A stretch of DNA of 64,000 nt from Mucilaginibacter rubeus (GTDB lineage Bacteria; Bacteroidota; Bacteroidia; Sphingobacteriales; Sphingobacteriaceae). The notes under the pieces are model-generated. The model was not told where the DNA came from. It was given only the letters and a program-made list of their open reading frames with translations, and did not search any database. The stretch lies in NCBI RefSeq assembly GCF_014643835.1, contig NZ_BMKD01000006.1, positions 323,883 through 387,882 of the forward strand, read 5' to 3'. The translations under genes were made by a program, and so were the position numbers. Shown one piece after another: positions 1 through 64,000 of this stretch. The first letter of the stretch is position 1. The number at the start of each line of letters is the position of its first letter.

Positions 1-20
1 GAGGTCTTTCATTTATTATT

Positions 21-57
21 ATAGTCCGGAAGTCGGGAATGTCCGAAAGTCGGAAAG
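21..57 (+). promoter_or_regulatory. Tandem TGTCCG-type regulator sites
   Basis: Two 17-bp units lie head to tail (GTCCGGAAGTCGGGAAT at 24-40, GTCCGAAAGTCGGAAAG at 41-57; 14 of 17 bases agree). The core AATGTCCGA resembles the repeats found before the hydrolase and DoxX genes at 53-56 kb. About 30 bp downstream, AAAATTTG (83-90) resembles a -7 box. No gene follows for 600 bp, so a lost target or a small RNA is possible. A regulatory role is inferred. Confidence 0.35.
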
Positions 58-154
58 CCCTGACATAATAATCAAAAGTATTAAAATTTGAGGAGAGTGA
101 TTGGATGGAAAAGTCGGGAGGATGTAAGAATGTTACATTGATACACTCGTAACA

Positions 155-357
155 ATCCCGGTAGTGTTCAATTTTTAAAAGTGTGAACACTTGCATATTT
201 TTCTAAAATAAACACCATTGATAATCAATACATTACAAGTAAGCCAAAGTGCGTTAAAACTTAAAATGAACACACATGTACTAATAATCAGATAGTTATG
301 AAATTACAAAATAAAACGTTGAACACCTGTTTTTTAAAAATTGAACACTGACAGGAT
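155..357. repeat. Inverted-repeat element (MITE-like)
   Basis: GTGTTCAATTTTTAAAA (164-180) recurs as its exact reverse complement at 332-348, and the match continues imperfectly outwards. The interior holds further GAACAC words. A perfect 20-bp palindrome (347-366, centred on GGATCC) overlaps the right arm. No coding capacity. It looks like a miniature element or the two ends of a decayed one. Confidence 0.5.
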
Positions 358-400
358 CCTGTCAGTATTATCAATATTATGTATCCATATACAAAAGGCA

Positions 401-648
401 ATTTTCCTGCAACTATCAGCAGGGAAATCGCTTTTAACCACATGCACATAGAGAAATCATAAATGAAAAATTTTCACACTAATTTTCACGTATTAATCGA
501 ATTTAACGAATTTCCAATTGATTTAAGATTCGTGTAATTCGATTAATTGTGGATCGGTTGAAAAGCATTCGTGTAGAAATTTTTCAGATGAGATTTAGTA
601 AAACAGGTCTCATCATTTTTACAGTGATTTTCCTGTAACTATGGGCAG
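401..648. repeat. Long hairpin bracketed by 22-bp direct repeats
   Basis: Arms 465-482/568-585 and 492-511/528-547 (18 of 20 bases in the inner pair) build a long imperfect hairpin, with weaker pairing out to about 451-600. It lies between imperfect direct repeats 401-422 and 627-648 (19 of 22 identical, core ATTTTCCTG). No gene inside. It resembles a non-autonomous palindromic element. Confidence 0.5.
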
Positions 649-692
649 CATGATGATGTTAATGTTAAATAATACTTATATTCGTTATTTAT

Positions 693-1295
693 ATGAACAA
701 CCGGGTCGATTTGACAGAACATGAGCTACTTACCTTACTTAAGGGCAAAGATATAGCCGCGTTCGATCAGATTTTTGAAAAATTTTACCGGCCATTGTGC
801 TTTTTCGCCTCCCGCATTATTCATGACACCGTTGACGCGCAAGACCTGGTACAGGATGTTTTTGTTAAATTTTGGCAAAAAGAGAACATGCCCTGCACTG
901 CGGATGCTATCAGATCTTACTTATATGTGAGCGTAAAGAACACCTGTTTCAATTATCTTGAAAAAAACAGCGTTAAGATAGCCCACCGGCAAACCCTTGT
1001 AAATACCGATATAGAGGAGGCTACCATTTTAAATAACATTATACACGCCGAAGTATTAAGGCAGGTTTTTGCAGCAGTGGATACTTTGCCCGAACAGTGC
1101 CGCAAAATTATCCGGATGACTTTTGAAGATGGTAAAAAAGCCAAAGAAATTGCCTGCGAACTCGGCATTACCATAAGTACGGTAAACAACCAAAAAATGC
1201 GTGGCCTCAGTTTGTTAAAAAACCGCCTGTCTGACGAAGGACTTGCACTCGGAATGCTCCTGATATTACCCGGTATTATGGGCCATGTAAAATAG
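693..1295 (+). CDS. ECF RNA polymerase sigma factor (FecI-like)
   Basis: Alternative sigma factor that should steer RNA polymerase to the SusC/SusD genes downstream once released by its FecR partner. Residues 25-95 fit region 2 (FEKFYRPLCFFASRII, then DAQDLVQDVFVKFWQ); residues 125-180 fit region 4 with a helix-turn-helix (AKEIACELGITISTVNNQK). The 200-aa length and hydrophobic C-terminal tail are usual for the Bacteroidetes sigma-70 expansion family. ATG start. The order sigma, FecR, SusC, SusD is a classic cell-surface signalling unit in which ligand binding at the outer membrane activates transcription of the receptor genes; the ligand cannot be read from sequence. Confidence 0.93.
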   Translation: MNNRVDLTEHELLTLLKGKDIAAFDQIFEKFYRPLCFFASRIIHDTVDAQDLVQDVFVKFWQKENMPCTADAIRSYLYVSVKNTCFNYLEKNSVKIAHRQTLVNTDIEEATILNNIIHAEVLRQVFAAVDTLPEQCRKIIRMTFEDGKKAKEIACELGITISTVNNQKMRGLSLLKNRLSDEGLALGMLLILPGIMGHVK

Positions 1296-1384
1296 GCGTT
1301 AATAAAACATAAAATTTATTTCAATTTTCTTTAGATAAAACCCCACCCTTCCCTGTTCTATCATCAAATACCGGTTATAGACGC

Positions 1385-2569
1385 ATGGATAATTCAAAAA
1401 CAGACAGCCGATTAAGGATTTCTGATCTTATCAGTAAGTATTTAAATGGCAATTTAAGCGGGGCAGAACATGCCGAGTTATTTTCATGGGTTGAGGCCAG
1501 CGAAGAAAACAGCGCTTTATTTGATACCATCCTTAACGAAAACGAGCTCGAAAGTCGCTATGCCGAATACCGCTCATTTAATACCGAACATGCTTTGGCC
1601 AACGTTAAAGCCAGGCTGCAGCCAACCGTTGTTAAACCCTTTAGGCTCCCTAACTGGTTACTTGCAGCAGCGGCAGTAGTTATTTTATGCATGGCCATTG
1701 GTATACCCGCTTATTTACACCGTTCGCCACAACAAGTTGCAGCGGTAATAAAAAAGAGCCACGAAATTACCCCGGGCGGCAACAAAGCTATCCTAACGTT
1801 AGCCAATGGCAGCAAAGTTGTTTTAAACGGTGCCGCTAATGGCAATATAGCCAACCAGGGCAACACAACCATAAAAAAACTAAGCAACGGAGTGGTTGCC
1901 TACAATAAAAATAATTCGATAGCTGCACAGCCTGCCGCTGTTGCTTATAATACAATGAGCACCCCGCGCGGCGGGCAATACCACCTGATACTGGCCGATG
2001 GCACCAATGTGTGGCTTAACGCCGCGTCATCCATCAAATTTCCTGTTGTATTTAACGGAAACGAGCGCAAAGTACAAATTACCGGCGAGGCATATTTTGA
2101 AGTAGCGCATGATAAAACCAAACCGTTCCGGGTTGAGAGCGATGGGCAAACTGTTGAGGTATTAGGTACGCATTTTAACATTAATGCCTATGCCGACGAA
2201 AATGAAATTAAAACAACCCTGCTTCAAGGCAGCGTAAGGATAAAAGCGGGCAATAAAAACTACCTGCTTAAACCCGGCGAACAATCGCATCTGAAAAATG
2301 GGGAGGTAAATACTACCCAGGCAGATATGGACGAGGCGTTAGCCTGGAAAAATGGCGTTTTCCATTTTAATGATGCCGGCATTGAATCGGTTATGAAACA
2401 AATTAGCCGCTGGTATGATGTCGACGTGAAATATGAAGGAAAAATAAAAGAACGCACGTTCTCCGGCGAAATATCAATGAATGTTAATGCTTCACAAATA
2501 TTGGATGCTATGCGTTTCAAAAAGATCCATTACACAATTGAAGGAAAAACAATTATTGTAAGGCCTTAA
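1385..2569 (+). CDS. FecR family anti-sigma factor
   Basis: Inner-membrane sigma regulator that should hold the preceding sigma factor and pass on the signal from the SusC receptor. An N-terminal cytoplasmic region (1-88) is followed by one membrane segment (about 91-111, WLLAAAAVVILCMAIGIPAY). The periplasmic part has the FecR domain (about 190-290, with TPRGGQYHLILADGTNVWLN and GEAYFEVAHDKTKPFRV) and a C-terminal DUF4974 domain (about 325-392). The 394-aa length is normal. It lies 89 bp after the sigma gene. Family and topology are clear; the partner pairing is inferred from position. Confidence 0.93.
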   Translation: MDNSKTDSRLRISDLISKYLNGNLSGAEHAELFSWVEASEENSALFDTILNENELESRYAEYRSFNTEHALANVKARLQPTVVKPFRLPNWLLAAAAVVILCMAIGIPAYLHRSPQQVAAVIKKSHEITPGGNKAILTLANGSKVVLNGAANGNIANQGNTTIKKLSNGVVAYNKNNSIAAQPAAVAYNTMSTPRGGQYHLILADGTNVWLNAASSIKFPVVFNGNERKVQITGEAYFEVAHDKTKPFRVESDGQTVEVLGTHFNINAYADENEIKTTLLQGSVRIKAGNKNYLLKPGEQSHLKNGEVNTTQADMDEALAWKNGVFHFNDAGIESVMKQISRWYDVDVKYEGKIKERTFSGEISMNVNASQILDAMRFKKIHYTIEGKTIIVRP

Positions 2570-2779
2570 ACTAATATTAAACTACTAACTAAACCCAACC
2601 GGATGAATAAAAACATACAAAAAACGCCTTAGGCGGTACTCCCCAAACCAAGGTTATTTTAAATAACCGCACCCCGACTGGCATCAGGGTACGGTAAATA
2701 TTTGAGTTAACCCTTCCGGTAAACCGGAAAAACAAGCTTAGTGTCCCTAACCATGTATTAACCCAAACTTTCCAAAAGT

Positions 2780-5700
2780 ATGAAATTAAATGCTTTTTCA
2801 ACAGCCATTTATAAACCGTGGCTGTCCAAAAAAATTCTATTGGTTATGAAATTGACTACCCTATTTATGGTCATAGCCTTTATGCAATGCAGCGCGAGCG
2901 CGTTTAGTCAAAAGATTAACCTCGATGCTACTAACGTACCTTTAAAACAGGTGCTAAAGGAAATCAATAAACAGAATGGGTACCTGTTTTTTTACGATAC
3001 AAAAGATGTACGTAATAAAAACATTACCGTTAAAGTAAAAGATGCTTCGGTTGATGAAGCTTTAAACGCTTGCTTAAAAAACCTGCCCTTAACCTACAAA
3101 ATTGTAAACAACACGGTTTTTTTGCAGGAAAAGGACAATACTATTACAAGCGCTGTACCGCTTAACATTAAAGGCAAGGTGGTTGATGAAAAAGGCCAGC
3201 CTTTACCCGGCGCGAGCATCCAACTCAAGGGCACTACACTGGGCGTAACTGCCGATGCAAATGGCGCTTTCAGCATTAACGTACCCGATGATAAAAGCAT
3301 TTTGATTGTAAGCTTTGTTGGCTTCACACCTAAGGAAGTAGCGGTTGGCAATAGTACGTTTTTAACAGTTAGCCTTAGTGAAGCAGGCAAATTAAGTGAG
3401 GTTGTGGTAACCGCTTTAGGTATTAAAAAAGCCGAAAAACAATTAGGTTACTCCATAAGTCAGGTTGGCGGCGAAGAGGTATCGCTAACCCGCGAACCTA
3501 CCTTTATAAACGCGTTGGAAGGTAAAGTGGCAGGTTTGGTAGTGCAAAGCCCGCCAAACGGCCCGGGTGGCTCATCAAGGGTTATACTGCGGGGAAACTC
3601 GTCATTTTCGGGATCAAACCAGCCATTATATGTTGTTGACGGCGTGCCTATCAACAGCAGCACCCGCGAAAACAGCGACGATGGCGGCAAGGTTTACGGC
3701 GGATCTGACCCCGGTGATGGTTTATCATCTATCAACCCCGATGATATTGAAAGTATCAGCGTTTTAAAAGGAGCGTCGGCTGCAGCTCTTTATGGAGGTG
3801 GCGCGCAAGCCGGCGTTATTTTAATCACCACCAAAAAAGGCAAAAAAGGCCAGGGCCTCGGTATCAGCTTTAACAGCAACACGGTGCTTGAAAAAATGGT
3901 GCCTTATGACGATTTGCAAACCGAGTATGGCCGTGGTTACCTTGGCCGCCCATACACCGCCGCCGATTATAGCGATCCGATATTTTACGGGCAGCTTGCG
4001 GATAACTCCGGCGATGCGCCGGGATGGTCATGGGGTGGTAAGCTGGATGGCAGGCCTTTTATAGATATCGACGGAAAAACAAAACCCTATGTATCGCAAT
4101 CGGCAGCAAAAAACTTCGATCGCTTTTTTAAAACCGGTGTAACTACTACCAACAGCCTGGCTTTTACAAAAGGCACCGAAAACGGCTCATACAGGGTTTC
4201 GCTATCGCAAACGCAAGATAACCTGCCTACCCCCGGCGAAAAATACGAGCGCTATAACGCCGTAATACGTGCCACCCAGGATTATGGCAGCAGGTTACAT
4301 ACCGATTTTAAGATAGACCTTTCAAGAACCCTACGCAAGAACGCGCCGCTTTTACGCGGGGATGGCCGCGGTTCATTTGGCCTTGCTTATCCGCGTATTG
4401 CAAGCTCGACAGATATCACTTTGCTGGATGATAAAACCCCGGACGGCAAATACCTGTCAACTTATAACGCCAACCCTTATGTGCAGATAGAACAGGTAAC
4501 TAACAACCAAACGCAAAACCGCATCCTGTCATCGGGCAATATCACTTATGATATTACAAGCCACCTGCATGCCAATTTAGTTGCCGGTTACGACTATATA
4601 AACACACCCGCCTTATTTGTGGTACGCCCAAATAACGTAATTAATACCAACGGCGTTTACCGTACTACTACCATTGAGCAGCAAAAATCTGATGTTAGGG
4701 CGATGTTATCATACGATCATAAATTTTCAGATCTAACGGTGAATGCCTTTGCCGGTGCCGAATTACAAAATTCACAACAATATTCATTAGACCTGTATGC
4801 TGAAGGACTGGCCGACCCTAACCTGTTAAACTTTAGCAATGCAAGCAATGTACACCCACCTACAGAATCGCATACGCCGAGGTATAAAACCAATTCGGTT
4901 TTTGCTGATGTGCAATTTGGCTATAAAGAATACCTGTTTCTGGAACTAACCGGCCGTAATGACTGGTATTCGGCGCTTGCATCTACCCGCCCTAATTTTA
5001 AACCAAACTTATTTTACCCATCGGCTAACTTAAGCTTTGTATTTACCGATGCGTTGAAATTAGATCAGTCAGTGTTATCATTTGGTAAAATAAGGGCATC
5101 TATAGGGCAAACGGGCAGTAATCCCACCCCGCAGCTTACCGACCTCACCTTTACGCTTAAACCGCCTGTAAATGGCATTACCAATGCTGAAATTACCGGC
5201 GCAACCGTACCGCCGCCAAGTTTAAAACCTGAAACTACAACAGAAACAGAACTCGGTACCGAACTTAAATTTTTCCAAAACAGGATATCGGTTGATTTTG
5301 CTTACTACTACAAAAAGTCTGATAACTTTTTACTGCAATCAACAATCAGCAATGCAACCACTTATAATTCATTATACTTTAACGCCGGTTCCATGTATAA
5401 CCGCGGCGTGGAGTTAGCTATTACCGGCAGCCCCATTAAAACGCAAAGCTTCACCTGGAACGTTGGTTTTAATGCTGCCAGAAACAAAAACATGGTAACC
5501 GCGCTCGACCCTACAATCGGCGCTAACGGGATCTCGCATTATTACAACATAAAATCAAAGGTAGGTTATCCGCTGGGTTCTATTTTCGGTACCACATTTT
5601 TAAAGAATGCCCAGGGCCAGGATGTTTATGTACCCGTAAATTCGAGATATGGCACATCTGATGCCTCACAGCCAAATGACGCCGTTATCAAAGATGTTAA

Positions 5701-6277
5701 CAATAATGAAAGTTATCTTGGCTCACCAAACCCAAATTGGGCTGGCGGTATCACCAACACCTTCAACTATAAAAACTTCTCGTTCAGCTTCCTTATCGAC
5801 GGCCAGTTTGGCGGCCAGATTTATGAAGCAGGTGCCCGGTGGACCAACTATTTTGGTAATTCACAAGCCTCACTTGTTGGCCGCGACGGTAACTATATAC
5901 CAAACGGCGTTATCAACACAGGTACGGCATCGGCACCTGTTTACGTAAAAAACACCCTGCCGTTTAGTCCTTATATCCAATATAATGATGGTGGAAATGC
6001 TGATAAAAGCGCTGATGAGGCACATGTGTTTAGCCGCACTTTTGTCAAATTCAGGCAAATCTCCCTGGGCTATTCGCTGCCCCAAAGCCTGTTGAACGGC
6101 AGCCATATCCGCTCAGTTACCCTTTCACTTATTGCCCGTAACCTTTTCTATATTAAGAAAAACCTGCCAACTTTTGATCCTGAAGCATCAGACAGTATTG
6201 CCCAGGGATATGGTTATGACAGTGGCGCGCTGCCAACCAGCCGCACTTTTGGCTTTAATTTAAATGTTACCTTTTAA
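2780..6277 (+). CDS. SusC/RagA-type TonB-dependent outer-membrane receptor
   Basis: Outer-membrane barrel that imports a glycan or peptide with the SusD lipoprotein encoded next. Order: extended signal region (1-43, cleavage near SASAFSQ), STN domain (about 45-115) that contacts FecR, carboxypeptidase-like regulatory domain (about 127-210), SusC-signature plug (from VVVTALGIKKAEKQLGY, about 208-345, with RGNSSFSGSNQPLYVVDGVP) and beta-barrel to a C-terminal aromatic residue (FGFNLNVTF). An STN domain is present in receptors that signal through an anti-sigma factor, which matches the two upstream genes. 1165 aa is normal. A second possible ATG at codon 23 gives a more standard signal peptide. 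Confidence 0.95.
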   Translation: MKLNAFSTAIYKPWLSKKILLVMKLTTLFMVIAFMQCSASAFSQKINLDATNVPLKQVLKEINKQNGYLFFYDTKDVRNKNITVKVKDASVDEALNACLKNLPLTYKIVNNTVFLQEKDNTITSAVPLNIKGKVVDEKGQPLPGASIQLKGTTLGVTADANGAFSINVPDDKSILIVSFVGFTPKEVAVGNSTFLTVSLSEAGKLSEVVVTALGIKKAEKQLGYSISQVGGEEVSLTREPTFINALEGKVAGLVVQSPPNGPGGSSRVILRGNSSFSGSNQPLYVVDGVPINSSTRENSDDGGKVYGGSDPGDGLSSINPDDIESISVLKGASAAALYGGGAQAGVILITTKKGKKGQGLGISFNSNTVLEKMVPYDDLQTEYGRGYLGRPYTAADYSDPIFYGQLADNSGDAPGWSWGGKLDGRPFIDIDGKTKPYVSQSAAKNFDRFFKTGVTTTNSLAFTKGTENGSYRVSLSQTQDNLPTPGEKYERYNAVIRATQDYGSRLHTDFKIDLSRTLRKNAPLLRGDGRGSFGLAYPRIASSTDITLLDDKTPDGKYLSTYNANPYVQIEQVTNNQTQNRILSSGNITYDITSHLHANLVAGYDYINTPALFVVRPNNVINTNGVYRTTTIEQQKSDVRAMLSYDHKFSDLTVNAFAGAELQNSQQYSLDLYAEGLADPNLLNFSNASNVHPPTESHTPRYKTNSVFADVQFGYKEYLFLELTGRNDWYSALASTRPNFKPNLFYPSANLSFVFTDALKLDQSVLSFGKIRASIGQTGSNPTPQLTDLTFTLKPPVNGITNAEITGATVPPPSLKPETTTETELGTELKFFQNRISVDFAYYYKKSDNFLLQSTISNATTYNSLYFNAGSMYNRGVELAITGSPIKTQSFTWNVGFNAARNKNMVTALDPTIGANGISHYYNIKSKVGYPLGSIFGTTFLKNAQGQDVYVPVNSRYGTSDASQPNDAVIKDVNNNESYLGSPNPNWAGGITNTFNYKNFSFSFLIDGQFGGQIYEAGARWTNYFGNSQASLVGRDGNYIPNGVINTGTASAPVYVKNTLPFSPYIQYNDGGNADKSADEAHVFSRTFVKFRQISLGYSLPQSLLNGSHIRSVTLSLIARNLFYIKKNLPTFDPEASDSIAQGYGYDSGALPTSRTFGFNLNVTF

Positions 6278-6298
6278 TTATACAGAAAGGAGAAAATC

Positions 6299-7771
6299 AT
6301 GAAAAACTCATTAAAAAGCATATTATTCTTTGTTGTAACAGCTGCGCTTTCGGGTTGCACAAAAAACTTCCCGAAATACAACTTAAACCCCGATGCCATA
6401 ACTACTATTGATCCGGGAGCCTTGCTTTCTGACGCGATGGTTAATACATCAACTGTGGATATGTTTCCGCGTACGGCTTATTGCCACGCTTTTATGCAGT
6501 ACGGTTATGCTAATGACTGGCCAGGCAACGCGTATGTTGCAACTGATGATGTATCGCAACGTTACTGGAACAACTTTTACCGGCCGGCGCTAAATGATCT
6601 TGAGTACGTAGTACCAGTATTAAAAGCCCGTACCGATTTGCAGTCAACTTATGCTGCCGCCAGGATATGGAGGGTATTTGTTTATCAAAAATTAACTGAT
6701 TATTATGGCGACATCCCTTACAGCCAGGCTGGTAAAGCTTTAAGCGATAAAGTATTCACCCCTGCGTATGATCCTCAGCAACAGATCTATACCGATTTTG
6801 TGAAGGAGCTTAGGGAGTCTATTTCAATTTTGTCAAATAACGCAAATCAGAAAGTAAGCGGCGACCAGTTTTATGGCGGTAATGCAGCGCAGTGGAAAAA
6901 GCTGGCTTCATCCATGCTGCTAAGGATAGGCATGCGTTTAATTAAGGTTGATCCAACCCAGGCATCAACTTTAGCCAAAGAAGCTATTGCCGATGGTGTA
7001 ATGAGCAGTAATGCCGATATGCCCGTTTTATTACACAATGCCGCCGCCCCCAATGGGTTTAACTTTACCCTTAACGACGGTCAGAATGATTTCTTCCTGC
7101 ATAAAACCCTCGTAACCGAAATGAAGGTTGCAGGTGATCCGCGTTTATTTGTATATGGCGGTGTTTACAACACATTTATTGCTAATGGCGGCACAAAAGC
7201 CACCCCGGTTGATACTACTCAATTTAATGGCTACAGCGTTAAAGCCAGCGACCCGGCACCAAACACTCGGGTTAATTACGATGCATTTGGCCAAAAAGAT
7301 ACCCCATTTTTTGATTTTGCCTATGCGGAGGTTGAGTTTTTAACAGCAGAAGCTATTGTACGCGGCTATATTACCGGCAGCGCCAATGATCATTACCAGG
7401 CAGGTATCAGGGCGCACATGCAGTCGTTATCAAAATTATCGGGCAATCCGGTTATTACCGATGCCCAGATAAGCGCATACCTGGCAAAAAACCCGTTACC
7501 GGCAACTTCAGAAGCACAAATAGCCAAAATAAACACTGAGTTTTGGGTGGCTGGTTTTGTTTTTGATGCCGATGAGGTGTGGGCCAACTGGAGGCGCACC
7601 GGATACCCTGTGTTAACTCCAACCCCAGGTACAAGCGGTGTTATCCCGCGCAAAATACCTTATCCTCAATCAGAGTTTAATTTAAATAATGCCAACGTAA
7701 CCGCGGCTTTAGCCAATTACGGCGGCACTAATAATTTTAATGCTAAAGCCCGCGTTTGGTGGGATAAATAA
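6299..7771 (+). CDS. SusD/RagB-like surface lipoprotein
   Basis: Surface lipoprotein that forms the lid over the SusC barrel and binds the nutrient. A lipoprotein signal peptide ends in the lipobox ALSGC (Cys20). The remainder looks like the SusD-like-2 group, helical and TPR-like, with YDPQQQIYTDFVKEL and AQWKKLASSMLLRIGMRL as recognisable parts. 490 aa is normal. It starts 21 bp after the SusC stop, so the two are surely cotranscribed, and a hairpin terminator follows at 7797-7830. No glycoside hydrolase lies next to the pair, so the substrate stays unknown. Confidence 0.93.
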   Translation: MKNSLKSILFFVVTAALSGCTKNFPKYNLNPDAITTIDPGALLSDAMVNTSTVDMFPRTAYCHAFMQYGYANDWPGNAYVATDDVSQRYWNNFYRPALNDLEYVVPVLKARTDLQSTYAAARIWRVFVYQKLTDYYGDIPYSQAGKALSDKVFTPAYDPQQQIYTDFVKELRESISILSNNANQKVSGDQFYGGNAAQWKKLASSMLLRIGMRLIKVDPTQASTLAKEAIADGVMSSNADMPVLLHNAAAPNGFNFTLNDGQNDFFLHKTLVTEMKVAGDPRLFVYGGVYNTFIANGGTKATPVDTTQFNGYSVKASDPAPNTRVNYDAFGQKDTPFFDFAYAEVEFLTAEAIVRGYITGSANDHYQAGIRAHMQSLSKLSGNPVITDAQISAYLAKNPLPATSEAQIAKINTEFWVAGFVFDADEVWANWRRTGYPVLTPTPGTSGVIPRKIPYPQSEFNLNNANVTAALANYGGTNNFNAKARVWWDK

Positions 7772-7796
7772 TTCAGCATTAATTGGGTTAGCAGAG

Positions 7797-7830
7797 GCCG
7801 CCTCCGGTGTTTACCGGGGCGGCTTTTTTT
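7797..7830 (+). terminator. Intrinsic terminator of the SusCD operon
   Basis: GC-rich stem 7797-7807 (GCCGCCTCCGG) with 7814-7823 (CCGGGGCGGC), six-base loop, then seven T residues. It lies 26 bp after the SusD stop codon. Confidence 0.85.
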
Positions 7831-8005
7831 GTTTTATTAGCTGAGGCTAATTGACTGGCTGGACAATGCAGCCAATGCAGCCAATGCAACTTACACATAA
7901 CTTAATGTCTTCGACACTAAGATTAAGTATATGACGTTGAAACAAGCGGGGAAATTATTTCCATAAGTTATTTTTAATTTAGGTCCACAAATAATAATTA
8001 TAAAA

Positions 8006-8641
8006 TTGAAAAATTTCCCATTTGATACTACCGCACTTGATGCCGACGAGGTACAATCACTTGAAGATACTTACGAAGAGCTTAAAAGAAAATTTAGCAT
8101 CGGCTTACCGAATGAATCTGAACAGCACATCAACAAGTTTGAAATATTTAATAACATTCCAGGCGCAAAATTAGGAGGTACTTTACTCATCAACCACCCT
8201 TCGGCAAATTGTTATCTGAACTTTGTTAAATTTAGCTATCAAAATAGCATGGGCGGTCGTGGTGGTAAAGGGGGGCAGGTTACCCGGTATGATAAATACC
8301 AGGTATGGGCATTTGCAGATTTAAAATCAGATTTTGGAAGGGTATTAATCAGAAGAGAAACATTTACAGATAGGGTATTAGAAATATTTCACCCTATTGA
8401 GCTTAAATTTAATGATGACAGAATCTTCAACGATCATTTTTATGTTGTTGCTAACGATAATGAAAAAGCGAAAGCGGCCATGACTTCAGCTTTCAGGAAT
8501 ATTCTTGTTGAAATGATGTACAACGATTTTGTAGCAGAGATCATCAACACAGCCATAGTTATACGCACAATCCAACCGGTCACTCCTGATCATACTGTTC
8601 ATTTAGCTGAGTTTATAAATAAAATCTCACAGCTTACTTAG
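8006..8641 (+). CDS. Hypothetical protein, 211 aa
   Basis: I do not recognise the family. The predicted soluble protein has no signal peptide or membrane segment. Its acidic N-terminal part suggests a helix (LDADEVQSLEDTYEELKRK, about 11-29). A glycine-rich GGRGGKGG stretch lies near 84-91, and a helical C-terminal half runs from about 150. The start is TTG at 8006: the frame is closed by a stop at 7964-7966 and has no ATG before codon 82 or so. It stands alone, with 230 bp on the left and a possible structured RNA on the right. Codon use looks like that of neighbouring genes, so it is likely real. Confidence 0.65.
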   Translation: MKNFPFDTTALDADEVQSLEDTYEELKRKFSIGLPNESEQHINKFEIFNNIPGAKLGGTLLINHPSANCYLNFVKFSYQNSMGGRGGKGGQVTRYDKYQVWAFADLKSDFGRVLIRRETFTDRVLEIFHPIELKFNDDRIFNDHFYVVANDNEKAKAAMTSAFRNILVEMMYNDFVAEIINTAIVIRTIQPVTPDHTVHLAEFINKISQLT

Positions 8642-8672
8642 TTGAAATAAATTAAAATACAGTCTTGTGTAG

Positions 8673-8854
8673 GAGGCTTTTGAGCATGGAAGTTATTTTT
8701 TCTCCCTAATAGCACATGCATACGAGGCGAGCAAGTGGAAAAAAGCTACTTGCCCTTAGGGAAACAAAATGTAATTCCAAGTAAAAGCAGGGAACACATG
8801 TAGTCGCCTCCAACTTCATGTCAAAGCCAGGCAAAGGAATTATCAATCCTTTTT
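8673..8854 (+). ncRNA. Candidate structured RNA (6S-like rod)
   Basis: Three nested helices form an irregular rod: 8675-8694 with 8812-8828, 8703-8709 (TCCCTAA) with 8756-8762 (TTAGGGA), and 8731-8736 (GCAAGT) with 8748-8753 (ACTTGC). An alternative pairing, GAGGCGA (8724-8730) with TCGCCTC (8804-8810), would exclude the middle helix. A weak hairpin (8833-8838/8847-8852) plus T residues could end it inside the 3' end of the convergent toxin gene. The shape recalls 6S RNA, but I cannot align it to a known family. Confidence 0.35.
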
Positions 8855-9304
8855 AATCAATCGTTTATCAAAAGTAAAAGGTTGTACATCACCAATTTTC
8901 AGCCGTGAGGCATCAGTGTGCATGGGGTTTATCAGCACATTTTTTGCAAGGGGATCTATCACACTTGGAATGTAAAGCAGCAGCGCGCTTTTTGATGTAA
9001 GCCAGGCATTACCAATCCTTTTTAATATTATCGGCGCAGGATAACTGTTCCAGCCGGCAGGCAGTTGAGCAATATCCAATTCTTCACTAAGGGTTGTATC
9101 AGGTACTATAATACTCATGACCACAAGGTCGTTACGAATTTCTTCGGGTTGCAGGTGCACCAATACTTCCAGGATAGCTGTTGATGAATTAACAGAGGCG
9201 TATATAACCGGGATATGATCATGCCATCGGGCTGATGACAACAATCCTCCCCTGCCCGACAGGTCGTGTGCATATTTTTCCCTCGTAATGCGATAAAGGA
9301 TCAT
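8843..9304 (-). CDS. RES-domain toxin (NAD+-degrading)
   Basis: Toxin of a RES/Xre type II toxin-antitoxin pair. Characterised RES toxins cleave or phosphorolyse NAD+ in the cytoplasm and arrest growth when the antitoxin is lost. Visible family marks: Arg5 in the opening MILYRITREKY, the Gly-rich SGRGGLLSSARWH (16-28) that matches the usual GGRWN box, YASVNSSTAILEVLVHL (35-51) with the conserved Tyr and Glu, and NVLINPMH near the C-terminus. 153 aa is typical. Its ATG overlaps the antitoxin stop (ATGA, 9301-9304), so translation is coupled. Nothing points to inactivation. Confidence 0.88.
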   Translation of the reverse strand: MILYRITREKYAHDLSGRGGLLSSARWHDHIPVIYASVNSSTAILEVLVHLQPEEIRNDLVVMSIIVPDTTLSEELDIAQLPAGWNSYPAPIILKRIGNAWLTSKSALLLYIPSVIDPLAKNVLINPMHTDASRLKIGDVQPFTFDKRLIKKD

Positions 9305-9798
9305 GAGTAAAACCCGTATTCAATTTGCGAAAGCAGATCGTTCACCATCCTTAAACCTTCACTGGTATCAAGCAGTTCTAATGGTTGTTTATCTCCCAAT
9401 GCCATATTGGGGCGCATCAGCCATTTATCAACAGTAGCTGCATCACCTAAAATATCAAGCCCGCGGGTATAAACACGCGTAAACTCATAAAGAAAGTTTG
9501 ATTGCTCGGGCGATAAGCGGTCATCCTGCCCATAACGATTAAGCTGCCTGGTGCTGATATGAAGTATATTAGAAAGCTGAGCCCTGGAAACATTTGTTTT
9601 TTCTAAAATGCTATCAATAGCCCGCCTTGGTATCCCGCTTCTGATACAATCAATTACATTACTATCCACCCCGCACTTCATCTTGCTTTTAACATAATCT
9701 TCCGGGAAAAGAAAAGAAAAAACATACCATGCGTCCGGCGATCCAATCTCAAGATCGGCTATATTTATTTTCCTCGGGTGATTAGCTACCTCTGCCAT
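9301..9798 (-). CDS. Xre/MbcA/ParS-type antitoxin of the RES toxin
   Basis: Antitoxin that binds and neutralises the RES toxin and should repress the pair. Helix-turn-helix part at about 50-110 (KTNVSRAQLSNILHISTRQL). C-terminal toxin-binding domain of the MbcA/ParS/Xre group (former DUF2384) at about 112-163, with ALGDKQPLELLDTSEGLRMV, the usual box of the family. A TTG at 9810 would add four residues, but ATG at 9798 is preferred (165 aa). It precedes the toxin, the usual order in RES/Xre loci, and overlaps it by 4 bp. Confidence 0.9.
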   Translation of the reverse strand: MAEVANHPRKINIADLEIGSPDAWYVFSFLFPEDYVKSKMKCGVDSNVIDCIRSGIPRRAIDSILEKTNVSRAQLSNILHISTRQLNRYGQDDRLSPEQSNFLYEFTRVYTRGLDILGDAATVDKWLMRPNMALGDKQPLELLDTSEGLRMVNDLLSQIEYGFYS

Positions 9799-9800
9799 AA

Positions 9801-9827
9801 TGTCTACCAATATACAGACAAATGTCT
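9801..9827 (-). promoter_or_regulatory. Candidate antitoxin operator (TGTCT/AGACA)
   Basis: Just upstream of the antitoxin ATG lie three half-sites in alternating orientation: TGTCT at 9801-9805, AGACA at 9816-9820 and TGTCT at 9823-9827. Such inverted half-sites at the promoter are expected for an autoregulating Xre antitoxin. The binding itself is inferred. Confidence 0.4.
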
Positions 9828-9941
9828 CAAATTCAAAATTTGTTTTTATAATCTTACTGTAATCATAAAACTTAAATATCCCGCTAACAGCCGTTCATAC
9901 TTATTTAATAATCATTTCATACCTGGTCCTCACTTAATATC

Positions 9942-9973
9942 TTTGCCAGTATTAAAAAAAACCTCTACTTTTG
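9942..9973 (+). promoter_or_regulatory. Bacteroidetes promoter of the dehydrogenase gene
   Basis: TTTG at 9942-9945 and TACTTTTG at 9966-9973 match the Bacteroidetes -33 and -7 boxes with 20 bp between them, 30 bp ahead of the start codon at 10004. Confidence 0.6.
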
Positions 9974-10003
9974 TGCGCTTAAAGACATTTACTTATAGTA
10001 CTA

Positions 10004-11089
10004 ATGCCTGAACAACATCCACCGGAATCCATATTTAGCCAACTTGACGCTTTCGGGCATAAGAAAGTTGTTTTTTGTACCGATCCTGATACCCATCTGA
10101 AAGCTATTATCGCAATCCACAATACAACGCTTGGCCCTGCGTTTGGCGGCGTGCGTATGTGGGCCTATAAAACCGAAGGTGATGCCCTTAATGATGTATT
10201 GCGATTAGCAAAAAGCATGACCTATAAAGCAGCGATAGCCGGCCTTAACCTTGGCGGCGGCTATTCGGTGATCATCGGCGATTCGCGCCAGGACAAAAAC
10301 GAAGCTTTACTGCGTAAATTTGGCCGGTTTATCAAAAACCTTAACGGCGAATTTATCGCTGCTGAAGACGTAGGCACCAACCCCCGCGATATGGAGTACA
10401 TCAAAATGGAAACCAACCATGTTACCGGCGCTCCTGAAAATATTGGCGGCAGCGGCGACCCTTCGCCAATAACAGCGCTGGGCGTTTTGATGGGCATTAA
10501 AGCTTGTGTGAGGGAAATGTATGGCAGCGACAGCTTAACAGGTAAATCGGTTATAGTACAGGGTATTGGCCATGTGGGCGAAAACCTGGTACGCCTGCTT
10601 AGGGACGAAAATGTAAAAGTTTACGCCAGCGATATTAATGAGGAACGCGTAAGCCAGATCTCCAAAAAATATGGCGCGCAGCCGGTATCAAATAATAATA
10701 TTTTTGATATCGATGCGGATATTTACGCCCCCTGCGCTATGGGCGGTACCGTAAATGATCAAACCATTGCCAAATTAAAATGCGGCATTATTGCAGGTTC
10801 GGCCAATAACCAATTACTTGACGAGAGCGTACACGGGCAAATGCTGCTTGATAAAGGTGTGCTGTTTGCGCCCGATTATGTGATCAACGCGGGTGGTATT
10901 ATTACCGGTTATTCGGAGTTGATGAATTTCAATAAAAAGCGTACCTTACAGCTTACAGAAAATATTTACGAAGCTACGCGCAATGTGTTAAAGCTGTCAA
11001 AGGCCGAAAACATTCCAACCATTAGCGCGGCCAATAAAATAGCCGAAAAACGCATTGAAGACATCAGAAAAGTAAAATCATCCTATTAA
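10004..11089 (+). CDS. Leucine dehydrogenase-like protein, catalytic Lys changed
   Basis: Member of the Glu/Leu/Phe/Val dehydrogenase family, which oxidatively deaminates branched-chain amino acids with NAD+. N-terminal substrate domain (1-140) and Rossmann domain (from about 170, VIVQGIGHVGENL). The substrate lysine in MTYKAA, the Asp in AAEDVGTN and the Asn residues in GSANNQ are kept. The catalytic lysine normally found in LGGGK is not: the codons read GGC GGC GGC TAT, giving GGGYS near residues 85-89. The enzyme may therefore be inactive or do something else. Full length (361 aa), intact frame, good promoter and standard codon use argue against simple decay. It ends 57 bp before nusB. Confidence 0.85.
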   Translation: MPEQHPPESIFSQLDAFGHKKVVFCTDPDTHLKAIIAIHNTTLGPAFGGVRMWAYKTEGDALNDVLRLAKSMTYKAAIAGLNLGGGYSVIIGDSRQDKNEALLRKFGRFIKNLNGEFIAAEDVGTNPRDMEYIKMETNHVTGAPENIGGSGDPSPITALGVLMGIKACVREMYGSDSLTGKSVIVQGIGHVGENLVRLLRDENVKVYASDINEERVSQISKKYGAQPVSNNNIFDIDADIYAPCAMGGTVNDQTIAKLKCGIIAGSANNQLLDESVHGQMLLDKGVLFAPDYVINAGGIITGYSELMNFNKKRTLQLTENIYEATRNVLKLSKAENIPTISAANKIAEKRIEDIRKVKSSY

Positions 11090-11146
11090 AACAATTAATT
11101 TTTATATAAACCGTTTGCATAAGCAAACCAAATCGTTCTTACAAAA

Positions 11147-12094
11147 ATGTTAAACAGAAGGCACCTCCGGGTAAAGGTATTACAGGCACTGTACGCGTAT
11201 CATCAATCAGACACGAAAGATGTTAAGCTATTCGAGAAAAACATGCTAAGCAGCATTGACCAGGTTTACGAAATGTATATCTGGATGCTATCATTAATTA
11301 ATGAAGTAGTAAGTTTTGCCGCGAATGACGCGCAGGAACGCGCCAACAAACACCTCCCTACCGCCGATGACTTAAATGCAAACCTAAAGATCCTCACCAA
11401 CAGGTTTATCCTGAGCCTGAACGATAATAAGGAATACATTACAGCCTGGAAAAAGTACAAAGTTGACTGGACCTTTGAGCCCGAACTTGCAAAATCACTT
11501 TTCATTATCCTTAAAAACTCGCCCGAGTATGCCGAGTATCTTGCCAAAACAGGCGATACACTGCAAACAGACAAGGATATCATCAAATTCATTTTCAAAA
11601 AGGTTATCCTTAAATCGTCATTAGCCGAGCAGGTTTTTGAAGACAGGTTTATTTTTTGGCCTGTTGATAAAGATGTGCTCCAGGCGCTTATTGCCAAAAC
11701 TTTCAAAAACTTTTCAAACGATGATTACAAGCTTAACCAGCTTGCCGAAATTACCGGCAACTGGGTTGAGGACCGTGAGTTTGTGGTAAACCTGTTTCAG
11801 CAAAGCATCAGGTACAATGAGGCCTATCATGAGCTGATAGCCGCTAAAACCCAAAACTGGGAGCCCGAGCGTATTGCCATGATGGATACCCTGTTAATGA
11901 AAATGGCTATAACCGAGTTTATTAACTTTAATTCTATCCCGGTTAAGGTTACTATAAACGAGTATCTTGAAATATCAAAAGAGTTTAGCACGCCTAAGAG
12001 TAATTCATTTATAAACGGTATCTTGGACAAGATTTTAATAGAGCTTAAAGCCGAAAACAAAATCAAAAAGATAGGCCGTGGCTTAATAGAATAA
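11147..12094 (+). CDS. nusB: Transcription antitermination factor NusB
   Basis: NusB joins NusE (ribosomal protein S10) on boxA RNA and prevents early termination in rRNA operons. The first residues MLNRRHLRVKVLQALYAY are the typical NusB start; the all-helical NusB domain proper lies at about 190-310, with ILDKILIEL near its end. At 315 aa it is about twice the E. coli length because of a long insertion after the first helix, the normal form in Bacteroidota. It opens a housekeeping run; the next start is only 9 bp after its stop. Confidence 0.93.
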   Translation: MLNRRHLRVKVLQALYAYHQSDTKDVKLFEKNMLSSIDQVYEMYIWMLSLINEVVSFAANDAQERANKHLPTADDLNANLKILTNRFILSLNDNKEYITAWKKYKVDWTFEPELAKSLFIILKNSPEYAEYLAKTGDTLQTDKDIIKFIFKKVILKSSLAEQVFEDRFIFWPVDKDVLQALIAKTFKNFSNDDYKLNQLAEITGNWVEDREFVVNLFQQSIRYNEAYHELIAAKTQNWEPERIAMMDTLLMKMAITEFINFNSIPVKVTINEYLEISKEFSTPKSNSFINGILDKILIELKAENKIKKIGRGLIE

Positions 12095-12103
12095 TATTAA
12101 AAA

Positions 12104-12544
12104 ATGAAAAAACTATTTTTAAGCTTAGTAGCAGCAGGCATGTTATTATCGGCCTGCAACAGCAGCAACGGCAACACAGCCGATAACGCTTCAAAAGCTA
12201 ATGCCGATAGCGCCGCAACCGCGGCTAACGCGCCGGTAGCTAAATTTGAAAAGGAAAGCCACGATTTCGGCAAGATCAAAGAAGGCGACAAGGTATCGTA
12301 TGATTTCAAGTTCACCAATACCGGTAAATCGCCGTTAATTATTACCAACGCGCGTGCTACCTGTGGCTGTACTACCCCTACCTGGCCAAAAGCCCCGGTT
12401 AAACCCGGCGAAAGCGGCGTGATCAGCGTTACTTTTAACAGTGCCGGTAAAAGCGGTTTACAGGATAAACAAATAACCGTTACGGCAAACACCCAGCCTG
12501 CCGAAACTATGGTGCATTTAATTGGCGAGGTTTTAAAAAAATAA
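12104..12544 (+). CDS. DUF1573 lipoprotein
   Basis: Small periplasm-facing lipoprotein of unknown function. Signal peptide with lipobox LLSAC (Cys18), a short Ala/Asn/Ser-rich linker (20-45), then one DUF1573 domain (about 50-140), an Ig-like fold with ESHDFGKIKEGDKVSYDF and the family mark RATCGCTTPTWPKAPVKPGE. 146 aa. It lies between nusB and yajC, a placement often seen in Bacteroidota, which hints at a link with envelope protein traffic, though this is only context. Confidence 0.9.
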   Translation: MKKLFLSLVAAGMLLSACNSSNGNTADNASKANADSAATAANAPVAKFEKESHDFGKIKEGDKVSYDFKFTNTGKSPLIITNARATCGCTTPTWPKAPVKPGESGVISVTFNSAGKSGLQDKQITVTANTQPAETMVHLIGEVLKK

Positions 12545-12560
12545 CAATTAATTTAAACAA

Positions 12561-12890
12561 ATGATAGCTACTATTTTATTACAGGCTTCAAGCGGCGGCT
12601 TAGGTAGCTACGGTTCATTAGTACCAATGGTACTGATTATCGTGGTGTTTTACTTCTTTATGATCCGCCCGCAGGTTAAAAAGCAAAAAGATCAAAAAAA
12701 ATACGTTGAAGAACTTAAAAAAGGCGACAGGGTTATAACTACAGCCGGCATCCACGGCCGTATCGTTGATTTAAACGAAACCACATTTTTGGTTGAGGTT
12801 GAAAACGGCAAGATCCGTTTTGATAAATCGGCCATATCGCTTGATGCATCAAAAGCACTGAATACACCTGCGGTTGAAAAGAAAGCGTAA
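12561..12890 (+). CDS. yajC: Preprotein translocase subunit YajC
   Basis: Accessory subunit of the Sec translocon, working with SecDF at the inner membrane. One membrane helix (about 19-38, LVPMVLIIVVFYFFMIRP) ends in the conserved RPQVKKQK box, followed by a cytoplasmic domain with KKGDRVITTAGIHGRI (50-65). 109 aa is normal. It starts 16 bp after the DUF1573 stop. The next gene is 163 bp away, and the gap holds an inverted repeat. Confidence 0.95.
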   Translation: MIATILLQASSGGLGSYGSLVPMVLIIVVFYFFMIRPQVKKQKDQKKYVEELKKGDRVITTAGIHGRIVDLNETTFLVEVENGKIRFDKSAISLDASKALNTPAVEKKA

Positions 12891-12893
12891 TTG

Positions 12894-13048
12894 AGGCGAA
12901 AGGATAAAGGTTAAAGGCGAAAGGTAGAAGCCTTAACGCGAAACCAGAAAACTTTTACTCAGATAAAATAAACAATGACGAAAGGTTAAAGGAAAAGGAA
13001 TGCATGAAAGTGCTTGACCTTTCACCTTTAACCTTTCGCCTTTAACCT
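12894..13048. repeat. AAAGGTTAAAGGCGAAAGG repeats forming a stem
   Basis: The word AAAGGTTAAAGGCGAAAGGT (12906-12925) returns inverted within 13017-13048, and a partial direct copy lies at 12979-12998. Transcribed RNA would fold into a long stem between yajC and ybbR in one operon. A related copy is at 16231-16260, so this is a dispersed repeat family. Confidence 0.65.
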
Positions 13049-13053
13049 AAAAG

Positions 13054-14004
13054 ATGGCAATAGTAAAATTATCGGCAACAGAACGCAGGCGGCTCTCGGT
13101 ATTTTTTACCTGTTTGTCGCTGGCTATCATTGCCTGGATTTTTACTACCCTTTCTGATCCGCTTCCGTATAAGGTTAAAAAAGTTTTAACCTTTAAAAAC
13201 GCGCCGCAAAGGCGGGCTTTTCATTCGCTGCAGCCCGATACTGTTGATGCTACTATACAGGGTACCGGCTGGCAAATGCTGTTCTCCAGGCTCAACAGTG
13301 ATAATAAGCCACTAACTGTTGACCTCCGCTCGCTCGAAACCCGCAATTATGTGGTTATCGACAGCACGCAGCTTAAGCAGATGAATATGGGGAAAGATCC
13401 GGCTAACCGCGTTTCATCTATTGACCCGGATACGCTTTATTTTGATTTCAGTAACCGCCTTATCAAAAAGGTGCCTGTTCAGCTTACCATGGGCGTTAGC
13501 TATCAAAAGCAATTTGCCGTATCAGGTAACATAACGGTGAGGCCTGCTTATGTTACCGTGAGCGGCCCTATTGAACGCCTAAAGCAAATCACCTCGTGGA
13601 AAACAGACTCGCTTAAATTCAGTAATGTTAATGAAACCATTAATACCAGGGTTAACTTAAAGCCCAGCAATGAAGGCAACCTGAATGTTTATCCGCGCTC
13701 GGTACAGGCCATCATTCCTGTTGATGAATTTACTGAGAAAACGCTGGAGATCCCCGTGAAGTTGATCAATAACAACAACTATTACACCGTAAAAGTATTT
13801 CCGCAAAAAATTAAAGTAACTTTTACTACGTCGTTAAGCCGGTATGCTGATATTGATGAAGACCTGTTTGAGGCTGTTGCCGATCTTAATCTTTGGCGCG
13901 ATAAGGGTTATACGGCCCTGCCGGTAAAACTTATCCATATGCCCCCCTTTTGTAAAATAGTAAAGATTGCCCCTGCCAATATTGACTTCTACATAAAAAA
14001 ATAA
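13054..14004 (+). CDS. YbbR-like domain protein (CdaR-type)
   Basis: Membrane-anchored protein with an N-terminal transmembrane helix (about 12-33, LSVFFTCLSLAIIAWIFTTL) and an extracytoplasmic part with YbbR-like beta repeats (about 40-230; YVTVSGPIERLKQI is the best match). In Firmicutes CdaR controls the diadenylate cyclase CdaA; in Bacteroidota the role is not established and no cyclase lies here. 316 aa. Its stop overlaps the coaE start (TAATG), so the two are translationally coupled. Confidence 0.85.
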   Translation: MAIVKLSATERRRLSVFFTCLSLAIIAWIFTTLSDPLPYKVKKVLTFKNAPQRRAFHSLQPDTVDATIQGTGWQMLFSRLNSDNKPLTVDLRSLETRNYVVIDSTQLKQMNMGKDPANRVSSIDPDTLYFDFSNRLIKKVPVQLTMGVSYQKQFAVSGNITVRPAYVTVSGPIERLKQITSWKTDSLKFSNVNETINTRVNLKPSNEGNLNVYPRSVQAIIPVDEFTEKTLEIPVKLINNNNYYTVKVFPQKIKVTFTTSLSRYADIDEDLFEAVADLNLWRDKGYTALPVKLIHMPPFCKIVKIAPANIDFYIKK

Positions 14005-14600
14005 TGCTTAAAATAGGTTTAACCGGTAACATAGGCAGCGGCAAAACTACCGTAGCCCAGGTATTTGAATTGCTTGGCATCCCTGTTTTTTATGCCGATG
14101 ACGAAGCCAAAAAAGTAATGGTTGCCGACGGGCTGCTTATTGAAGGTATTAAACAAACTTTTGGTCCGCAGGCTTATTTTGATGATGGCAGCCTGAACCG
14201 CAAATATATATCGGGGATAGTTTTTAACAATAAAGCCGAACTTGAAAAGCTTAACGCCCTGGTACATCCTGCCGTGTTCAGGGCTTTTGATAGTTTTGAC
14301 CAACTGCACAAGGATGCTCCCTACGTAATTCGCGAAGCGGCCATTTTATTTGAAAGCGGCTCATACAAAATGTGCGACAGGGCCATCATGATCACCGCTC
14401 CGCTTGAAGTCCGCATTGCCCGCGTTATAGAGCGCGACGGCATTAGCCGGGCCGATGTTGAAAGCCGCGAGGCCCGCCAGCTATCGCAGGAGGAAAAGCT
14501 GAAACTGGCCAATGATGTAATTATTAACGACGGTAAACAGCTGGTTATACCCCAGGTACTGGCCTTGCATGAACTGTACTTATCGCTTGATAGCAATTAA
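14004..14600 (+). CDS. coaE: Dephospho-CoA kinase
   Basis: Last step of coenzyme A synthesis: ATP-dependent phosphorylation of the 3'-hydroxyl of dephospho-CoA. Walker A loop GLTGNIGSGKTT (5-16); DDEAK near 31-35 matches the conserved substrate-binding DAD-like site; IREAAILFESG (109-119) and the RIARVIERDGIS lid region are typical. 198 aa is normal. It overlaps both neighbours by one base (TAATG at each junction). Confidence 0.95.
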   Translation: MLKIGLTGNIGSGKTTVAQVFELLGIPVFYADDEAKKVMVADGLLIEGIKQTFGPQAYFDDGSLNRKYISGIVFNNKAELEKLNALVHPAVFRAFDSFDQLHKDAPYVIREAAILFESGSYKMCDRAIMITAPLEVRIARVIERDGISRADVESREARQLSQEEKLKLANDVIINDGKQLVIPQVLALHELYLSLDSN

Positions 14601-15538
14601 TGATACTTGACGATTTTGTTTCTTTTGACGAAAAAGGGCTGTACTGCAAATACGGCGACTTTTATATCGATCCGCAACAGCCGGTAAAAACGGCTGTAAT
14701 ATCCCATGCCCATGCCGATCATGCCATAAGTGGTAACAACAATGTTTACTGCACCCGCGCCACAGCAAACATTATGCAGTTAAGGTATGACCGCACCGCT
14801 GCCAAAGTTTTTAACATAGCTGCCTTTAACCAGCCATTTGAAGTGGGCAGAGTTAGGGTAACACTGATCCCGGCGGGGCATATGCTTGGCTCGGCACAAA
14901 TACTGATGGAGTATGAAGGCGCAAGGTATTTATACACCGGCGACTATAAGCTACAGCCCGATGCCACCTGCGAACCTATTGAATGGGTGACAACCGATGT
15001 GCTGATCACCGAAAGTACCTTCGCCAATCCGGCTGTTATCCATCCCGACCCGGTGAGTGAGATCCGGAAGATCAACGATATTAAAAGCAATATTTTACTT
15101 GGTGCATATGCGCTGGGTAAAAGCCAGCGGTTGATCAACCTCATTACCGAACATGCACCGCAAAAAAAGATCTTGGTACATCATAAAATAATGCCTATCA
15201 ATGCCATTTATGAAAAGATGGGCTTCCATCCCGGCAAGTACCAAATTTACGGGCGCAAATTGATGAAGGTGCAGGATGAGTTTGTTTACATTGTGCCGCC
15301 CTTTACTTTTGATAGCTACATCAGGGCCACGGGAGTGAAACGCCTTTTTGCATCGGGATGGAAAAACCTGCAGGTTAACAACCAGGATACCCTCTTTATA
15401 TCCGACCATGTGGACTGGAACGATATCCTGCAAACCATCGCCAACACCAAACCCAAACAGGTGTGGACACTTCACGGTAAGGGCGAGCATCTGAAAGCTT
15501 ATTTTAAAGATGATATCTTTGTAAAAATTCTGAACTGA
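14600..15538 (+). CDS. Metallo-beta-lactamase-fold exonuclease (ligase-associated type)
   Basis: Predicted DNA exonuclease or RNase of the metallo-beta-lactamase/beta-CASP class, close to the family usually named ligase-associated DNA exonuclease. The metal site motif HxHxDH is seen in SHAHADHAISGN (30-41), with later ligands in AGHMLGSAQ (92-100) and YTGDYK (112-117). 312 aa. An ATP-dependent DNA ligase normally goes with this family but none is in the window. It is coupled to coaE and to the following small Cys-rich gene by overlapping stop/start codons. Confidence 0.85.
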   Translation: MILDDFVSFDEKGLYCKYGDFYIDPQQPVKTAVISHAHADHAISGNNNVYCTRATANIMQLRYDRTAAKVFNIAAFNQPFEVGRVRVTLIPAGHMLGSAQILMEYEGARYLYTGDYKLQPDATCEPIEWVTTDVLITESTFANPAVIHPDPVSEIRKINDIKSNILLGAYALGKSQRLINLITEHAPQKKILVHHKIMPINAIYEKMGFHPGKYQIYGRKLMKVQDEFVYIVPPFTFDSYIRATGVKRLFASGWKNLQVNNQDTLFISDHVDWNDILQTIANTKPKQVWTLHGKGEHLKAYFKDDIFVKILN

Positions 15539-15714
15539 TGTTGCAGGAAGGCATTGATTATTATATCAACGAAGACGGCAATTTTGTTTTTACCGAAGCC
15601 TACCATTTAAAGCGGGGCTATTGCTGCAAAAACAAGTGCCTGCATTGCCCCTGGAGTTATGGCAAGGTAAAATTGTTTGGAAATGACACTGAATCAAGCG
15701 ATAGCGATAAATAA
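15538..15714 (+). CDS. DUF5522 small cysteine-rich protein
   Basis: A 58-aa frame with ATG sharing its A with the preceding TGA stop (TGATG). The product opens MLQEGIDYYINEDGNFVFT and has a four-cysteine knuckle, YCCKNKCLHCPWSYG (31-45), matching the DUF5522 family of small putative metal-binding proteins in Bacteroidota. The acidic tail ends ESSDSDK. Tight coupling to the exonuclease suggests a shared task. Function unknown; the family call rests on the Cys pattern and the flanking YHLKRGY. Confidence 0.8.
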   Translation: MLQEGIDYYINEDGNFVFTEAYHLKRGYCCKNKCLHCPWSYGKVKLFGNDTESSDSDK

Positions 15715-15771
15715 ATCAATGTTAAATTAAAAATAATTAAACATATTTGCATCCCATTCATTACTATTACT

Positions 15772-16221
15772 ATGCGAATAGAAGACGAAATACAAAGTAC
15801 CAATTTTGAAGACAACTACCACAAAGTAGCCATTAACGTGGCGTACACGCAAGGTTGGCTGGCTAACTATTTTCGTTGTCATTTTGAAAAACATAATATT
15901 ACCCAGCAGCAGTTCAATATACTGCGAATCCTGCGCGGCCAATATCCTAAACCGGCTACAATAAATTTATTGAAGGAAAGGATGATCGACAAGATGTCGG
16001 ATGCATCGCGCATCGTTGACCGCCTTGTTCAAAAAGGACTGGTATCACGCTGCACCAATAATAAAGACAGGCGCGCCGTAGATATCCGCATCAGCGAAGA
16101 AGGCCTTGCAACACTTTCAAAAATGGACGCCGAGTTTAAAACAAAAGAGATCCTAAGCAATAACCTCACCGAAGATGAAGCCGCGACCCTAAGCGATCTG
16201 TTGGACAAAATGCGGGGATGA
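15772..16221 (+). CDS. MarR family transcriptional regulator
   Basis: Winged-helix dimeric repressor of the MarR group, which senses small phenolic or oxidative ligands and controls nearby genes. Dimer helices at both ends; winged helix at about 45-110, with QQQFNILRILRGQYP, DKMSDASRIVDRLVQKGLV (recognition helix) and the wing RCTNNKDRRAVDIRISEEG. 149 aa is normal. No obvious partner lies beside it, so the target is unknown. Confidence 0.93.
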   Translation: MRIEDEIQSTNFEDNYHKVAINVAYTQGWLANYFRCHFEKHNITQQQFNILRILRGQYPKPATINLLKERMIDKMSDASRIVDRLVQKGLVSRCTNNKDRRAVDIRISEEGLATLSKMDAEFKTKEILSNNLTEDEAATLSDLLDKMRG

Positions 16222-16230
16222 CTTTTTAGG

Positions 16231-16411
16231 TGAAAGGGAAAAGGCTAAAGGCGAAAGGTTTATTGCGTTGATTGTAGTAATCAAAAAAATGTCATTTCGA
16301 TAGAGCAGGGAGGAGCTGGACGCCGGAGCGAAAGAGAAATCTTGTACACCCTGCCAGTGGCTATTCATGTTGGGAAGCATGGCGTAGAAGATTTCTCCTC
16401 ACCTCCTGACA
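16231..16411. repeat. Two dispersed repeats after the MarR gene
   Basis: 16231-16260 holds a GAAAGG/AAAGGC word of the family seen at 12.9 kb. 16289-16411 is a second type: GAGAAATCTTG near 16334 pairs with the inverted AGATTTCTC near 16388, in a context (GTCATTTCGA, CTTGTACACC) common as intergenic repeats in Sphingobacteriaceae. No coding. Confidence 0.5.
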
Positions 16412-16445
16412 CACAAAACCAATCCCTGGTTCGTTTGTTTTTTAT

Positions 16446-16682
16446 CTACTCCGTTACATACTCCAGTTTCACTTGCACGTTCAGGTCTTCGTGCATCCGG
16501 GCAAACTGGCGCGGGTTGCGGGTAAAGTCGGGATCAGTGTCCATATAAATGTTGGTGATCTTAACCATTTCGGGATGCTTATCAGTACCTATATTATAGG
16601 TAAGCCCCTCGCCGCTTTCTAAACTTTGTTTTAGCTCAAGGTATTGCTTACCGGTTACAATGATCATTTTTTCGGCAGTCAT
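16446..16682 (-). CDS. Hypothetical protein, 78 aa
   Basis: Small soluble protein that I do not recognise. It opens with MTAEKMIIVTGKQYLELKQS, has a central DTDPDFTRNPRQFARMHEDL and ends in a strand-rich NVQVKLEYVTE. ATG start. The balanced composition and typical codon use suggest a real gene; no neighbour gives a hint of function. The next gene on the other strand starts 146 bp away. Confidence 0.6.
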   Translation of the reverse strand: MTAEKMIIVTGKQYLELKQSLESGEGLTYNIGTDKHPEMVKITNIYMDTDPDFTRNPRQFARMHEDLNVQVKLEYVTE

Positions 16683-16828
16683 GGATACTATTTATATAAA
16701 TGGATAAACTACTCAAAACCGTGAGTTGATTTGCCCTGTAACATACCGGCGATACAAATTATCGCTTACCGGGTTCTGTAACGGTTTATTATATTTACAT
16801 CAAATATAACTTATATATATCCGCATAA

Positions 16829-18706
16829 ATGATCAGTATTAAAAAATTATTGCCTTTTGCTTTATTATTGAGCGGTACTGCAGCATTGGCCCAGCAAAGC
16901 CTACCCATAGCTGTAAACTTGCAAAAAACCTACACCAAAGGAACGCGCACCACAACCGGGGCACCCGGCAAAAATTACTGGCAAAACACGGCCGACTATA
17001 AGATAAAGGTAAATTTCGACCCTAAAACCCGCTTGTTAAGCGGGACAGTTGGTATCGATTATGTTAACAACAGCCCCGATACGTTAAAGCGGGTACAATT
17101 TAAACTGTACCCCAACTTATATAAAAAGGGTTCGGCACGTCAAATGCAGGTTTCGGCAGGTGACTTGACCGATGGGGTGCACATCAAAAGCCTTAGCATT
17201 GATAATAAAACGCCTGACAGCGCTAAAACCCGCCGTATCAACGGCACAAACATGACGCAGCGTGTTTCCCCTATCGCTCCAAAGCAAAAAGTACATTTTG
17301 ATATCAGCTATGCTTATACATTAAACAAGGGCTCACATATCCGCACCGGTCAAGTTGATACCGGTGCATTCTTCATTGCCTATTTCTTCCCGCGTATAGC
17401 AGTTTATGACGATATTGATGGATGGAACGATTATCCATACGTTGGCTCACAGGAATTTTATAACGATTTCTGCCATTTCAGTGCAGAGATCACCATACCC
17501 GGCGACTATAAAGTTTGGGCTACAGGCGATCTGAAAAACGCCGGCGACGTTTATGACAGCCGGATCGTTAAACGCATTGCTGATGCCGGCGTAAGTGATA
17601 AGGTAACTGATATTATTACCGAAGATGATATTAAAGCGAGCAACATCACCAAAAACAATCCAACTAACACCTGGAAGTTTGAGGCCGATAGCGTTACCGA
17701 TTTTGTTTTTGCTGCCAGCAACCATTATTTGTGGAAAGCATCGAGCCTGGTGGTTGATCCGAAAACCGGCAGGCGTACCCGTGTTGATGCGGTGTTTAAC
17801 GAAAAACATAAAGATTACTATGCAGTAGTTGATTACGCCCGTAAAACGGTGGAAGTGATGAGCTACAAATTTCCGAAATGGCCGTATCCATACCAGCATG
17901 AAACCGTTTTTGATGGTTTAGACCAAATGGAGTACCCGATGATGGTGAATGATAATCCGCTGGAAGATAAGGCCGATGCCATTGAGCTTACCGATCATGA
18001 AATCTTTCATACCATGTTTCCGTTTTACATGGGCATTAACGAAACCAAATACGGCTGGATGGATGAAGGCTGGGCAACCATAGGCGAATGGCTGGTAAGT
18101 CCGGAGATTGATCCGTCTATAGTTGACCCATATGGTGTTGCCGCAGTTGAACAAAGCGCCGGCCACGAGGTTGATGTGCCGGTAATGACACTTACACCAA
18201 TGCTCACAGGCCCTGCCGGTTTTACCGACAGCTATCCCAAACCAGGCCTGGGCTATTTATATGTAAAAGATATGCTTGGCGACGAGCTGTTTACCAAGGC
18301 ACTGCATTACTACATTGCACAATGGCACGGCAAACACCCCATGCCTTACGATTTTTTTAATTGTATGAACACCGGTTCGGGCGTAAACCTCAACTGGTTT
18401 TGGAAAGCATGGTTCTTTGATAGTGGGATAACCGATCTCGCGATAAGCAAAGTAACTAATGCCGGGCAAAATTACAGTGCCACGATCACCAGGGTTGGCA
18501 GCAAACCCATTCCCGTAAATTTAACCGTTTATTATACCAATGGCACTACCCAGCTGGTACATAAAAGTATTGCTGTTTGGGCGGCCGGCAATAAAACAAC
18601 TACAGTTAATTTCGCCGCCAAAAAAGCAGTAAAAAAATTAGTATTGGGCACCACTTATGATCCCGATAGCAATAAAAAGGACAATGTGTGGGTGAGTGCA
18701 AATTAA
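16829..18706 (+). CDS. M1 family zinc metallopeptidase, exported
   Basis: Secreted or periplasmic aminopeptidase-type enzyme of family M1. Signal peptide 1-21 (LLPFALLLSGTAALA). The zinc site is HEIFH near 391-395 followed after 18 residues by Glu in the MDEGWA box, the M1 pattern HExxH-18-E. The exopeptidase motif usually GAMEN appears as GLDQMEYP, as in other Bacteroidota members. 625 aa. A hairpin follows 12 bp after the stop. It stands alone; substrate unknown, probably peptides outside the inner membrane. Confidence 0.9.
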   Translation: MISIKKLLPFALLLSGTAALAQQSLPIAVNLQKTYTKGTRTTTGAPGKNYWQNTADYKIKVNFDPKTRLLSGTVGIDYVNNSPDTLKRVQFKLYPNLYKKGSARQMQVSAGDLTDGVHIKSLSIDNKTPDSAKTRRINGTNMTQRVSPIAPKQKVHFDISYAYTLNKGSHIRTGQVDTGAFFIAYFFPRIAVYDDIDGWNDYPYVGSQEFYNDFCHFSAEITIPGDYKVWATGDLKNAGDVYDSRIVKRIADAGVSDKVTDIITEDDIKASNITKNNPTNTWKFEADSVTDFVFAASNHYLWKASSLVVDPKTGRRTRVDAVFNEKHKDYYAVVDYARKTVEVMSYKFPKWPYPYQHETVFDGLDQMEYPMMVNDNPLEDKADAIELTDHEIFHTMFPFYMGINETKYGWMDEGWATIGEWLVSPEIDPSIVDPYGVAAVEQSAGHEVDVPVMTLTPMLTGPAGFTDSYPKPGLGYLYVKDMLGDELFTKALHYYIAQWHGKHPMPYDFFNCMNTGSGVNLNWFWKAWFFDSGITDLAISKVTNAGQNYSATITRVGSKPIPVNLTVYYTNGTTQLVHKSIAVWAAGNKTTTVNFAAKKAVKKLVLGTTYDPDSNKKDNVWVSAN

Positions 18707-18717
18707 ACTTGCCTTCC

Positions 18718-18756
18718 GAGACTTACGAAGTTTTAAAAACTTCGTAAGTCTCTTTT
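18718..18756 (+). terminator. Hairpin terminator after the M1 peptidase
   Basis: Perfect stem GAGACTTACGAAG (18718-18730) with 18740-18752 and a self-complementary TTTTAAAAA loop, then four T residues, 12 bp after the stop. The same hairpin type is a common dispersed repeat in this group. Confidence 0.65.
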
Positions 18757-18802
18757 CTTAATCTCCCATCTCTGCAAAAGGCCCTAACGGAACATAAAAT
18801 GG

Positions 18803-18875
18803 GTGTCATGCTGAGGTCCTCGAAGCATGGTGTGTAGGGCCTCTGCGCACGAGTCTTCGACAGGCTCAGACTGAC
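18803..18875. repeat. Dispersed repeat TGTCATGCTGAGG family, copy 1
   Basis: About 70 bp running from GTGTCATGCTGAGGTCCTCG to CAGGCTCAGACTGAC, self-complementary at its ends. A clearly related copy lies inverted at 34724-34796. Confidence 0.6.
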
Positions 18876-18882
18876 GGCCCCC

Positions 18883-19311
18883 TTATCTCTGCTGATATGC
18901 CCTCATCAGTTCATCCACATCAATCCCATTGATTTTCATACCGGCTATATCACAATCGGTAATATCAACACCACTTAAGTTGCAATCGGTTATTGTGCTG
19001 CCCTGCAGGTCACAGTTCTCAAATTTAAGGGGGCGTTGTTTTGCAGCAGGATCATAAGCCGGATGACCTTCGGGCGGCATACCTATATCATGGATATAAG
19101 CACCGCCAAGCTGGGCGTATTTTATTTCCAGGTCACTCAAATTGGCATCTTCAATTTTAAGCCCGGTTATACAAACATCCTTAAAGCTTGCATTGTTCAT
19201 CATCGTTTGCTCAAAGCTTGAACCATTAAGCAGAGCGCATTTAACATCAAGTATCTTTTGAGTTTCTTTTATAACAATAACTTCGGGGCTGTTAGCTGTT
19301 GAGTTTTCCAT
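18883..19311 (-). CDS. Pentapeptide-repeat protein
   Basis: 142-aa soluble protein with two blocks of pentapeptide repeats (pattern A(D/N)LxX): about 28-75 (NASFKDVCITGLKIEDANLS) and 97-132 (FENCDLQGSTITDCNLSGVD), split by a loop with GMPPEGHPAYDP. Such repeats fold as a right-handed quadrilateral beta-helix. Function is not predictable; some larger family members protect DNA gyrase, but nothing here points to that. ATG start, isolated gene. Confidence 0.85.
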   Translation of the reverse strand: MENSTANSPEVIVIKETQKILDVKCALLNGSSFEQTMMNNASFKDVCITGLKIEDANLSDLEIKYAQLGGAYIHDIGMPPEGHPAYDPAAKQRPLKFENCDLQGSTITDCNLSGVDITDCDIAGMKINGIDVDELMRAYQQR

Positions 19312-19523
19312 GATTCATTATTGATTTATTCAAAGATGCTGAAAATGAACGCCAAAGCAAGGTTATACACGCGACAAATAACGGGTGTATTTGCGACAAG
19401 GTTGTGCTGTCGCTAAGTCGCAAATGCGCTAAGTTAAAATCTTTGCGGCTTAGTGCCTTTGCCTGAAATTTGAATACATACTGATATATAATTTCGTAAA
19501 TTCAAATACTTTATCAAAATACC

Positions 19524-20018
19524 ATGATCCTGCTTCGTTATATCCAATCACTACTGCTTGTTGTGGCCTTTATTACACTTGCTCATACCTCATCTTATGC
19601 GCAACAAAAATACAATCCTATTTCACACGCTAAATGGTTGATCGGCAGCTGGAAAAATCAATCGGCAAAAACAGTGGATATTGAAACATGGAAAAAGCTT
19701 AACGACAGCACCTTTATCGGCAGAAGCTATTCGTTGACTGGTGCAGATACGGTATCATCCGAACATATCCGACTGGAGCAACATATAGGCAAGCTTTACT
19801 ATATCCCAACGGTAAAAAATCAAAATGGCGGCAAAGCGGTAACTTTTACGCTTACCTCATCTAACAACAAACACCTCGTTTTTGAAAATCCGGAACATGA
19901 TTTTCCGCAAAAAATAACCTATACCCAAATCACTAACGACTCGTTGGTGGCCGAAATATCGGGGACAAGGAAAGGCAGGCAAAAGGCAATACAATTCCCA
20001 ATGAAAAGGGTCAAATAA
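19524..20018 (+). CDS. DUF6265-type exported protein
   Basis: 164-aa protein with a signal peptide (1-26, LLLVVAFITLAHTSSYA) and one lipocalin-like domain of the DUF6265 kind: WLIGSWKNQ near the mature start, WKKLNDSTFIGRSYSL and FENPEHDFPQKITY, the usual motif of the family. Likely periplasmic and perhaps ligand-binding; function unknown. The upstream gap carries a CGCTAAGTCGCAAATGCG-type dispersed repeat near 19413-19465. It is convergent with the next gene, only 19 bp away. Confidence 0.8.
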   Translation: MILLRYIQSLLLVVAFITLAHTSSYAQQKYNPISHAKWLIGSWKNQSAKTVDIETWKKLNDSTFIGRSYSLTGADTVSSEHIRLEQHIGKLYYIPTVKNQNGGKAVTFTLTSSNNKHLVFENPEHDFPQKITYTQITNDSLVAEISGTRKGRQKAIQFPMKRVK

Positions 20019-20037
20019 GAGAGGAGTGGCTTTATAT

Positions 20038-20826
20038 CTATTGCAAAAATTCGGCTATATCACGACCATAAAATTCTTTAAACAGTTTCCGGAAATAAGC
20101 CGGGGTTTCAAACCCTGCTATATACGATATTTCGGCCACGGTACGGTATTTACCACTATTGATTGCCTCCATCGACATCAGTAAACGGATTCGCCGGATA
20201 TAATTATTTGGCGTAATACCCGTAGTGTTTTTTATGCGCCGGTGCAGTTGTCTTTCACTTAAACCCATTTCATTACTTAACAATACAATGATCAAATCAA
20301 CTTTTCCAATATATTTTCTTACCAGCGTTTCAAGCTCATAAAGCCAAAGCTGATCGGCAATAGAAAGTTCACTGATTGGCTTTAGATTATGTGTATTTAA
20401 CTCCGCCCCTCTTTCAATTTCGTTATTTTTTACCGATACGAGTGATACTTTGCTAAATTCTTCCAGTTTCTTTTTGTCGGTAATATTCCTGGCAATAGCA
20501 AAAACCAGCTGCTGTTTTTGTACCGGCATCGAGATCCATGAAAGCCATACTATTTCTCCGCTTTTGGTTACATACCTGTTTTCAAAATTATACAACGGAT
20601 TGTTTTTCTTTATACTCTCACGTTTACTTGCGGTGATGCTTCTGTCTTCGGGATAAACAAATGAATCGATAGGCCTTGCAAACAGTTCGCTTTCGGTATA
20701 ACCTAAAGTTTTGGAAACAGCCGGGTTAATTTTTTTAAAGTAACCATCAAACCCGGCAACACATAACCAATCGGGCGACAAGCGAAAGAAGTATTCCAGA
20801 TCAAAAATCTCATTGAAGTTTTCCAT
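20038..20826 (-). CDS. PAS-AraC one-component transcription regulator
   Basis: Single-polypeptide regulator with a PAS sensor domain (about 10-120: FRLSPDWLCVAGFDGYFKKI, LGYTESELF, ending in FAIARNITDKKKLEEF) and a C-terminal AraC DNA-binding domain (about 165-262: LIIVLLSNEMGLSERQLHRR and AEISYIAGFETPAYFRKLFK). PAS usually binds a small ligand or cofactor. A GTG start 36 bp upstream is possible, but ATG at 20826 (262 aa) fits PAS better. The divergent lipoprotein gene, 298 bp away, is a candidate target. Confidence 0.88.
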   Translation of the reverse strand: MENFNEIFDLEYFFRLSPDWLCVAGFDGYFKKINPAVSKTLGYTESELFARPIDSFVYPEDRSITASKRESIKKNNPLYNFENRYVTKSGEIVWLSWISMPVQKQQLVFAIARNITDKKKLEEFSKVSLVSVKNNEIERGAELNTHNLKPISELSIADQLWLYELETLVRKYIGKVDLIIVLLSNEMGLSERQLHRRIKNTTGITPNNYIRRIRLLMSMEAINSGKYRTVAEISYIAGFETPAYFRKLFKEFYGRDIAEFLQ

Positions 20827-21124
20827 ATAAATTTCAGTTCCTCTTGTAAGGGAACGCAACACATTTGGTAATTAAAAGCAATATAGCCACAGGTTGTGAA
20901 AAGGCAAATTCAAAAGAAACCATTTTTTATGATACCCATAAATATTTAACATAAACTGGCAGGATTCTTTAGTAAAATGTCAGTAATGTTAACTTTTCCA
21001 AACCGGATTTTATCTGCTTAAAGTGAAACAGCCAACCGCTATATCCCGTTATGCAAAAGCTTGATTATTCATAAACCAGTGGCGATAGTACAATTGAGTG
21101 TTTTTTCATATTATTACGGATAAT

Positions 21125-22123
21125 ATGAAAACCCTATACCAAAACACAATTAAACTCATTCCCTTCGCTTTACTGGCTATATCATTACAAAGCTGTATTA
21201 AACAGCCGGGAGCATGGCGAAACGACCGGATTCCCGGCGGTAAACGCGACGATTTCCACAAACTTAACGAACAACTGCTCCATGACCTCCGTACCGGCAA
21301 CAGTGATGATATCAGCAATATGGAATCGCGGGAGATGCTGGACGACAAGTCAAATCTAAGGCAAATAGACTTGGTAGGCAACGCTGTTAAAACTGCCGAT
21401 TATGATATTTACGATGAATATTACATTGTAAATAAACATCGCAGTACAGATACCATAGGCAATCCGTCGGCAGGCATTAACAGTTATAAAATGATCTATA
21501 ATGGTATTACCCATGAAATGTACATGGCGCTTTTTTTGCCAAAGGATAAAAACCTGCCTAACCAGGAAATGATTACCGCCCTGTATGCCAAATACGATTA
21601 TGGCTGGAAACTAACCTCGGTAAATGTAAATACTTATAAAATTAATGGCAAAACAGCACCGGAGCTTTATGAGCTGGGAAAAAAGAAATACAATAAACAG
21701 CATTTTGCCGATGCCCGTTTAACCCTTGAGCTTGCTTTACAATGTACCGCCCCTAACGACTACTGGCAATACGAACACGATACCGATGCAGGCAAATTAT
21801 TCCAGGATGCTGCCGAGGCAACAGTAAAACAATACCGTTTCCCGGTAGTAATTGATGGTGTTGCAGGCGAACCGCGGGTATTCCGGATTGGCAATCAGAA
21901 AAACAGCCACGGCTGGTTCCCGGTAATTTTTTATACAACCAAAGTAAACATTGCCGATACCAACGCGGTAAAAAGCGAGAACATGCAGATCGGGAAGGTT
22001 ATTAACAAACTACTACCGGGTATTACTGAGGATAAGGATTATATTTTCTACTCTGCCTGCAGCAAACTGCCGCTGGGCGCCGCAAGGGTTGAGCATTTTG
22101 ATATTACAGATAAGTTGAGATAA
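21125..22123 (+). CDS. Hypothetical lipoprotein, 332 aa
   Basis: Unrecognised lipoprotein. The signal peptide ends in the lipobox SLQSC (Cys21 or nearby), a long hydrophilic region follows, and a short TPR-like stretch lies at about 180-205 (ELYELGKKKYNKQHFADARL). The C-terminal part (about 230-330) looks like a mixed alpha/beta domain. ATG at 21125 chosen over GTG at 21098. It is divergent from the PAS-AraC gene and separated from the next operon by a repeat and a shared terminator. Function unknown. Confidence 0.7.
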   Translation: MKTLYQNTIKLIPFALLAISLQSCIKQPGAWRNDRIPGGKRDDFHKLNEQLLHDLRTGNSDDISNMESREMLDDKSNLRQIDLVGNAVKTADYDIYDEYYIVNKHRSTDTIGNPSAGINSYKMIYNGITHEMYMALFLPKDKNLPNQEMITALYAKYDYGWKLTSVNVNTYKINGKTAPELYELGKKKYNKQHFADARLTLELALQCTAPNDYWQYEHDTDAGKLFQDAAEATVKQYRFPVVIDGVAGEPRVFRIGNQKNSHGWFPVIFYTTKVNIADTNAVKSENMQIGKVINKLLPGITEDKDYIFYSACSKLPLGAARVEHFDITDKLR

Positions 22124-22139
22124 CAGGCTATAAATCCTC

Positions 22140-22231
22140 GTGATGCCGACCTTGTTTCGGCACCCCACAGGACAAGTAGCCGATTTGCTCAGCGCGATTG
22201 CTTAGCGAGTGGGGTGTTGAAACAACATGAC
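22140..22231. repeat. Palindromic dispersed repeat
   Basis: TTGTTTCGGCACCCCAC (22152-22168) is mirrored by GTGGGGTGTTGAAACAA (22209-22225), 15 of 17 bases pairing, with GTGATGCC/CATGAC flanks. Extragenic palindrome of a type common in Sphingobacteriaceae. Confidence 0.6.
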
Positions 22232-22303
22232 AAACAAAAAAGGGGGCACCGGGCAAAGCCTTGCTGCAGCGATGGATGACATATCTTTGAGCCCCCCTAA
22301 ATA

Positions 22304-22342
22304 AAAGAAGCCCCGGAACAATTAATGCTCCGGGGCTTCTTT
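22304..22342. terminator. Bidirectional terminator at end of galactoside operon
   Basis: Perfect 14-bp stem AAAGAAGCCCCGGA (22304-22317) with 22329-22342, 11-base loop, A residues on one side and T residues on the other. It lies 20 bp beyond the GH36 stop and after the convergent lipoprotein gene, so it can serve both. Confidence 0.85.
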
Positions 22343-22362
22343 ATAATATCAAATCGATTTTA

Positions 22363-24576
22363 TCAAATCGCCTCCAACTCCAACACTACACTGGTGTGAT
22401 AAGCGCTGTTTCCGGGATTAATACCCACATTCATCAGGAAATCGCCGGTAAAAGTTAAATCCTCTTTGCCTAAAACTGAACCCGCGCCCGGATAAAGGTT
22501 AATCTCTTTTACACGGTATTTTTTATTAGGCTCGAGGCCTTTCAAGCGTACAGGTACTTTGCTGCCCGAGCCGTACCGGTTATTCACCAGGTAGTTAAAC
22601 ATTACTGCCTTTGATTTATCGTCGCTTACATACATGATAGATGCCGCGTCGTTATCCCATGGCGAAGCTAAGCGGTACTGGTCGCCGTGCCAGATCACAT
22701 CTTTTAAGCCGTCATAGTTTTTCAACGCCGACTGACAGAAACTCAAATCGTTTTCGCTTAGTTTGCCAATAACAATATCAAAGCCCATTTTACCCATCAT
22801 GGCTACATCCACACGGAATTTGATGGGTTGTTTGCCCCAATCGGTAACGTGGTTTGAGCTGGTGATTGCCGGGTAGAAGAATGAATACTCCCACTGGATA
22901 AATACACGTTCCAGCGGATCAGTGTTATCGCTTGGCCAAAACTCTGTAAAGTATTGCAGTGCACCATAGTCAACCCTTCCGCCGCCGCCCGAGCAAAGCA
23001 TCAGAGGCACTTTAGGATATTTGGCACGAACGCGTTTCAATACATTGTATAAACCATTCACATAATCAACATAAATGTGCGACTGGTCTTTTTTCAGGTA
23101 TGCTGAATACGCGTTATAGATTACCGCGTTACAGTCCCATTTGATATAAGCCAAATCAGGATTTTTGGTGAACAGACCGTCAACCACGCCAAATACAAAA
23201 TCCTGCACTTTAGGGTTAGCCAGATCAAGCACCAACTGGTTACGGAAGTATTTTTCAGGACGGTTGGGCTGTTTAATCACCCAATCAGGATGGGCTTTGT
23301 ACAGGTCGCTGGCAGGATTAACCATTTCCGGTTCAATCCAGATGCCGAATTTTACACCATTGGCCTGCGCTTCTTTTACCAACGAACTGATGCCATTTGG
23401 AAGCTTTTGTTTATTTTCCTGCCAATCGCCCAAACCTGCATTATCGCCGTTACGCGGGTGGCTGTTGCCAAACCAACCGTCATCCAACAAAAACAAGTCG
23501 ACGCCCAGCTTTTTGGTATCTTTTAGCAGGCCGGCAAGTTTGCTCTCGTTAAAATCAAAATAGGTTGATTCCCAGTTATTGAGCAACGTAAGCCTTGAGC
23601 CGTTACCGTCAACAATTTTGTATTGGCGTGCCCAACTTTGCAGCTTGCGGCTGGCGTCGCCCTTACCATGATCTGAGTAAGTATACAGAAAAGCAGGCGT
23701 AGTAAATTCAACACCTGGTTTTAAATGATATTCGGAAGCGGCATTGTTGATCCCTGCAATAATTTTCAGGTTATTGGCCACATCCAGCTCAAAATCAATC
23801 CTGAAATTGCCCGACCATTCCATAGCCCCGTAAAGCACTTTGCCTTCATCTTCGGTAGCGGGTTTATCCATTGATATGGCGAACATCGAATGCTCATACA
23901 GGTTGGCACGGGTACCCAATTTGCTGTCGATAGTTTTAATGCCATGGGTTAAACGGGCTTCTTCGGGCTGCATTTCCATAGCCCAGTTGCCGTGGTATTG
24001 TTTTAACCAGAAACCGCCGGTAGTATTACCCTTCAGGTTTAAATTGGCAGATGCATATTTATCAAGTGTCACTATCCCCTTTTCGTTATGCTTTATTACC
24101 GACCATTGTTCGGTAACATCCTCTTTAAAATAGGTTTTGTAGTATAGCTTTACTTCAAAATCATAAGCAGGATCTTTCATGGTAACTACCAGTAATGAAA
24201 TATCATCATCAATCTTGCTTACCGTATGGTTTACGTAGGTTAGGTTTAATGATTTATTACCATCGGCATGGGTAACTGTAATAGCCGGCTCACCCAGACT
24301 GGCTGAGCCTGATGGTGTGTAAGCATCGTTTTGTACGCCCGAATCATCGGCTTGTTTGTACATTTTTGAGATGCCTGCATACTCGGCTGTATTGGCAAGT
24401 TTTGCCCCCAGGTATACCATGTTCAGGTGCTTTTCGGCATCGGTTTGTAATACAATAGCGTTGTGCTGTGTTTCAACAGGGATGGTTACATCCTGCGCTG
24501 CTGCCCTGCCGGCCAACAGCATTGAGCCTGCGAAAAGCAGGCCCAGTGGTAAAGTTTTTTTTTGAGTAGTTCTCAC
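22363..24576 (-). CDS. GH36 alpha-galactosidase
   Basis: Exported enzyme that releases terminal alpha-linked galactose from oligosaccharides. Signal peptide 1-27 (LGLLFAGSMLLAGRAAA). N-terminal beta-sandwich to about 300, then the (beta/alpha)8 barrel: LFLLDDGWFG, FGIWIEPEMVNP, the nucleophile Asp in YIKWDCN and the acid/base Asp in WPSDNTDPLERVFIQ, all GH36 marks. 737 aa is normal. GTG start, since the next Met would cut the signal peptide. It is the last gene of a four-gene run, 15 bp after the DUF5107 gene, and is followed by a strong terminator. Confidence 0.92.
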   Translation of the reverse strand: MRTTQKKTLPLGLLFAGSMLLAGRAAAQDVTIPVETQHNAIVLQTDAEKHLNMVYLGAKLANTAEYAGISKMYKQADDSGVQNDAYTPSGSASLGEPAITVTHADGNKSLNLTYVNHTVSKIDDDISLLVVTMKDPAYDFEVKLYYKTYFKEDVTEQWSVIKHNEKGIVTLDKYASANLNLKGNTTGGFWLKQYHGNWAMEMQPEEARLTHGIKTIDSKLGTRANLYEHSMFAISMDKPATEDEGKVLYGAMEWSGNFRIDFELDVANNLKIIAGINNAASEYHLKPGVEFTTPAFLYTYSDHGKGDASRKLQSWARQYKIVDGNGSRLTLLNNWESTYFDFNESKLAGLLKDTKKLGVDLFLLDDGWFGNSHPRNGDNAGLGDWQENKQKLPNGISSLVKEAQANGVKFGIWIEPEMVNPASDLYKAHPDWVIKQPNRPEKYFRNQLVLDLANPKVQDFVFGVVDGLFTKNPDLAYIKWDCNAVIYNAYSAYLKKDQSHIYVDYVNGLYNVLKRVRAKYPKVPLMLCSGGGGRVDYGALQYFTEFWPSDNTDPLERVFIQWEYSFFYPAITSSNHVTDWGKQPIKFRVDVAMMGKMGFDIVIGKLSENDLSFCQSALKNYDGLKDVIWHGDQYRLASPWDNDAASIMYVSDDKSKAVMFNYLVNNRYGSGSKVPVRLKGLEPNKKYRVKEINLYPGAGSVLGKEDLTFTGDFLMNVGINPGNSAYHTSVVLELEAI

Positions 24577-24591
24577 GTGTGATTTTTGGGT

Positions 24592-27500
24592 TTAACCGGC
24601 CGCTTCGGTAATTTGGTTTATCATGTTTTGATGTATCCTCGCCCCAAAGTGCCCGGCATCAAGTTTCAGAACCTCGGTAAAGGCCTTTTGTGCCTGCTCG
24701 AAATCACGTAAACCGAGGTATCCCAGTCCCTGTAAAAAATAGCAGTGCACGCGGTTCCTTACCTGCAGATCATCTTCAAAAATGAGCAAATTTGGCAGCG
24801 AGACGGCAAAGTAATCAATTTTTACGTTATCATCCATGTGCCCGATACCATAATTAAGCAGTTTTTTGAAGATTCGTTCTGCTGATGTACTGTCACCCAG
24901 ACATTTTTTAGCTAAACCCTGATAAAGGATCTTATCGGGCTGCTGATCGTTATAAAAAACAGCCGCTGTCGGGTCTTCCAAACCTATGGCTGCCTGCCCA
25001 AAATAAGCCTTTGCCTGTTCCGTTTGCTGCAGGCCTTCGTGGGCCTGGCCCAGCCAGTAAAAGATATCATTTTCCTGCGTACCAAATAGTTTGCCCTCGC
25101 CTAAATTATGTGGGTAGGTTTGTGCCTGTGTTAACTGTTCAATGGCTTCATTGTATTTGCCATCGCGGATGTTTTGCTTGGCCAATTCAACCAAAGCTGC
25201 AACATATTGCCCCGAAGCTTTGCCTTCGCCGCCCTCCCATGGGTGGAATGTTCTTTGCATCACCTGTTCAAACGCGGTTTGGTACTCGCCTAAAAAGTTA
25301 TACAGCGTTGCACGCTCTAAATAAACATCATCACGAAGTTTGGCAGTCTCCAGATTAGCTTCAACAAAATTCAGTCGTGCTTCTGCAGAATAGTTCAGCT
25401 TTTTGTAAAGCTGGTCAAGTTCCATCAGTACACGGGCATCTGTTCTATCCAACGCAAAGGCTTTTTCAAAACAAATTAAAGCTTTTGCCGGGTCATTACG
25501 TTTATTATAATAGGCTATACCCAGATTCCTGAATACGGTTGGGAAAGTGTCATCCAGTTGTGCCGATGTTTCCCAGGTCGCGATGGCATCATCATACTGC
25601 AGTTTGTCATAAAACAGGTTGCCTAAATAATAAGGTGCTTTGGCATCGCTGGGCACGAGCTCAGCGGCCAGTTTCAGTACGCTGATCTCTTCCAGCCTAT
25701 CGGGGAAGCACAGGTACGAATCGGCAGCCGAGGCCAGCTTAAAGCGTGCTGATGCCTGTTCCTTATTACCCATCTGGATAGCAAAGTAGCCCAGGTAATA
25801 ATATACCATCGGGCTGGTAACATCACCGTTCACCGCATAATTCAACAAATCGGTAGCTTCCTGGTACAAACCTGCATTGGCGTAATCAAGTGCGTATTCA
25901 ATGTAGTTTTGGTAATAACCGCGCGATAGTTTAATGAGTTCATTAAGGGTGGCAGTGCCTTTTTCTTCATCACCCAAAGCTTTGTAAGCATAAACCAGCT
26001 CAAACAGAGCGCCCAGGTTAAACGCATCCCTTTTTATTGCCGCTGTAGCTACCTCGACAGCATCTTCAAAACGCCCGAGCTTACGGAAAGCCGCCGAGCG
26101 CAAAACATAGGCTTTACTGTTATTGGCATTTCTATCTAATGACGACAGCGAGTGATCAAGCGCCAGTTCGTAATCGCCGTTTTCAAGGTCTATCTGCGCT
26201 ACCGAAAAATAGCCGCTGTCTTTCCATGCATTGCTCCAGGTAGCTTTATAAAATGCTTTGTATGCATCCTCTTTTTTGCCAAGGAATTTCAACGCCAAAC
26301 CTAAATTGTAATAACACTCGCTATCATAAGGATTAGGGTTACGCTGGGTGATGGTTTCAACCGCCTTGCGGAAATAAGGCTCGCTTTTAGCAAACTGTCC
26401 GCGGCGCAGGTACCACAAGCCTAAAGCATTATTATTGCGAATATCTTTCGGGTCACGGCGCAGGGCTTCCTCATAGTAAGGAACCGGGCTATAAGTAGCA
26501 TGACGGTACTGCTCCAGGTGCTGGCCCGTTAAAAACAACTGCTCGTTATTTTCTACATCGGCAGGCAGCAGGGCCGGACTGGCAGCTTCAGGGATATTAT
26601 TAAGCTTATTGCTTGCCGCATCATATTTAATGAGTTCTTTGCCCGCTGCCGAGTGTATGGTAAGCAGCAAAAGATTCTCGTTAATATCCTTAACGGCTAT
26701 CTCGCGGGTATACACCTGTTCTGGTACAATGCAAACTTCTTCGCTCAATAATACTTTGCCATCATGCAGCAGTTTGATATTCAGGTTGTTTTGCTCGCCG
26801 GTTACGTAAACTTTCAATAGTAGTTTGCCCTCTTTATAATCAAGTGCCAGCAGGATATCTTTGGTAGCATTTTTTACTACGCCAAGCTCGCGGTATGGCA
26901 TAAAGTATTGGGTAAAATGTTTTTCCTCGTGCGGCATCAACCAGGTAAAATCGGGTTGGTTATCGGTAAACATACCTGTCATGAGCTCAATGTACGGGCC
27001 ATCCTCGTCGGTTAGGTTCCTGTCCCAGGCCAGGCCGAAATCGCTGTGGCCCCAGGTCCACTGTTTTTTTCCTGGCGATACATGATGATTGGCTACGTGC
27101 AGCAAACCAGCCTGACTGTCATGTTCATATCCGCCTACAAAATCGTAATTGGAGTTGATAGCCATGTACGACGTTGGCACCGGGATATTTTTATACCTTG
27201 AGATATCTGTACCCGGCGAATAATCAACTTTATAGTAAGTACCCGTAGCTATCGGGAATGTTGATACGTCGCGCTTACCATGGTCAAACACCGCGTTCAC
27301 ATCCGGCGGAAAAACCGACTGGTAATCGTCATTAACTTTCACCGCCGGGTTTGCCCACCATAAAAAAGTTTGCGGCAGGGCCGAGCGGTTATAGAGCTTC
27401 GCTTTTATTTCGATGTAAGCCTTATCCGGGTGCAGCGTAAAACCGGCCATACCTTTGGTATGGAACATGCGCTCCACTTCATTAACCCAAACGGTTTTGC

Positions 27501-27930
27501 TGCCATCGGCATTTTCTTCAATTTTATAATCAACCGGTTCAAAAGTGCTTGGGCGATGGTGCTGTGGCCAGTTAAATTCAATACCGCCCGAAATCCAGGG
27601 GCCGGTTAACCCTACCAGTGCCGGCTTAATCACCTGGTTATAATAGATGAAATGACGGCCCCTGATTTTGTCATAAGCCATCTGGATACGGCCGCCAAGC
27701 TCGGGCAGGATGAGTACTTTGAGGTATTTATTCTCGAGGTAAAGGCCTGCGTATTCTTTATCTTCTTTTTCGTCGTAAATTTTTTCGATAACCGGGTTAG
27801 GGTACACCTTGCCGCTGCTACCCTGGTAAACGCGCTTTTCAAAAAACATGGGGTTTTTATCGGGCTTCCCTATACCGTAGGTTGGGATAACTACCTTCTC
27901 TTCCCAAACATTTACATACAAATTATTCAT
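24592..27930 (-). CDS. DUF5107 and TPR protein
   Basis: Large cytoplasmic protein. The N-terminal DUF5107 domain (about 40-345) has the mutarotase-like sugar-binding fold, with LILPELGGRIQMAYDKIRGR and GPWISGGIEFNWPQHH. About 480-1100 is a chain of TPR units (NNALGLWYLRRGQFAKSEPY, YYNLGLALKFLGKKEDAYKA). Such proteins sit in sugar-utilisation loci of Bacteroidota, but the catalytic activity, if any, is not known to me. 1112 aa, no signal peptide. It lies 14 bp after the MFS gene and 15 bp before GH36, so it is part of the operon; a role in handling galactose or a related sugar is inferred. Confidence 0.88.
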   Translation of the reverse strand: MNNLYVNVWEEKVVIPTYGIGKPDKNPMFFEKRVYQGSSGKVYPNPVIEKIYDEKEDKEYAGLYLENKYLKVLILPELGGRIQMAYDKIRGRHFIYYNQVIKPALVGLTGPWISGGIEFNWPQHHRPSTFEPVDYKIEENADGSKTVWVNEVERMFHTKGMAGFTLHPDKAYIEIKAKLYNRSALPQTFLWWANPAVKVNDDYQSVFPPDVNAVFDHGKRDVSTFPIATGTYYKVDYSPGTDISRYKNIPVPTSYMAINSNYDFVGGYEHDSQAGLLHVANHHVSPGKKQWTWGHSDFGLAWDRNLTDEDGPYIELMTGMFTDNQPDFTWLMPHEEKHFTQYFMPYRELGVVKNATKDILLALDYKEGKLLLKVYVTGEQNNLNIKLLHDGKVLLSEEVCIVPEQVYTREIAVKDINENLLLLTIHSAAGKELIKYDAASNKLNNIPEAASPALLPADVENNEQLFLTGQHLEQYRHATYSPVPYYEEALRRDPKDIRNNNALGLWYLRRGQFAKSEPYFRKAVETITQRNPNPYDSECYYNLGLALKFLGKKEDAYKAFYKATWSNAWKDSGYFSVAQIDLENGDYELALDHSLSSLDRNANNSKAYVLRSAAFRKLGRFEDAVEVATAAIKRDAFNLGALFELVYAYKALGDEEKGTATLNELIKLSRGYYQNYIEYALDYANAGLYQEATDLLNYAVNGDVTSPMVYYYLGYFAIQMGNKEQASARFKLASAADSYLCFPDRLEEISVLKLAAELVPSDAKAPYYLGNLFYDKLQYDDAIATWETSAQLDDTFPTVFRNLGIAYYNKRNDPAKALICFEKAFALDRTDARVLMELDQLYKKLNYSAEARLNFVEANLETAKLRDDVYLERATLYNFLGEYQTAFEQVMQRTFHPWEGGEGKASGQYVAALVELAKQNIRDGKYNEAIEQLTQAQTYPHNLGEGKLFGTQENDIFYWLGQAHEGLQQTEQAKAYFGQAAIGLEDPTAAVFYNDQQPDKILYQGLAKKCLGDSTSAERIFKKLLNYGIGHMDDNVKIDYFAVSLPNLLIFEDDLQVRNRVHCYFLQGLGYLGLRDFEQAQKAFTEVLKLDAGHFGARIHQNMINQITEAAG

Positions 27931-27944
27931 GTGGCTTATGATTA

Positions 27945-29300
27945 TTAATGTCTTATTAAATTTTCTTCTAACTCTTCAAGGGTTTGGCCTTTGGTTTCTC
28001 TCACTTTTTTAAGCACAAACAAAAAGCCTAAAAAGCAGATCACCGCGTACATATAAAATGGCCCGTAAGTGCCCAGCACCTTAGCCAGTATAGGAAAGGT
28101 GAACACCAATATAAAATAGGCAGCCCATAACGATACAATGGCCACTGTTGATGCAGCGCCACGGATCTTATTAGGGAAGATCTCTGAAATAAGTACCCAG
28201 GTTATAGGCGCAAGTGAAAGCGCGTAAGTGCTGATGGCCAGCAATACAAATATGGATACCAGCCCGGCCGCTAAGTGATTTTGCAGCAGGTAAGCCAATA
28301 CAATATAAAATATGGATAAGCCCAATGAACCAATGAGCATCAATGGCTTACGGCCGAGCTTATCAACCTGCCACATGGCCAGCAAGGTAAAAACCAGGTT
28401 AACTATACCAATGGATACAGTTTCAAACAATTGCTGGTTTAAGCTTGAACCCACCGAGGCAAAAATGGTTGAAGTATAGTTAAACACCACATTGATGCCA
28501 CAAAACTGTTGAAACACAGCCAGTGTAATACCTATCAATACGGCGGGGCGTACGCTTTTTTCAAATACGGCGCGGTACGATTGCTTTTTTACGCCGCTAA
28601 GCGATTTTTCAATGGCCTGCTGTGTTGAAGTCACAAAACCTTCGGAGCCTATTTTGTAAAGCACCTTTTCGGCATCGGCGTGCCGACCGGCCTTGATCAG
28701 CCACCTGGGGCTTTCGGGCAGGGCTATAACCCCTAATAAAAATACCGCGGCAGGTACCGTGCCCAAACCAAACATCCAACGCCAGGCATTATCGCCGCTG
28801 TCGGCCAAAAAATAGTTACACAGGTTGGTGATCAGGATGCCCAATACCACGGTAAGCTGGTTGATAGCTACATTACGCCCCCGAACCTGTGCCGGGGAAA
28901 TTTCGGCAATGTACATGGGGCAAAGCATTGATGCCATCCCTACCCCTATGCCCGCTGCAAAACGCAGAATGATAAAATAAGTGAGCCCGGTTGAAAAGGC
29001 AATACCCAGTGACGATACCGCGAAAATAAACGCCGCAACCATGAGACCGGGTTTACGGCCGTATTTTTCGGCAATGCGGCCGGCTATGATACAGCCCACG
29101 ATACAGCCCAGCGCCAGGGAACCGGTAAGGAAGCCCTCCCAAACAGGGTCAAGCGCAAACTCCTTGCGGAGGAACGGCAGCGCACCCGATATTACGGCAA
29201 AATCAAAGCCGAACAGGTAACCGCCCAGTGCCGATATAAAGGAGATCCCTATAATATAGCCGCTGTTAAATTTTACTTCTTTTTTAAAATCGATGGTCAT
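27945..29300 (-). CDS. Sugar porter family MFS transporter
   Basis: Inner-membrane sugar:proton symporter with 12 predicted membrane helices. Sugar-porter signatures are present: RIAEKYGRKPGL after helix 2, PESPRWL after helix 6, and DKLGRKPLMLIG after helix 8; helix 7 has FQQFCGINVVFNYTS. 451 aa is normal. In a run with mutarotase, DUF5107-TPR and alpha-galactosidase genes, galactose or a close hexose is the likely cargo. The gene starts 123 bp after the mutarotase stop, so a second promoter is possible. Confidence 0.93.
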   Translation of the reverse strand: MTIDFKKEVKFNSGYIIGISFISALGGYLFGFDFAVISGALPFLRKEFALDPVWEGFLTGSLALGCIVGCIIAGRIAEKYGRKPGLMVAAFIFAVSSLGIAFSTGLTYFIILRFAAGIGVGMASMLCPMYIAEISPAQVRGRNVAINQLTVVLGILITNLCNYFLADSGDNAWRWMFGLGTVPAAVFLLGVIALPESPRWLIKAGRHADAEKVLYKIGSEGFVTSTQQAIEKSLSGVKKQSYRAVFEKSVRPAVLIGITLAVFQQFCGINVVFNYTSTIFASVGSSLNQQLFETVSIGIVNLVFTLLAMWQVDKLGRKPLMLIGSLGLSIFYIVLAYLLQNHLAAGLVSIFVLLAISTYALSLAPITWVLISEIFPNKIRGAASTVAIVSLWAAYFILVFTFPILAKVLGTYGPFYMYAVICFLGFLFVLKKVRETKGQTLEELEENLIRH

Positions 29301-29423
29301 TTGATACTGGTTAGTTTCTTCTCTCTGTATAAATTTACTTTAATTAACTTCTGTTATTAATTTCACAGGTGTATTACTCACCTTAAAATCTCCGCTTCAG
29401 CTTGCAGCCTTTTGCTGTTAGCT

Positions 29424-30458
29424 TTATATGGTGCCAAACTTGTATAAAATGCTTTGGTTATATACATCGCCTGCCCGCAATATAGCCTGCGGAAAATCAG
29501 GATGATTGATGCTATCCGGATAATGCTGACACTCCAGGCACAACGCATCAAAAGGTTTCGCCCCCTGGCCAGTATGTATAGGCGTAGTGCTGCTCAAATA
29601 ATCACCGGTGTACAGGAACACGCCGGGATAATCCGTATAAACTTTAAGGGCACGGCCCGATGCTTCGTCGGTTAAAAGAGCGGCATAAGTTAAGCCGTTC
29701 TCCCTGGCTCCAGTGTTGATAATGTAAAACAGGTTAAGGCCCTCAACACGGTTTTCATCTATATTAAATTTATCGCCCAGCTTGTTATTATTGAAAGCCT
29801 TTTGCCCGGCTGGTATAATTGCCCCGCTCGGCGTATAATCTTCGTGCAAATCCACAATACTATCCGATAGCAGGGTAAGCTTGTGGTTATAGATCTTACT
29901 TTTAAATGCCGATAAATTAAAGTAAGCGTGATTGGTAAAATTTGCTATCGTAGCTTTGTCGGTAGTAGCTTTATAATTGATCAGCAACTCATTATCATTG
30001 CTCCAGGTATAGATAACCATAAGCTCCAACTTACCGGGATAACCCCCATCGCCATCAGGGCTGGTCAGGGTCATCATTACGCCATTATCAAAAGCTTCGG
30101 CAGTAAACACCCTATAGTTAAAACCGCTTTTACCGGCATGGTTGGAATTTTTACCTTCATTGGCATCCAGGTGAAAAGTTTCGCCTTCGAGCTGAAATTT
30201 TACCCTGCTGATACGGTTGGCGTACCGGCCTATGGTTGAGCCGATGTAGCAGCTATCGGTTAAATACCCGTTCAGGTCAGGAAAACCAACCACCACGTTT
30301 TCAAAGTGCTGCAGCCTGTCGGGCACCACAACTGATACAATGGCCGCGCCGTAATTGGTAAGTTCAACATAGGCCCCCTTCTGGTTTTCAATTTTGAAAA
30401 GATAAACGTTATGACCGTTATGCTGCCCCCATAAACGGGTTGTGGTGTTAACAGCCAT
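29424..30458 (-). CDS. galM: Aldose 1-epimerase (galactose mutarotase)
   Basis: Interconverts the alpha and beta anomers of galactose and other aldoses ahead of kinase action. Marks of the family: IGRYANRI (near 75-82), the two catalytic His residues (NHAGKSGFNYR and TNHAYFNLS) and the catalytic Glu in LCLECQHYPDSINHPDFP. 344 aa, no signal peptide, so it is cytoplasmic. First gene of the minus-strand operon, with the AraC regulator divergent 236 bp away. No galactokinase or galT is in the window. Confidence 0.93.
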   Translation of the reverse strand: MAVNTTTRLWGQHNGHNVYLFKIENQKGAYVELTNYGAAIVSVVVPDRLQHFENVVVGFPDLNGYLTDSCYIGSTIGRYANRISRVKFQLEGETFHLDANEGKNSNHAGKSGFNYRVFTAEAFDNGVMMTLTSPDGDGGYPGKLELMVIYTWSNDNELLINYKATTDKATIANFTNHAYFNLSAFKSKIYNHKLTLLSDSIVDLHEDYTPSGAIIPAGQKAFNNNKLGDKFNIDENRVEGLNLFYIINTGARENGLTYAALLTDEASGRALKVYTDYPGVFLYTGDYLSSTTPIHTGQGAKPFDALCLECQHYPDSINHPDFPQAILRAGDVYNQSILYKFGTI

Positions 30459-30620
30459 CGTTCAGATATTTAAATTGTTTGTTCATAAGTTATCAGCTTC
30501 ATTAAACAGCCAGATAATTTGCCTGACTTGTTTTAGCCCTAATTGGTTTTGGTAAACCTACTATGAAACAGGTGTTAAAAAAATGGATATTCTTTAAAAA
30601 GTGATGGATAATACTATCAT

Positions 30621-30650
30621 TTGCCGGCAGGTATTAAAATCTTGCCGGGA
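30621..30650. promoter_or_regulatory. Candidate AraC sites of the galactoside operon
   Basis: TTGCCGGCA (30621-30629) and TTGCCGGGA (30642-30650) are direct repeats 21 bp apart, two turns of the helix, as for tandem AraC-family half-sites. They lie in the divergent promoter region 45 bp before the AraC start. Binding by that regulator is inferred. Confidence 0.45.
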
Positions 30651-30694
30651 TAAAAAAAATAAATACCTTTAATCGCCAGTTATACAGCAACGTT

Positions 30695-31591
30695 ATGAAT
30701 GTGATAGCCGAACCTAAAAAACGGATCAAAGAAGGCTTTATCGGTCAAAAAATGATCGTATTGCCACCAAACATAAAAAAAGCCATCACCAGCAATGCTT
30801 TGATCAAAGGCTTTTACCTTACCGCTATCGGCTATTATCCCAAGGCGGCCTTTCATGACCGTGAACGCCGTACAGGCAGCAACGAATATATTTTTCTTTA
30901 TTGCGTTGATGGAGAAGGCTATGTTTATTTAGGGGGCCAGGACCACACCCTTAAACCCAATACTTTTTTCATTATCCCCCGTAACGTGGCACATCGTTAT
31001 AAAAGCTCGGAAACCAATCCCTGGAGCATTTACTGGGTACACTTCAGCGGGCTAAATTCGCACCTGATCTATGAGCGCTCGCTCGAAAACGGGCAGCCTG
31101 CGGTACAATCCGTTCCGTACGACAGCAGCCGGATCAAGCTGTACGAGCAGATCTATGCCGTGCTTGAACACAGCTATCATGAAAAAGAAATGGAGATCGT
31201 TAACATCAACCTGCTCAATTTTATCTCCTCGCTGGTGTATTATAAGCAAACCAACCCGGTTGATTATGATAACGATTTTGTGAGCAACTCCATCGCTTAT
31301 ATGAAAAAACACATTAGTCAAAAGTTTGAAGTGATGCATTTGGCGAAACAGCAGGGAATTTCGTCATCACATTATTTGCGGCTGTTTAAACAAAAAACAG
31401 GCTCATCACCTATTAACTATTTTAACCTGCTCAAGATTCAAACCTCCTGCCAGTACCTGTACTTTACCGACAGGAGCATTAAGGAAATTTGCTCAGAACT
31501 GGGCTTTGACGACCCTTATTATTTTTCAAGGCTGTTTACCAAACTGATTGGCATGTCGCCGTCAAAGTACAGGAAAACACATAAGCGATAG
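30695..31591 (+). CDS. AraC family regulator with sugar-binding cupin
   Basis: One-component sugar-responsive regulator. The N-terminal arabinose-binding-like cupin (about 35-165) has YIFLYCVDGEGYVYLGGQ and FFIIPRNVAHRYKSS; the C-terminal AraC domain (about 195-297) has VMHLAKQQGISSSHYLRLFK and EICSELGFDDPYYFSRLF. 298 aa is normal. It is divergent from galM-MFS-DUF5107-GH36 and should be their regulator, most likely an activator by galactose or a galactoside. Confidence 0.92.
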   Translation: MNVIAEPKKRIKEGFIGQKMIVLPPNIKKAITSNALIKGFYLTAIGYYPKAAFHDRERRTGSNEYIFLYCVDGEGYVYLGGQDHTLKPNTFFIIPRNVAHRYKSSETNPWSIYWVHFSGLNSHLIYERSLENGQPAVQSVPYDSSRIKLYEQIYAVLEHSYHEKEMEIVNINLLNFISSLVYYKQTNPVDYDNDFVSNSIAYMKKHISQKFEVMHLAKQQGISSSHYLRLFKQKTGSSPINYFNLLKIQTSCQYLYFTDRSIKEICSELGFDDPYYFSRLFTKLIGMSPSKYRKTHKR

Positions 31592-31650
31592 GCCGACGCA
31601 GGTTCGGGTTAAAGCCGTCGGCGAGGAATGCAGCGAATAAAACAGATGAC

Positions 31651-34116
31651 TTAGTTACTCCTCATCCTTTCACTCTCTTCTTTTGAACCACTTTCCGGTT
31701 TCCCCCGGTTTGCCGGTCTTGTACCACCAAACGACTTTGAATAAGTAAGCTTAATTACCGGGAAACGTCTTGTTTCGGTATTGACAAGCACGTTGCTCTT
31801 TATGTCAAAAGCCTCACGTGTAAGTGTGCCGTACCGCACATGGATCTGAGCAGCACTAAACACATCGGCCACTGATAACTGCAGGCTGCCCCCGTTATTT
31901 TTCAGCTCTTTTTTGATCCCTGCATTGATCACCCCAAAACCATCAACCCTCGTTGTGCCATTGTACGCCAGGGAATTGTACTGGCCCGATGCCTCTGCCG
32001 AAAAGCTGCCGGACAACTTAAACAACTGGTTAAAATTAAAGGAATATCCGAAGTATGATTTGGTTAATGGATGTAAAGTATAATCCTCCTTAAACTGCCT
32101 TAGGCCGCCAACCAGGCTATAGGTCATTTCCCACCAGTTGCTCACTTTAACCGGCACATTGGCCTGCAAAGTAAGGTAATTTTGATACGGCAGGTTTTGC
32201 GGTGAGATGAACAAAATATCGTGCGCGGGGCTTTCGCTGAGCTGATAGCGGGCTATGGCATTAGCATCCCGGCTGTAAAGCAGTGAAAAACTATAGTCGC
32301 CATAGTTATAGCCCAGTTTTATATTATTGGTGATGGTTGGTTTAAGAAAAGGATTGCCGGTGTAAACCGCCGTAGGGTCGCTGTATGCAAAGTATGAGGC
32401 CAGGTCGTCATATGATGGACGACTGATCCTTTTGGTGTAAGACAGCTGCAATTCGGACCGGTCGCCCAGCTTTTTGGTAAACAGCACTGTCGGAAACAGC
32501 TTTCCCAGTTTACGGTCTACAATATTGCCGCCGGTTTGCGGGTTATCCATATTGGTATAGGGATATTCATAACGCGCGCCGGTATTAAGGCTTATGCTTT
32601 TGCCCAGTTGCCAGGTAAGGGACAGATAAACCGCGCCAATATCTTCCTTCATGTATATGTTCGCGGCGGTCTGCATATTGCGTTCCCAAACCCCATTGTT
32701 AAAACTTTCGATACCTGATGAGCTTGAACTGCCGGTATGCGTGCCTTTAATGCCTGTTTCCAGTTTTAGCAAGGGTGATAGCTGGTTGGTATAATCGGCT
32801 TTAAACACGCCTACGTTGATGGCCGTATTGGCAAATCCGCGTTGCCTTTGCGCGCTTACGCTGTTATTGGCGTACACCTGCTCACCGTATTTGTTTACAA
32901 AGGAAGTATTAACTTCGCTTGGACTGTTATTTCCATAATGGATGTAATCAGCTTCCATGCTTATCTTCTCCCCTTCCTTCAACACGCGTTCAATATTGAG
33001 CGAGCTGGTGAGGTTATCCCAGCGCCCGTTCCCGTTAATATGCCCAATGTACCTGAGCAATGAATCGGGCAGGATCTTATAGCCCGCATTACTGTAGGTA
33101 TAAGTAGGCGAATGGCTATTGTTGTAGCTCAGTGTACCGCTAAGGGTAGTTTTATGATCCAGCTTAATATCAGTCCCCAGGGTGGCATTGTGGTTATTGC
33201 TGATCCTTTTAGTTTTTGTGTAAAACTCTACCTCGGCATTGCCGCCGATAAAAGGCATGTATTGGCTTCCGGTGATAAAAAGATCGGTATAGGTCCTGTC
33301 GTGCTGGAAAGTATAGGAGCCGTACAGGTTAACATTTTTGGTGTTATGATTGAGGTTGATGCCGGCAGTACCTTTCTCGCCCATGCCGTAACCGCCGGTT
33401 AAGGAATAGGAGCCGTTTGTTCCCTGCTTTTTGCTTTTCTTCATTACAATATTGATGATGCCGGCACTGCCTTCGGCATCGTATCCGGCGGGCGGGGTGC
33501 TCAGCAGTTCTATTTTTTCAATATTATCGGCACTGGTACCGTTAAGCAAATTCGTGACCTGGGCAAGCGGCATACGCACCAGTTTGCCGTTGATCATTAC
33601 TGTAGCCCCGCTTTTACCGTTCAGGGCAATACCATTATCCCGATGATCGATAGTTACACCCGGCAATCGTTCCAACACCTGCAGGGCCGTACTGCCTTTG
33701 GTAAGCACGCTGCTTTCAACATTTACCACTAAGCCATCGCTGCGCTGCTGGTACAATGGCTTATTTGCCCGCACTACCACCTCGCCCAATTGCCGGGTGT
33801 CCTCCTTCATTACAATAACAGCAAGATATTTTGCATCACTGCTCCCGCTGATTTTAAAAGGGGATGAAACCCAGGTTTGATAACCGATACTGCTTAACCG
33901 CAACCGATAATTTCCGGAAGGGGCATCCGCAATACTATAGCCTCCCTTCTCATTGGTAAGCATACTTTTAACTGAAGATGAATCTGCAGTTCTGACAAGC
34001 GATACAGTGACATATGGCAAGGGCTGGCTGCCGGCTGTGGTAACCCTGCCCGACACCTGGGCATTTACTATTTGTGCCAGGCAAATAAGTAACAGACTGA
34101 TGCATAAAGTTTTCAT
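31651..34116 (-). CDS. TonB-dependent receptor / outer-membrane beta-barrel protein
   Basis: Outer-membrane protein with a signal peptide (1-19, ISLLLICLAQIVNAQ), an N-terminal carboxypeptidase-like regulatory domain (about 20-105), a plug-like region (about 120-225, with LERLPGVTIDHRDNGIALNG and IEKIELLSTPPAGYDAEGSA) and a barrel. It belongs to the group often named outer membrane beta-barrel family protein, shorter (821 aa) than SusC and without a SusD partner. It has no STN domain, so FecR signalling is unlikely. The C-terminus ends in a polar tail instead of the usual aromatic residue. Cargo unknown. Confidence 0.9.
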   Translation of the reverse strand: MKTLCISLLLICLAQIVNAQVSGRVTTAGSQPLPYVTVSLVRTADSSSVKSMLTNEKGGYSIADAPSGNYRLRLSSIGYQTWVSSPFKISGSSDAKYLAVIVMKEDTRQLGEVVVRANKPLYQQRSDGLVVNVESSVLTKGSTALQVLERLPGVTIDHRDNGIALNGKSGATVMINGKLVRMPLAQVTNLLNGTSADNIEKIELLSTPPAGYDAEGSAGIINIVMKKSKKQGTNGSYSLTGGYGMGEKGTAGINLNHNTKNVNLYGSYTFQHDRTYTDLFITGSQYMPFIGGNAEVEFYTKTKRISNNHNATLGTDIKLDHKTTLSGTLSYNNSHSPTYTYSNAGYKILPDSLLRYIGHINGNGRWDNLTSSLNIERVLKEGEKISMEADYIHYGNNSPSEVNTSFVNKYGEQVYANNSVSAQRQRGFANTAINVGVFKADYTNQLSPLLKLETGIKGTHTGSSSSSGIESFNNGVWERNMQTAANIYMKEDIGAVYLSLTWQLGKSISLNTGARYEYPYTNMDNPQTGGNIVDRKLGKLFPTVLFTKKLGDRSELQLSYTKRISRPSYDDLASYFAYSDPTAVYTGNPFLKPTITNNIKLGYNYGDYSFSLLYSRDANAIARYQLSESPAHDILFISPQNLPYQNYLTLQANVPVKVSNWWEMTYSLVGGLRQFKEDYTLHPLTKSYFGYSFNFNQLFKLSGSFSAEASGQYNSLAYNGTTRVDGFGVINAGIKKELKNNGGSLQLSVADVFSAAQIHVRYGTLTREAFDIKSNVLVNTETRRFPVIKLTYSKSFGGTRPANRGKPESGSKEESERMRSN

Positions 34117-34384
34117 ATGGCGTGTGTAACCTTTTTGGAGGTTATGCCGGCAAATAAAAACAGTGCTTTAAACTTTAAAAAACATGAATGATGAGTGACA
34201 TGAGATAATTGATGAGATACGCAGAAGCGGGTTAATCGGTTTAAAACCAAAACTATACTGCCTTTTTTACGGCTTATAAGTTAAAGCCTGCATTTGGTCA
34301 ATTATTTGTGCAGGTTGATACAATAACGAAATATAAATCAGTGCAATTGCTGTATCTTTAGGTAGGATATTGGAACGCGCTGGG

Positions 34385-34421
34385 CCTCAGGGTCCTCTGC
34401 GAGAGACCCTGAGGGGACGGG
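34385..34421. repeat. AGGGTCCTCTGCGAGAGACCCT palindrome, copies at 34.4 and 34.7 kb
   Basis: The palindromic unit CCTCAGGGTCCTCTGCGAGA + CCCTGAGG is found here and again at 34665-34703 with few changes; related units lie at 45227-45256 and 45322-45351. A REP-like dispersed family. Confidence 0.65.
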
Positions 34422-34723
34422 AACCTGCTCTCCCTCTGGGGGATTTTAGAATTTAATAAACATGTATTAATTGAAGGACAGATGCACCAGAGGTGCAAAA
34501 GGTTTGTAGCTCGTAAAGTTATAGAATACCCTTTGCCCCAGAGGGGCAAAACACGACGATTTGCTGGTTAAACGACAAGCAATTTGTGGGTAAACTTAAA
34601 CTCGTAAAGGACCCTGAGGCCTACGCCACTCAGATTCGCTTTTCCAATTCGGGTAGAGCGGCGCCCCTCAGAGTCCTCTGCGAGAGACCCTGAGGGGACA
34701 GGGAAAATATATTTGGTGTTGGG

Positions 34724-34796
34724 GTGTCGTCCTGAACCTGTCGATGGACGCGCGCAGAGGCTTGCCCACCATGCTTCGAGAGCCTCAGCATGACAC
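34724..34796. repeat. Dispersed repeat TGTCATGCTGAGG family, copy 2
   Basis: Read on the minus strand this is GTGTCATGCTGAGGCTCTCG and so on, the same unit as at 18803-18875 with scattered changes. Confidence 0.6.
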
Positions 34797-34821
34797 TTGT
34801 TTTTTATTATTATGATTTAAT

Positions 34822-35955
34822 ATGAACAGTTTATCCGTTGATACATTAAACCAAAACTGGCTGTTTAAATACAAGCTGTACCATATCCCGTTTTGGTGTG
34901 TGTACCATTATTTTTGGTTCACCATAGCGGTGGCTAACCCTGTGGCAGCGGCTAAATCGATGTTTTTTTCGGCTTATAGTGTCAAGATCCTGGCTTATGT
35001 AGTTTTCCAGGCGTTGGCGGTATATTTTAACCTTTACTTCTTAATGCCGCGGTTTATGAAAAAAGAGCGGCTTACCCAATATGTAATTTATCTTTCGCTA
35101 ACCATCATCGGCACATCATCGCTTATTAACGGCGGCTATTATTTAAGTGCTTTTTTTGCGGGCTGCTCAGTAAAAAAAATGTTTGGCGTTGATCCGGGCA
35201 ATTTCATGAGTTTCTATAATACTTCCTTCCCCTCTACCGTAGCCAGTATGACTTTGGGAATGAGTATTAAACTCACCAAAAACTGGCTGCAAACCCAGCA
35301 CCGCCAGCAGTTGCTCGAAAAAGAGAAACTGGAAACCGAACTTAAATTCCTGAAATACCAGTTTAACCCGCATTTTCTATTCAACAGTATCAACTCCATA
35401 TTTTTCCTGATCCATAAAAACCCCGGCATGGCATCAGCATCATTGGCCAAATTTTCTGAATTACTGCGGTACCAGTTGTACGAGTGCAACGACCAGCAAA
35501 TCTCTTTAGGAAAAGAGCTTAGCTATCTCGAAAACTTTATCGAGCTGGAAAAGCTTCGGCAAAACAATAATGTGCATGTTACCTTTGAGGCAGATGAGCC
35601 CCTGCCCGGCCATTTAGGCATAGCCCCCTTTATATTGATGACCTTTGTAGAAAACGCGTTTAAGCATGTATCCAAAGAGGCGGAACACCCTAACTGGATT
35701 GCGATTAGATTGGGATTGAAAGACGATCAGCTCGATTTTTATGTTGCCAACAGCGCATCAAACGACCCGGGAACCGGGCTTGTGAACTTTGGGGGTATCG
35801 GCCTGAAAAATGTAAAGCGCCGGCTTGACCTGATTTACCCCGATCTTCATAAGCTGGAGATCCAAAATACCGGAGACCGCTTTGAGGTACACCTGCAATT
35901 AACTTTAACCGAACTGGAACAATCATCCGCAACCTTTCAAATGGCCTCACTATGA
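34822..35955 (+). CDS. LytS-like sensor histidine kinase
   Basis: Membrane sensor kinase of the histidine kinase/GHKL group (LytS/YehU type). Four membrane helices lie in the first 150 residues, then a coiled linker (about 160-185, QQLLEKEKLETELKFLKYQ), the phosphoacceptor motif NPHFLFNSINSIFFL (190-204) and a GHKL ATPase domain with PFILMTFVENAFKH and GGIGLKNVKRRLDLIYP. 377 aa. Its stop overlaps the start of the LytTR regulator by 4 bp, so the two form one two-component system. Signal unknown. Confidence 0.93.
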   Translation: MNSLSVDTLNQNWLFKYKLYHIPFWCVYHYFWFTIAVANPVAAAKSMFFSAYSVKILAYVVFQALAVYFNLYFLMPRFMKKERLTQYVIYLSLTIIGTSSLINGGYYLSAFFAGCSVKKMFGVDPGNFMSFYNTSFPSTVASMTLGMSIKLTKNWLQTQHRQQLLEKEKLETELKFLKYQFNPHFLFNSINSIFFLIHKNPGMASASLAKFSELLRYQLYECNDQQISLGKELSYLENFIELEKLRQNNNVHVTFEADEPLPGHLGIAPFILMTFVENAFKHVSKEAEHPNWIAIRLGLKDDQLDFYVANSASNDPGTGLVNFGGIGLKNVKRRLDLIYPDLHKLEIQNTGDRFEVHLQLTLTELEQSSATFQMASL

Positions 35956-36692
35956 TGAACTGTGTAATAATAGATGATGAGCCCTTAGCCCGCGAAGGAT
36001 TAGCCAGCTATGTACGCGAGGTTGATTTTTTGAATTTAACCGGCACCTGCGAAAACCCGCTCGAACTGATCAAGCTACTTGATCACCAGGCTATCGACCT
36101 GATATTTCTGGATATCCAGATGCCGAAAATGAATGGTATTGATTTTTTAAAGATCATGCAGAAACCTCCGATGGTAATTATCACCACAGCCTATCCAAGC
36201 TATGCATTAGAAGGTTTCCAGCTCAATGTGCTCGATTACCTGCTGAAACCCATCACGTTCGACCGATTTTTTAAATCGGCCAATAAAGCTAAAGATTATC
36301 ACCGCCTGCTCAACAATTGGGCCCAACCCGGTGCACCAAAAACGGAAGCGGATGAAGGCTACTTCTTTATAAAATGCGGTAATAAATACGAAAAGATTTA
36401 CTTCGATGAGATCCTGTACGTGGAGGGGATGCAAAACTACGTTACTATATTTACTGCCAAAGGCAAATATATCACGCTGCTTAACCTCAAAAGCCTTGAA
36501 CAAAATTTAGATAGCAAGCTCTTTATCCGCGTACATAAATCATACATCGTATCAACCGGCAAAATTGATGGTATTGAGGGGAATGATATTTTTATCGGGC
36601 AGCACCGCATCCCTATAAGCCGCAATTACCGCGAACAGGTGATCCGGCAGGTTGTTGCTAATAAACTATGGGATAAAATAAAATTTTCGTGA
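35952..36692 (+). CDS. LytTR-type response regulator
   Basis: Receiver domain (1-120, phosphoacceptor Asp in DLIFLDIQMPKMNG, conserved Lys in DYLLKPI) joined to a LytTR DNA-binding domain (about 140-240, YFFIKCGNKYEKIYFDEILY, FIRVHKSYIVS). LytTR proteins bind direct repeats upstream of target promoters. 246 aa is normal. Translationally coupled to the preceding kinase. Targets cannot be read from this window. Confidence 0.94.
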   Translation: MMNCVIIDDEPLAREGLASYVREVDFLNLTGTCENPLELIKLLDHQAIDLIFLDIQMPKMNGIDFLKIMQKPPMVIITTAYPSYALEGFQLNVLDYLLKPITFDRFFKSANKAKDYHRLLNNWAQPGAPKTEADEGYFFIKCGNKYEKIYFDEILYVEGMQNYVTIFTAKGKYITLLNLKSLEQNLDSKLFIRVHKSYIVSTGKIDGIEGNDIFIGQHRIPISRNYREQVIRQVVANKLWDKIKFS

Positions 36693-36734
36693 TATATTTA
36701 TATATCCGTTTTTAACCTTTATCCTGCTTAAGCC

Positions 36735-37157
36735 ATGGCCAAAAACACCAATAAAACCACGGAAACCGTAGCAAGCGTAAGCGATTTCATCAATACCATT
36801 ACCGATGAAACCAAACGGGCCGACAGCTTTAAGCTGACCGCGTTGATGGAAGAAGCCAGCGGCCACAAAGCAAAAATGTGGGGCCCGGCCATTGTAGGCT
36901 TTGGCAGCTATCATTACAAATATGAAAGCGGCCGTGAGGGTGATGCCCCGCTTATAGCTTTCTCGCCCCGTAAAAGTTCTTTAACACTCTATCTTCCAGG
37001 CTTTGAGAGCAAGGAACAATTGCTGCAGAAATTAGGTAAGCACAAGCAAAGCGGCGGCTGTACGCATATTGTTAAACTGACCGATGTAGATAATACTGTG
37101 CTCAGGCAATTGCTCGACGAATCATTTAAACACGCGGAAACTACACATTGCAAATAA
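36735..37157 (+). CDS. DUF1801 domain protein
   Basis: Small soluble protein of the DUF1801 (YdhG-like) family. The domain spans about 20-130, with MWGPAIVGFGSYHYKYESGR and FSPRKSSLTLYLPGF as its typical core. 140 aa. Function unknown in the family; the fold is related to proteins proposed to bind iron or small ligands. It is 42 bp after the LytTR gene and might be cotranscribed with it. Confidence 0.85.
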   Translation: MAKNTNKTTETVASVSDFINTITDETKRADSFKLTALMEEASGHKAKMWGPAIVGFGSYHYKYESGREGDAPLIAFSPRKSSLTLYLPGFESKEQLLQKLGKHKQSGGCTHIVKLTDVDNTVLRQLLDESFKHAETTHCK

Positions 37158-37187
37158 TGGCAGCATTAGCTTACCATTACTATACTT

Positions 37188-38891
37188 TTAATCCTTAATA
37201 CATCTTACCGAATAACCATAGTATTTCGGACTGTCATGCCGTTCAAAATAGCCTTTAACATAAAGGTCCATATACCAGGCATTTGAAGCTCCGTTGGCTG
37301 TTGTGCTCCAGAAATAGGCATCATAAGTTAAGCTGGCAAATACTCCTTGAAACGAATCGAAAATACGTCCGCCTCCCGGCAATGCGGTAAACAATGTACT
37401 ATTGGTAGCACCCGTATTGGCAGACCAATGTGCAGTGCCCTGCTCCTGGATCTTTTTCCCATCTTCGCGGTCGCCGCCTAAATAATTATACAAGGTTGTC
37501 CATTCGGCATCGGTTGGGATATGAAAACCCTTCGGCGCAAGTTTTTTTGTATTTGTAACTGCATACCAGTTATACAATTTGCCATAAGTAGCCGCTATAG
37601 AAGCATCATTTTTATAGTTGCAATAAGCGCCGGTGGTAAGTCCTTTCCAGGTATTATCTTCGGTTACGTTTGGTATGGCCGTACCATCATTATAATGGGT
37701 AACTTTCAAATTTTCAATCATCCAGGTTTGCGTACCTATAGTGATTGTTTTATAAACATTACCATCCACATCGGTAACCGTTCCGGTTAAAGCACGGTCT
37801 TCCACAGTTAAAACAGCCGTTATACTTCCCGATGTATAATTGCCATTAGCAGCCTGAGTTGCAGTTATAGTTGTTTGTCCTTTTGCTTTAATAGTGATGA
37901 TATTGCCGCTTATAGCAGCCACGCCTGTATTGCTGCTGGCATAAGTAAAAGCCCCGGCACTTGTACTGCCCGGTGCAGTTATAGTAAAAGGTGCATCTCC
38001 AACTCGTTTATCGGGCAATACAAAACTATAAAGGTTAGGGGCAATCGGTCTGGCTGTAACAGTTAAAGTGGCCTTGGTCGAGTCGGCGCTATAGGTGGCA
38101 GTAGCCCTTTGTATGGCGGTAATTATCGTAGTGCCGGCGGCCTTAATGGTTACCATATTGCCGGTAACATAAGCCACAGCTGTATTGCTGCTTTTATAAG
38201 TAAACAACCCCGTGCTGTTACTGGTTGGGTTGGTTATAATAAAAGTGGGGTCACCAACCTTTTTAGCAGGAAGAGTAAGCGCTCCCAAAGTAGGCTTTAA
38301 ACCCGTTACGGTGAAATTTGCGGTGATAGAATCTGTTTTGAAGTTGACTGTGGCCGCCTGTACAGCTACAATTGAAGCCCGCCCGGCCCCCACTATAGTC
38401 ACTTTATTGCCTGATACCGTAGCTACAGCCGGGTTATTAGTTTTAAATGTAAAAGCCCCTGTACTCTTACTTTTAGGGTTTACGAGCGTGAATACCGCGT
38501 CGCCTATTTTTTTATCTGCAATGGTAAAATCAGTAAGGGTTGGCGATGACAGGCCTACCGTGAAAGTAGTTTTAACAGAATCGGCCAGGAAAGCTTTTGT
38601 CGCGGCCTGGTGCGCCGTGATTACCGAAGCCCCTGAACTTTTAACGGTTATAGTTTCGCCGCTAACAGTTGCGACTTTGGTATTACTGCTGGTATAAGTT
38701 ATGGCACCATCGCTGGTGCTTTTAGGAGCGGTTATTTTGAAAGCTGGATCGCCAAATTCTTTTGAAGGGATAGCAAAATCGCCAAACGTAGGTGCTACAG
38801 GTGCAGGCGGAGCAACATTTTCAGTTTTACTACAACCGATAGCAAATGCTATTAATATGACAAGGCAGGTTTTTAAGGTTTTCATTAACAA
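37188..38891 (-). CDS. Ig-like repeat lipoprotein with FISUMP domain
   Basis: Surface lipoprotein: signal peptide with lipobox AFAIGC (Cys20), then four tandem Ig-like repeats of about 84 residues (about 34-372), each with a stretch like YTSSNTKVATVSG and ending in LTV or FTV, then a C-terminal FISUMP domain (about 373-567; TIGTQTWMIENLKV, GYSVRCIKD). The repeats resemble bacterial Ig-like adhesin domains and diverge only modestly, as if recently multiplied. 567 aa. FISUMP domains are common in extracellular Bacteroidetes and Fibrobacter proteins but lack a known activity. It may bind a surface or polysaccharide. Confidence 0.87.
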   Translation of the reverse strand: MLMKTLKTCLVILIAFAIGCSKTENVAPPAPVAPTFGDFAIPSKEFGDPAFKITAPKSTSDGAITYTSSNTKVATVSGETITVKSSGASVITAHQAATKAFLADSVKTTFTVGLSSPTLTDFTIADKKIGDAVFTLVNPKSKSTGAFTFKTNNPAVATVSGNKVTIVGAGRASIVAVQAATVNFKTDSITANFTVTGLKPTLGALTLPAKKVGDPTFIITNPTSNSTGLFTYKSSNTAVAYVTGNMVTIKAAGTTIITAIQRATATYSADSTKATLTVTARPIAPNLYSFVLPDKRVGDAPFTITAPGSTSAGAFTYASSNTGVAAISGNIITIKAKGQTTITATQAANGNYTSGSITAVLTVEDRALTGTVTDVDGNVYKTITIGTQTWMIENLKVTHYNDGTAIPNVTEDNTWKGLTTGAYCNYKNDASIAATYGKLYNWYAVTNTKKLAPKGFHIPTDAEWTTLYNYLGGDREDGKKIQEQGTAHWSANTGATNSTLFTALPGGGRIFDSFQGVFASLTYDAYFWSTTANGASNAWYMDLYVKGYFERHDSPKYYGYSVRCIKD

Positions 38892-38960
38892 TATTTTGCG
38901 GCGAAGATAAATATTACCAACGGGTTATTTTTATTAATTTAATATTAAATAACTATCCCA

Positions 38961-40406
38961 CTACTGTGCCAAATTTCTCACTAATCTCCCCAGCACCTTA
39001 AAACTCTCTTCAACCACCCCGTCAAAAGCTAACCCAAAACTAATGCGGATAAAATTGGTAAACCGCCCGTCAACACTAAAGATCTGGCCGGGAGCTATGC
39101 TGATGTTTTGCTCTATTGCCAATTGATACAGTTCAAAGGCATTTACCTTCTTATCCAGCTCAACCCAAAGTGCATAACCGCCCTGTGGCCTGCTGATCTT
39201 TGTACCTGCCGGGAAGTGTGTTGCAATAGCCTGGGTATACCGCAGGCACTGGGTATATAACGCCTTCCGCAAATGCCTCATGTGCAGGTCATAGCGCCCG
39301 GTTTCAAAAAAATGACCAATGGCTGCCTGTGTAGGTGTGGCCGAGGCTATGGAATGCATCATTTTAATATTCAGCACCTGTTCTTTAAACCTGCCCGGAA
39401 TGCACCAGCCTACCCGGTAACCGGGCGCTATTGATTTGGATACCGATGAACAAAGGATTACCCAGCCATCCTTATCATAACTTTTGCAGGTGCGCGGACG
39501 GCTTTTTCCAAAATAGATCTCACCATAAATATCATCCTCAATTAAGGGAACTTGCTTTTCAGCAAGCAGGCGCACCAGTTGCTGCTTACGCTCATCGGGC
39601 ATGCAAACCCCTATCGGGTTACTAAAATTGGTAACAAACAGGCATACTTTTACTGGCACTTCATTCATAGCCCGTTCCAGATATTCCAGGTCGAGGCCGG
39701 TATCGGGGCTAACCGGAATTTCCAATACTTTCAAATCCAGACTAAGCATTACATTGAAAATCCCGAAATAGGTAGGGCTTTCAATGGCAATGGTATCGCC
39801 GGGCTTGGTGAGCGCCCTTAAGCAAAATATCAAAGCTTCCAGGCAGCCCTGCGTTGTGATCACATCATCTTCAGTAATATTACCACCCCAGTTAAAAGCG
39901 TTTTTAGCCACCTGTTTGCGCAAAGCGATATTACCCTGCGGGTTTTCATAAGTGATATTACCCGATGGACTATTACGGATAGATTCCATCATGGATTTAC
40001 TGAGCTTTGCCAGCGGAATCAGGCTGAGCGGCGGCGATGAGCGCGAGAGCTGCAAAACGCTGTCTTCCGACATGTTGCGGTAAACCATCGCAATCATTTC
40101 GGCAACGCTGGCCTGTTTAACCTTTTTAAGCGGAGGTTTGGTTTCGGGCACACTCGCAAAACGGGCGGGCAGGTATTTTACATAGTAGCCCGATTTGGTA
40201 CGTGCCTCTATCAACCCCAGGTTCTCTAACTCAACATAAGCTTTATAAGCGGTACTCATGCTGATGCCCTGTTCCTGGCTCAACGCCCTTACCGACGGCA
40301 GCTTGTCGCCGGGTTTCAGCAGGTTCTGTTTAATCTGCTTTTCGATCCGGGCGGCTATCTGCGAGTATAAAAAATCGTTGTCTGTATTGAGTACCGGACT
40401 TTCCAT
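38961..40406 (-). CDS. MocR/PdxR-type PLP-dependent regulator
   Basis: Fusion of an N-terminal GntR winged helix (about 8-75, GDKLPSVRALSQEQGISMST) and a class I aminotransferase-like domain (about 110-475) that binds pyridoxal phosphate through the Lys in SSVSKSIAPGYRVGW. MocR proteins use PLP or an aminated ligand to control vitamin B6, GABA or other amine genes. 481 aa is normal. It is divergent from a GNAT gene 91 bp away, and a PLP enzyme follows there; both are likely targets. Confidence 0.92.
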   Translation of the reverse strand: MESPVLNTDNDFLYSQIAARIEKQIKQNLLKPGDKLPSVRALSQEQGISMSTAYKAYVELENLGLIEARTKSGYYVKYLPARFASVPETKPPLKKVKQASVAEMIAMVYRNMSEDSVLQLSRSSPPLSLIPLAKLSKSMMESIRNSPSGNITYENPQGNIALRKQVAKNAFNWGGNITEDDVITTQGCLEALIFCLRALTKPGDTIAIESPTYFGIFNVMLSLDLKVLEIPVSPDTGLDLEYLERAMNEVPVKVCLFVTNFSNPIGVCMPDERKQQLVRLLAEKQVPLIEDDIYGEIYFGKSRPRTCKSYDKDGWVILCSSVSKSIAPGYRVGWCIPGRFKEQVLNIKMMHSIASATPTQAAIGHFFETGRYDLHMRHLRKALYTQCLRYTQAIATHFPAGTKISRPQGGYALWVELDKKVNAFELYQLAIEQNISIAPGQIFSVDGRFTNFIRISFGLAFDGVVEESFKVLGRLVRNLAQ

Positions 40407-40497
40407 GCAAAATCTGTTATGCTCAAAATTAATAAAACTGCATCTGTTTTTCTATTGCCGGATATTTTTATTTTGTATTGATCAAATAATTAAGCAC

Positions 40498-40965
40498 ATG
40501 GAACTACAGGTTATCGATTATCAGCCACAACATGCCCCCTACTTTGAAAAGTTTAACAAGGCATGGCTCGAAGAGTATTTTACCGTTGAGCCTTTTGATA
40601 AATGGGTATTGGAAAATCCCGACGAGGCCATCATTAAAACAGGCGGCAGCATTTACTTTGTCACTTCGAACCAAAAAATTATTGGCACAGTAGCATTGCG
40701 GTATATGGAAGACGGCGTTTACGAGCTTACCAAAATGGCGGTTGATAAAGACAGTCGCGGGGCTGGCGCCGGTCAGTTTCTATGTCAAACCGGTATTGAT
40801 AAAGCGCGTGAACTGGGTGTAAAAAAGCTGGTACTGTTTTCGAACAGGGTGCTCGAAAATGCCATCCACATTTACCGCAAACTGGGCTTTACCGAAATCC
40901 CTGTTGAGCCCGGCACCTACAAACGGGCGGATATCATGATGGAAATAAACTTTACAAATAACTAA
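40498..40965 (+). CDS. GNAT family N-acetyltransferase
   Basis: Acetyl-CoA dependent acetyltransferase fold. Central strands KIIGTVALRYMEDGVYELTK, the acetyl-CoA loop VDKDSRGAGAGQFL (R/Q-x-x-G-x-G/A) and the late motif ENAIHIYRKLGFTEIP. 155 aa from ATG at 40498; a longer frame upstream lies inside the MocR gene and is not used. Divergent from MocR. The substrate is unknown; linkage suggests an amine or amino acid. Confidence 0.9.
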   Translation: MELQVIDYQPQHAPYFEKFNKAWLEEYFTVEPFDKWVLENPDEAIIKTGGSIYFVTSNQKIIGTVALRYMEDGVYELTKMAVDKDSRGAGAGQFLCQTGIDKARELGVKKLVLFSNRVLENAIHIYRKLGFTEIPVEPGTYKRADIMMEINFTNN

Positions 40966-40980
40966 CAGCCTTCAATTTTT

Positions 40981-41057
40981 TGTAGAGACGCATCACATGC
41001 GTCTTTCAACGGACAAGCCCCTTAGCATACGGGAGACGCATGTGATGCGTCTCTACA
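40981..41057. repeat. 24-bp perfect inverted repeat
   Basis: Arms 40981-41004 and 41034-41057 are exact reverse complements, start TGTAGAGACGC, and each is itself nearly palindromic (ACGCATCACATGCGT). Loop 29 bp. It lies between the GNAT stop and the aminotransferase start. Units built on GTAGAGACGCAT are a known kind of dispersed repeat in this group; here it may also attenuate transcription between the two genes. Confidence 0.7.
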
Positions 41058-41091
41058 CCGAAAATCAAATTATCCAATCTATCTCAACCTT

Positions 41092-42294
41092 ATGAAAAAT
41101 ATACTAAGCGAACAGGAAGTACAGCAACTAAGGACCGAAACCCGGGGCACAACAAAAACCATCCACTTCAATAATGCAGGCTCATCCCTGCATCCCGATG
41201 TGGTGGTTGATACCGTGATAGATTACCTGTACGAAGAAGCGCAAAACGGCGGCTATGAAACAGAGTACACTTACCGTGAAGAGCTGGAAAACACCTACAC
41301 CCTCATAGCCAGGCTCATCAACGCCCGTAAGGATGAGATTGCCATTGTTGAAAACGCCAGTATCGGCTGGTGGCTTGCCTTTAACGGCATTGATTTTAAA
41401 CCCGGCGATGAGATCATTACCTGCGAAATGGAATATGTAACCAACCTGATAGGTTTGCTGCATGCTAAAAAAACACTGGGTGTTGAGTTTAAAGTGATCC
41501 CTAATGATGATCAGGGTAATTTCCGGCTACAGGCTTTGGAAGATGCTATTTCTGACCGGACAAAGCTGATAGCCGTAACCCATATCCCCTCAACCGCAGG
41601 GGGCATGATCCCGGTAGCAGAGATAGGCAGGATAGCGCGCAAACACAATATTTTGTACCTGCTTGATGCCTGCCAGAGCGTGGGCCATGTGCCGCTGGAT
41701 GTACAGGCCATTGGCTGCGATATGCTGGCAGTAACCGGCAGGAAGTATTTGCGGGCGCCGAGGGGTACCGGCTTTCTGTATGTCCGCAAAGAAATTCAGG
41801 ATAAGCTGAAGCTATTTTTCATGGACGGCTTCACTACCCAATGGGTAACCCAAACTGATTTTAAACCGCGTAATGATACCCGCCGTTTTGAAGTGTATGA
41901 AAAAAGCCGTGCCTTAACGCTTGGTCTTGGCAAGGCGGTTGAATATGCGCTCAATATCGGTGTTGACCGTACCTGGCAGCGGGTGCAATATTTAGCCGGC
42001 TTACTACGCGAAAAACTAAAAAATATTAACGGCGTAACCGTTCATGATTTTGGCGACGAGTTATCCGGTATCGTAACTTTTTCGGCAGATGGCATGGAGG
42101 CCGCAACGGTAAAAAACAAGCTGGCCGAAAAGCACATCAACGTATCAGTTGGCAAGGCGGTTTCAACCCTCATTTACATGAATAAAAACCACTTAAATAA
42201 TATTGTAAGGGCTTCCGTGCATTATTATAATACTGAGGAGGAGATTGATACCTTATGCGGAGTTTTAGAAGAGTTGGTTAGAATGAGTGTTTAA
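41092..42294 (+). CDS. Class V aminotransferase-fold PLP enzyme
   Basis: PLP enzyme of the cysteine desulfurase/isopenicillin-N-epimerase-like branch of class V aminotransferases. HFNNAGSSLHPDVVVD opens the domain; TKLIAVTHIPSTAGGMIPV and YLLDACQSVGHVPLDV hold the PLP-binding His, Asp and Gln, and the Schiff-base Lys is in VTGRKYLRAPRGTGFLYV. 400 aa. No extra cysteine loop typical of IscS is seen, so desulfuration is less likely. Position after GNAT and next to MocR suggests amino-acid or amine metabolism. Reaction unknown. Confidence 0.9.
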   Translation: MKNILSEQEVQQLRTETRGTTKTIHFNNAGSSLHPDVVVDTVIDYLYEEAQNGGYETEYTYREELENTYTLIARLINARKDEIAIVENASIGWWLAFNGIDFKPGDEIITCEMEYVTNLIGLLHAKKTLGVEFKVIPNDDQGNFRLQALEDAISDRTKLIAVTHIPSTAGGMIPVAEIGRIARKHNILYLLDACQSVGHVPLDVQAIGCDMLAVTGRKYLRAPRGTGFLYVRKEIQDKLKLFFMDGFTTQWVTQTDFKPRNDTRRFEVYEKSRALTLGLGKAVEYALNIGVDRTWQRVQYLAGLLREKLKNINGVTVHDFGDELSGIVTFSADGMEAATVKNKLAEKHINVSVGKAVSTLIYMNKNHLNNIVRASVHYYNTEEEIDTLCGVLEELVRMSV

Positions 42295-42318
42295 CATTCG
42301 CACGATTAAGCGCCCTGG

Positions 42319-42542
42319 CTATTGTTGGTGTTGTCACCAGAAGTGTTCGGAAGATTTTTAATTCCCTCCCTTGGGAGGGGTGCGGTTGGATTTCGTGGTG
42401 GCAGGGAGGGGTTTATACGTCGTTTCAGGCGAATAAGTCTGTGAATGCCTCCCTCCCTACACCCGCCCCAGGGGAGGGAATCGCACAATCCCTCGCTTTT
42501 TTTATTTCTTCCGAACACCTATGGTGTTGTCACCAACAACAG
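42319..42542. repeat. MITE-like element with 36-bp terminal inverted repeats
   Basis: Arms 42319-42354 and 42507-42542 match over 36 bp except for a short centre and three scattered bases; the outer end carries TTGTTGGTG and the inner end GTGTTCGGAAGA/TCTTCCGAACAC. Each arm has a small hairpin (GGTGTTGTCACC). A second inverted repeat, ATTCCCTCCC/GGGAGGGAAT (42361-42382 with 42460-42481), is nested inside. No coding capacity in 224 bp. Confidence 0.6.
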
Positions 42543-42713
42543 CGGGTTATAGTTCAAGCGAAAAACGCTTAAACTTGCTTGATAAAAGTTGCCAACAAAA
42601 CAGCTGCATCTATTGATGTTTTGTAATTTTTGCGCGCAAACTCGGCCTCATAAAAGTCGTTGTCGCTATAAAAAGCAGAGTATATTTATATTAGTGCCAT
42701 AAATCATTGGCCA

Positions 42714-43571
42714 TTGAAAGCAATCCGCGATAAAGCAGGTGAATTTTTACTTGGATTACAGGATGTACGGGAAGATATTTTATGTACGCCTGCCCAGTTT
42801 TCTGAATATACCGTTTACCTCGTTCCTGAAGGGTCGGGTATCTTTCATGCAGATTTTGGGGCATTCCCTTTTACGGGCCCGGTGTTGTTGTTTTCAACCC
42901 CGCTGCAGATTATTTATGTAGATGAGTGCCGCGCCATAAAAAGCAATATCTTACAATTTCACAGTGATTTTTATTGTATCGAGTACCACCGTGAAGAAGT
43001 AGCCTGCAATGGGTTATTATTTAACAACATCTATATTGATCCAATAGTTGCGCTTACCCCACAGGATGTAAAAGTGTTTGAGCTGTTATTGATGCAGATG
43101 AACGATGAATTTATGCAGCCGCAGCCATCCGAAATTGTATTGAGAGCCTATCTGCAACTTTTCTTAGCCAAGGCCAGCAGCATAAAAATAAATGCTATCA
43201 ATACTGATCAGGATAAGCCCCAAAAAGACGAACTGATGGAAAAGTTTCAGGCACTGCTTAATCAGCACTATCTTGATCTCCATAAACCTTCAGACTACGC
43301 ATCATTACTCGCTATGTCACCCGATACGTTAACCCGGCGTTGTACCAAATACTTTCGCAAATCACCATCACAACTTATCCAGGAACGGCTGATCCTCGAA
43401 GCCAAAAAACAGCTGCATTTAACCCGGCAAAGTATTAAGGAAATTGCCTACAACCTGAAGTTTCAGGATGAGTTTTATTTTAGCCGGGTATTTAAAAAGT
43501 TCACCAAAGTATCGCCCCAAACTTTTCGTGATAAAACAGGCATCTCCATCGTCGCGGATTTGTACAAATAA
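42714..43571 (+). CDS. AraC family transcription regulator
   Basis: N-terminal cupin-like ligand domain (about 15-150, TVYLVPEGSGIFHADFGAFP, VLLFSTPLQIIYV) and C-terminal AraC DNA-binding domain (about 180-280; DYASLLAMSPDTLTRRCTKY and KEIAYNLKFQDEFYFSRVFK). 285 aa. The start is TTG at 42714 because no in-frame ATG lies nearby. It sits 67 bp ahead of the DUF417, AhpD-like and NTF2-like genes and probably controls them. Confidence 0.9.
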   Translation: MKAIRDKAGEFLLGLQDVREDILCTPAQFSEYTVYLVPEGSGIFHADFGAFPFTGPVLLFSTPLQIIYVDECRAIKSNILQFHSDFYCIEYHREEVACNGLLFNNIYIDPIVALTPQDVKVFELLLMQMNDEFMQPQPSEIVLRAYLQLFLAKASSIKINAINTDQDKPQKDELMEKFQALLNQHYLDLHKPSDYASLLAMSPDTLTRRCTKYFRKSPSQLIQERLILEAKKQLHLTRQSIKEIAYNLKFQDEFYFSRVFKKFTKVSPQTFRDKTGISIVADLYK

Positions 43572-43618
43572 AACCCCGTTTCGTCCATGTTTGCGGGGCT
43601 CATGGCGTTGTAGTTTTG
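43559..43618 (+). promoter_or_regulatory. Promoter of the DUF417 operon with possible AraC repeats
   Basis: TAGTTTTG at 43611-43618 fits the -7 box and lies 20 bp before the ATG. TTTGTACA (43559-43566) and TTCGTCCA (43580-43587) are imperfect direct repeats 21 bp apart. A GCCCCG/CGGGGC-type hairpin (43574-43598) also spans the site. Confidence 0.45.
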
Positions 43619-43638
43619 CTTTATCAAACAACAACAAC

Positions 43639-44211
43639 ATGAAAACTTCAATCATAAACACCATAGCAGGCCTTGATCAGCTTGGTAAAAAAGCAGTCCG
43701 TTTCGGCATCGTAGTCGTATTCCTTTGGATAGGCGGCCTTAAATTTTTCACTTACGAAGCCGATGGCGTTGTGCCCTTTGTGGCCAACAGTCCGGTGATG
43801 TCATTCTTTTACAACCATCCAACAGAATACAAAAAACACATCAATAAAGAAGGCGAACTGATTGCTTCCAACCACCAATGGCATATCGAAAATAATACTT
43901 ATGGCTTTTCCGTTGGCCTGGGTATTTTCCTGGTAACACTGGGCATACTGGTTGCACTTTATAAAGTTGTACCAATGCCAAGTATGATTGCCAGTATCCT
44001 GGTATTTATCATGACTTTGGGCACGCTTTCCTTCCTGGTCACTACGCCCGAAAGCTGGGTACCACATTTAACCGACAACCAATGGGGCTTCCCATACCTG
44101 TCAGGCCGCGGTCGTTTGGTTATTAAAGATGTCGTGATCCTTGGCGGTGCCATCATCACTATGAGCGAAACCGCGCAACTTTATCTAAAACGTAAAACAG
44201 CAAGTAAATAA
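43639..44211 (+). CDS. DUF417 (YkgB-like) membrane protein
   Basis: Inner-membrane protein with four predicted helices, close to the DoxX superfamily. DUF417 marks: VRFGIVVVFLWIGGLKFF followed by EADGVVPFVANSPVMSFF, and the late FPYLSGRGRLVIKDVVILGG. 190 aa from ATG at 43639; the longer frame overlaps the AraC gene. Proteins of this family are tied to oxidative or chlorine stress in E. coli (RclC); here the AraC regulator and AhpD-like neighbour suggest a similar redox or detoxification role, which is inference. Confidence 0.88.
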   Translation: MKTSIINTIAGLDQLGKKAVRFGIVVVFLWIGGLKFFTYEADGVVPFVANSPVMSFFYNHPTEYKKHINKEGELIASNHQWHIENNTYGFSVGLGIFLVTLGILVALYKVVPMPSMIASILVFIMTLGTLSFLVTTPESWVPHLTDNQWGFPYLSGRGRLVIKDVVILGGAIITMSETAQLYLKRKTASK

Positions 44212-44231
44212 TCTTAAACCATAATATAATC

Positions 44232-44771
44232 ATGAAAACTATAAATGTTCCCACCCGCGAACAGGTAAGTGCCGAAGCGCAGGTAATGTTTGATATCTTC
44301 ACAAAACGCGTTGGTAAGGTACCTAACCTTTATGCCACCATGGGCTATTCGGCACCTGCACTTAAAATGTTTATGGATATGGAGGATGACATGAGCAAAA
44401 GCGTGTTTACCTCCAAAGAAAGGGAAGCCATTGCCCTAATTGTTTCTGAGCTAAACGGTTGTGCCTATTGCTTAGCCGGTCATAGTATGCTGGCCATGAA
44501 ACGCGGCTTTACTAAAGAACAAACCCTGGATATCAGGAGAGGCCATACAGCTGATGATAAACTGAATGCCATTATCGGTTTAGCCAAGTCAGTTGTTGAA
44601 AATAAAGGTAAAGGCGATGAAACCGTAGTAAATAACTTTTACGAAGCCGGTTTTGATGAAGCCGCTTTGATGGATCTTATTGCCTTTATTACCATACGTG
44701 TGTACACTAACTACGTATTTGCCAACACCGAAGTTCCGGTAGATTTTCCTGCCGCTGAGCCTCTTAACTAA
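44232..44771 (+). CDS. Carboxymuconolactone decarboxylase/AhpD-like protein
   Basis: Small helical enzyme of the AhpD/CMD fold. The redox motif CxxCxxxH is complete in NGCAYCLAGHSMLAMKRG (near 76-93), which marks the alkylhydroperoxidase branch, able to reduce peroxides through its cysteines. 179 aa, cytoplasmic. It follows DUF417 by 20 bp and precedes the NTF2-like gene by 18 bp, so it is part of an AraC-linked operon, probably for peroxide or electrophile stress. Confidence 0.9.
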   Translation: MKTINVPTREQVSAEAQVMFDIFTKRVGKVPNLYATMGYSAPALKMFMDMEDDMSKSVFTSKEREAIALIVSELNGCAYCLAGHSMLAMKRGFTKEQTLDIRRGHTADDKLNAIIGLAKSVVENKGKGDETVVNNFYEAGFDEAALMDLIAFITIRVYTNYVFANTEVPVDFPAAEPLN

Positions 44772-44789
44772 TATCTAAAACATTTCATC

Positions 44790-45191
44790 ATGAAAACCAC
44801 AGAAGAAGTAAAAGGCCAGTTAGCCAATAAGTTTTTAACAGGGCTAAAAAATCGTGATTGGGAGCTCATGCGCCCGGCCCTTGCCAATGATGTTACCTGG
44901 ACCCTGCCAGGAACAAGTTTGCTTTCGGGTCCTGCTGTTGGTGCCGATGCCGTAATTAAACGTGCCGGTCAGCTGCGTGATTTTGGGGTAATGGTTCAAT
45001 TAAACCACATTCTATACGGATTGGATAGTGTAGCCCTGTCGCTTCACAATACTGCCAGCCGTGGCGATTTGATACTGGATGAGCAGGTAGCCATAGTTTG
45101 CGATATTACTGATAATAAGATTAGCCGGATAACTACCCATTTGAGTGATATTGAAGGGATCAATAAGTTTTTTATTGAAGGGGTGATTTAA
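44790..45191 (+). CDS. SnoaL/NTF2-like protein
   Basis: Soluble alpha+beta cone-fold protein of the nuclear-transport-factor-2 superfamily (SnoaL-like). The helix-first pattern FLTGLKNRDWELMRPALANDV and TWTLPGTSLLSGP fit; the end is strand-rich (AIVCDITDNKISRITTHLSD). 133 aa. Members bind or isomerise small hydrophobic molecules; the substrate here is unknown. Last gene of the DUF417 operon. Confidence 0.85.
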   Translation: MKTTEEVKGQLANKFLTGLKNRDWELMRPALANDVTWTLPGTSLLSGPAVGADAVIKRAGQLRDFGVMVQLNHILYGLDSVALSLHNTASRGDLILDEQVAIVCDITDNKISRITTHLSDIEGINKFFIEGVI

Positions 45192-45226
45192 CGTCATACA
45201 GCATATCATAAACTCATTTTACGTTC

Positions 45227-45351
45227 CATCAGGATCTCTCGCAGAGGACCCTGATGTCTTCGCAACGCAAGTACGCCTGTTTGGCGCATGTTATATTATA
45301 GTCTCCCGTCACAGTCAGGAACATCAGGGTCCTCTACGAGAGGCCCTGGTG
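45227..45351. repeat. Pair of AGGGTCCTCT palindromes
   Basis: 45227-45256 and 45322-45351 each read CATCAGG...CCTGATG or CCTGGTG around a TCCTCT(G/A)CGAGAG core, in opposite orientation to each other. They belong to the family at 34.4 and 34.7 kb. Confidence 0.6.
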
Positions 45352-45444
45352 GGACAGAAGCCTGGGATTGCTTCGGGCCTCGCAAAAGACGCTTTTTTTT
45401 GAGTTGCATCTACGTTATCTTTGGGCCTAATCCCTGCAATACAC

Positions 45445-46047
45445 ATGAAATATTTCATTGTCCTTCTATTTATCTTTTTCATTGGCCAACACAGTTTTGC
45501 ACAAACTCATAAAGAGCAAATTGCTGCCTTCAGGCAAAATTATAAGGATGATTTTTTAAAAGATCCGCGATCGCCGCTTAAACAGGATGACCTGCAATTT
45601 TTAAAGTTTTATGATGCCGACAGTACCTACCGCGTAACTGCTAAAGCTGAATTATTGACTAATCAACCGGCTTTTATAATACCAACCTTCAGCGGTGCAG
45701 GCAGCCAGTATGTGCGTTATGCCCAACTTTCGTTTACGCTAAAGGGTAAACCAATGCAGTTAACCATTTACAAAAGCATCGCCCTGTCGCAAAACCCTGC
45801 CTTCAGCAATTATCTGTTCCTGCCTTTTACCGATGCTACCAACGGCTCTGAAACTTATGGTGGCGGCCGATATATCGACCTTACTACTAAAGATATTAAA
45901 AACGGCTCTATCGTTATTGACTTCAATAAAGCCTACAACCCATACTGCGCTTTCAGCAGCGGCTATTCATGCCCTAAACCTCCCGACGAAAACCGGGTTG
46001 ATATGGCAGTTGAAGCTGGCGAAAAAAACTTTGGGAAAGGGCATTGA
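45445..46047 (+). CDS. DUF1684 exported protein
   Basis: Signal peptide 1-19 (FIVLLFIFFIGQHSFAQ), then one DUF1684 domain (about 30-195) with FLKDPRSPLKQDDLQFLKFY, LPFTDATNGSETYGGGRYID and the C-terminal NPYCAFSSGYSCPKPPDENR. 200 aa from ATG at 45445; TATCTTTG at 45416-45423 is a good -7 box just upstream. Function unknown; family members are common in Bacteroidota and Actinobacteria. Confidence 0.88.
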   Translation: MKYFIVLLFIFFIGQHSFAQTHKEQIAAFRQNYKDDFLKDPRSPLKQDDLQFLKFYDADSTYRVTAKAELLTNQPAFIIPTFSGAGSQYVRYAQLSFTLKGKPMQLTIYKSIALSQNPAFSNYLFLPFTDATNGSETYGGGRYIDLTTKDIKNGSIVIDFNKAYNPYCAFSSGYSCPKPPDENRVDMAVEAGEKNFGKGH

Positions 46048-46082
46048 TCTAAATCTGCATTAAACAAGCACATTAATTGTTT

Positions 46083-47120
46083 TTACCTTATAAAGATACC
46101 GGCATCGATGTGCGCTCCTGGTGATGAAGAGGAAAGGTTCAGGTAATCTTTTGGTATGCCTTTGGTTTGCACTTCGCTCAGGGTTACTTTTCCAACTTTT
46201 TGGATACTCTGTTCTATAGGCTTATTTAGCCGGTCTGGCTTTACGTCCTCTTCGTTAAAGCCCAAATAAAAAGCGTTTTCGGAGATAAGCGAATTGGCAA
46301 ACTCATAGTTAGCATGTGCACCACGGTAACCTATCCAAAAATAATTGCAATTGGTAACGATATTATCACTGAAAGTAAACGGCATATTGGAACTCTGGCC
46401 GTAGCCGTACCAAACAGCACCTTCATAGGCCCCGTAAATAATAGAATGAGTGAGTGAAAAATCCCTGATCCCGAGAAATACCATAACGGCGTTTTTTACC
46501 CCATAAAATATACAATGGTCTACGCGGATACCGGCACCCTGGGCAAAAACCCCTCCTTGTATAGGTGCAGAATTCTTTTCCCCGATAAAATAACACTGGG
46601 AGATTTCCAGCCCGGTCAATGTGCTGTCCCTCCTTTCTATAACGTAATAATACTCTGATGCGGGGTTTGGGTTACCGGTGAACTTCAGTCCTTTAATTAC
46701 TACATGATTCCGGGCGATCTGGAAAGCGGAACTGGCATGCTTTAATTTACCGGCCCTGTTGGAATCGGCCACGCATTGGATAACCGGCATTTTGGCCGGT
46801 GCCCAGTCGGGATCACCGGGCATGACCATCGCTTCGAAAGTGTATTTTTCAGCAACCTGCCGGTTACTTTCATCACGAATTGCCAATGCACTTTTAATGA
46901 TATAAAGGCCGGGCGCAATCTTAATGGTAATGGGCTCTTCACCGCTAAACGTATTTGCCTTGACAACCGCTTTTTCCAGGCTTGCCAGCGGTTCACTTTG
47001 CGTACCCGGGGCATCATCCCTACCCCGGCTTACATCTACATATAGTGTTTGCGCGTTCAGCGGAATGCTCCAAATCAATAATATTATAAAGCTTAAAAAT
47101 TTTAATGCAGTGGGTTTCAT
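46083..47120 (-). CDS. Exported parallel beta-helix protein
   Basis: 345-aa protein with a signal peptide (1-24, ILLIWSIPLNAQ) and a right-handed parallel beta-helix: it opens TLYVDVSRGRDDAPGTQSEP, the usual start of polysaccharide-lyase-like or chondroitinase-B-like folds, and continues with repeated turns (FQIARNHVVIKGLKFTGNP, IRVDHCIFYGVKNAVMVFLG, FTFSDNIVTNCNYFWIGY). Such folds bind or cut polysaccharides, but I see no catalytic set that I can name. It ends IDAGIFIR. Isolated gene. Confidence 0.8.
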   Translation of the reverse strand: MKPTALKFLSFIILLIWSIPLNAQTLYVDVSRGRDDAPGTQSEPLASLEKAVVKANTFSGEEPITIKIAPGLYIIKSALAIRDESNRQVAEKYTFEAMVMPGDPDWAPAKMPVIQCVADSNRAGKLKHASSAFQIARNHVVIKGLKFTGNPNPASEYYYVIERRDSTLTGLEISQCYFIGEKNSAPIQGGVFAQGAGIRVDHCIFYGVKNAVMVFLGIRDFSLTHSIIYGAYEGAVWYGYGQSSNMPFTFSDNIVTNCNYFWIGYRGAHANYEFANSLISENAFYLGFNEEDVKPDRLNKPIEQSIQKVGKVTLSEVQTKGIPKDYLNLSSSSPGAHIDAGIFIR

Positions 47121-47452
47121 GAGTTAAACTATAAGGCATGCTGCCTGGTAAACAAATGTAAAAGAGCAGAAGGTGTCCGCATATTCATAACAGGTTCAAG
47201 TTTGTTCAAGTTTCATCACGCCGGAATCAAAAATATAATCAAACATTACCTCTGAAAACAAAAAACAGCCCGGCAGTTAAAATAAGCTTTCAAAGTTTGT
47301 GGTTACCGGTCTGACAGTTTCCAGGTTGTAAGGAAATAAAAATATACCAGGTAGAAATTCTTGCAATCCAACACACAAAACATTACCGGTAACGAGACTG
47401 TTACACCCTAAACAAAACCTAACCGGTAAATTTGAACAAAGCCTCCGGAAAT
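47121..47452. other. Divergent intergenic region, no gene seen
   Basis: It separates two divergent genes. Three ACCGGT words (TTACCGGT 47303-47310, ATTACCGGTAA 47382-47392, AACCGGTAAA 47421-47430) are the only pattern noted; they may be operator sites or chance. Confidence 0.4.
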
Positions 47453-48340
47453 ATGAACCAAATCAGCAAAGAAGATATCAAACAGGAAGTGTTTGACCTG
47501 TATGATGATTACGCACATAACCGCCTCGACAGGCGCTCATTTGTGCAAAAGCTCTCCATGTATGCAGTGGGCGGCCTTACCGTAACCGCACTAATGAGTT
47601 TCCTGATGCCTGATTACCAGGGTGCCATACAGGTAAAATCCGACGATCCGCGTTTAAAATCGGGCTACATTAATTACCCTTCGCCCAAAGGCGGCGGTAC
47701 AATTAAAGGATTATTATCGGAGCCTGCAGATGCAAAGAAGAAACTGGGCGGCATTGTGGTAGTTCACGAAAACCGGGGCTTAAACCCTTATATTGAAGAT
47801 GTGGCAAGAAGAGCTGCCCTTGCAGGATTTATTACCCTTGCACCCGACGCGCTAACACCGCTTGGCGGCTATCCCGGCAATGATGACGAAGGGCGTACCA
47901 TGCAGGCCAAACGAAATAAAGGCGAAATGGAGGAAGATTTTATAGCTGCCTATGAATACCTGAAAAACCATAAGGATTGCAATGGTAAGGTAGGTGTTGT
48001 AGGCTTTTGTTTTGGCGGAGGAATTGCCAATATGATGGCTGTGCGTGTTCCCGATCTGGCTGCCGCTGTTCCATTTTATGGAAGTCAACCCGCTGTTGAG
48101 GATGTCCCTAAAATTAAAGCGCCGCTGTTGCTGCATTACGCGGCCCTGGATACCCGGATTACGGAGGGCTGGCCGGCATACGAAAAAGCGCTTAAAGAAA
48201 ATGGCAAAAAATACCAGGCTTATATCTATGAAAACGCGAACCACGGCTTTCATAATAATACAACTCCACGTTATGACAAAGCCGCGGCAGAACTGGCCTG
48301 GAAAAGGACTATAGATTTTTTTAATGAGAATTTAAACTAA
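47453..48340 (+). CDS. Dienelactone hydrolase family protein
   Basis: Alpha/beta hydrolase of the dienelactone hydrolase group, with Cys nucleophile in [15 protein letters not shown] (residues about 178-192), Asp near [17 protein letters not shown] and His in [14 protein letters not shown]. The N-terminus [20 protein letters not shown] precedes an RRSFVQK box and hydrophobic stretch (about 27-58), which looks like a twin-arginine-type signal or membrane anchor. ATG at 47453 (295 aa) is preferred over TTG at 47432. Family members hydrolyse lactones or esters; substrate unknown. Confidence 0.9.
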
Positions 48341-48367
48341 AGACCTGAAATTTCAGGTCTTTAGTTT
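48334..48367. terminator. 34-bp perfect palindrome, bidirectional terminator
   Basis: 48334-48350 and 48351-48367 are exact reverse complements (AAACTAAAGACCTGAAA and its complement), with no loop. The hydrolase stop codon (48338-48340) lies within it. It should end the hydrolase transcript and the convergent DUF4342 transcript. Confidence 0.75.
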
Positions 48368-48392
48368 CGCAGGATCATATTGTGAAGATACC

Positions 48393-48659
48393 TTATTCTT
48401 TGGGGGTATCTTCTTTATCTTCCTCTTCCCGTTCTACCGTTATGGTACATTCCGTAACCAGTGCGGCCAGGGTACCTACGGCAGCAAAAACCGGTGCCAG
48501 GATCATCCCGAAAAGGCCAACACTTAACGGAAAGGTCATTAACTCTTTGCCATGCTTGTCCGAAATGGTGATCCTGCTGGCTTTACCTTCGTTAATTATC
48601 TCTTTTATCTTTCCCAATAACGCTTCACCGTTAATTGAAAATGTTTCTTTGGTGCTCAT
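48393..48659 (-). CDS. DUF4342 protein
   Basis: 88-aa protein. N-terminal half MSTKETFSINGEALLGKIKE plus ASRITISDKHGKELMTFPLS, then a hydrophobic segment (about 46-70, VGLFGMILAPVFAAVGTLAA) and an acidic tail (EREEEDKEDTPKE). This is the DUF4342 pattern. It probably sits in the inner membrane by one helix; function unknown. Confidence 0.85.
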   Translation of the reverse strand: MSTKETFSINGEALLGKIKEIINEGKASRITISDKHGKELMTFPLSVGLFGMILAPVFAAVGTLAALVTECTITVEREEEDKEDTPKE

Positions 48660-48722
48660 GTTTTTTCTAAGTTTTTATATTTAGATGTGCATACCAGCGG
48701 CTTGTTACAGGTTTGGCTAAAT

Positions 48723-48947
48723 ATGCCAATAGCAGGTGGAATATTAATTTCCTTACTGCAGAGGCTTCTCAATTGGTTACAAAAAAAGCAAACTCCTCAT
48801 GCCGAATTTATTCCGGCACCCCACTTTCAAAGTAAGCGGAGGACAACTAAGCAAGAATTAATCGTGAAACCAGGTAAGCGTGAATATCCAGTTAAGTACC
48901 GACATAAATCCGGCATCACGTATGTTTTTAACTTTAAACGATATTAA
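48723..48947 (+). CDS. Possible small protein, 74 aa
   Basis: Frame from ATG at 48723 (or GTG at 48687). It opens with an amphipathic stretch (MPIAGGILISLLQRLLNWLQ), then a basic hydrophilic part (SKRRTTKQELIVKPGKREY). I do not recognise it; the stop abuts the convergent oxidoreductase stop. It may be a real small membrane-linked protein or chance. Confidence 0.3.
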   Translation: MPIAGGILISLLQRLLNWLQKKQTPHAEFIPAPHFQSKRRTTKQELIVKPGKREYPVKYRHKSGITYVFNFKRY

Positions 48948-50062
48948 ACACTTATCTCCACCTTCTTTCCGGTTTTAACAGCAAGGTAAATGGCATCAAT
49001 AATTTTAAGGTCTTTCACTCCTTCTTCACCGTTTACCGGTACTACCGGCTTTTTATTATTAAATATAATCTCACACATTTCATCCATCTGTACGGTTTGA
49101 TGTGTGGTAACAGGCTGGTTTAGTTCTCCTAAGTGGGTGCGGCCCTTAATTGGCCCGTAGCCGGTAGAAGGCTGCATTTCGGCAAAGCCTTTTTCTCCAT
49201 CAAGAAAAAACCGGTCGAGATTGTTCATATTGTAGGTTGACAGGCAAGACGCGACGGCCCCGCTTGGGAAGCCGAACTGGAACTGGATGGTTTCATCAAC
49301 CCCTTCTTTAAATTTCACCGTATCGGTTTTAGTTTCCTGGGCGGTAACCCATATCGGTTCTTCACCGGTCATATAGCGCGATCCGTTGATGGCATAGATC
49401 CCAATATCCATCATAGAGCCGCCACCGGCAAGCTTTTTATTCAACCGCCATTGTGTGGGATCGCCGATGGTAAACCCGCATTGCCCCTGAAAAAACCTGA
49501 TCTTCCCAAACTCGCCGTTTTGCCTCATCCTGATCACTTCAAGCGTTTTGGGCTCAAAATGCATCCGGTAGCCAACCAACAATTTTACATTGGCCTTTTT
49601 ACAGGCATCAACCATCTCCTGCCCCTCTTTGGCATTCACGGCCATTGGCTTTTCGCATATAGCATGTTTACCGGCTGCAGCCACCCTGATCACAAAATCG
49701 CGGTGCAAGCCGTTGGGTGTAATAACGTATACCGCGTCGATATCGGGGTTGTTTTTAATGTTATCGAAATTCTCATAGTTGTAGCAATTTTTTTCGGGGA
49801 TGCCATATTTGCTTTGCCATGCTTTAACTTTTGATGGGGTTCCGCTAATTACCCCAACCAGTTTAGCTTTGGTACATTTCCGCATAGCTTCTGCAACTAT
49901 GGTTCCATAGCCTCCAAGTCCCATAATGGCCACACGTAATACCGGGCCGTCATAAACCTGTGCAGTTTTGTCTGCTCCCGCTGCACATCCTAAGTATGGT
50001 ACAAGTTGCAGGGCCAGGGCCGATAAGCCCAACTTTTGTAAAAAATCACGACGAGAATTCAT
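48944..50062 (-). CDS. Gfo/Idh/MocA family oxidoreductase, exported
   Basis: NAD(P)-dependent sugar oxidoreductase family. A twin-arginine-type leader (NSRRDFLQKLGLSALAL) is followed by a Cys that may be lipidated (LGCAAG). Rossmann part with VAIMGLGGYGTIVAEAM, YVITPNGLHRDFVI, and the conserved EKP box in HAICEKPMAVNAKEG; C-terminal sheet domain with GGGSMMDIGIYAINGSRY. Length 372 aa from ATG at 50062. Exported members usually keep a tightly bound NADP, as in glucose-fructose oxidoreductase. It is 395 bp upstream of the GH92 end, on the same strand. Confidence 0.9.
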   Translation of the reverse strand: MNSRRDFLQKLGLSALALQLVPYLGCAAGADKTAQVYDGPVLRVAIMGLGGYGTIVAEAMRKCTKAKLVGVISGTPSKVKAWQSKYGIPEKNCYNYENFDNIKNNPDIDAVYVITPNGLHRDFVIRVAAAGKHAICEKPMAVNAKEGQEMVDACKKANVKLLVGYRMHFEPKTLEVIRMRQNGEFGKIRFFQGQCGFTIGDPTQWRLNKKLAGGGSMMDIGIYAINGSRYMTGEEPIWVTAQETKTDTVKFKEGVDETIQFQFGFPSGAVASCLSTYNMNNLDRFFLDGEKGFAEMQPSTGYGPIKGRTHLGELNQPVTTHQTVQMDEMCEIIFNNKKPVVPVNGEEGVKDLKIIDAIYLAVKTGKKVEISV

Positions 50063-50505
50063 AGGTATGTTTTTTGGTTTATGACAATTTACATATTTCC
50101 GGGTAAAATACACTTAAGTCATCTGATTTTTACAGGGAATGAAGAGCTTCCTTCTAAAAGAAGCTAAAAACAAATAAGAAAATCGTAATGCGTGAAACGA
50201 AGCCCGGCCCGACCTATAGAGTAGCTCTCCATTGTTTGGGATTGCTTTGCCCATCACAATGAAACCATCATAAGACATTGATTATTAAGCATTTTTTTTA
50301 TCTATTTTATAACATGGACGTTGCCTGCGGCCGGGCTATCCGCTGCAAGTCCTCGCCTTGCCTGCGCACAAACCTAACCCGCGCTGTGGGCTTTACGCTT
50401 CTATCCCTAACGCAGCCCTTGCGAAACACCCCTAAAATATGGTTTATACGCCATCACATTTTTCGATCTGTTTGTAAATACCTTCCGATGCTAAGCTCCA
50501 TTATA
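50063..50505. other. Intergenic region, no gene seen
   Basis: Between the GH92 stop and the oxidoreductase start on the same strand. It contains a GC-rich stretch (50320-50430) of the GGGCTATCCGCTGCAAGTCC type that looks like an intergenic dispersed repeat; the frames across it do not look like protein. The oxidoreductase promoter should lie near 50070-50130. Confidence 0.4.
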
Positions 50506-52797
50506 TCATATCCCCTCAGGTTGATTTACCGGTTTCACTGCCCAGTTATTTCCCGGTTGATCGTTCAGATATATGTCGAGTTTGCCGCCGTTGCTGATAT
50601 CGTTGTAACGGATAAAATTATTGGGCATTATTTTGCCATTCAATTTCACCGAGCGGATATACATTGATTTAGGACCTGGTTTATGACAGATGATCTCAAA
50701 CTTTTTGCCGTTTTGAAGCGTGATAGCAATTTTATCAAACAAAGGTGAACACAACAGGTACTCGCCCGAAACCGGGTTTACCGGGTAAAAACCTATGGAA
50801 GCGAACAGATACCAGGCCGACATTTGGCCGGCATCATCATTTCCTCCCAAACCACCCGGACCATCACTGTATTCAGTGGCCAGGATCTTGCGTACAGCGG
50901 CTTGCGTTTTCCATGGCGATGGCGTATAATCATACATAAAAGGGATCTGGTGCCCCGGCTCATTGCCATGCCAGTATTCGCCTTTTTCAAACAGGCTATC
51001 TAACGACTGTTCCAGTTTCTTCGTTCCACCCATCAACTTTGCCAGGCCGGGGACATCCTGCGGTACATAAAAGGTATATTGACGTGCGGTACCTTCTGTA
51101 ATATAAGTCGCCTTTTTATCCGGATCAAAGGGAGATACCCATGTACCATCAGCATGCTTGCCGCGGACAAAGCCACTTGCAGCATCAAATACATTGGCAT
51201 AATATTTTGCCCGTTTGGTGAGTGTGGTATAATCGGCAGATTTTTTTAAAGCTTTTGCAAATTGCGCCAGCGCGTAATCGTCATAAGCATACTCCATTGT
51301 ACGGCTCACCTGTTCCATTTTATGAAAGGCATCGCGTACGCTATCTTCTAACGGGATATATTGATATTTCAAATAACTATCCAACGCCCTGCGGCCTTTG
51401 CCTTCTACATAATCGGCGCGATTGGCGGGTAGTTCAAAAGCGTTATGCCTTAAAATTTGGTAAGCTTCTTCAGCGTCAAAATCAGTGATCCCCTTTAAAT
51501 AGGCCGAACTGATTACAGAAGCCGTATGATCGCCGATCATTTCGGATGTATAGCTATTCCAGCAGGGGAACACTGGCATCCAGCCACCCTGTTTACCTTT
51601 CAGGATCAGTGATTTTGCCAGGTTATTGATCAAAGATGGGTTCAGGATCTCAAACAGTGGCAACTGTGCCCGGTAAATATCCCACATCGAAAAATCATCA
51701 TAATAATTGCCGTTTGATAATTGTTCCATTTGATAATCGCCGGCAAACCGCGGGTATCTGCCATCAACATCATTAAAAAGACGCGGATGCTGCATGGCAT
51801 GGTAAAATGATGTATAAAAGATCCGTTTATCCTGCTCATTGTTAGTTGAAATGTTGATTTGCCCCAGGGCCTTTTCCCATTTTATCCTACTGCTTTTTAC
51901 AACCCTGTCAAAATCAAATCCCGGCATTTCGGCCTGCAGGTTTTTGCGGGCGCCTTCCAAACTGGTAAACGAAGTGCCAATCCTGATCGTTAGCTTTTCG
52001 CCTTTATTGAGCTTAAATCCGGCATAAATCCCTGTACCTGCATCGTTTTTGATACTATCTGCAATAAATATTTTATTGCCTGCAAAAGTGCCCGTTTTTC
52101 CTAAACTCCGTTCAAACCTGATCACAAAGAAACCGCTGAAACCTGCGCTTTTCCCCCATCCCTGGTAAATACGGTGAGCAGGATTATAGCCCGATATCTC
52201 ACCAGCTTGCTTATCTACTTTTACAAAACCTTCATGATAATCGCTATTGGCTTTGATCAATAAATAAAGGCTGTCGGCCTGCCGCATGGTAAACTGCATC
52301 ATGCCGCAACGCTCTGTGGAGGTTACCGCGGCATTCACTTTATATTGGTTAAGATTGATGCTATAAACGTGAGGAGACGACAGTTCATCAGTATGTTTAA
52401 ATGCTGCACTATAATTAGCTGTTTTTAGCTTGCCTGTGATGGGCATAATGGTAAAGCTGCCATAATCCTGTGTACATGAACCGCTTAGCCAGTGCGAACC
52501 ACGGAGGCCGTTGAACAGGCCGTCCTTATAATAATATGGAGGTACGCACTTGGTTTCGCCGCTCTCGGTTTCGGGTGTCCATTGTGTCATGGCAAAGGGG
52601 GCAGTAACCGCGGGAATGGTATTGGCAAACCGTGTATCAGCCGCTTGTCCATGTTTTAGTGCGGAAGCTGTAGTGGCAATAGCTGTACCGGCCATGGGCT
52701 GTACATATTTAACCAGGTTTTGGGCAAAAACCGGCCACGGAAACAACAAGAAAATGATATAAATAAACCGGTTTGCAATTTTGGAGATGAAATTCAT
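50506..52797 (-). CDS. GH92 alpha-mannosidase-type glycoside hydrolase
   Basis: Exported hydrolase of family GH92, calcium-dependent exo-alpha-mannosidases (alpha-1,2 activity is frequent). Signal peptide 1-25 (IIFLLFPWPVFA). N-terminal beta-sandwich (about 30-270; RGSHWLSGSCTQDYGSFTIM), then the alpha/alpha barrel with the catalytic Glu region HGNEPGHQIPFMYDY and the family mark GGNDDAGQMSAWYLFASIGF. 763 aa is normal. Enzymes of this family cut N-glycans or yeast mannan. The oxidoreductase gene upstream is on the same strand but far, so common control is uncertain. Confidence 0.93.
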   Translation of the reverse strand: MNFISKIANRFIYIIFLLFPWPVFAQNLVKYVQPMAGTAIATTASALKHGQAADTRFANTIPAVTAPFAMTQWTPETESGETKCVPPYYYKDGLFNGLRGSHWLSGSCTQDYGSFTIMPITGKLKTANYSAAFKHTDELSSPHVYSINLNQYKVNAAVTSTERCGMMQFTMRQADSLYLLIKANSDYHEGFVKVDKQAGEISGYNPAHRIYQGWGKSAGFSGFFVIRFERSLGKTGTFAGNKIFIADSIKNDAGTGIYAGFKLNKGEKLTIRIGTSFTSLEGARKNLQAEMPGFDFDRVVKSSRIKWEKALGQINISTNNEQDKRIFYTSFYHAMQHPRLFNDVDGRYPRFAGDYQMEQLSNGNYYDDFSMWDIYRAQLPLFEILNPSLINNLAKSLILKGKQGGWMPVFPCWNSYTSEMIGDHTASVISSAYLKGITDFDAEEAYQILRHNAFELPANRADYVEGKGRRALDSYLKYQYIPLEDSVRDAFHKMEQVSRTMEYAYDDYALAQFAKALKKSADYTTLTKRAKYYANVFDAASGFVRGKHADGTWVSPFDPDKKATYITEGTARQYTFYVPQDVPGLAKLMGGTKKLEQSLDSLFEKGEYWHGNEPGHQIPFMYDYTPSPWKTQAAVRKILATEYSDGPGGLGGNDDAGQMSAWYLFASIGFYPVNPVSGEYLLCSPLFDKIAITLQNGKKFEIICHKPGPKSMYIRSVKLNGKIMPNNFIRYNDISNGGKLDIYLNDQPGNNWAVKPVNQPEGI

Positions 52798-53128
52798 TTT
52801 TCGGACAGCGTATTAACAAAAAAATTTCAGCAAAATACAGCAATCGTTGCTAATTGTTACATGCACGAGTAAAATAATGATGTTATACAACCTGGCCGGT
52901 ACCGATAAACCATAAGGATTAGTTGTTACTGCGCTCCAACCAGCACTGCCACTTCCAACTATTTCAGATAATGGCAAATCTGGCGGGGAATATGTCTAAC
53001 TGAAGTCACCATTTGTCCGGTTCATGCATCAACCACTTCCATAATCCTGGTGCCGGTGTACTTTTGTTATGCCCGATGATGAGGAAAGCATCTGAAGGCG
53101 AATTATTAATCAAACTAATCCGAAAAAC
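52798..53128. other. Divergent intergenic region with AraC-type promoter
   Basis: Separates the GH92 gene (minus) from the alpha/beta hydrolase (plus). Its right part holds the two-repeat activator site and the -7 box given as a separate entry; the rest shows nothing definite. Confidence 0.5.
52991..53066 (+). promoter_or_regulatory. Activator-type promoter: two 21-bp-spaced repeats plus -7 box
   Basis: TATGTCTAACTGAAG (52991-53005) and TTTGTCCGGTTCATG (53012-53026) begin 21 bp apart. The -7 box TACTTTTG (53059-53066) follows after 32 bp, and no -33 TTTG is seen. The same layout precedes the hydrolase at 55560 and DoxX at 55980. Confidence 0.6.
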
Positions 53129-54187
53129 ATGAACAACGAAACAACATTCAGCCGTCGCCGCTTTCTTGGTATCTCCGCATTAACAGTTGCAGCAGCAGAG
53201 TTAGGCGGTCTCGGTATACTTAAAGCAGAAACCAAACAGATAGATTCACCGGCACAGCAAAACAATACTCTTTTTTCTACAGCTTCTTTCGACTCGATCA
53301 AACAGATAAATGCAGGCCTGCTTAATATTGGCTACGCAGAAAGCGGCCCGGCAAACGGACAGCCTGTTATCCTGCTTCATGGGTGGCCATATGATATACA
53401 TAGCTATACTGAAGTATCAGCCATACTTGCCAAAGCCGGCTACAGGGTTATTGTACCTCATTTGCGCGGCCACGGCACAACGCAATTCCTTTCGGCACAA
53501 ACTTTCAGGAACGGGCAGCAAGCTGCAATAGCTACAGATGTTATTGCACTGATGGATGCATTAAAAATAAATAGCGCCATTATTGGTGGTTTTGACTGGG
53601 GCGCTCGTACAGCAAATATCGTGGCGGCATTATGGCCTGAGCGCTGCAAAGCAATGGTTTCGGTAAGCGGGTACCTGATAGGCAGCCAGGAAGCAAATAA
53701 AAAACCACTGCCGCCCAAAGCAGAACTATCATGGTGGTACCAATTTTATTTTAGTACCGAGCGCGGCCAATTGGGCTACGAGGCAAACAGGCGTGACTTT
53801 AACAGGCTCATCTGGGAAACAGCATCACCCAACTGGAAATTTGACGACGCTACTTTCGCTCAAACCGCTCCGTCTTTTGACAACCCTGACCATGTTGTCA
53901 TCGTGATCCATAATTACCGCTGGCGCCTGGGCCTTGCCGAGGGTGAAACAAAATATGACGATATGGAAAAAAAGCTGGCTACCGCACCTCCAATCATTGT
54001 ACCAACTGTAACCCTTGAAGGCGATGCCAATGGCGCTCCTCACCCTAAGCCTGCTGATTATGCCGCGCGCTTTAAAGGTAAATATGCGCATCATACTATT
54101 AACGGTGGCATAGGCCACAACCTGCCCCAGGAAGCCCCTAAAGCTTTTGCTGACGCCATTATAGAAGCCGAAAGCTTTGCCAAATAA
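53129..54187 (+). CDS. Alpha/beta hydrolase, epoxide-hydrolase type, exported
   Basis: Alpha/beta hydrolase with an apparent Asp nucleophile in IIGGFDWGARTANIV (about 150-164), as in epoxide hydrolases and haloalkane dehalogenases; oxyanion loop LLHGWPYDIHS (about 82-92), RGHGTTQF box, and the closing His in GGIGHNLPQEAP. The N-terminus FSRRRFLGISALTVAAAELG is a twin-arginine signal, so it likely works outside the inner membrane. 352 aa. Preceded by an AraC-type activator promoter and followed by a strong terminator, so it is a single-gene unit. Substrate unknown. Confidence 0.9.
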   Translation: MNNETTFSRRRFLGISALTVAAAELGGLGILKAETKQIDSPAQQNNTLFSTASFDSIKQINAGLLNIGYAESGPANGQPVILLHGWPYDIHSYTEVSAILAKAGYRVIVPHLRGHGTTQFLSAQTFRNGQQAAIATDVIALMDALKINSAIIGGFDWGARTANIVAALWPERCKAMVSVSGYLIGSQEANKKPLPPKAELSWWYQFYFSTERGQLGYEANRRDFNRLIWETASPNWKFDDATFAQTAPSFDNPDHVVIVIHNYRWRLGLAEGETKYDDMEKKLATAPPIIVPTVTLEGDANGAPHPKPADYAARFKGKYAHHTINGGIGHNLPQEAPKAFADAIIEAESFAK

Positions 54188-54214
54188 ATAATCCCTCTTT
54201 TTAAATAACACGGT

Positions 54215-54260
54215 AACCAGGATAGGAAATGTTAAAATGCATTTCCTATCCTGGTTTTTT
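54215..54260 (+). terminator. Strong terminator of the epoxide-hydrolase-type gene
   Basis: Perfect 16-bp stem AACCAGGATAGGAAAT (54215-54230) with 54241-54256, ten-base loop, then a T run to 54260. Confidence 0.88.
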
Positions 54261-54700
54261 GTTTACTTAAAAGCAGGTACCCACCCCTGTCTGTCTTTCT
54301 AAAACCCTTTCGCACCCCTGGTGCAATCATCGTTGAGCTCTATCCATTAAAATCTGTTACCGGTATCAAATGCTATAGCGGGAACAAGGTTGCAGAAAAC
54401 AGCCTCCTTCAATGCCCGAATCCCGCCGGGCGGTAACTCAAATTGATTCCTTGAATTTGATCGTTTTATTTATAAGCTAACTAAATCTGCGAGAGTCTGT
54501 GATAGGATAGCAGATAATAAGAAGACGAGTTTGCGTAATGTAAACCTCTCCCGGCCTGACCCACTCCCGCTATGCTACATGCTTGCCAGACTGGTTTTAT
54601 CAACCGGTTCTATGGGTTACCTTAAATCTGCGGAAGAACCTGGTGGAAATCTTAGCGGCATTCAACACCATCATAGCAAAGACTACCGCTCTTCAACAGG

Positions 54701-54731
54701 AAAAGGGGCAGCCGTTAATACGGTCGCCCCT
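54701..54731 (-). terminator. Terminator of the 54.8-55.6 kb hydrolase
   Basis: Stem AGGGGC (54704-54709)/GCCCCT (54726-54731) plus CCGT/ACGG inside, with the T run (plus-strand AAAA 54701-54704) on the minus strand, 38 bp after the stop. Confidence 0.75.
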
Positions 54732-54768
54732 CTTCATCTTTTAGTAAATGAATTAAAATAAGATCACC

Positions 54769-55560
54769 TTATTTTTTTTCAGAACCATTTTTTGCAGCAG
54801 CTTCAATTACACGGGCCACAGCGGCAGCCTGCGATATAAATATAACGTGACTGCCTTTAACCTCTGTAACTACAGCACCGGCACGTTTATACATTGCACG
54901 TTCCAGTTCGGGGTTGATGGCCTTGTCCATGGTGGCTACAATACCATAAGTTGGTTTAGCTTTCCAGGCCGCCTGTGTTAACGGGGCTACGAAGCTCGAG
55001 CCAACAATCGGCTGTTGTGAATCAAACATAAAATCTGATTTCGCTTCAGTCAAATCAGCTGCAAAACATTCGTGAAAGAGCGCTTTATCAAAATATACCA
55101 GGCCATTTTTATCGGCAGGCAGGATACCATTTTTGGCAAGTGCCGGGCCTGACTGATAAACATCCAGGGTCGACTGGCCAACTTCCGGCGCAAAAGCCGC
55201 AACATACACCAAACTTGTTACTTTGGGCGATACGCCGGCTTCGGTAATTACCGAACCGCCCCATGAATGCCCTACCAACACCGCGGGACCATCCTGTTTT
55301 TCCAGGGCGCGATTGGTTGCGGCAACGTCATCATTGAGCGAAGTAAGCGGGTTTTGCACAAGGGTTACGTTGTATCCATCCTTTTTTAATATTTTATATA
55401 CGCCTTCCCATCCCGATGCATCGGCAAAAGCGCCGTGTACTATAACAATGTTCTTTACAGCAGGTGTAGTTTGAGCCAAGCTGTTTTTTGGGCTGAAAGT
55501 AGACAAAAAGACTGCGGCAGCAGCTATTGTTAGTTTGGTAATGTTGATTTGAGTTTTCAT
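54769..55560 (-). CDS. Alpha/beta hydrolase, serine type, exported
   Basis: Signal peptide 1-30 (AAAAVFLSTFSPKNSLAQ), then a compact alpha/beta hydrolase: oxyanion loop IVHGAFADASGWEGVY (about 40-55), nucleophile Ser in VLVGHSWGGSVITEAG (about 96-111) and the closing His in VKGSHVIFISQ. 263 aa. The type is often annotated as a pimeloyl-ACP-methyl-ester-esterase-like or salicylate-esterase-like hydrolase; the true substrate is unknown. The promoter carries the same two-repeat site as the other hydrolase and DoxX. Confidence 0.9.
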   Translation of the reverse strand: MKTQINITKLTIAAAAVFLSTFSPKNSLAQTTPAVKNIVIVHGAFADASGWEGVYKILKKDGYNVTLVQNPLTSLNDDVAATNRALEKQDGPAVLVGHSWGGSVITEAGVSPKVTSLVYVAAFAPEVGQSTLDVYQSGPALAKNGILPADKNGLVYFDKALFHECFAADLTEAKSDFMFDSQQPIVGSSFVAPLTQAAWKAKPTYGIVATMDKAINPELERAMYKRAGAVVTEVKGSHVIFISQAAAVARVIEAAAKNGSEKK

Positions 55561-55587
55561 TTTGTTAAGTATTTATAGATTTACTCC

Positions 55588-55663
55588 CAAAAGTATATTT
55601 CAACTTGCCGCATACCGATCTCAAGTGCTTCAACCCGACAAAGAAGTCTCCGAACCGGACATT
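55588..55663 (-). promoter_or_regulatory. Activator-type promoter of the serine hydrolase
   Basis: On the minus strand AATGTCCGGTTCGGA (55663-55649) and TTTGTCGGGTTGAAG (55642-55628) start 21 bp apart, then 32 bp, then TACTTTTG (55595-55588), 28 bp before the ATG. Spacing and box are identical to those at 52991-53066. Confidence 0.62.
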
Positions 55664-55873
55664 TCAAACATTAAAAAAATTGGGACCAGCCATTGCATGT
55701 TAATATTTAACAACATAATAAAAATCCGTCTTTCCGACCCCGCCGTGTTTAGTTTATAGGCCTATCACCGGGATCGCTGCAATCATTATCTGAGTGATAG
55801 AAAACTTTAAGGCAGGCTTTAATCAACGTATTGAAGCGGTTTACATCAATGACCTATGGAAGTCGGGGTCCGG

Positions 55874-55950
55874 ATTGTCCGGCCGGGAGCTTAGTTTGTC
55901 TGCTTCATCCCGAAAGTGGTTAGATATCCGTTGATTTTGCCACAATTTTG
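55874..55950 (+). promoter_or_regulatory. Activator-type promoter of DoxX
   Basis: ATTGTCCGGCCGGGA (55874-55888) and TTTGTCTGCTTCATC (55895-55909) start 21 bp apart, followed after 33 bp by CAATTTTG (55943-55950), one base off the -7 consensus, 29 bp before the ATG. Confidence 0.55.
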
Positions 55951-55979
55951 AGCCATCAAACAACTCAAAACTACATATC

Positions 55980-56375
55980 ATGACAACAAAAACAGTAAAA
56001 ACAATCTATTGGATAGGAACAGCATTGACTTCATTATGGTTTGCAGCAAGCGGATTTGGCGAGCTGACCAAAAACCAGTTTGTGTGGGATATCACCTTAA
56101 AACTGGGCTATCCTCCGCATTTTATTTATATCCTTGGTGTCGCTAAACTTTCGGGAGTAGCAGTTCTTTTAACACCTAACAGATTGCTTAGATTAAAAGA
56201 ATGGGTATTTGCAGGTATTTTCTTCGATATTATATTTGCTTTTTTGTCTAAAATCGCTGTACTCGGTTTTCCCGCCACCATAGATGCCATTGTTGCATTT
56301 ATCATGGTAACGGTTACCTACCTGATGTTCCGTAAACTTTATCCGGCTACATACGCAGCCGCTGCCGCTGTATAA
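55980..56375 (+). CDS. DoxX family membrane protein
   Basis: 131-aa inner-membrane protein with four predicted helices (about 9-26, 45-65, 75-95, 100-120). IYWIGTALTSLWFAASGFGE and GVAKLSGVAVLLTP are typical of DoxX-like proteins. Members are linked to redox and thiol-stress complexes in other phyla; the role here is open. A shared activator-type promoter links it to the two alpha/beta hydrolases. Confidence 0.88.
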   Translation: MTTKTVKTIYWIGTALTSLWFAASGFGELTKNQFVWDITLKLGYPPHFIYILGVAKLSGVAVLLTPNRLLRLKEWVFAGIFFDIIFAFLSKIAVLGFPATIDAIVAFIMVTVTYLMFRKLYPATYAAAAAV

Positions 56376-56436
56376 AATGCTAAGTTGCAGCAGGCCGGTT
56401 CATAATACATCGGTTATTTCAGGCTTTAAGCAATCT

Positions 56437-56469
56437 CAAAAGAGGCTATCCCACAGGTAGCCTCTTTTG
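56437..56469. terminator. Bidirectional terminator
   Basis: Perfect 12-bp stem CAAAAGAGGCTA (56437-56448) with 56458-56469, nine-base loop, T or A runs on both sides, between the convergent DoxX and thioesterase genes. Confidence 0.8.
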
Positions 56470-56526
56470 CATGCATGCTACCGTGCCGCATGATTATCCG
56501 GCAGGGGCAGGCGCTCTGCCGGTCGC

Positions 56527-56943
56527 TTAATCTTCAAGAACAGGGGCATCCTTTATTTTTTCCAATACCGAGGCCGGTAAATACGGTCTGCCGCCTGTTG
56601 CCGGCACACAGGTGCCCGTAAATACAGCTTTGGTCATTACCTTATTGTTGCATATAATAGATTGTTTAAAGTGCAGCTTTGGCAAGCCCCCTTTATCAGT
56701 ATACAAGGTGCAGGTAACTTTAAATTCATCGCCCTTTTTTAGTGATCTGAGAAAGCTGATGCTATAGTTTGACAGTACCATGTAAATGCCGTTTTTAGCT
56801 TCGGTTTCAAAATCAAACCCCAATATTTCCCTGATATAATCATGCCTGCAATATTCCATATAAAACGGATAATATAAACCATCCATGATCTCCTGTACAT
56901 CTATATGCTCATCTTTGGCAATATAGGTTTTTGAGTATTCCAT
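56527..56943 (-). CDS. Acyl-CoA thioesterase (hotdog fold)
   Basis: 138-aa hotdog-fold thioesterase of the 4-hydroxybenzoyl-CoA/YbgC group, which hydrolyses acyl-CoA thioesters in the cytoplasm. The helix after MDGLYYPFYMEYCRHDYIRE and the strand MVLSNYSISFLRSLKKGDEF fit the family. A catalytic Asp is not certain: the usual DxxxHV motif reads MDGLYYPFYME here. Promoter box TAGCTTTG on the minus strand at 56976-56969, 26 bp before the ATG. Confidence 0.82.
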   Translation of the reverse strand: MEYSKTYIAKDEHIDVQEIMDGLYYPFYMEYCRHDYIREILGFDFETEAKNGIYMVLSNYSISFLRSLKKGDEFKVTCTLYTDKGGLPKLHFKQSIICNNKVMTKAVFTGTCVPATGGRPYLPASVLEKIKDAPVLED

Positions 56944-57046
56944 AATAATTAACCTTTTTGTTGGATTGCAAAGCTATTGAACCTTTTGGTTTCAGGAAAC
57001 GGGAGATCTGAATTTTAATGGATCAGTCCGGGCTGTGTCAAATAAA

Positions 57047-57108
57047 AAAGCCCCAATTGTTTGTGAGGCTTTGCTCCTGAGGCTGGGCTCGAACCAGCGA
57101 CCCTCTGA
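57047..57108 (-). tRNA. Truncated tRNA-Asn 3' half with its terminator
   Basis: 57073-57108 is identical over 36 bp to the 3' half of the tRNA-Asn at 60835-60870 (from the anticodon stem through T arm and acceptor), but the 5' half is missing, so it cannot give a tRNA. A tRNA-style terminator (stem 57047-57052/57067-57072, then T run on the minus strand) follows. It looks like one end of a tRNA integration site. Confidence 0.75.
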
Positions 57109-57313
57109 CTGTTAGGCTTAATTTCATTGAAAACAGGTAATTCAATTCCGCGCTCTTATCGGAGATCAATGATTCCAATCCCATAACCGCATTAGCGATG
57201 CGTTGCACTATTGATATAATAGCTAACGAGGCACTGATACAAAACATCAATTATAAAAAGTTAATATTTCCATAACAGCTTTTTTGGGTGGTTATAGATG
57301 TAAATTAATTATG

Positions 57314-57350
57314 ACGATCCGGACATCACTCCGGGAATGTCCGAGTCGGA
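57314..57350. promoter_or_regulatory. TGTCCG site before the islet AraC gene
   Basis: AATGTCCGAGTCGGA (57336-57350) agrees at 13 of 15 positions with the upstream repeat of the 55560 hydrolase promoter; ATCCGGACATC lies about 22 bp upstream. GTCCGAGTCGGAC is itself palindromic. TAGATTTTG at 57374-57382 may be a -7 box. Possible autoregulation site. Confidence 0.45.
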
Positions 57351-57575
57351 CACAAAAAAATTAAAGAAATAATTAGATTTTGATAGTTGAGAACTAAATA
57401 AAATCTGAGTGTAACAAAATATGATGGGAAAAATAATAGAATACCTAAGCCTTAATTTAAATATACAATGCCCGACTAATTCAATTAATTAATAATGTTG
57501 AGGATTTAGGCTTTAAAAACGTGTCGCTATCTACCTTGTTAAAAACATTAAGATATAAAATCCATATTTTTAAAC

Positions 57576-58559
57576 ATGACTTTTGAATTTACGGTGCAGG
57601 CAGGTTTTAATTTTGTCAAAAGCTTTGGCAACCATTTTAATATTCCCGTTTTCAAGAATGAACTGAAAATTCCGCCGCATATGGGCGAAGGTCACATTAA
57701 GGCGATTGATGTAGCACCCGGCTTTAAGTTCGTATTGCATCATTATACTTTGAAAGAGGAATTTCATTTAAAGCGTAAGTCCCCCGCTGAAGTCAGTGAT
57801 TTGATCTCCATTGTATTCAACAGTAATGAGCTACCGGCAGGATCTGCCGTTGACCGGGAAACGGCAGTAGAATTTTTAAAGAAGAACGGGTCGTCAATCC
57901 AAATCGCCTCCACCGCTATATCCACCGAAACTATTTTTCCCGCCAATGTCGAGGTCTATTTTGGTGTCATTGGCATCAAGAGGCAATTGCTTTCCGACAT
58001 CCTGCGGGTAGACCAGGTTAATGGTCCTTTGGAAACTATTTTAAATAGCGATAATCTATTCTTCTATCATGAAAAGATGTACCCGGATGTGGCGAGGGTT
58101 TTGAAGCTTGTTTCGGAGATCAACGAACAAAATAAATTGAGCGAGCTGTTTTATAGTAACAAGGCGCATGAGATGATCTACCTGTTGTTTGATAAACTGC
58201 TGGAAAGGGACAGCGACAAACAAAGTCCTGTTAACAAAGCTGATATAGATAAATTATACCTGATCAGGACTGCTGTACTGGCTGACTTGGGTCAGCCACC
58301 TCATTTAAGCGAACTTGCAGCCAATGCCGGCCTGAGCGAAACAAAAATGAAGCATTTGTTTAAGCAGACCTTTGGCGATACTATTTATAACTTTTACCAG
58401 AATGAAAGGATGCAGGAAGCCGGCTTTTTATTAAAACATGCGGGTTACTCCGTTTCTGAGGCTGGTTACCGGCTTGGGTTTTCGAACCTCAGCCACTTCT
58501 CACGGCTTTTCGAAAAACACTTTGGAACCACCCCCAAAAAATACACGCTTGTCGGATAG
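57576..58559 (+). CDS. AraC family (PchR-like) regulator
   Basis: 327-aa regulator with an N-terminal sensor part of the PchR-like kind (about 1-215, APGFKFVLHHYTLKEEFHL, VYFGVIGIKRQLLSDIL) and a C-terminal AraC domain (about 225-325: PHLSELAANAGLSETKMKHL and EAGYRLGFSNLSHFSRLFEK). It opens the islet and is followed by the alkene reductase and oxidoreductase genes. The TGTCCG repeats at 53-58 kb are plausible targets; AraC proteins favour such 21-bp-spaced direct repeats. The 5' leader is long if the -7 box near 57374 is used. Confidence 0.9.
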   Translation: MTFEFTVQAGFNFVKSFGNHFNIPVFKNELKIPPHMGEGHIKAIDVAPGFKFVLHHYTLKEEFHLKRKSPAEVSDLISIVFNSNELPAGSAVDRETAVEFLKKNGSSIQIASTAISTETIFPANVEVYFGVIGIKRQLLSDILRVDQVNGPLETILNSDNLFFYHEKMYPDVARVLKLVSEINEQNKLSELFYSNKAHEMIYLLFDKLLERDSDKQSPVNKADIDKLYLIRTAVLADLGQPPHLSELAANAGLSETKMKHLFKQTFGDTIYNFYQNERMQEAGFLLKHAGYSVSEAGYRLGFSNLSHFSRLFEKHFGTTPKKYTLVG

Positions 58560-58637
58560 GACTATTTTTCGGGCTTGAGGCGCTATTTTAACCGTCATAT
58601 CCTGCGGACATTTGACATATCAAATAAAACAAACGAT

Positions 58638-59708
58638 ATGAAAAAGTTACTGATGCCCTATACCAGCCAGGCACTGAAATTAAAGAACCATTTAGTGATG
58701 GCACCCATGACCCGCAGTCGTGCTATTGACAACCTGCCCAACGCACTTATGAAAGAATATTACAGTCAACGCCGCGGGGCCGGGCTGATCATTACCGAGG
58801 GAACTGCTCCTGCACCGGAAGGCCTTGGTTATGCCCGTATCCCCGGCATATTCTCCAATGAACAAATTGAAGGCTGGAAATTAACCACCGGTGCCGTACA
58901 CCAAAACGATACAAAAATATTTGTGCAGCTGATGCATACAGGTCGTATCGGCCACCAGGCTAATCTGCCGGAAGGTGCGCATGTGATTGGTGTGTCTGCT
59001 ATTCCGGCAGCGGGGCAAATGTATACCGATAACGCAGGTATGCAGGATTATCCTGTGCCTGTAGTATTATCAACACAAGGGGTAAAAGAGGTGATTGGCC
59101 AGTATGTCACCGCCGCAAAAAATGCAATAGCTGCGGGTTTTGACGGCGTGGAACTGCATGCTGCAAATGGCTACCTGATCGAACAATTCCTTAACCCTAA
59201 CGTTAATGACCGTACCGATGTTTATGGCGGAAGTATTGAAAACAGGTCCAGATTTGCTATTGAAGTTGCAGAACAAGTAGCAGAAGCGATAGGTAAAGAA
59301 AAAACAGGTGTAAGAATTTCGCCTAACTCTACCCTTGGCGACCTGCAGGCTTATGAGGCAGACACAACCGAGGAAACATACATTTATTTAAGCCGGGAGT
59401 TTAACCGGATCGGCCTGGCCTATATCCACATCAGTCTCAGCCCGCAGGTTCCAGCACAAACCTTAAACGCCATCCGTACCGAATTCGAAGGAACGCTCAT
59501 TTACTGCAATACCTTTACTGCCGAAGGGGCTGAAGCCGAACTGGATAAAGGAGATGCAGACCTGATCGCATTTGGTAGGGGATTCCTGGCCAATCCCGAT
59601 CTGGAACAGCGAATCATCCATGGCTCAGAACTGAATGCCCCTGACTTTACCACCCTTTACACACCGGGCGCTAAAGGCTATACAGATTATCCGGTATTAT
59701 TTAATTAA
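58638..59708 (+). CDS. Alkene reductase (Old Yellow Enzyme family)
   Basis: FMN-dependent NAD(P)H oxidoreductase that reduces activated C=C bonds of enals, enones or nitro-compounds. (beta/alpha)8 barrel: LVMAPMTRSRA (FMN site), VQLMHTGRIGHQANLP, the substrate pair in GVELHAANGYLIEQFL, NDRTDVYGGSIENRSRFAIE and IAFGRGFLANPDL. 356 aa from ATG at 58638. GACATTTG (58607-58614) may be the -7 box. Together with the oxidoreductase behind it, a role in electrophile or quinone detoxification is likely. Confidence 0.93.
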   Translation: MKKLLMPYTSQALKLKNHLVMAPMTRSRAIDNLPNALMKEYYSQRRGAGLIITEGTAPAPEGLGYARIPGIFSNEQIEGWKLTTGAVHQNDTKIFVQLMHTGRIGHQANLPEGAHVIGVSAIPAAGQMYTDNAGMQDYPVPVVLSTQGVKEVIGQYVTAAKNAIAAGFDGVELHAANGYLIEQFLNPNVNDRTDVYGGSIENRSRFAIEVAEQVAEAIGKEKTGVRISPNSTLGDLQAYEADTTEETYIYLSREFNRIGLAYIHISLSPQVPAQTLNAIRTEFEGTLIYCNTFTAEGAEAELDKGDADLIAFGRGFLANPDLEQRIIHGSELNAPDFTTLYTPGAKGYTDYPVLFN

Positions 59709-59726
59709 TTCAATAAGAGATCAAAA

Positions 59727-60667
59727 ATGAAAAAGATAGTTTATCATAAATTCGGCAACGCCGATGTGTTGGAAATGACCGATACAGTTATTCCAGAGGT
59801 CAGTGAAACAACAATCCTGATCAAGGTCAAAGCAGTCTCCATCAATCCCCTGGACTGGAAGATAAGAAACGGCGAAATGAAATTAATGTCAGGCAGCAAA
59901 TTTCCAAGAGGCACCGGTATCGATTTTTCAGGTATAGTTGAGGCAACCGGTAGTTCCATTAAAAACTATAAAGAAGGAGACGAAGTATACGGCCTGCTTG
60001 ATGTTTTTAAAGGGGCGGCTTTAGCTGAATATATTATTGCAGAGGAAAAAGATATTGCAACTAAACCCATGGGAATTTCTTTTGAGCAGGCGGCCGCCGC
60101 GCCGGTGGTAGGCTCTGCGGCGATCCAGCTGTTCGATACCTTAGTCAATATTCAAACCGGCTCGGAGGTGCTGATCAATGGTGCTTCCGGAGGAATAGGC
60201 ATGTTCGCCATACAGATTGCCAAAACGAAAGGAGCCACCATTACAGCCGTTGTAAGTGATGGTGGCTTAAAGGCAGCAAAAGATTGGGGCAGTGATTTTG
60301 TAATTAACTACCGCAAGGAAGATGTTCTTAAAGCCGGAAAGCTTTACGATGTGGTGATCGATCTATCTAATCAAATGTCTTATAGTGTTGCAAAAAGATT
60401 ATGAAGACTTCTTCTGTCTATGTGCATACTGCTCCGGGGCCAAAAGAGATCGTTTCCGCTTTTTTCATCAGTCTTTTTTCACCCCAAAAATATAAGGTCC
60501 TCATGCTTAAACCTTCGCAGCTATATTTAAAAGAACTTAAAAGATATATAGAAGCGGGACTTTCTGTCTTAGTCAGCAAGGCTTATTCCTTTGATTCATT
60601 TAAAACTGCTTACGCTGAGGCTCCTAAAGCGCACATCGTCGGAAAATCAGTAATCAGGGTTAATTGA
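59727..60667 (+). pseudogene. NAD(P)-dependent quinone-oxidoreductase-like gene, frameshifted
   Basis: Zinc-free medium-chain dehydrogenase/reductase (quinone oxidoreductase type). The GroES-like part (MKKIVYHKFGNADVLEMTD, SINPLDWKIRNGE, GTGIDFSGIVEATG) and the Rossmann loop (VLINGASGGIGMFAIQIAKT) are intact, but the first frame stops at 60402-60404 after SYSVAKRL. The rest of the enzyme (from MKTSSVYVHTAPGPKEIVSA to AHIVGKSVIRVN) continues in the -1 frame from 60401. Adding one base after TTA would restore one protein of about 314 aa. It may be a real mutation, a sequencing error or a coupled split gene. Confidence 0.8.
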
Positions 60668-60793
60668 AAAAAGTCAAACCGATAGGGGATGATCACTGAA
60701 ATAAAAGGTCATAATTACCGGCAAAATAGCGATTCCGATAAGCCATTTTTTTTCGACTATCGAAAAAGTATTCAAATTTTATGAAAATAAAAA

Positions 60794-60817
60794 AACCCCA
60801 CTCGCCAGAGTGGGGTT
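60794..60817 (-). terminator. tRNA-Asn terminator
   Basis: Perfect 10-bp stem AACCCCACTC (60794-60803) with 60808-60817, four-base loop GCCA, then a T run on the minus strand, 19 bp after the tRNA 3' end. Confidence 0.88.
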
Positions 60818-60835
60818 AAATCATTGATTTTAAGG

Positions 60836-60909
60836 CTCCTGAGGCTGGGCTCGAACCAGCGACCCTCTGATTAACAGTCAGATGCTCTAACCGGCTGAGC
60901 TACTCAGGA
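60836..60909 (-). tRNA. tRNA-Asn (anticodon GTT)
   Basis: Complete 74-nt cloverleaf on the minus strand: acceptor TCCTGAG/CTCAGGA with discriminator G, D arm with AGCTCAGCCGGTTAGAGC, anticodon arm CTGACTGTTAATCAG giving GTT, and T arm with GGTTCGAGCCC. CCA is not encoded. Its 3' half is duplicated at 57073-57108. Confidence 0.96.
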
Positions 60910-60996
60910 GTGTTGTCCGGTTGGGGATTGCAAAAGTATAATTTTCATTGATATTTTGCAATTTTATTCAACTTGTTATATCCTGCTGTTTCAGGG
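60910..60996. other. Short gap between tRNA-Asn and the hybrid sensor
   Basis: Holds TTGTCCGGTT at 60915-60924, a half-site like those at 53-56 kb, and AT-rich DNA with ATTTTCATTGATATTTTGCA. The tRNA promoter must be here. Confidence 0.35.
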
Positions 60997-63900
60997 CTAC
61001 GTGGTACTTGTATTCTTCCCTGCCCATTTTACAAGTTTTTTAACCAGGTCATCTAATTTAAATGGTTTGCTTATATAATCGTCCATACCTGCATCTATAC
61101 AAATTTGCAGATCGGATTGGAGGGCATTGGCCGTCATCGCTATAATAAAAGGCCGTTCCGGGAAACGCTTCTTTATTATTCGCGTAGCTTCCAGGCCATC
61201 CATTTTGGGCATTTGTACATCCATTAAAATAACATCGAATGTTTTTTTATTAACCAAATCCAGTACCTCCAGGCCGTCTGCTGCCAAAGCGGCTTCATAT
61301 CCTAACTTACTCAATATCTTCATGATCAGTTTTTGGTTCATCTGGTTATCTTCGGCAACCAAAATCCTCAATGGGTAACTTTCTGAAAAATTATCAGGCA
61401 GTTTATGATTTGCAGTATCGCTGTGCAGCGACTCATGAGTGGCAGAACTTACATGCTTGCCAAGTTCCTTTATAATGTGCTTGTATAAGTTATGCTGTTT
61501 TGCAGGTTTGGTTAGTATAGAACAAAACAAACCGGGGTTATCTTTATGGAAAACATAGCTGATGGAGCTCAACAGCATTATAGGTAATTCGGGGTATTTG
61601 GCCCGTATTAAGGTTGCCAGTTCAATCCCATCCATAAAGGGCATTTGCATATCGGTAATAACAAGCTTAAAATCATGCTGCTGCTGCGCCAGGATCTCAA
61701 GAGCCTGTTCGCCTGATTTGGCTACTACCGGGCTTAGTTGCCACTGCTCCAGTTGAGCCTTTAAAATTCTGCAATTGGTATCATTATCATCAACAACCAA
61801 AATTTCGCTCTTTTCAAAACCCTGCATGGTATGGTTTATTTGTACAGGGTCCTGTAGTAAACTTTTTTGCGAGTGAATAGAAAACCTGAACGTACTTCCT
61901 TTGTCAACTTCACTTTCTACACTGATTTTGCCGCCCATTAATTTTACAAGTTGTTCACTTATAACCAGGCCAAGGCCGGTACCTCCGTATTGCCGGGTGG
62001 TTGATGAGTCAACCTGCGAAAATGCTTTAAATAGCCGGTGCAGCTTATCGGCAGAAATACCAATGCCGGTATCTTTTATCTCAAAGCCTAATTCGATTTG
62101 GTTATCATCTGATATGCTGAGCAAATGCACGGCTACATAAATTTCACCCTTTTTGGTAAACTTGATAGCGTTACTGATTAAATTGATCAGGATCTGGCGA
62201 AGCCTTAAACTATCGCCAATAATTTGCGCCGGTACATCATAGTCAATCTGGTAAACCAGGTCCAGCTTCAGGTGGGCGGCTTTTAGGGCAAAAACATCAA
62301 AAACCTCTTCAATACAGGTACGCAGGCTAAAATCCTTTTCCTCCAGCTCCATATTGCCCGATTCTATTTTCGAAAAATCTAAAATATCGTTAATCACCGC
62401 CAGCAGGTCTTCGCCGCAGGTTTGTATGGATTCGGCAAAAGTACGCTGCTCTTCATCCAAAGGAGTTTCGGCCAGTAACGACGCCATCCCGATCACCCCA
62501 TTCATAGGTGTGCGGATCTCATGGCTCATGGTAGCCAAAAATATGCTTTTAGCCTTGTTAGCCTCCTCGGCCTCGAGGGCTAATTTTTTTTCAACTTCTA
62601 TGGCACGGGCCAGCTGCCCGGTACGTTCTTTCACCTGGCGCTCAAGCTCGGCCTTTTGCTTTAATATAGAACGTGTACGGATAAGATAAAATGCCGGGCC
62701 GCTGATTATAAAAATTAACGCTACAATTAATTTAAACCACCAGGTAAGCCAAAAAGGAGGCTTAATGTTGATGATGATAAATGTGCCTTTGTTATTCCAT
62801 TTGCAATCATTATTTGATGCCTTAACCCTGAATGTATAACTACCCGGATCAAGGTTGGTATAAGTGGCCGTTCTTTTATTGCCAACATAATTCCAATCTT
62901 TATCAAACCCTTCCAGCTTGTAGGCATATTGGTTTTTTTCGGGAATGGTATAATTCAGGGCCGCAAACTCAAATGTAAGTACCGACTGTTTGTAAGATAG
63001 GTTTATGGAGTCTGTTTCGCTGATATCTTTTTGAAGCGGGGAGTTTTTAGCCCCGGCGTTTACCTCCTTATTGAAAATCTGCAGCCCGGTAATATAAACA
63101 GGAGGGACAAAGTCATTATCTTTTAAACTATCGGGATAAAAAGTACTGAATCCGTTTACGCCGCCAAAAAACATTTCCCCGTCGGCAGTTTGAAAACAGG
63201 AATGGCCTTTAAATTCATCTCCCTGCAATCCGTCAGAAATGTCATAGTTTCTGATGGCTTTTGTTTTGGGATTAAACCGCGAGATCCCCTTGTTGGTGCT
63301 TAACCAGAGGTTACCTTTGCGGTCTTTCAAAATCGCATAGATCACATTATTAGGCAAACCCTCTCTTTCGGTGTATATAGTAAATGTTTGGTTATGCTTG
63401 TTAAACAGGTTAAGGCCGCCGCCGTTGGTACCTATCCATATATCACCGTTATCGGTTTCGATAATCGACTCGACAGTGTTGTTTGATAAGCTGCGTTTAT
63501 CCCTCTCATCGTGCGTGTAGTGCGTAAAGCGGCCTGTTTTAGGGTTAAATACATTCAACCCGTTATCATCAGTGCCTATCCACATATTGCCCTGTTTATC
63601 CTGAAACACTGCTGTAACAATATCACTGCTTATGCTGTTGTTATCTTCCGGGTTGTTCCTGTACCGTGTAAAGAGACCGGTTTTTACGTTATAATGATTA
63701 AGGCCCCCTTTCCAGGTCCCTAACCATATATTGCCGTCACGGTCTTTATACATATTGTTGATATCTGAAAGGGAGAGGCTACGCGGATTATTTGCCTGGG
63801 GCATGTGATGTGTAAAGGCTCCCTTTTTTTTATCAAACAGGTCAAACCCGCCAATATGATAACCAATACCAATAACATCTTTATTTATTGGCACTATGGC

Positions 63901-64000
63901 CATTACATAATTATTACTTATGGTGTTGCTGTTATTATCACTATGCAGGTAATGAACAAAGGTCTTTTTCTTGCGATTAAATAAATTAAGGCCGCCCCCG
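60997..64000 (-). CDS. Hybrid two-component sensor with propeller domains (partial)
   Basis: Bacteroidetes hybrid two-component system; the open frame runs on past the right edge ([16 protein letters not shown] is read at the very end), so the N-terminus is missing. Order in the visible part: Reg_prop propeller repeats (for example [20 protein letters not shown]), a Y_Y_Y domain ([17 protein letters not shown]), one membrane helix ([19 protein letters not shown]), histidine kinase (phosphoacceptor His in [18 protein letters not shown]), HATPase ([18 protein letters not shown]) and two receivers (Asp in [13 protein letters not shown] and [13 protein letters not shown]). It has no C-terminal AraC domain, so output goes elsewhere. 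Usually senses glycan fragments. Confidence 0.93.

Follow-up and report, generated by a model that had tools for sequence, protein, structure and literature searches.

Judging from sequence comparisons, three promoters in the window (i.e., the whole 64-kb stretch of DNA analysed here) carry a tandem tag that we read, with a probability of roughly 0.83, as the paired sites bound by a response regulator of the LytTR family which, together with a LytS-type kinase, would activate a set of defence genes. The regulator of the tag is most likely not the product of an AraC-family gene located nearby but a two-component LytTR protein whose gene lies in another part of the genome.

The paired tag and its promoters

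The features under discussion are as follows; the predicted starts assume that the -7 box spans -12 to -5, a placement taken from passages of PMC9723704.

52991-53005, plus strand: upstream half-site of P1 (TATGTCTAACTGAAG), from the sequence; matrix score of the P1 pair 27.7
53012-53026, plus strand: downstream half-site of P1 (TTTGTCCGGTTCATG), 21 bp after the first half-site
53059-53066, plus strand: -7 box of P1 (TACTTTTG), gap 32; predicted start ~53071
53129-54187, plus strand: alpha/beta hydrolase, epoxide-hydrolase-like (Pfam Abhydrolase_1), with a twin-arginine-like N-terminus (RRRFLG)
54769-55560, minus strand: alpha/beta hydrolase (Pfam Abhydrolase_6), with a signal-peptide-like N-terminus
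55595-55588, minus strand: -7 box of P2 (TACTTTTG), gap 32; predicted start ~55583
55642-55628, minus strand: downstream half-site of P2 (TTTGTCGGGTTGAAG), from the sequence and the matrix scan
55663-55649, minus strand: upstream half-site of P2 (AATGTCCGGTTCGGA), from the sequence; matrix score of the P2 pair 21.6
55874-55888, plus strand: upstream half-site of P3 (ATTGTCCGGCCGGGA), from the sequence; matrix score of the P3 pair 33.9
55895-55909, plus strand: downstream half-site of P3 (TTTGTCTGCTTCATC), from the sequence and the matrix scan
55943-55950, plus strand: -7 box of P3 (CAATTTTG), gap 33; predicted start ~55955
55980-56375, plus strand: DoxX_2 membrane protein (Pfam DoxX_2), 80 orthologue loci
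57576-58559, plus strand: AraC-family gene (PF12833) on the tRNA-Asn insertion, judged not to be part of the system

A preliminary description of this DNA placed two 15-bp repeats 21 bp apart before the 53129, 55560 and DoxX genes, with a -7 box 32, 32 and 33 bp after the second repeat. The sequence bears out both the coordinates and these gaps, and the half-site period is 21 bp at P1, P2 and P3 alike. The repeats are thus paired as described, but the single 15-bp consensus proposed for them did not stand (its match at 52991 is only loose), as upstream and downstream half-sites differ in relatives, the former tending to ATTGTC[TC][AG] and the latter to TTGTCC[GA]NTT[CG]A.

A matrix whose training set held only the DoxX promoters of genomes other than this one was run over the 64 kb; it recovered precisely the three sites described (33.9, 27.7 and 21.6), the next best scoring 8.2; 60 first-order-Markov windows yielded no site of 18 or more and 0.03 per window of 15 or more, with a maximum of 17.8. 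A single 14-base consensus with up to three mismatches matched the window 14 times vs 8.07 expected; it is weak evidence by itself, and the significance lies in the pair and its spacing. The sequence TTGTCCGG at 60913, which adjoins the tRNA-Asn and for which the matrix scan showed no partner, was treated as a chance match.

As judged from their sequences, relatives across Bacteroidota keep the paired tag. A TGTCY/TGTCC pair at 21 bp occurs in 49 of the 80 DoxX orthologue loci, and none of the remaining spacings between 10 and 43 bp yielded a pair in them; the strict pattern was passed by none of seven Pedobacter and one of seven Dyadobacter DoxX promoters. The nearest genome (G001) keeps all three sites, with scores of 34.8, 19.1 and 26.3, and the matrix scan of relatives' loci gave 151 rows, representing 136 distinct places. 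In 100 genomes of the genus, matches to the pattern at spacings of 18 to 24 bp numbered 9, 11, 8, 61, 8, 8 and 18, respectively, i.e., 61 at 21 bp vs 8-18 at neighbouring spacings; we relied on this comparison of spacings because a reversed-pattern control, whose counts exceeded the pattern's own, was confounded by base composition.

The -7 consensus of Bacteroidota sigma-A promoters is given as TAnnTTTG in PMC9723704, and tagged sites resemble such promoters in that most of them have a TAnnTTTG or YAnYTTTG in a constant position: of 99 thinned sites, 76 have a TTTG starting 49 or 50 bp from the second TGTC (57 at 50, 19 at 49). They differ in this rigid 49/50-bp link to an activator-like site and in lacking a -33 TTTG peak, with at most six TTTG among the 99 sites at any one offset in the stretch that separates the second half-site from the -7 box, which agrees with the absence of a -33 TTTG noted earlier at the three promoters. 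The tagged sites have the features expected of an activator-dependent sigma-A promoter: a -7 box, no -33 element and a fixed distance to an activator-like site.

The tagged genes include DoxX, epoxide-hydrolase-like and other hydrolases, OsmC, DUF1223, a haem/P460 protein and catalase, DoxX being the most widespread. The 53129 hydrolase matches PDB entry 5bov, "Putative epoxide hydrolase protein" (E-value 3.8e-135), and sites precede its orthologue in three other loci (L111, L127 and L128). The 54769-55560 hydrolase, for which PDB matches were weak, has a 97% identity orthologue in the nearest genome, and among the 30 loci fetched its site was confined to the window and close relatives (L001-L004; 89-97% identity).

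A candidate LytTR regulator and its kinase

The candidate regulator, of ~253 residues, consists of a receiver and a LytTR DNA-binding domain, and is accompanied by a LytS-type histidine kinase (PF06580) of ~340 residues. In the one regulator scanned, that of locus L114, both PF00072 (51.8 bits) and PF04397 (51.7 bits) scored over the cut-off, and the kinase, a PF06580 protein as scanned in L114, has a reading frame that overlaps that of the regulator; a PDB search with the regulator gave only receiver-domain matches among the best 60 of 87. As no LytTR gene was seen in the 64-kb window, we infer the regulator's presence in this genome from the nearest one, which holds a 68% identity orthologue with a LytTR domain ~3 Mb from the tagged promoters.

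The regulator is linked to tagged genes. Unbiased clustering of the neighbours of DoxX in the 80 loci gave DUF1223 (36), the LytTR regulator (35), the kinase (34), OsmC (30) and the hydrolase (29) as leading clusters, the best AraC cluster having 10. When relatives of at least 45% identity are counted, 36 of the 80 loci have the regulator no more than 6 kb from DoxX (20 from Flavobacterium, 15 across seven further genera and one from another member of the Flavobacteriaceae); it was not found within this distance in six of seven Dyadobacter loci.

Regulator and tag also co-occur. Tags with 21-bp spacing are present in 23 of 26 genomes with the regulator (at least 63% identity, a cut-off chosen after seeing the identities across genomes) vs 13 of the 74 without it (Fisher p = 1.4e-10), the latter counting 11 genomes that have only 41-57% identity relatives; the three regulator-bearing genomes with no strict match are G021, G043 and G107. 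Of the 61 matches at 21 bp, 58 could be placed relative to ORFs, with 38 of 43 in promoter position in regulator-bearing genomes and 4 of 15 in the others; none of 10 matches sampled from the 62 at other spacings was cleanly promoter-placed. In a second genus, taken as Flavobacterium (15 regulator-bearing genomes), among the 51 matches listed the 27 lying no further than 10 kb from the regulator all had a 21-bp spacing, vs 6 of 24 elsewhere. A class-wide search (E-value 1e-75; six candidates scored per genome) found the regulator in at least 7 of 396 genomes, a figure that does not represent a distribution.

The kinase-LytTR operon is itself often tagged: a site scoring 15 or more lies just upstream in 12 of the 26 orthologue loci (at least 63% identity) and is absent from this position in the other 14, and the matrix scan of relatives' loci gave 8 distinct places (10 rows) before the operon. 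In loci L118 and L120 the kinase comes after a tagged haem-protein gene, and in genome G589 no site precedes the kinase.

According to PMC10197871, co-evolution of Flavobacterium johnsoniae yielded mutations in the LytTR gene FJOH_RS09515 (lines 2 and 5) or a neighbouring kinase (lines 1, 3 and 4). We considered whether this is the same regulator and rejected it: the G589 orthologue is at 4.78 Mb, whereas the locus-tag number of FJOH_RS09515 would put that gene near 2.2 Mb, and the reported G46A is at odds with the Leu that the orthologue encodes at codon 16. The G589 orthologue is ~50 kb from a TetR mutation at 4,734,734 given in the same source.

Which regulator, and acting how

AraC-family activators also bind direct half-sites ~21 bp apart, about two helical turns, and the preliminary description proposed that the three promoters are activated through two such half-sites by the AraC-family protein that 57576 encodes, or by one closely related to it. 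Of the regulator genes noticed in the window 57576 (PF12833) is the nearest, and 35 of the 80 loci have an AraC-type ORF of one kind or another no more than 6 kb from DoxX. We nevertheless regard the proposal as almost certainly wrong, because the nearest genome, which lacks the 3.7-kb insertion at tRNA-Asn on which 57576 sits, keeps all three promoters, and because AraC presence is unlinked to the tag in the 100 genomes. In the nearest genome, where 22 of 78 candidates were scored, no relative of 57576 reached an E-value of 1e-40, and at this threshold relatives occur in 9 of 36 genomes with the 21-bp tag vs 20 of 64 without (p = 0.65). Close relatives (at least 67% identity) are present in four of the 100 genomes; all four lack the LytTR regulator, and a single one carries the tag. 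Only 2 of 80 loci have a relative of 57576 in the 6 kb around DoxX, and the AraC neighbours of DoxX split into 16 clusters, the largest accounting for 10 of the 80 loci.

ComE and VirR are response regulators of the LytTR family. The system described here resembles this family (the AgrA kind) in its PF00072 and PF04397 domains, its LytS-type kinase, its period-21 direct repeats and the location of its site upstream of the core promoter; it differs in its half-sites (TGTC[CT][AG]/TGTCC[GA]NTTCA), in the Bacteroidota -7 box without a -33 element, and in targets that look detoxification-like rather than being virulence or competence genes. According to PMC11347149, a LytTR site consists of two 9-bp direct repeats with 10-13 bp between them, and in activators it is mostly found upstream of the -35 region; by this definition the 21-bp period of the tag in the window and its relatives falls in the LytTR range of 19-22. 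Within the family, a different paralogue, or several with overlapping specificity, might bind the tag, given the 27 LytTR domains in the nearest genome and 21 in G589, the similar TGTCCATTTCA-type tandem upstream of a second kinase operon in L171, L174 and L182, and the TolC-like genes with a TGTCCATTTCA-type tandem in L161, L164, L169 and L178. We think this unlikely, in that the 63-100% identity regulator is the one that adjoins tagged genes and co-occurs with the 21-bp matches; however, since a similar tag seems to serve related LytTR paralogues as well (L171, L174 and L182), the assignment to the LytTR family is surer than that to one paralogue. That the LytTR regulator instead binds as a repressor, with a signal relieving the repression, has a precedent in CoxC (PMC11347149), but the CoxC site overlaps the -35 box; the half-sites here are further upstream and there is no -33 element, which fits activation and makes repression quite improbable.

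In the mechanism that we favour, a signal would lead the kinase to phosphorylate the LytTR regulator, a dimer of which would bind both half-sites on one face of the DNA, at about -79 to -69 and -58 to -48 as calculated with the -7 box at -12 to -5. The bound regulator would recruit RNA polymerase to promoters with a good -7 box and no -33 element, and so might turn on a set of genes that protect from oxidants or reactive electrophiles, comprising DoxX, hydrolases, OsmC-type and DUF1223 proteins, a haem-binding/cytochrome P460 protein and catalase. Tagging of the kinase-regulator operon in about half of the genomes examined suggests positive feedback. The tandem activator-like site and the lack of a -33 element support the earlier suggestion of one co-tagged promoter set of detoxification-like genes, which we read as a putative LytTR-activated oxidant/electrophile defence regulon; it was said to be undescribed, and no description of such a regulon, or of the regulator's targets, was found in the open-access literature searched.

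Implications for LytTR systems of Bacteroidota

It is possible, although we propose it tentatively, that many kinase-LytTR operons of Bacteroidota are preceded by their own tandem repeat of 21-bp period, and that such a repeat, with 49-50 bp to TAnnTTTG, makes their regulons readable. Upstream regions of 40 other LytTR operons had their strongest self-match at lag 21 (8.48 vs 7.55, sd 0.16), in a test that is not clean, as 594 control promoters from LytTR-operon loci were also raised at this lag (7.72 vs 7.38, sd 0.11); in G589 another lag equals lag 21. A second, TolC-linked set of sites also supports the proposal.

Soil and water Bacteroidota hold many LytTR systems, 27 LytTR domains being present in the nearest genome alone, and, if the proposal is true, sequence would suffice to read the regulons of LytTR systems that are as yet uncharacterised, dozens of them in all. 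The present analysis corrects a plausible but wrong assignment of a regulator from gene proximity. For this system a list of targets, a site, a promoter geometry and a candidate regulator are at hand, and they are conserved between Mucilaginibacter and a genome that is probably of Flavobacterium johnsoniae, a species amenable to genetics, so that regulator, signal and regulon are directly testable.

Tandem 21-bp sites and promoter geometry

The preliminary description had proposed that three promoters in the window share a tandem of two TGTC-type half-sites at a fixed distance from a -7 box (TAnnTTTG type), and in the window sequence the period of the half-site pair is exactly 21 bp at each of them:

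52991, before the 53129 hydrolase; -7 box 32 bp past the second half-site
55663, minus strand, before the 54769 hydrolase; -7 box 32 bp past the second half-site
55874, before DoxX 55980; -7 box 33 bp past the second half-site

When we scanned the 64-kb window with a scoring matrix built from 31 thinned DoxX promoters of other genomes (59 before thinning), we recovered three sites, the claimed ones, with scores of 33.9, 27.7 and 21.6 (runner-up 8.2); no site of at least 18 occurred in 60 Markov windows. The independent part of this test is the two hydrolase sites, the DoxX site being homologous to the training set.

The preliminary description had also named orthologous promoters as a check, and there the tag was present: among the best 80 of 184 DoxX loci (named genomes, 200-bp upstream regions, window not used), 49 had the strict pair TGTCY...TGTCC with a 21-bp spacing; over the range 10 to 43 it took no other spacing, and one case fell at 44. 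A much looser pair with the 21-bp period was found in 77 of the 80; as such pairs also occur at other spacings (1 to 12 of 80 each), a few of the 77 may be chance matches. The strict-pair loci belong to Flavobacterium (19), Mucilaginibacter (10), Chitinophaga (10), Chryseolinea, Paraflavitalea, Dyadobacter, Filimonas, Pinibacter, Flavihumibacter and two further lines; none of seven Pedobacter DoxX promoters had the strict pair.

Promoter geometry was examined in 194 sites scoring at least 18 in the fetched loci (99 after thinning). Of the 99, 57 had a TTTG beginning 50 bp past the second TGTC and 19 had one at 49 bp; in all, 80 had one starting at 40–52 bp, whereas mononucleotide-shuffled sequence averaged 4.8 and never exceeded 12. 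No TTTG peak was found at any other offset across the 99 thinned sites, and therefore the -33 element, reported earlier as not visible in the window promoters, is no part of the tagged promoters; a TTG lay 18–33 bp upstream of the -7 core in 23 of the 80 sites with TTTG. With the -7 box at -12 to -5, where PMC9723704 places it, the two half-sites span roughly -79 to -69 and -58 to -48.

Linkage to a LytTR response regulator

When the genes around the 80 DoxX genes were clustered without bias, DUF1223 (36 loci), a regulator (35) and a LytS-type histidine kinase (34) came out as the commonest; the largest AraC cluster covered 10 loci. Each kinase row among the clustered tagged ORFs is followed by an overlapping ORF of 253–267 aa, of one kind, and the one scanned is a LytTR response regulator. 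In 100 genomes of the window's genus (taken as Mucilaginibacter), pattern matches at spacings 18 to 24 numbered 9, 11, 8, 61, 8, 8 and 18, an excess at spacing 21. Genomes bearing the regulator held 46 of the 61 matches, spread over 23 of 26 such genomes; the 15 others lay in 13 of 74 genomes without it. ORF placement, which covers 58 of the 61 (the three in loci L146, L147 and L149 left out), put 38 of 43 matches at promoters in regulator-bearing genomes vs 4 of 15 elsewhere, and none of 10 matches sampled from the 62 at other spacings was cleanly promoter-placed.

A second genus (taken as Flavobacterium) carries the regulator in 47 of 260 genomes. Among the matches listed there, all 27 within 10 kb of the regulator were at 21 bp (they came from 12 of the 15 listed genomes with the regulator), vs 6 of 24 elsewhere in the same genomes. 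Self-tagging of the regulator operon is common, not general: 12 of 26 orthologue loci have a site directly ahead of the operon, vs 0 of 4 loci of 53–57% relatives.

PMC11347149 describes LytTR sites as paired 9-bp direct repeats 10–13 bp apart, lying upstream of -35 for most LytTR activators, a site format that the 21-bp tandems fit. We also inspected 40 other LytTR operons, 26 of the nearest genome, G001 (all except the tag-linked system's own), and 14 of 21 of G589 in the second genus. The mean best upstream 12-mer self-match was 8.48 at lag 21 vs 7.55 (sd 0.16) over lags 10–59 without 20–22, and 9 of 40 operons reached 10 of 12 at lag 21 vs a mean of 1.4; G001 gave a clear signal and G589 a weak one, equalled there at another lag. 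Since control promoters from the same loci also rose mildly at lag 21 (7.72 vs 7.38, sd 0.11), perhaps from included regulon or other LytTR genes, this self-repeat is support for the LytTR reading, not proof.

Among these operons (L231–L270), which prefer a lag-21 self-repeat upstream, L249, L256 and L259 each have different half-sites. A TGTCCATTTCA-type 21-bp tandem was seen at a second kinase operon (L171, L174, L182) and at TolC-like genes (L161, L164, L169, L178); in genomes G046 and G118 that operon adjoins a LytTR regulator 40–41% identical to the tag-linked one, and together these genes may form an efflux-related sister regulon of the LytTR type.

The AraC gene 57576 and its insertion

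The AraC-family gene 57576 had been put forward as the activator. It lies between identical 36-bp repeats, one at 57073–57108 and the other, 60835–60870, at the tRNA-Asn (60834–60909) 3' end. Window segments 50503–57108 and 60835–62000 match adjoining stretches of G001 whose overlap is just the 36-bp repeat. What lies between the repeats (the AraC, Oxidored_FMN and alcohol-dehydrogenase genes) is thus a 3.7-kb insertion (57073–60870), absent from the matching site in G001. No integrase-sized extra ORF was noticed among its listed ORFs. G001 keeps all three sites (locus L111; 34.8, 19.1 and 26.3), and none of the 22 of its 78 candidates scored was a 57576 relative at E 1e-40. At this threshold 29 of 100 genomes had a relative: 9 of the 36 that carry a 21-bp tag and 20 of the 64 that do not (p 0.65); the close ones (at least 67%) were in four genomes, all without the LytTR regulator and one with the tag. 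With the sites persisting where the insertion is absent, and with no association with the tag, we rejected 57576 as the activator.

Within the insertion, the alcohol dehydrogenase (59727–60667) seems to consist of two overlapping ORFs in different frames (59727–60404 and 60401–60667), which looks like a frameshift, and a 15-bp palindrome, TGTCCGAGTCGGACA (57338–57352), upstream of the AraC gene looks like an operator unrelated to the 21-bp tandem.

Tagged genes and their predicted function

A downstream ORF was placed for 151 of 160 sites, and these ORFs were clustered.

Tagged-ORF clusters, in rows; some places are counted twice, and distinct places are in brackets
DoxX: 78 (72)
53129-type hydrolase: 23 (22)
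Haem/P460: 11 (8)
Kinase: 10 (8)
DUF1223: 6
54769-type hydrolase: 6 (4, window included)
OsmC: 6
152-aa protein without family name: 3
Catalase: 3 (2)
Epoxide hydrolase: 3
Two singles: 1 each

A Pfam scan of one member per main tagged family identified OsmC, catalase, EHN epoxide hydrolase, a Haem_bd/Cytochrome_P460 protein, DUF1223 and DoxX among the set, and the 53129 product matched 5bov ('Putative epoxide hydrolase protein') with an E-value of 3.8e-135. Based on these matches the set looks like a predicted defence against oxidants or reactive electrophiles, in keeping with the detoxification role first suggested for it. Searches of the open-licence literature (DoxX, OsmC, DUF1223, LytTR, AraC direct repeats, Bacteroidetes, Flavobacterium) found no description of the regulon by title or abstract start.

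In G589, locus L200 (~4.78 Mb) is a cluster of doxX, osmC-like, DUF1223-like, hydrolase and kinase-LytTR genes. Around its regulator, doxX, the hydrolase and a 137-aa gene each have a site upstream, three in all, and the kinase has none. This cluster is a ready model for tests.
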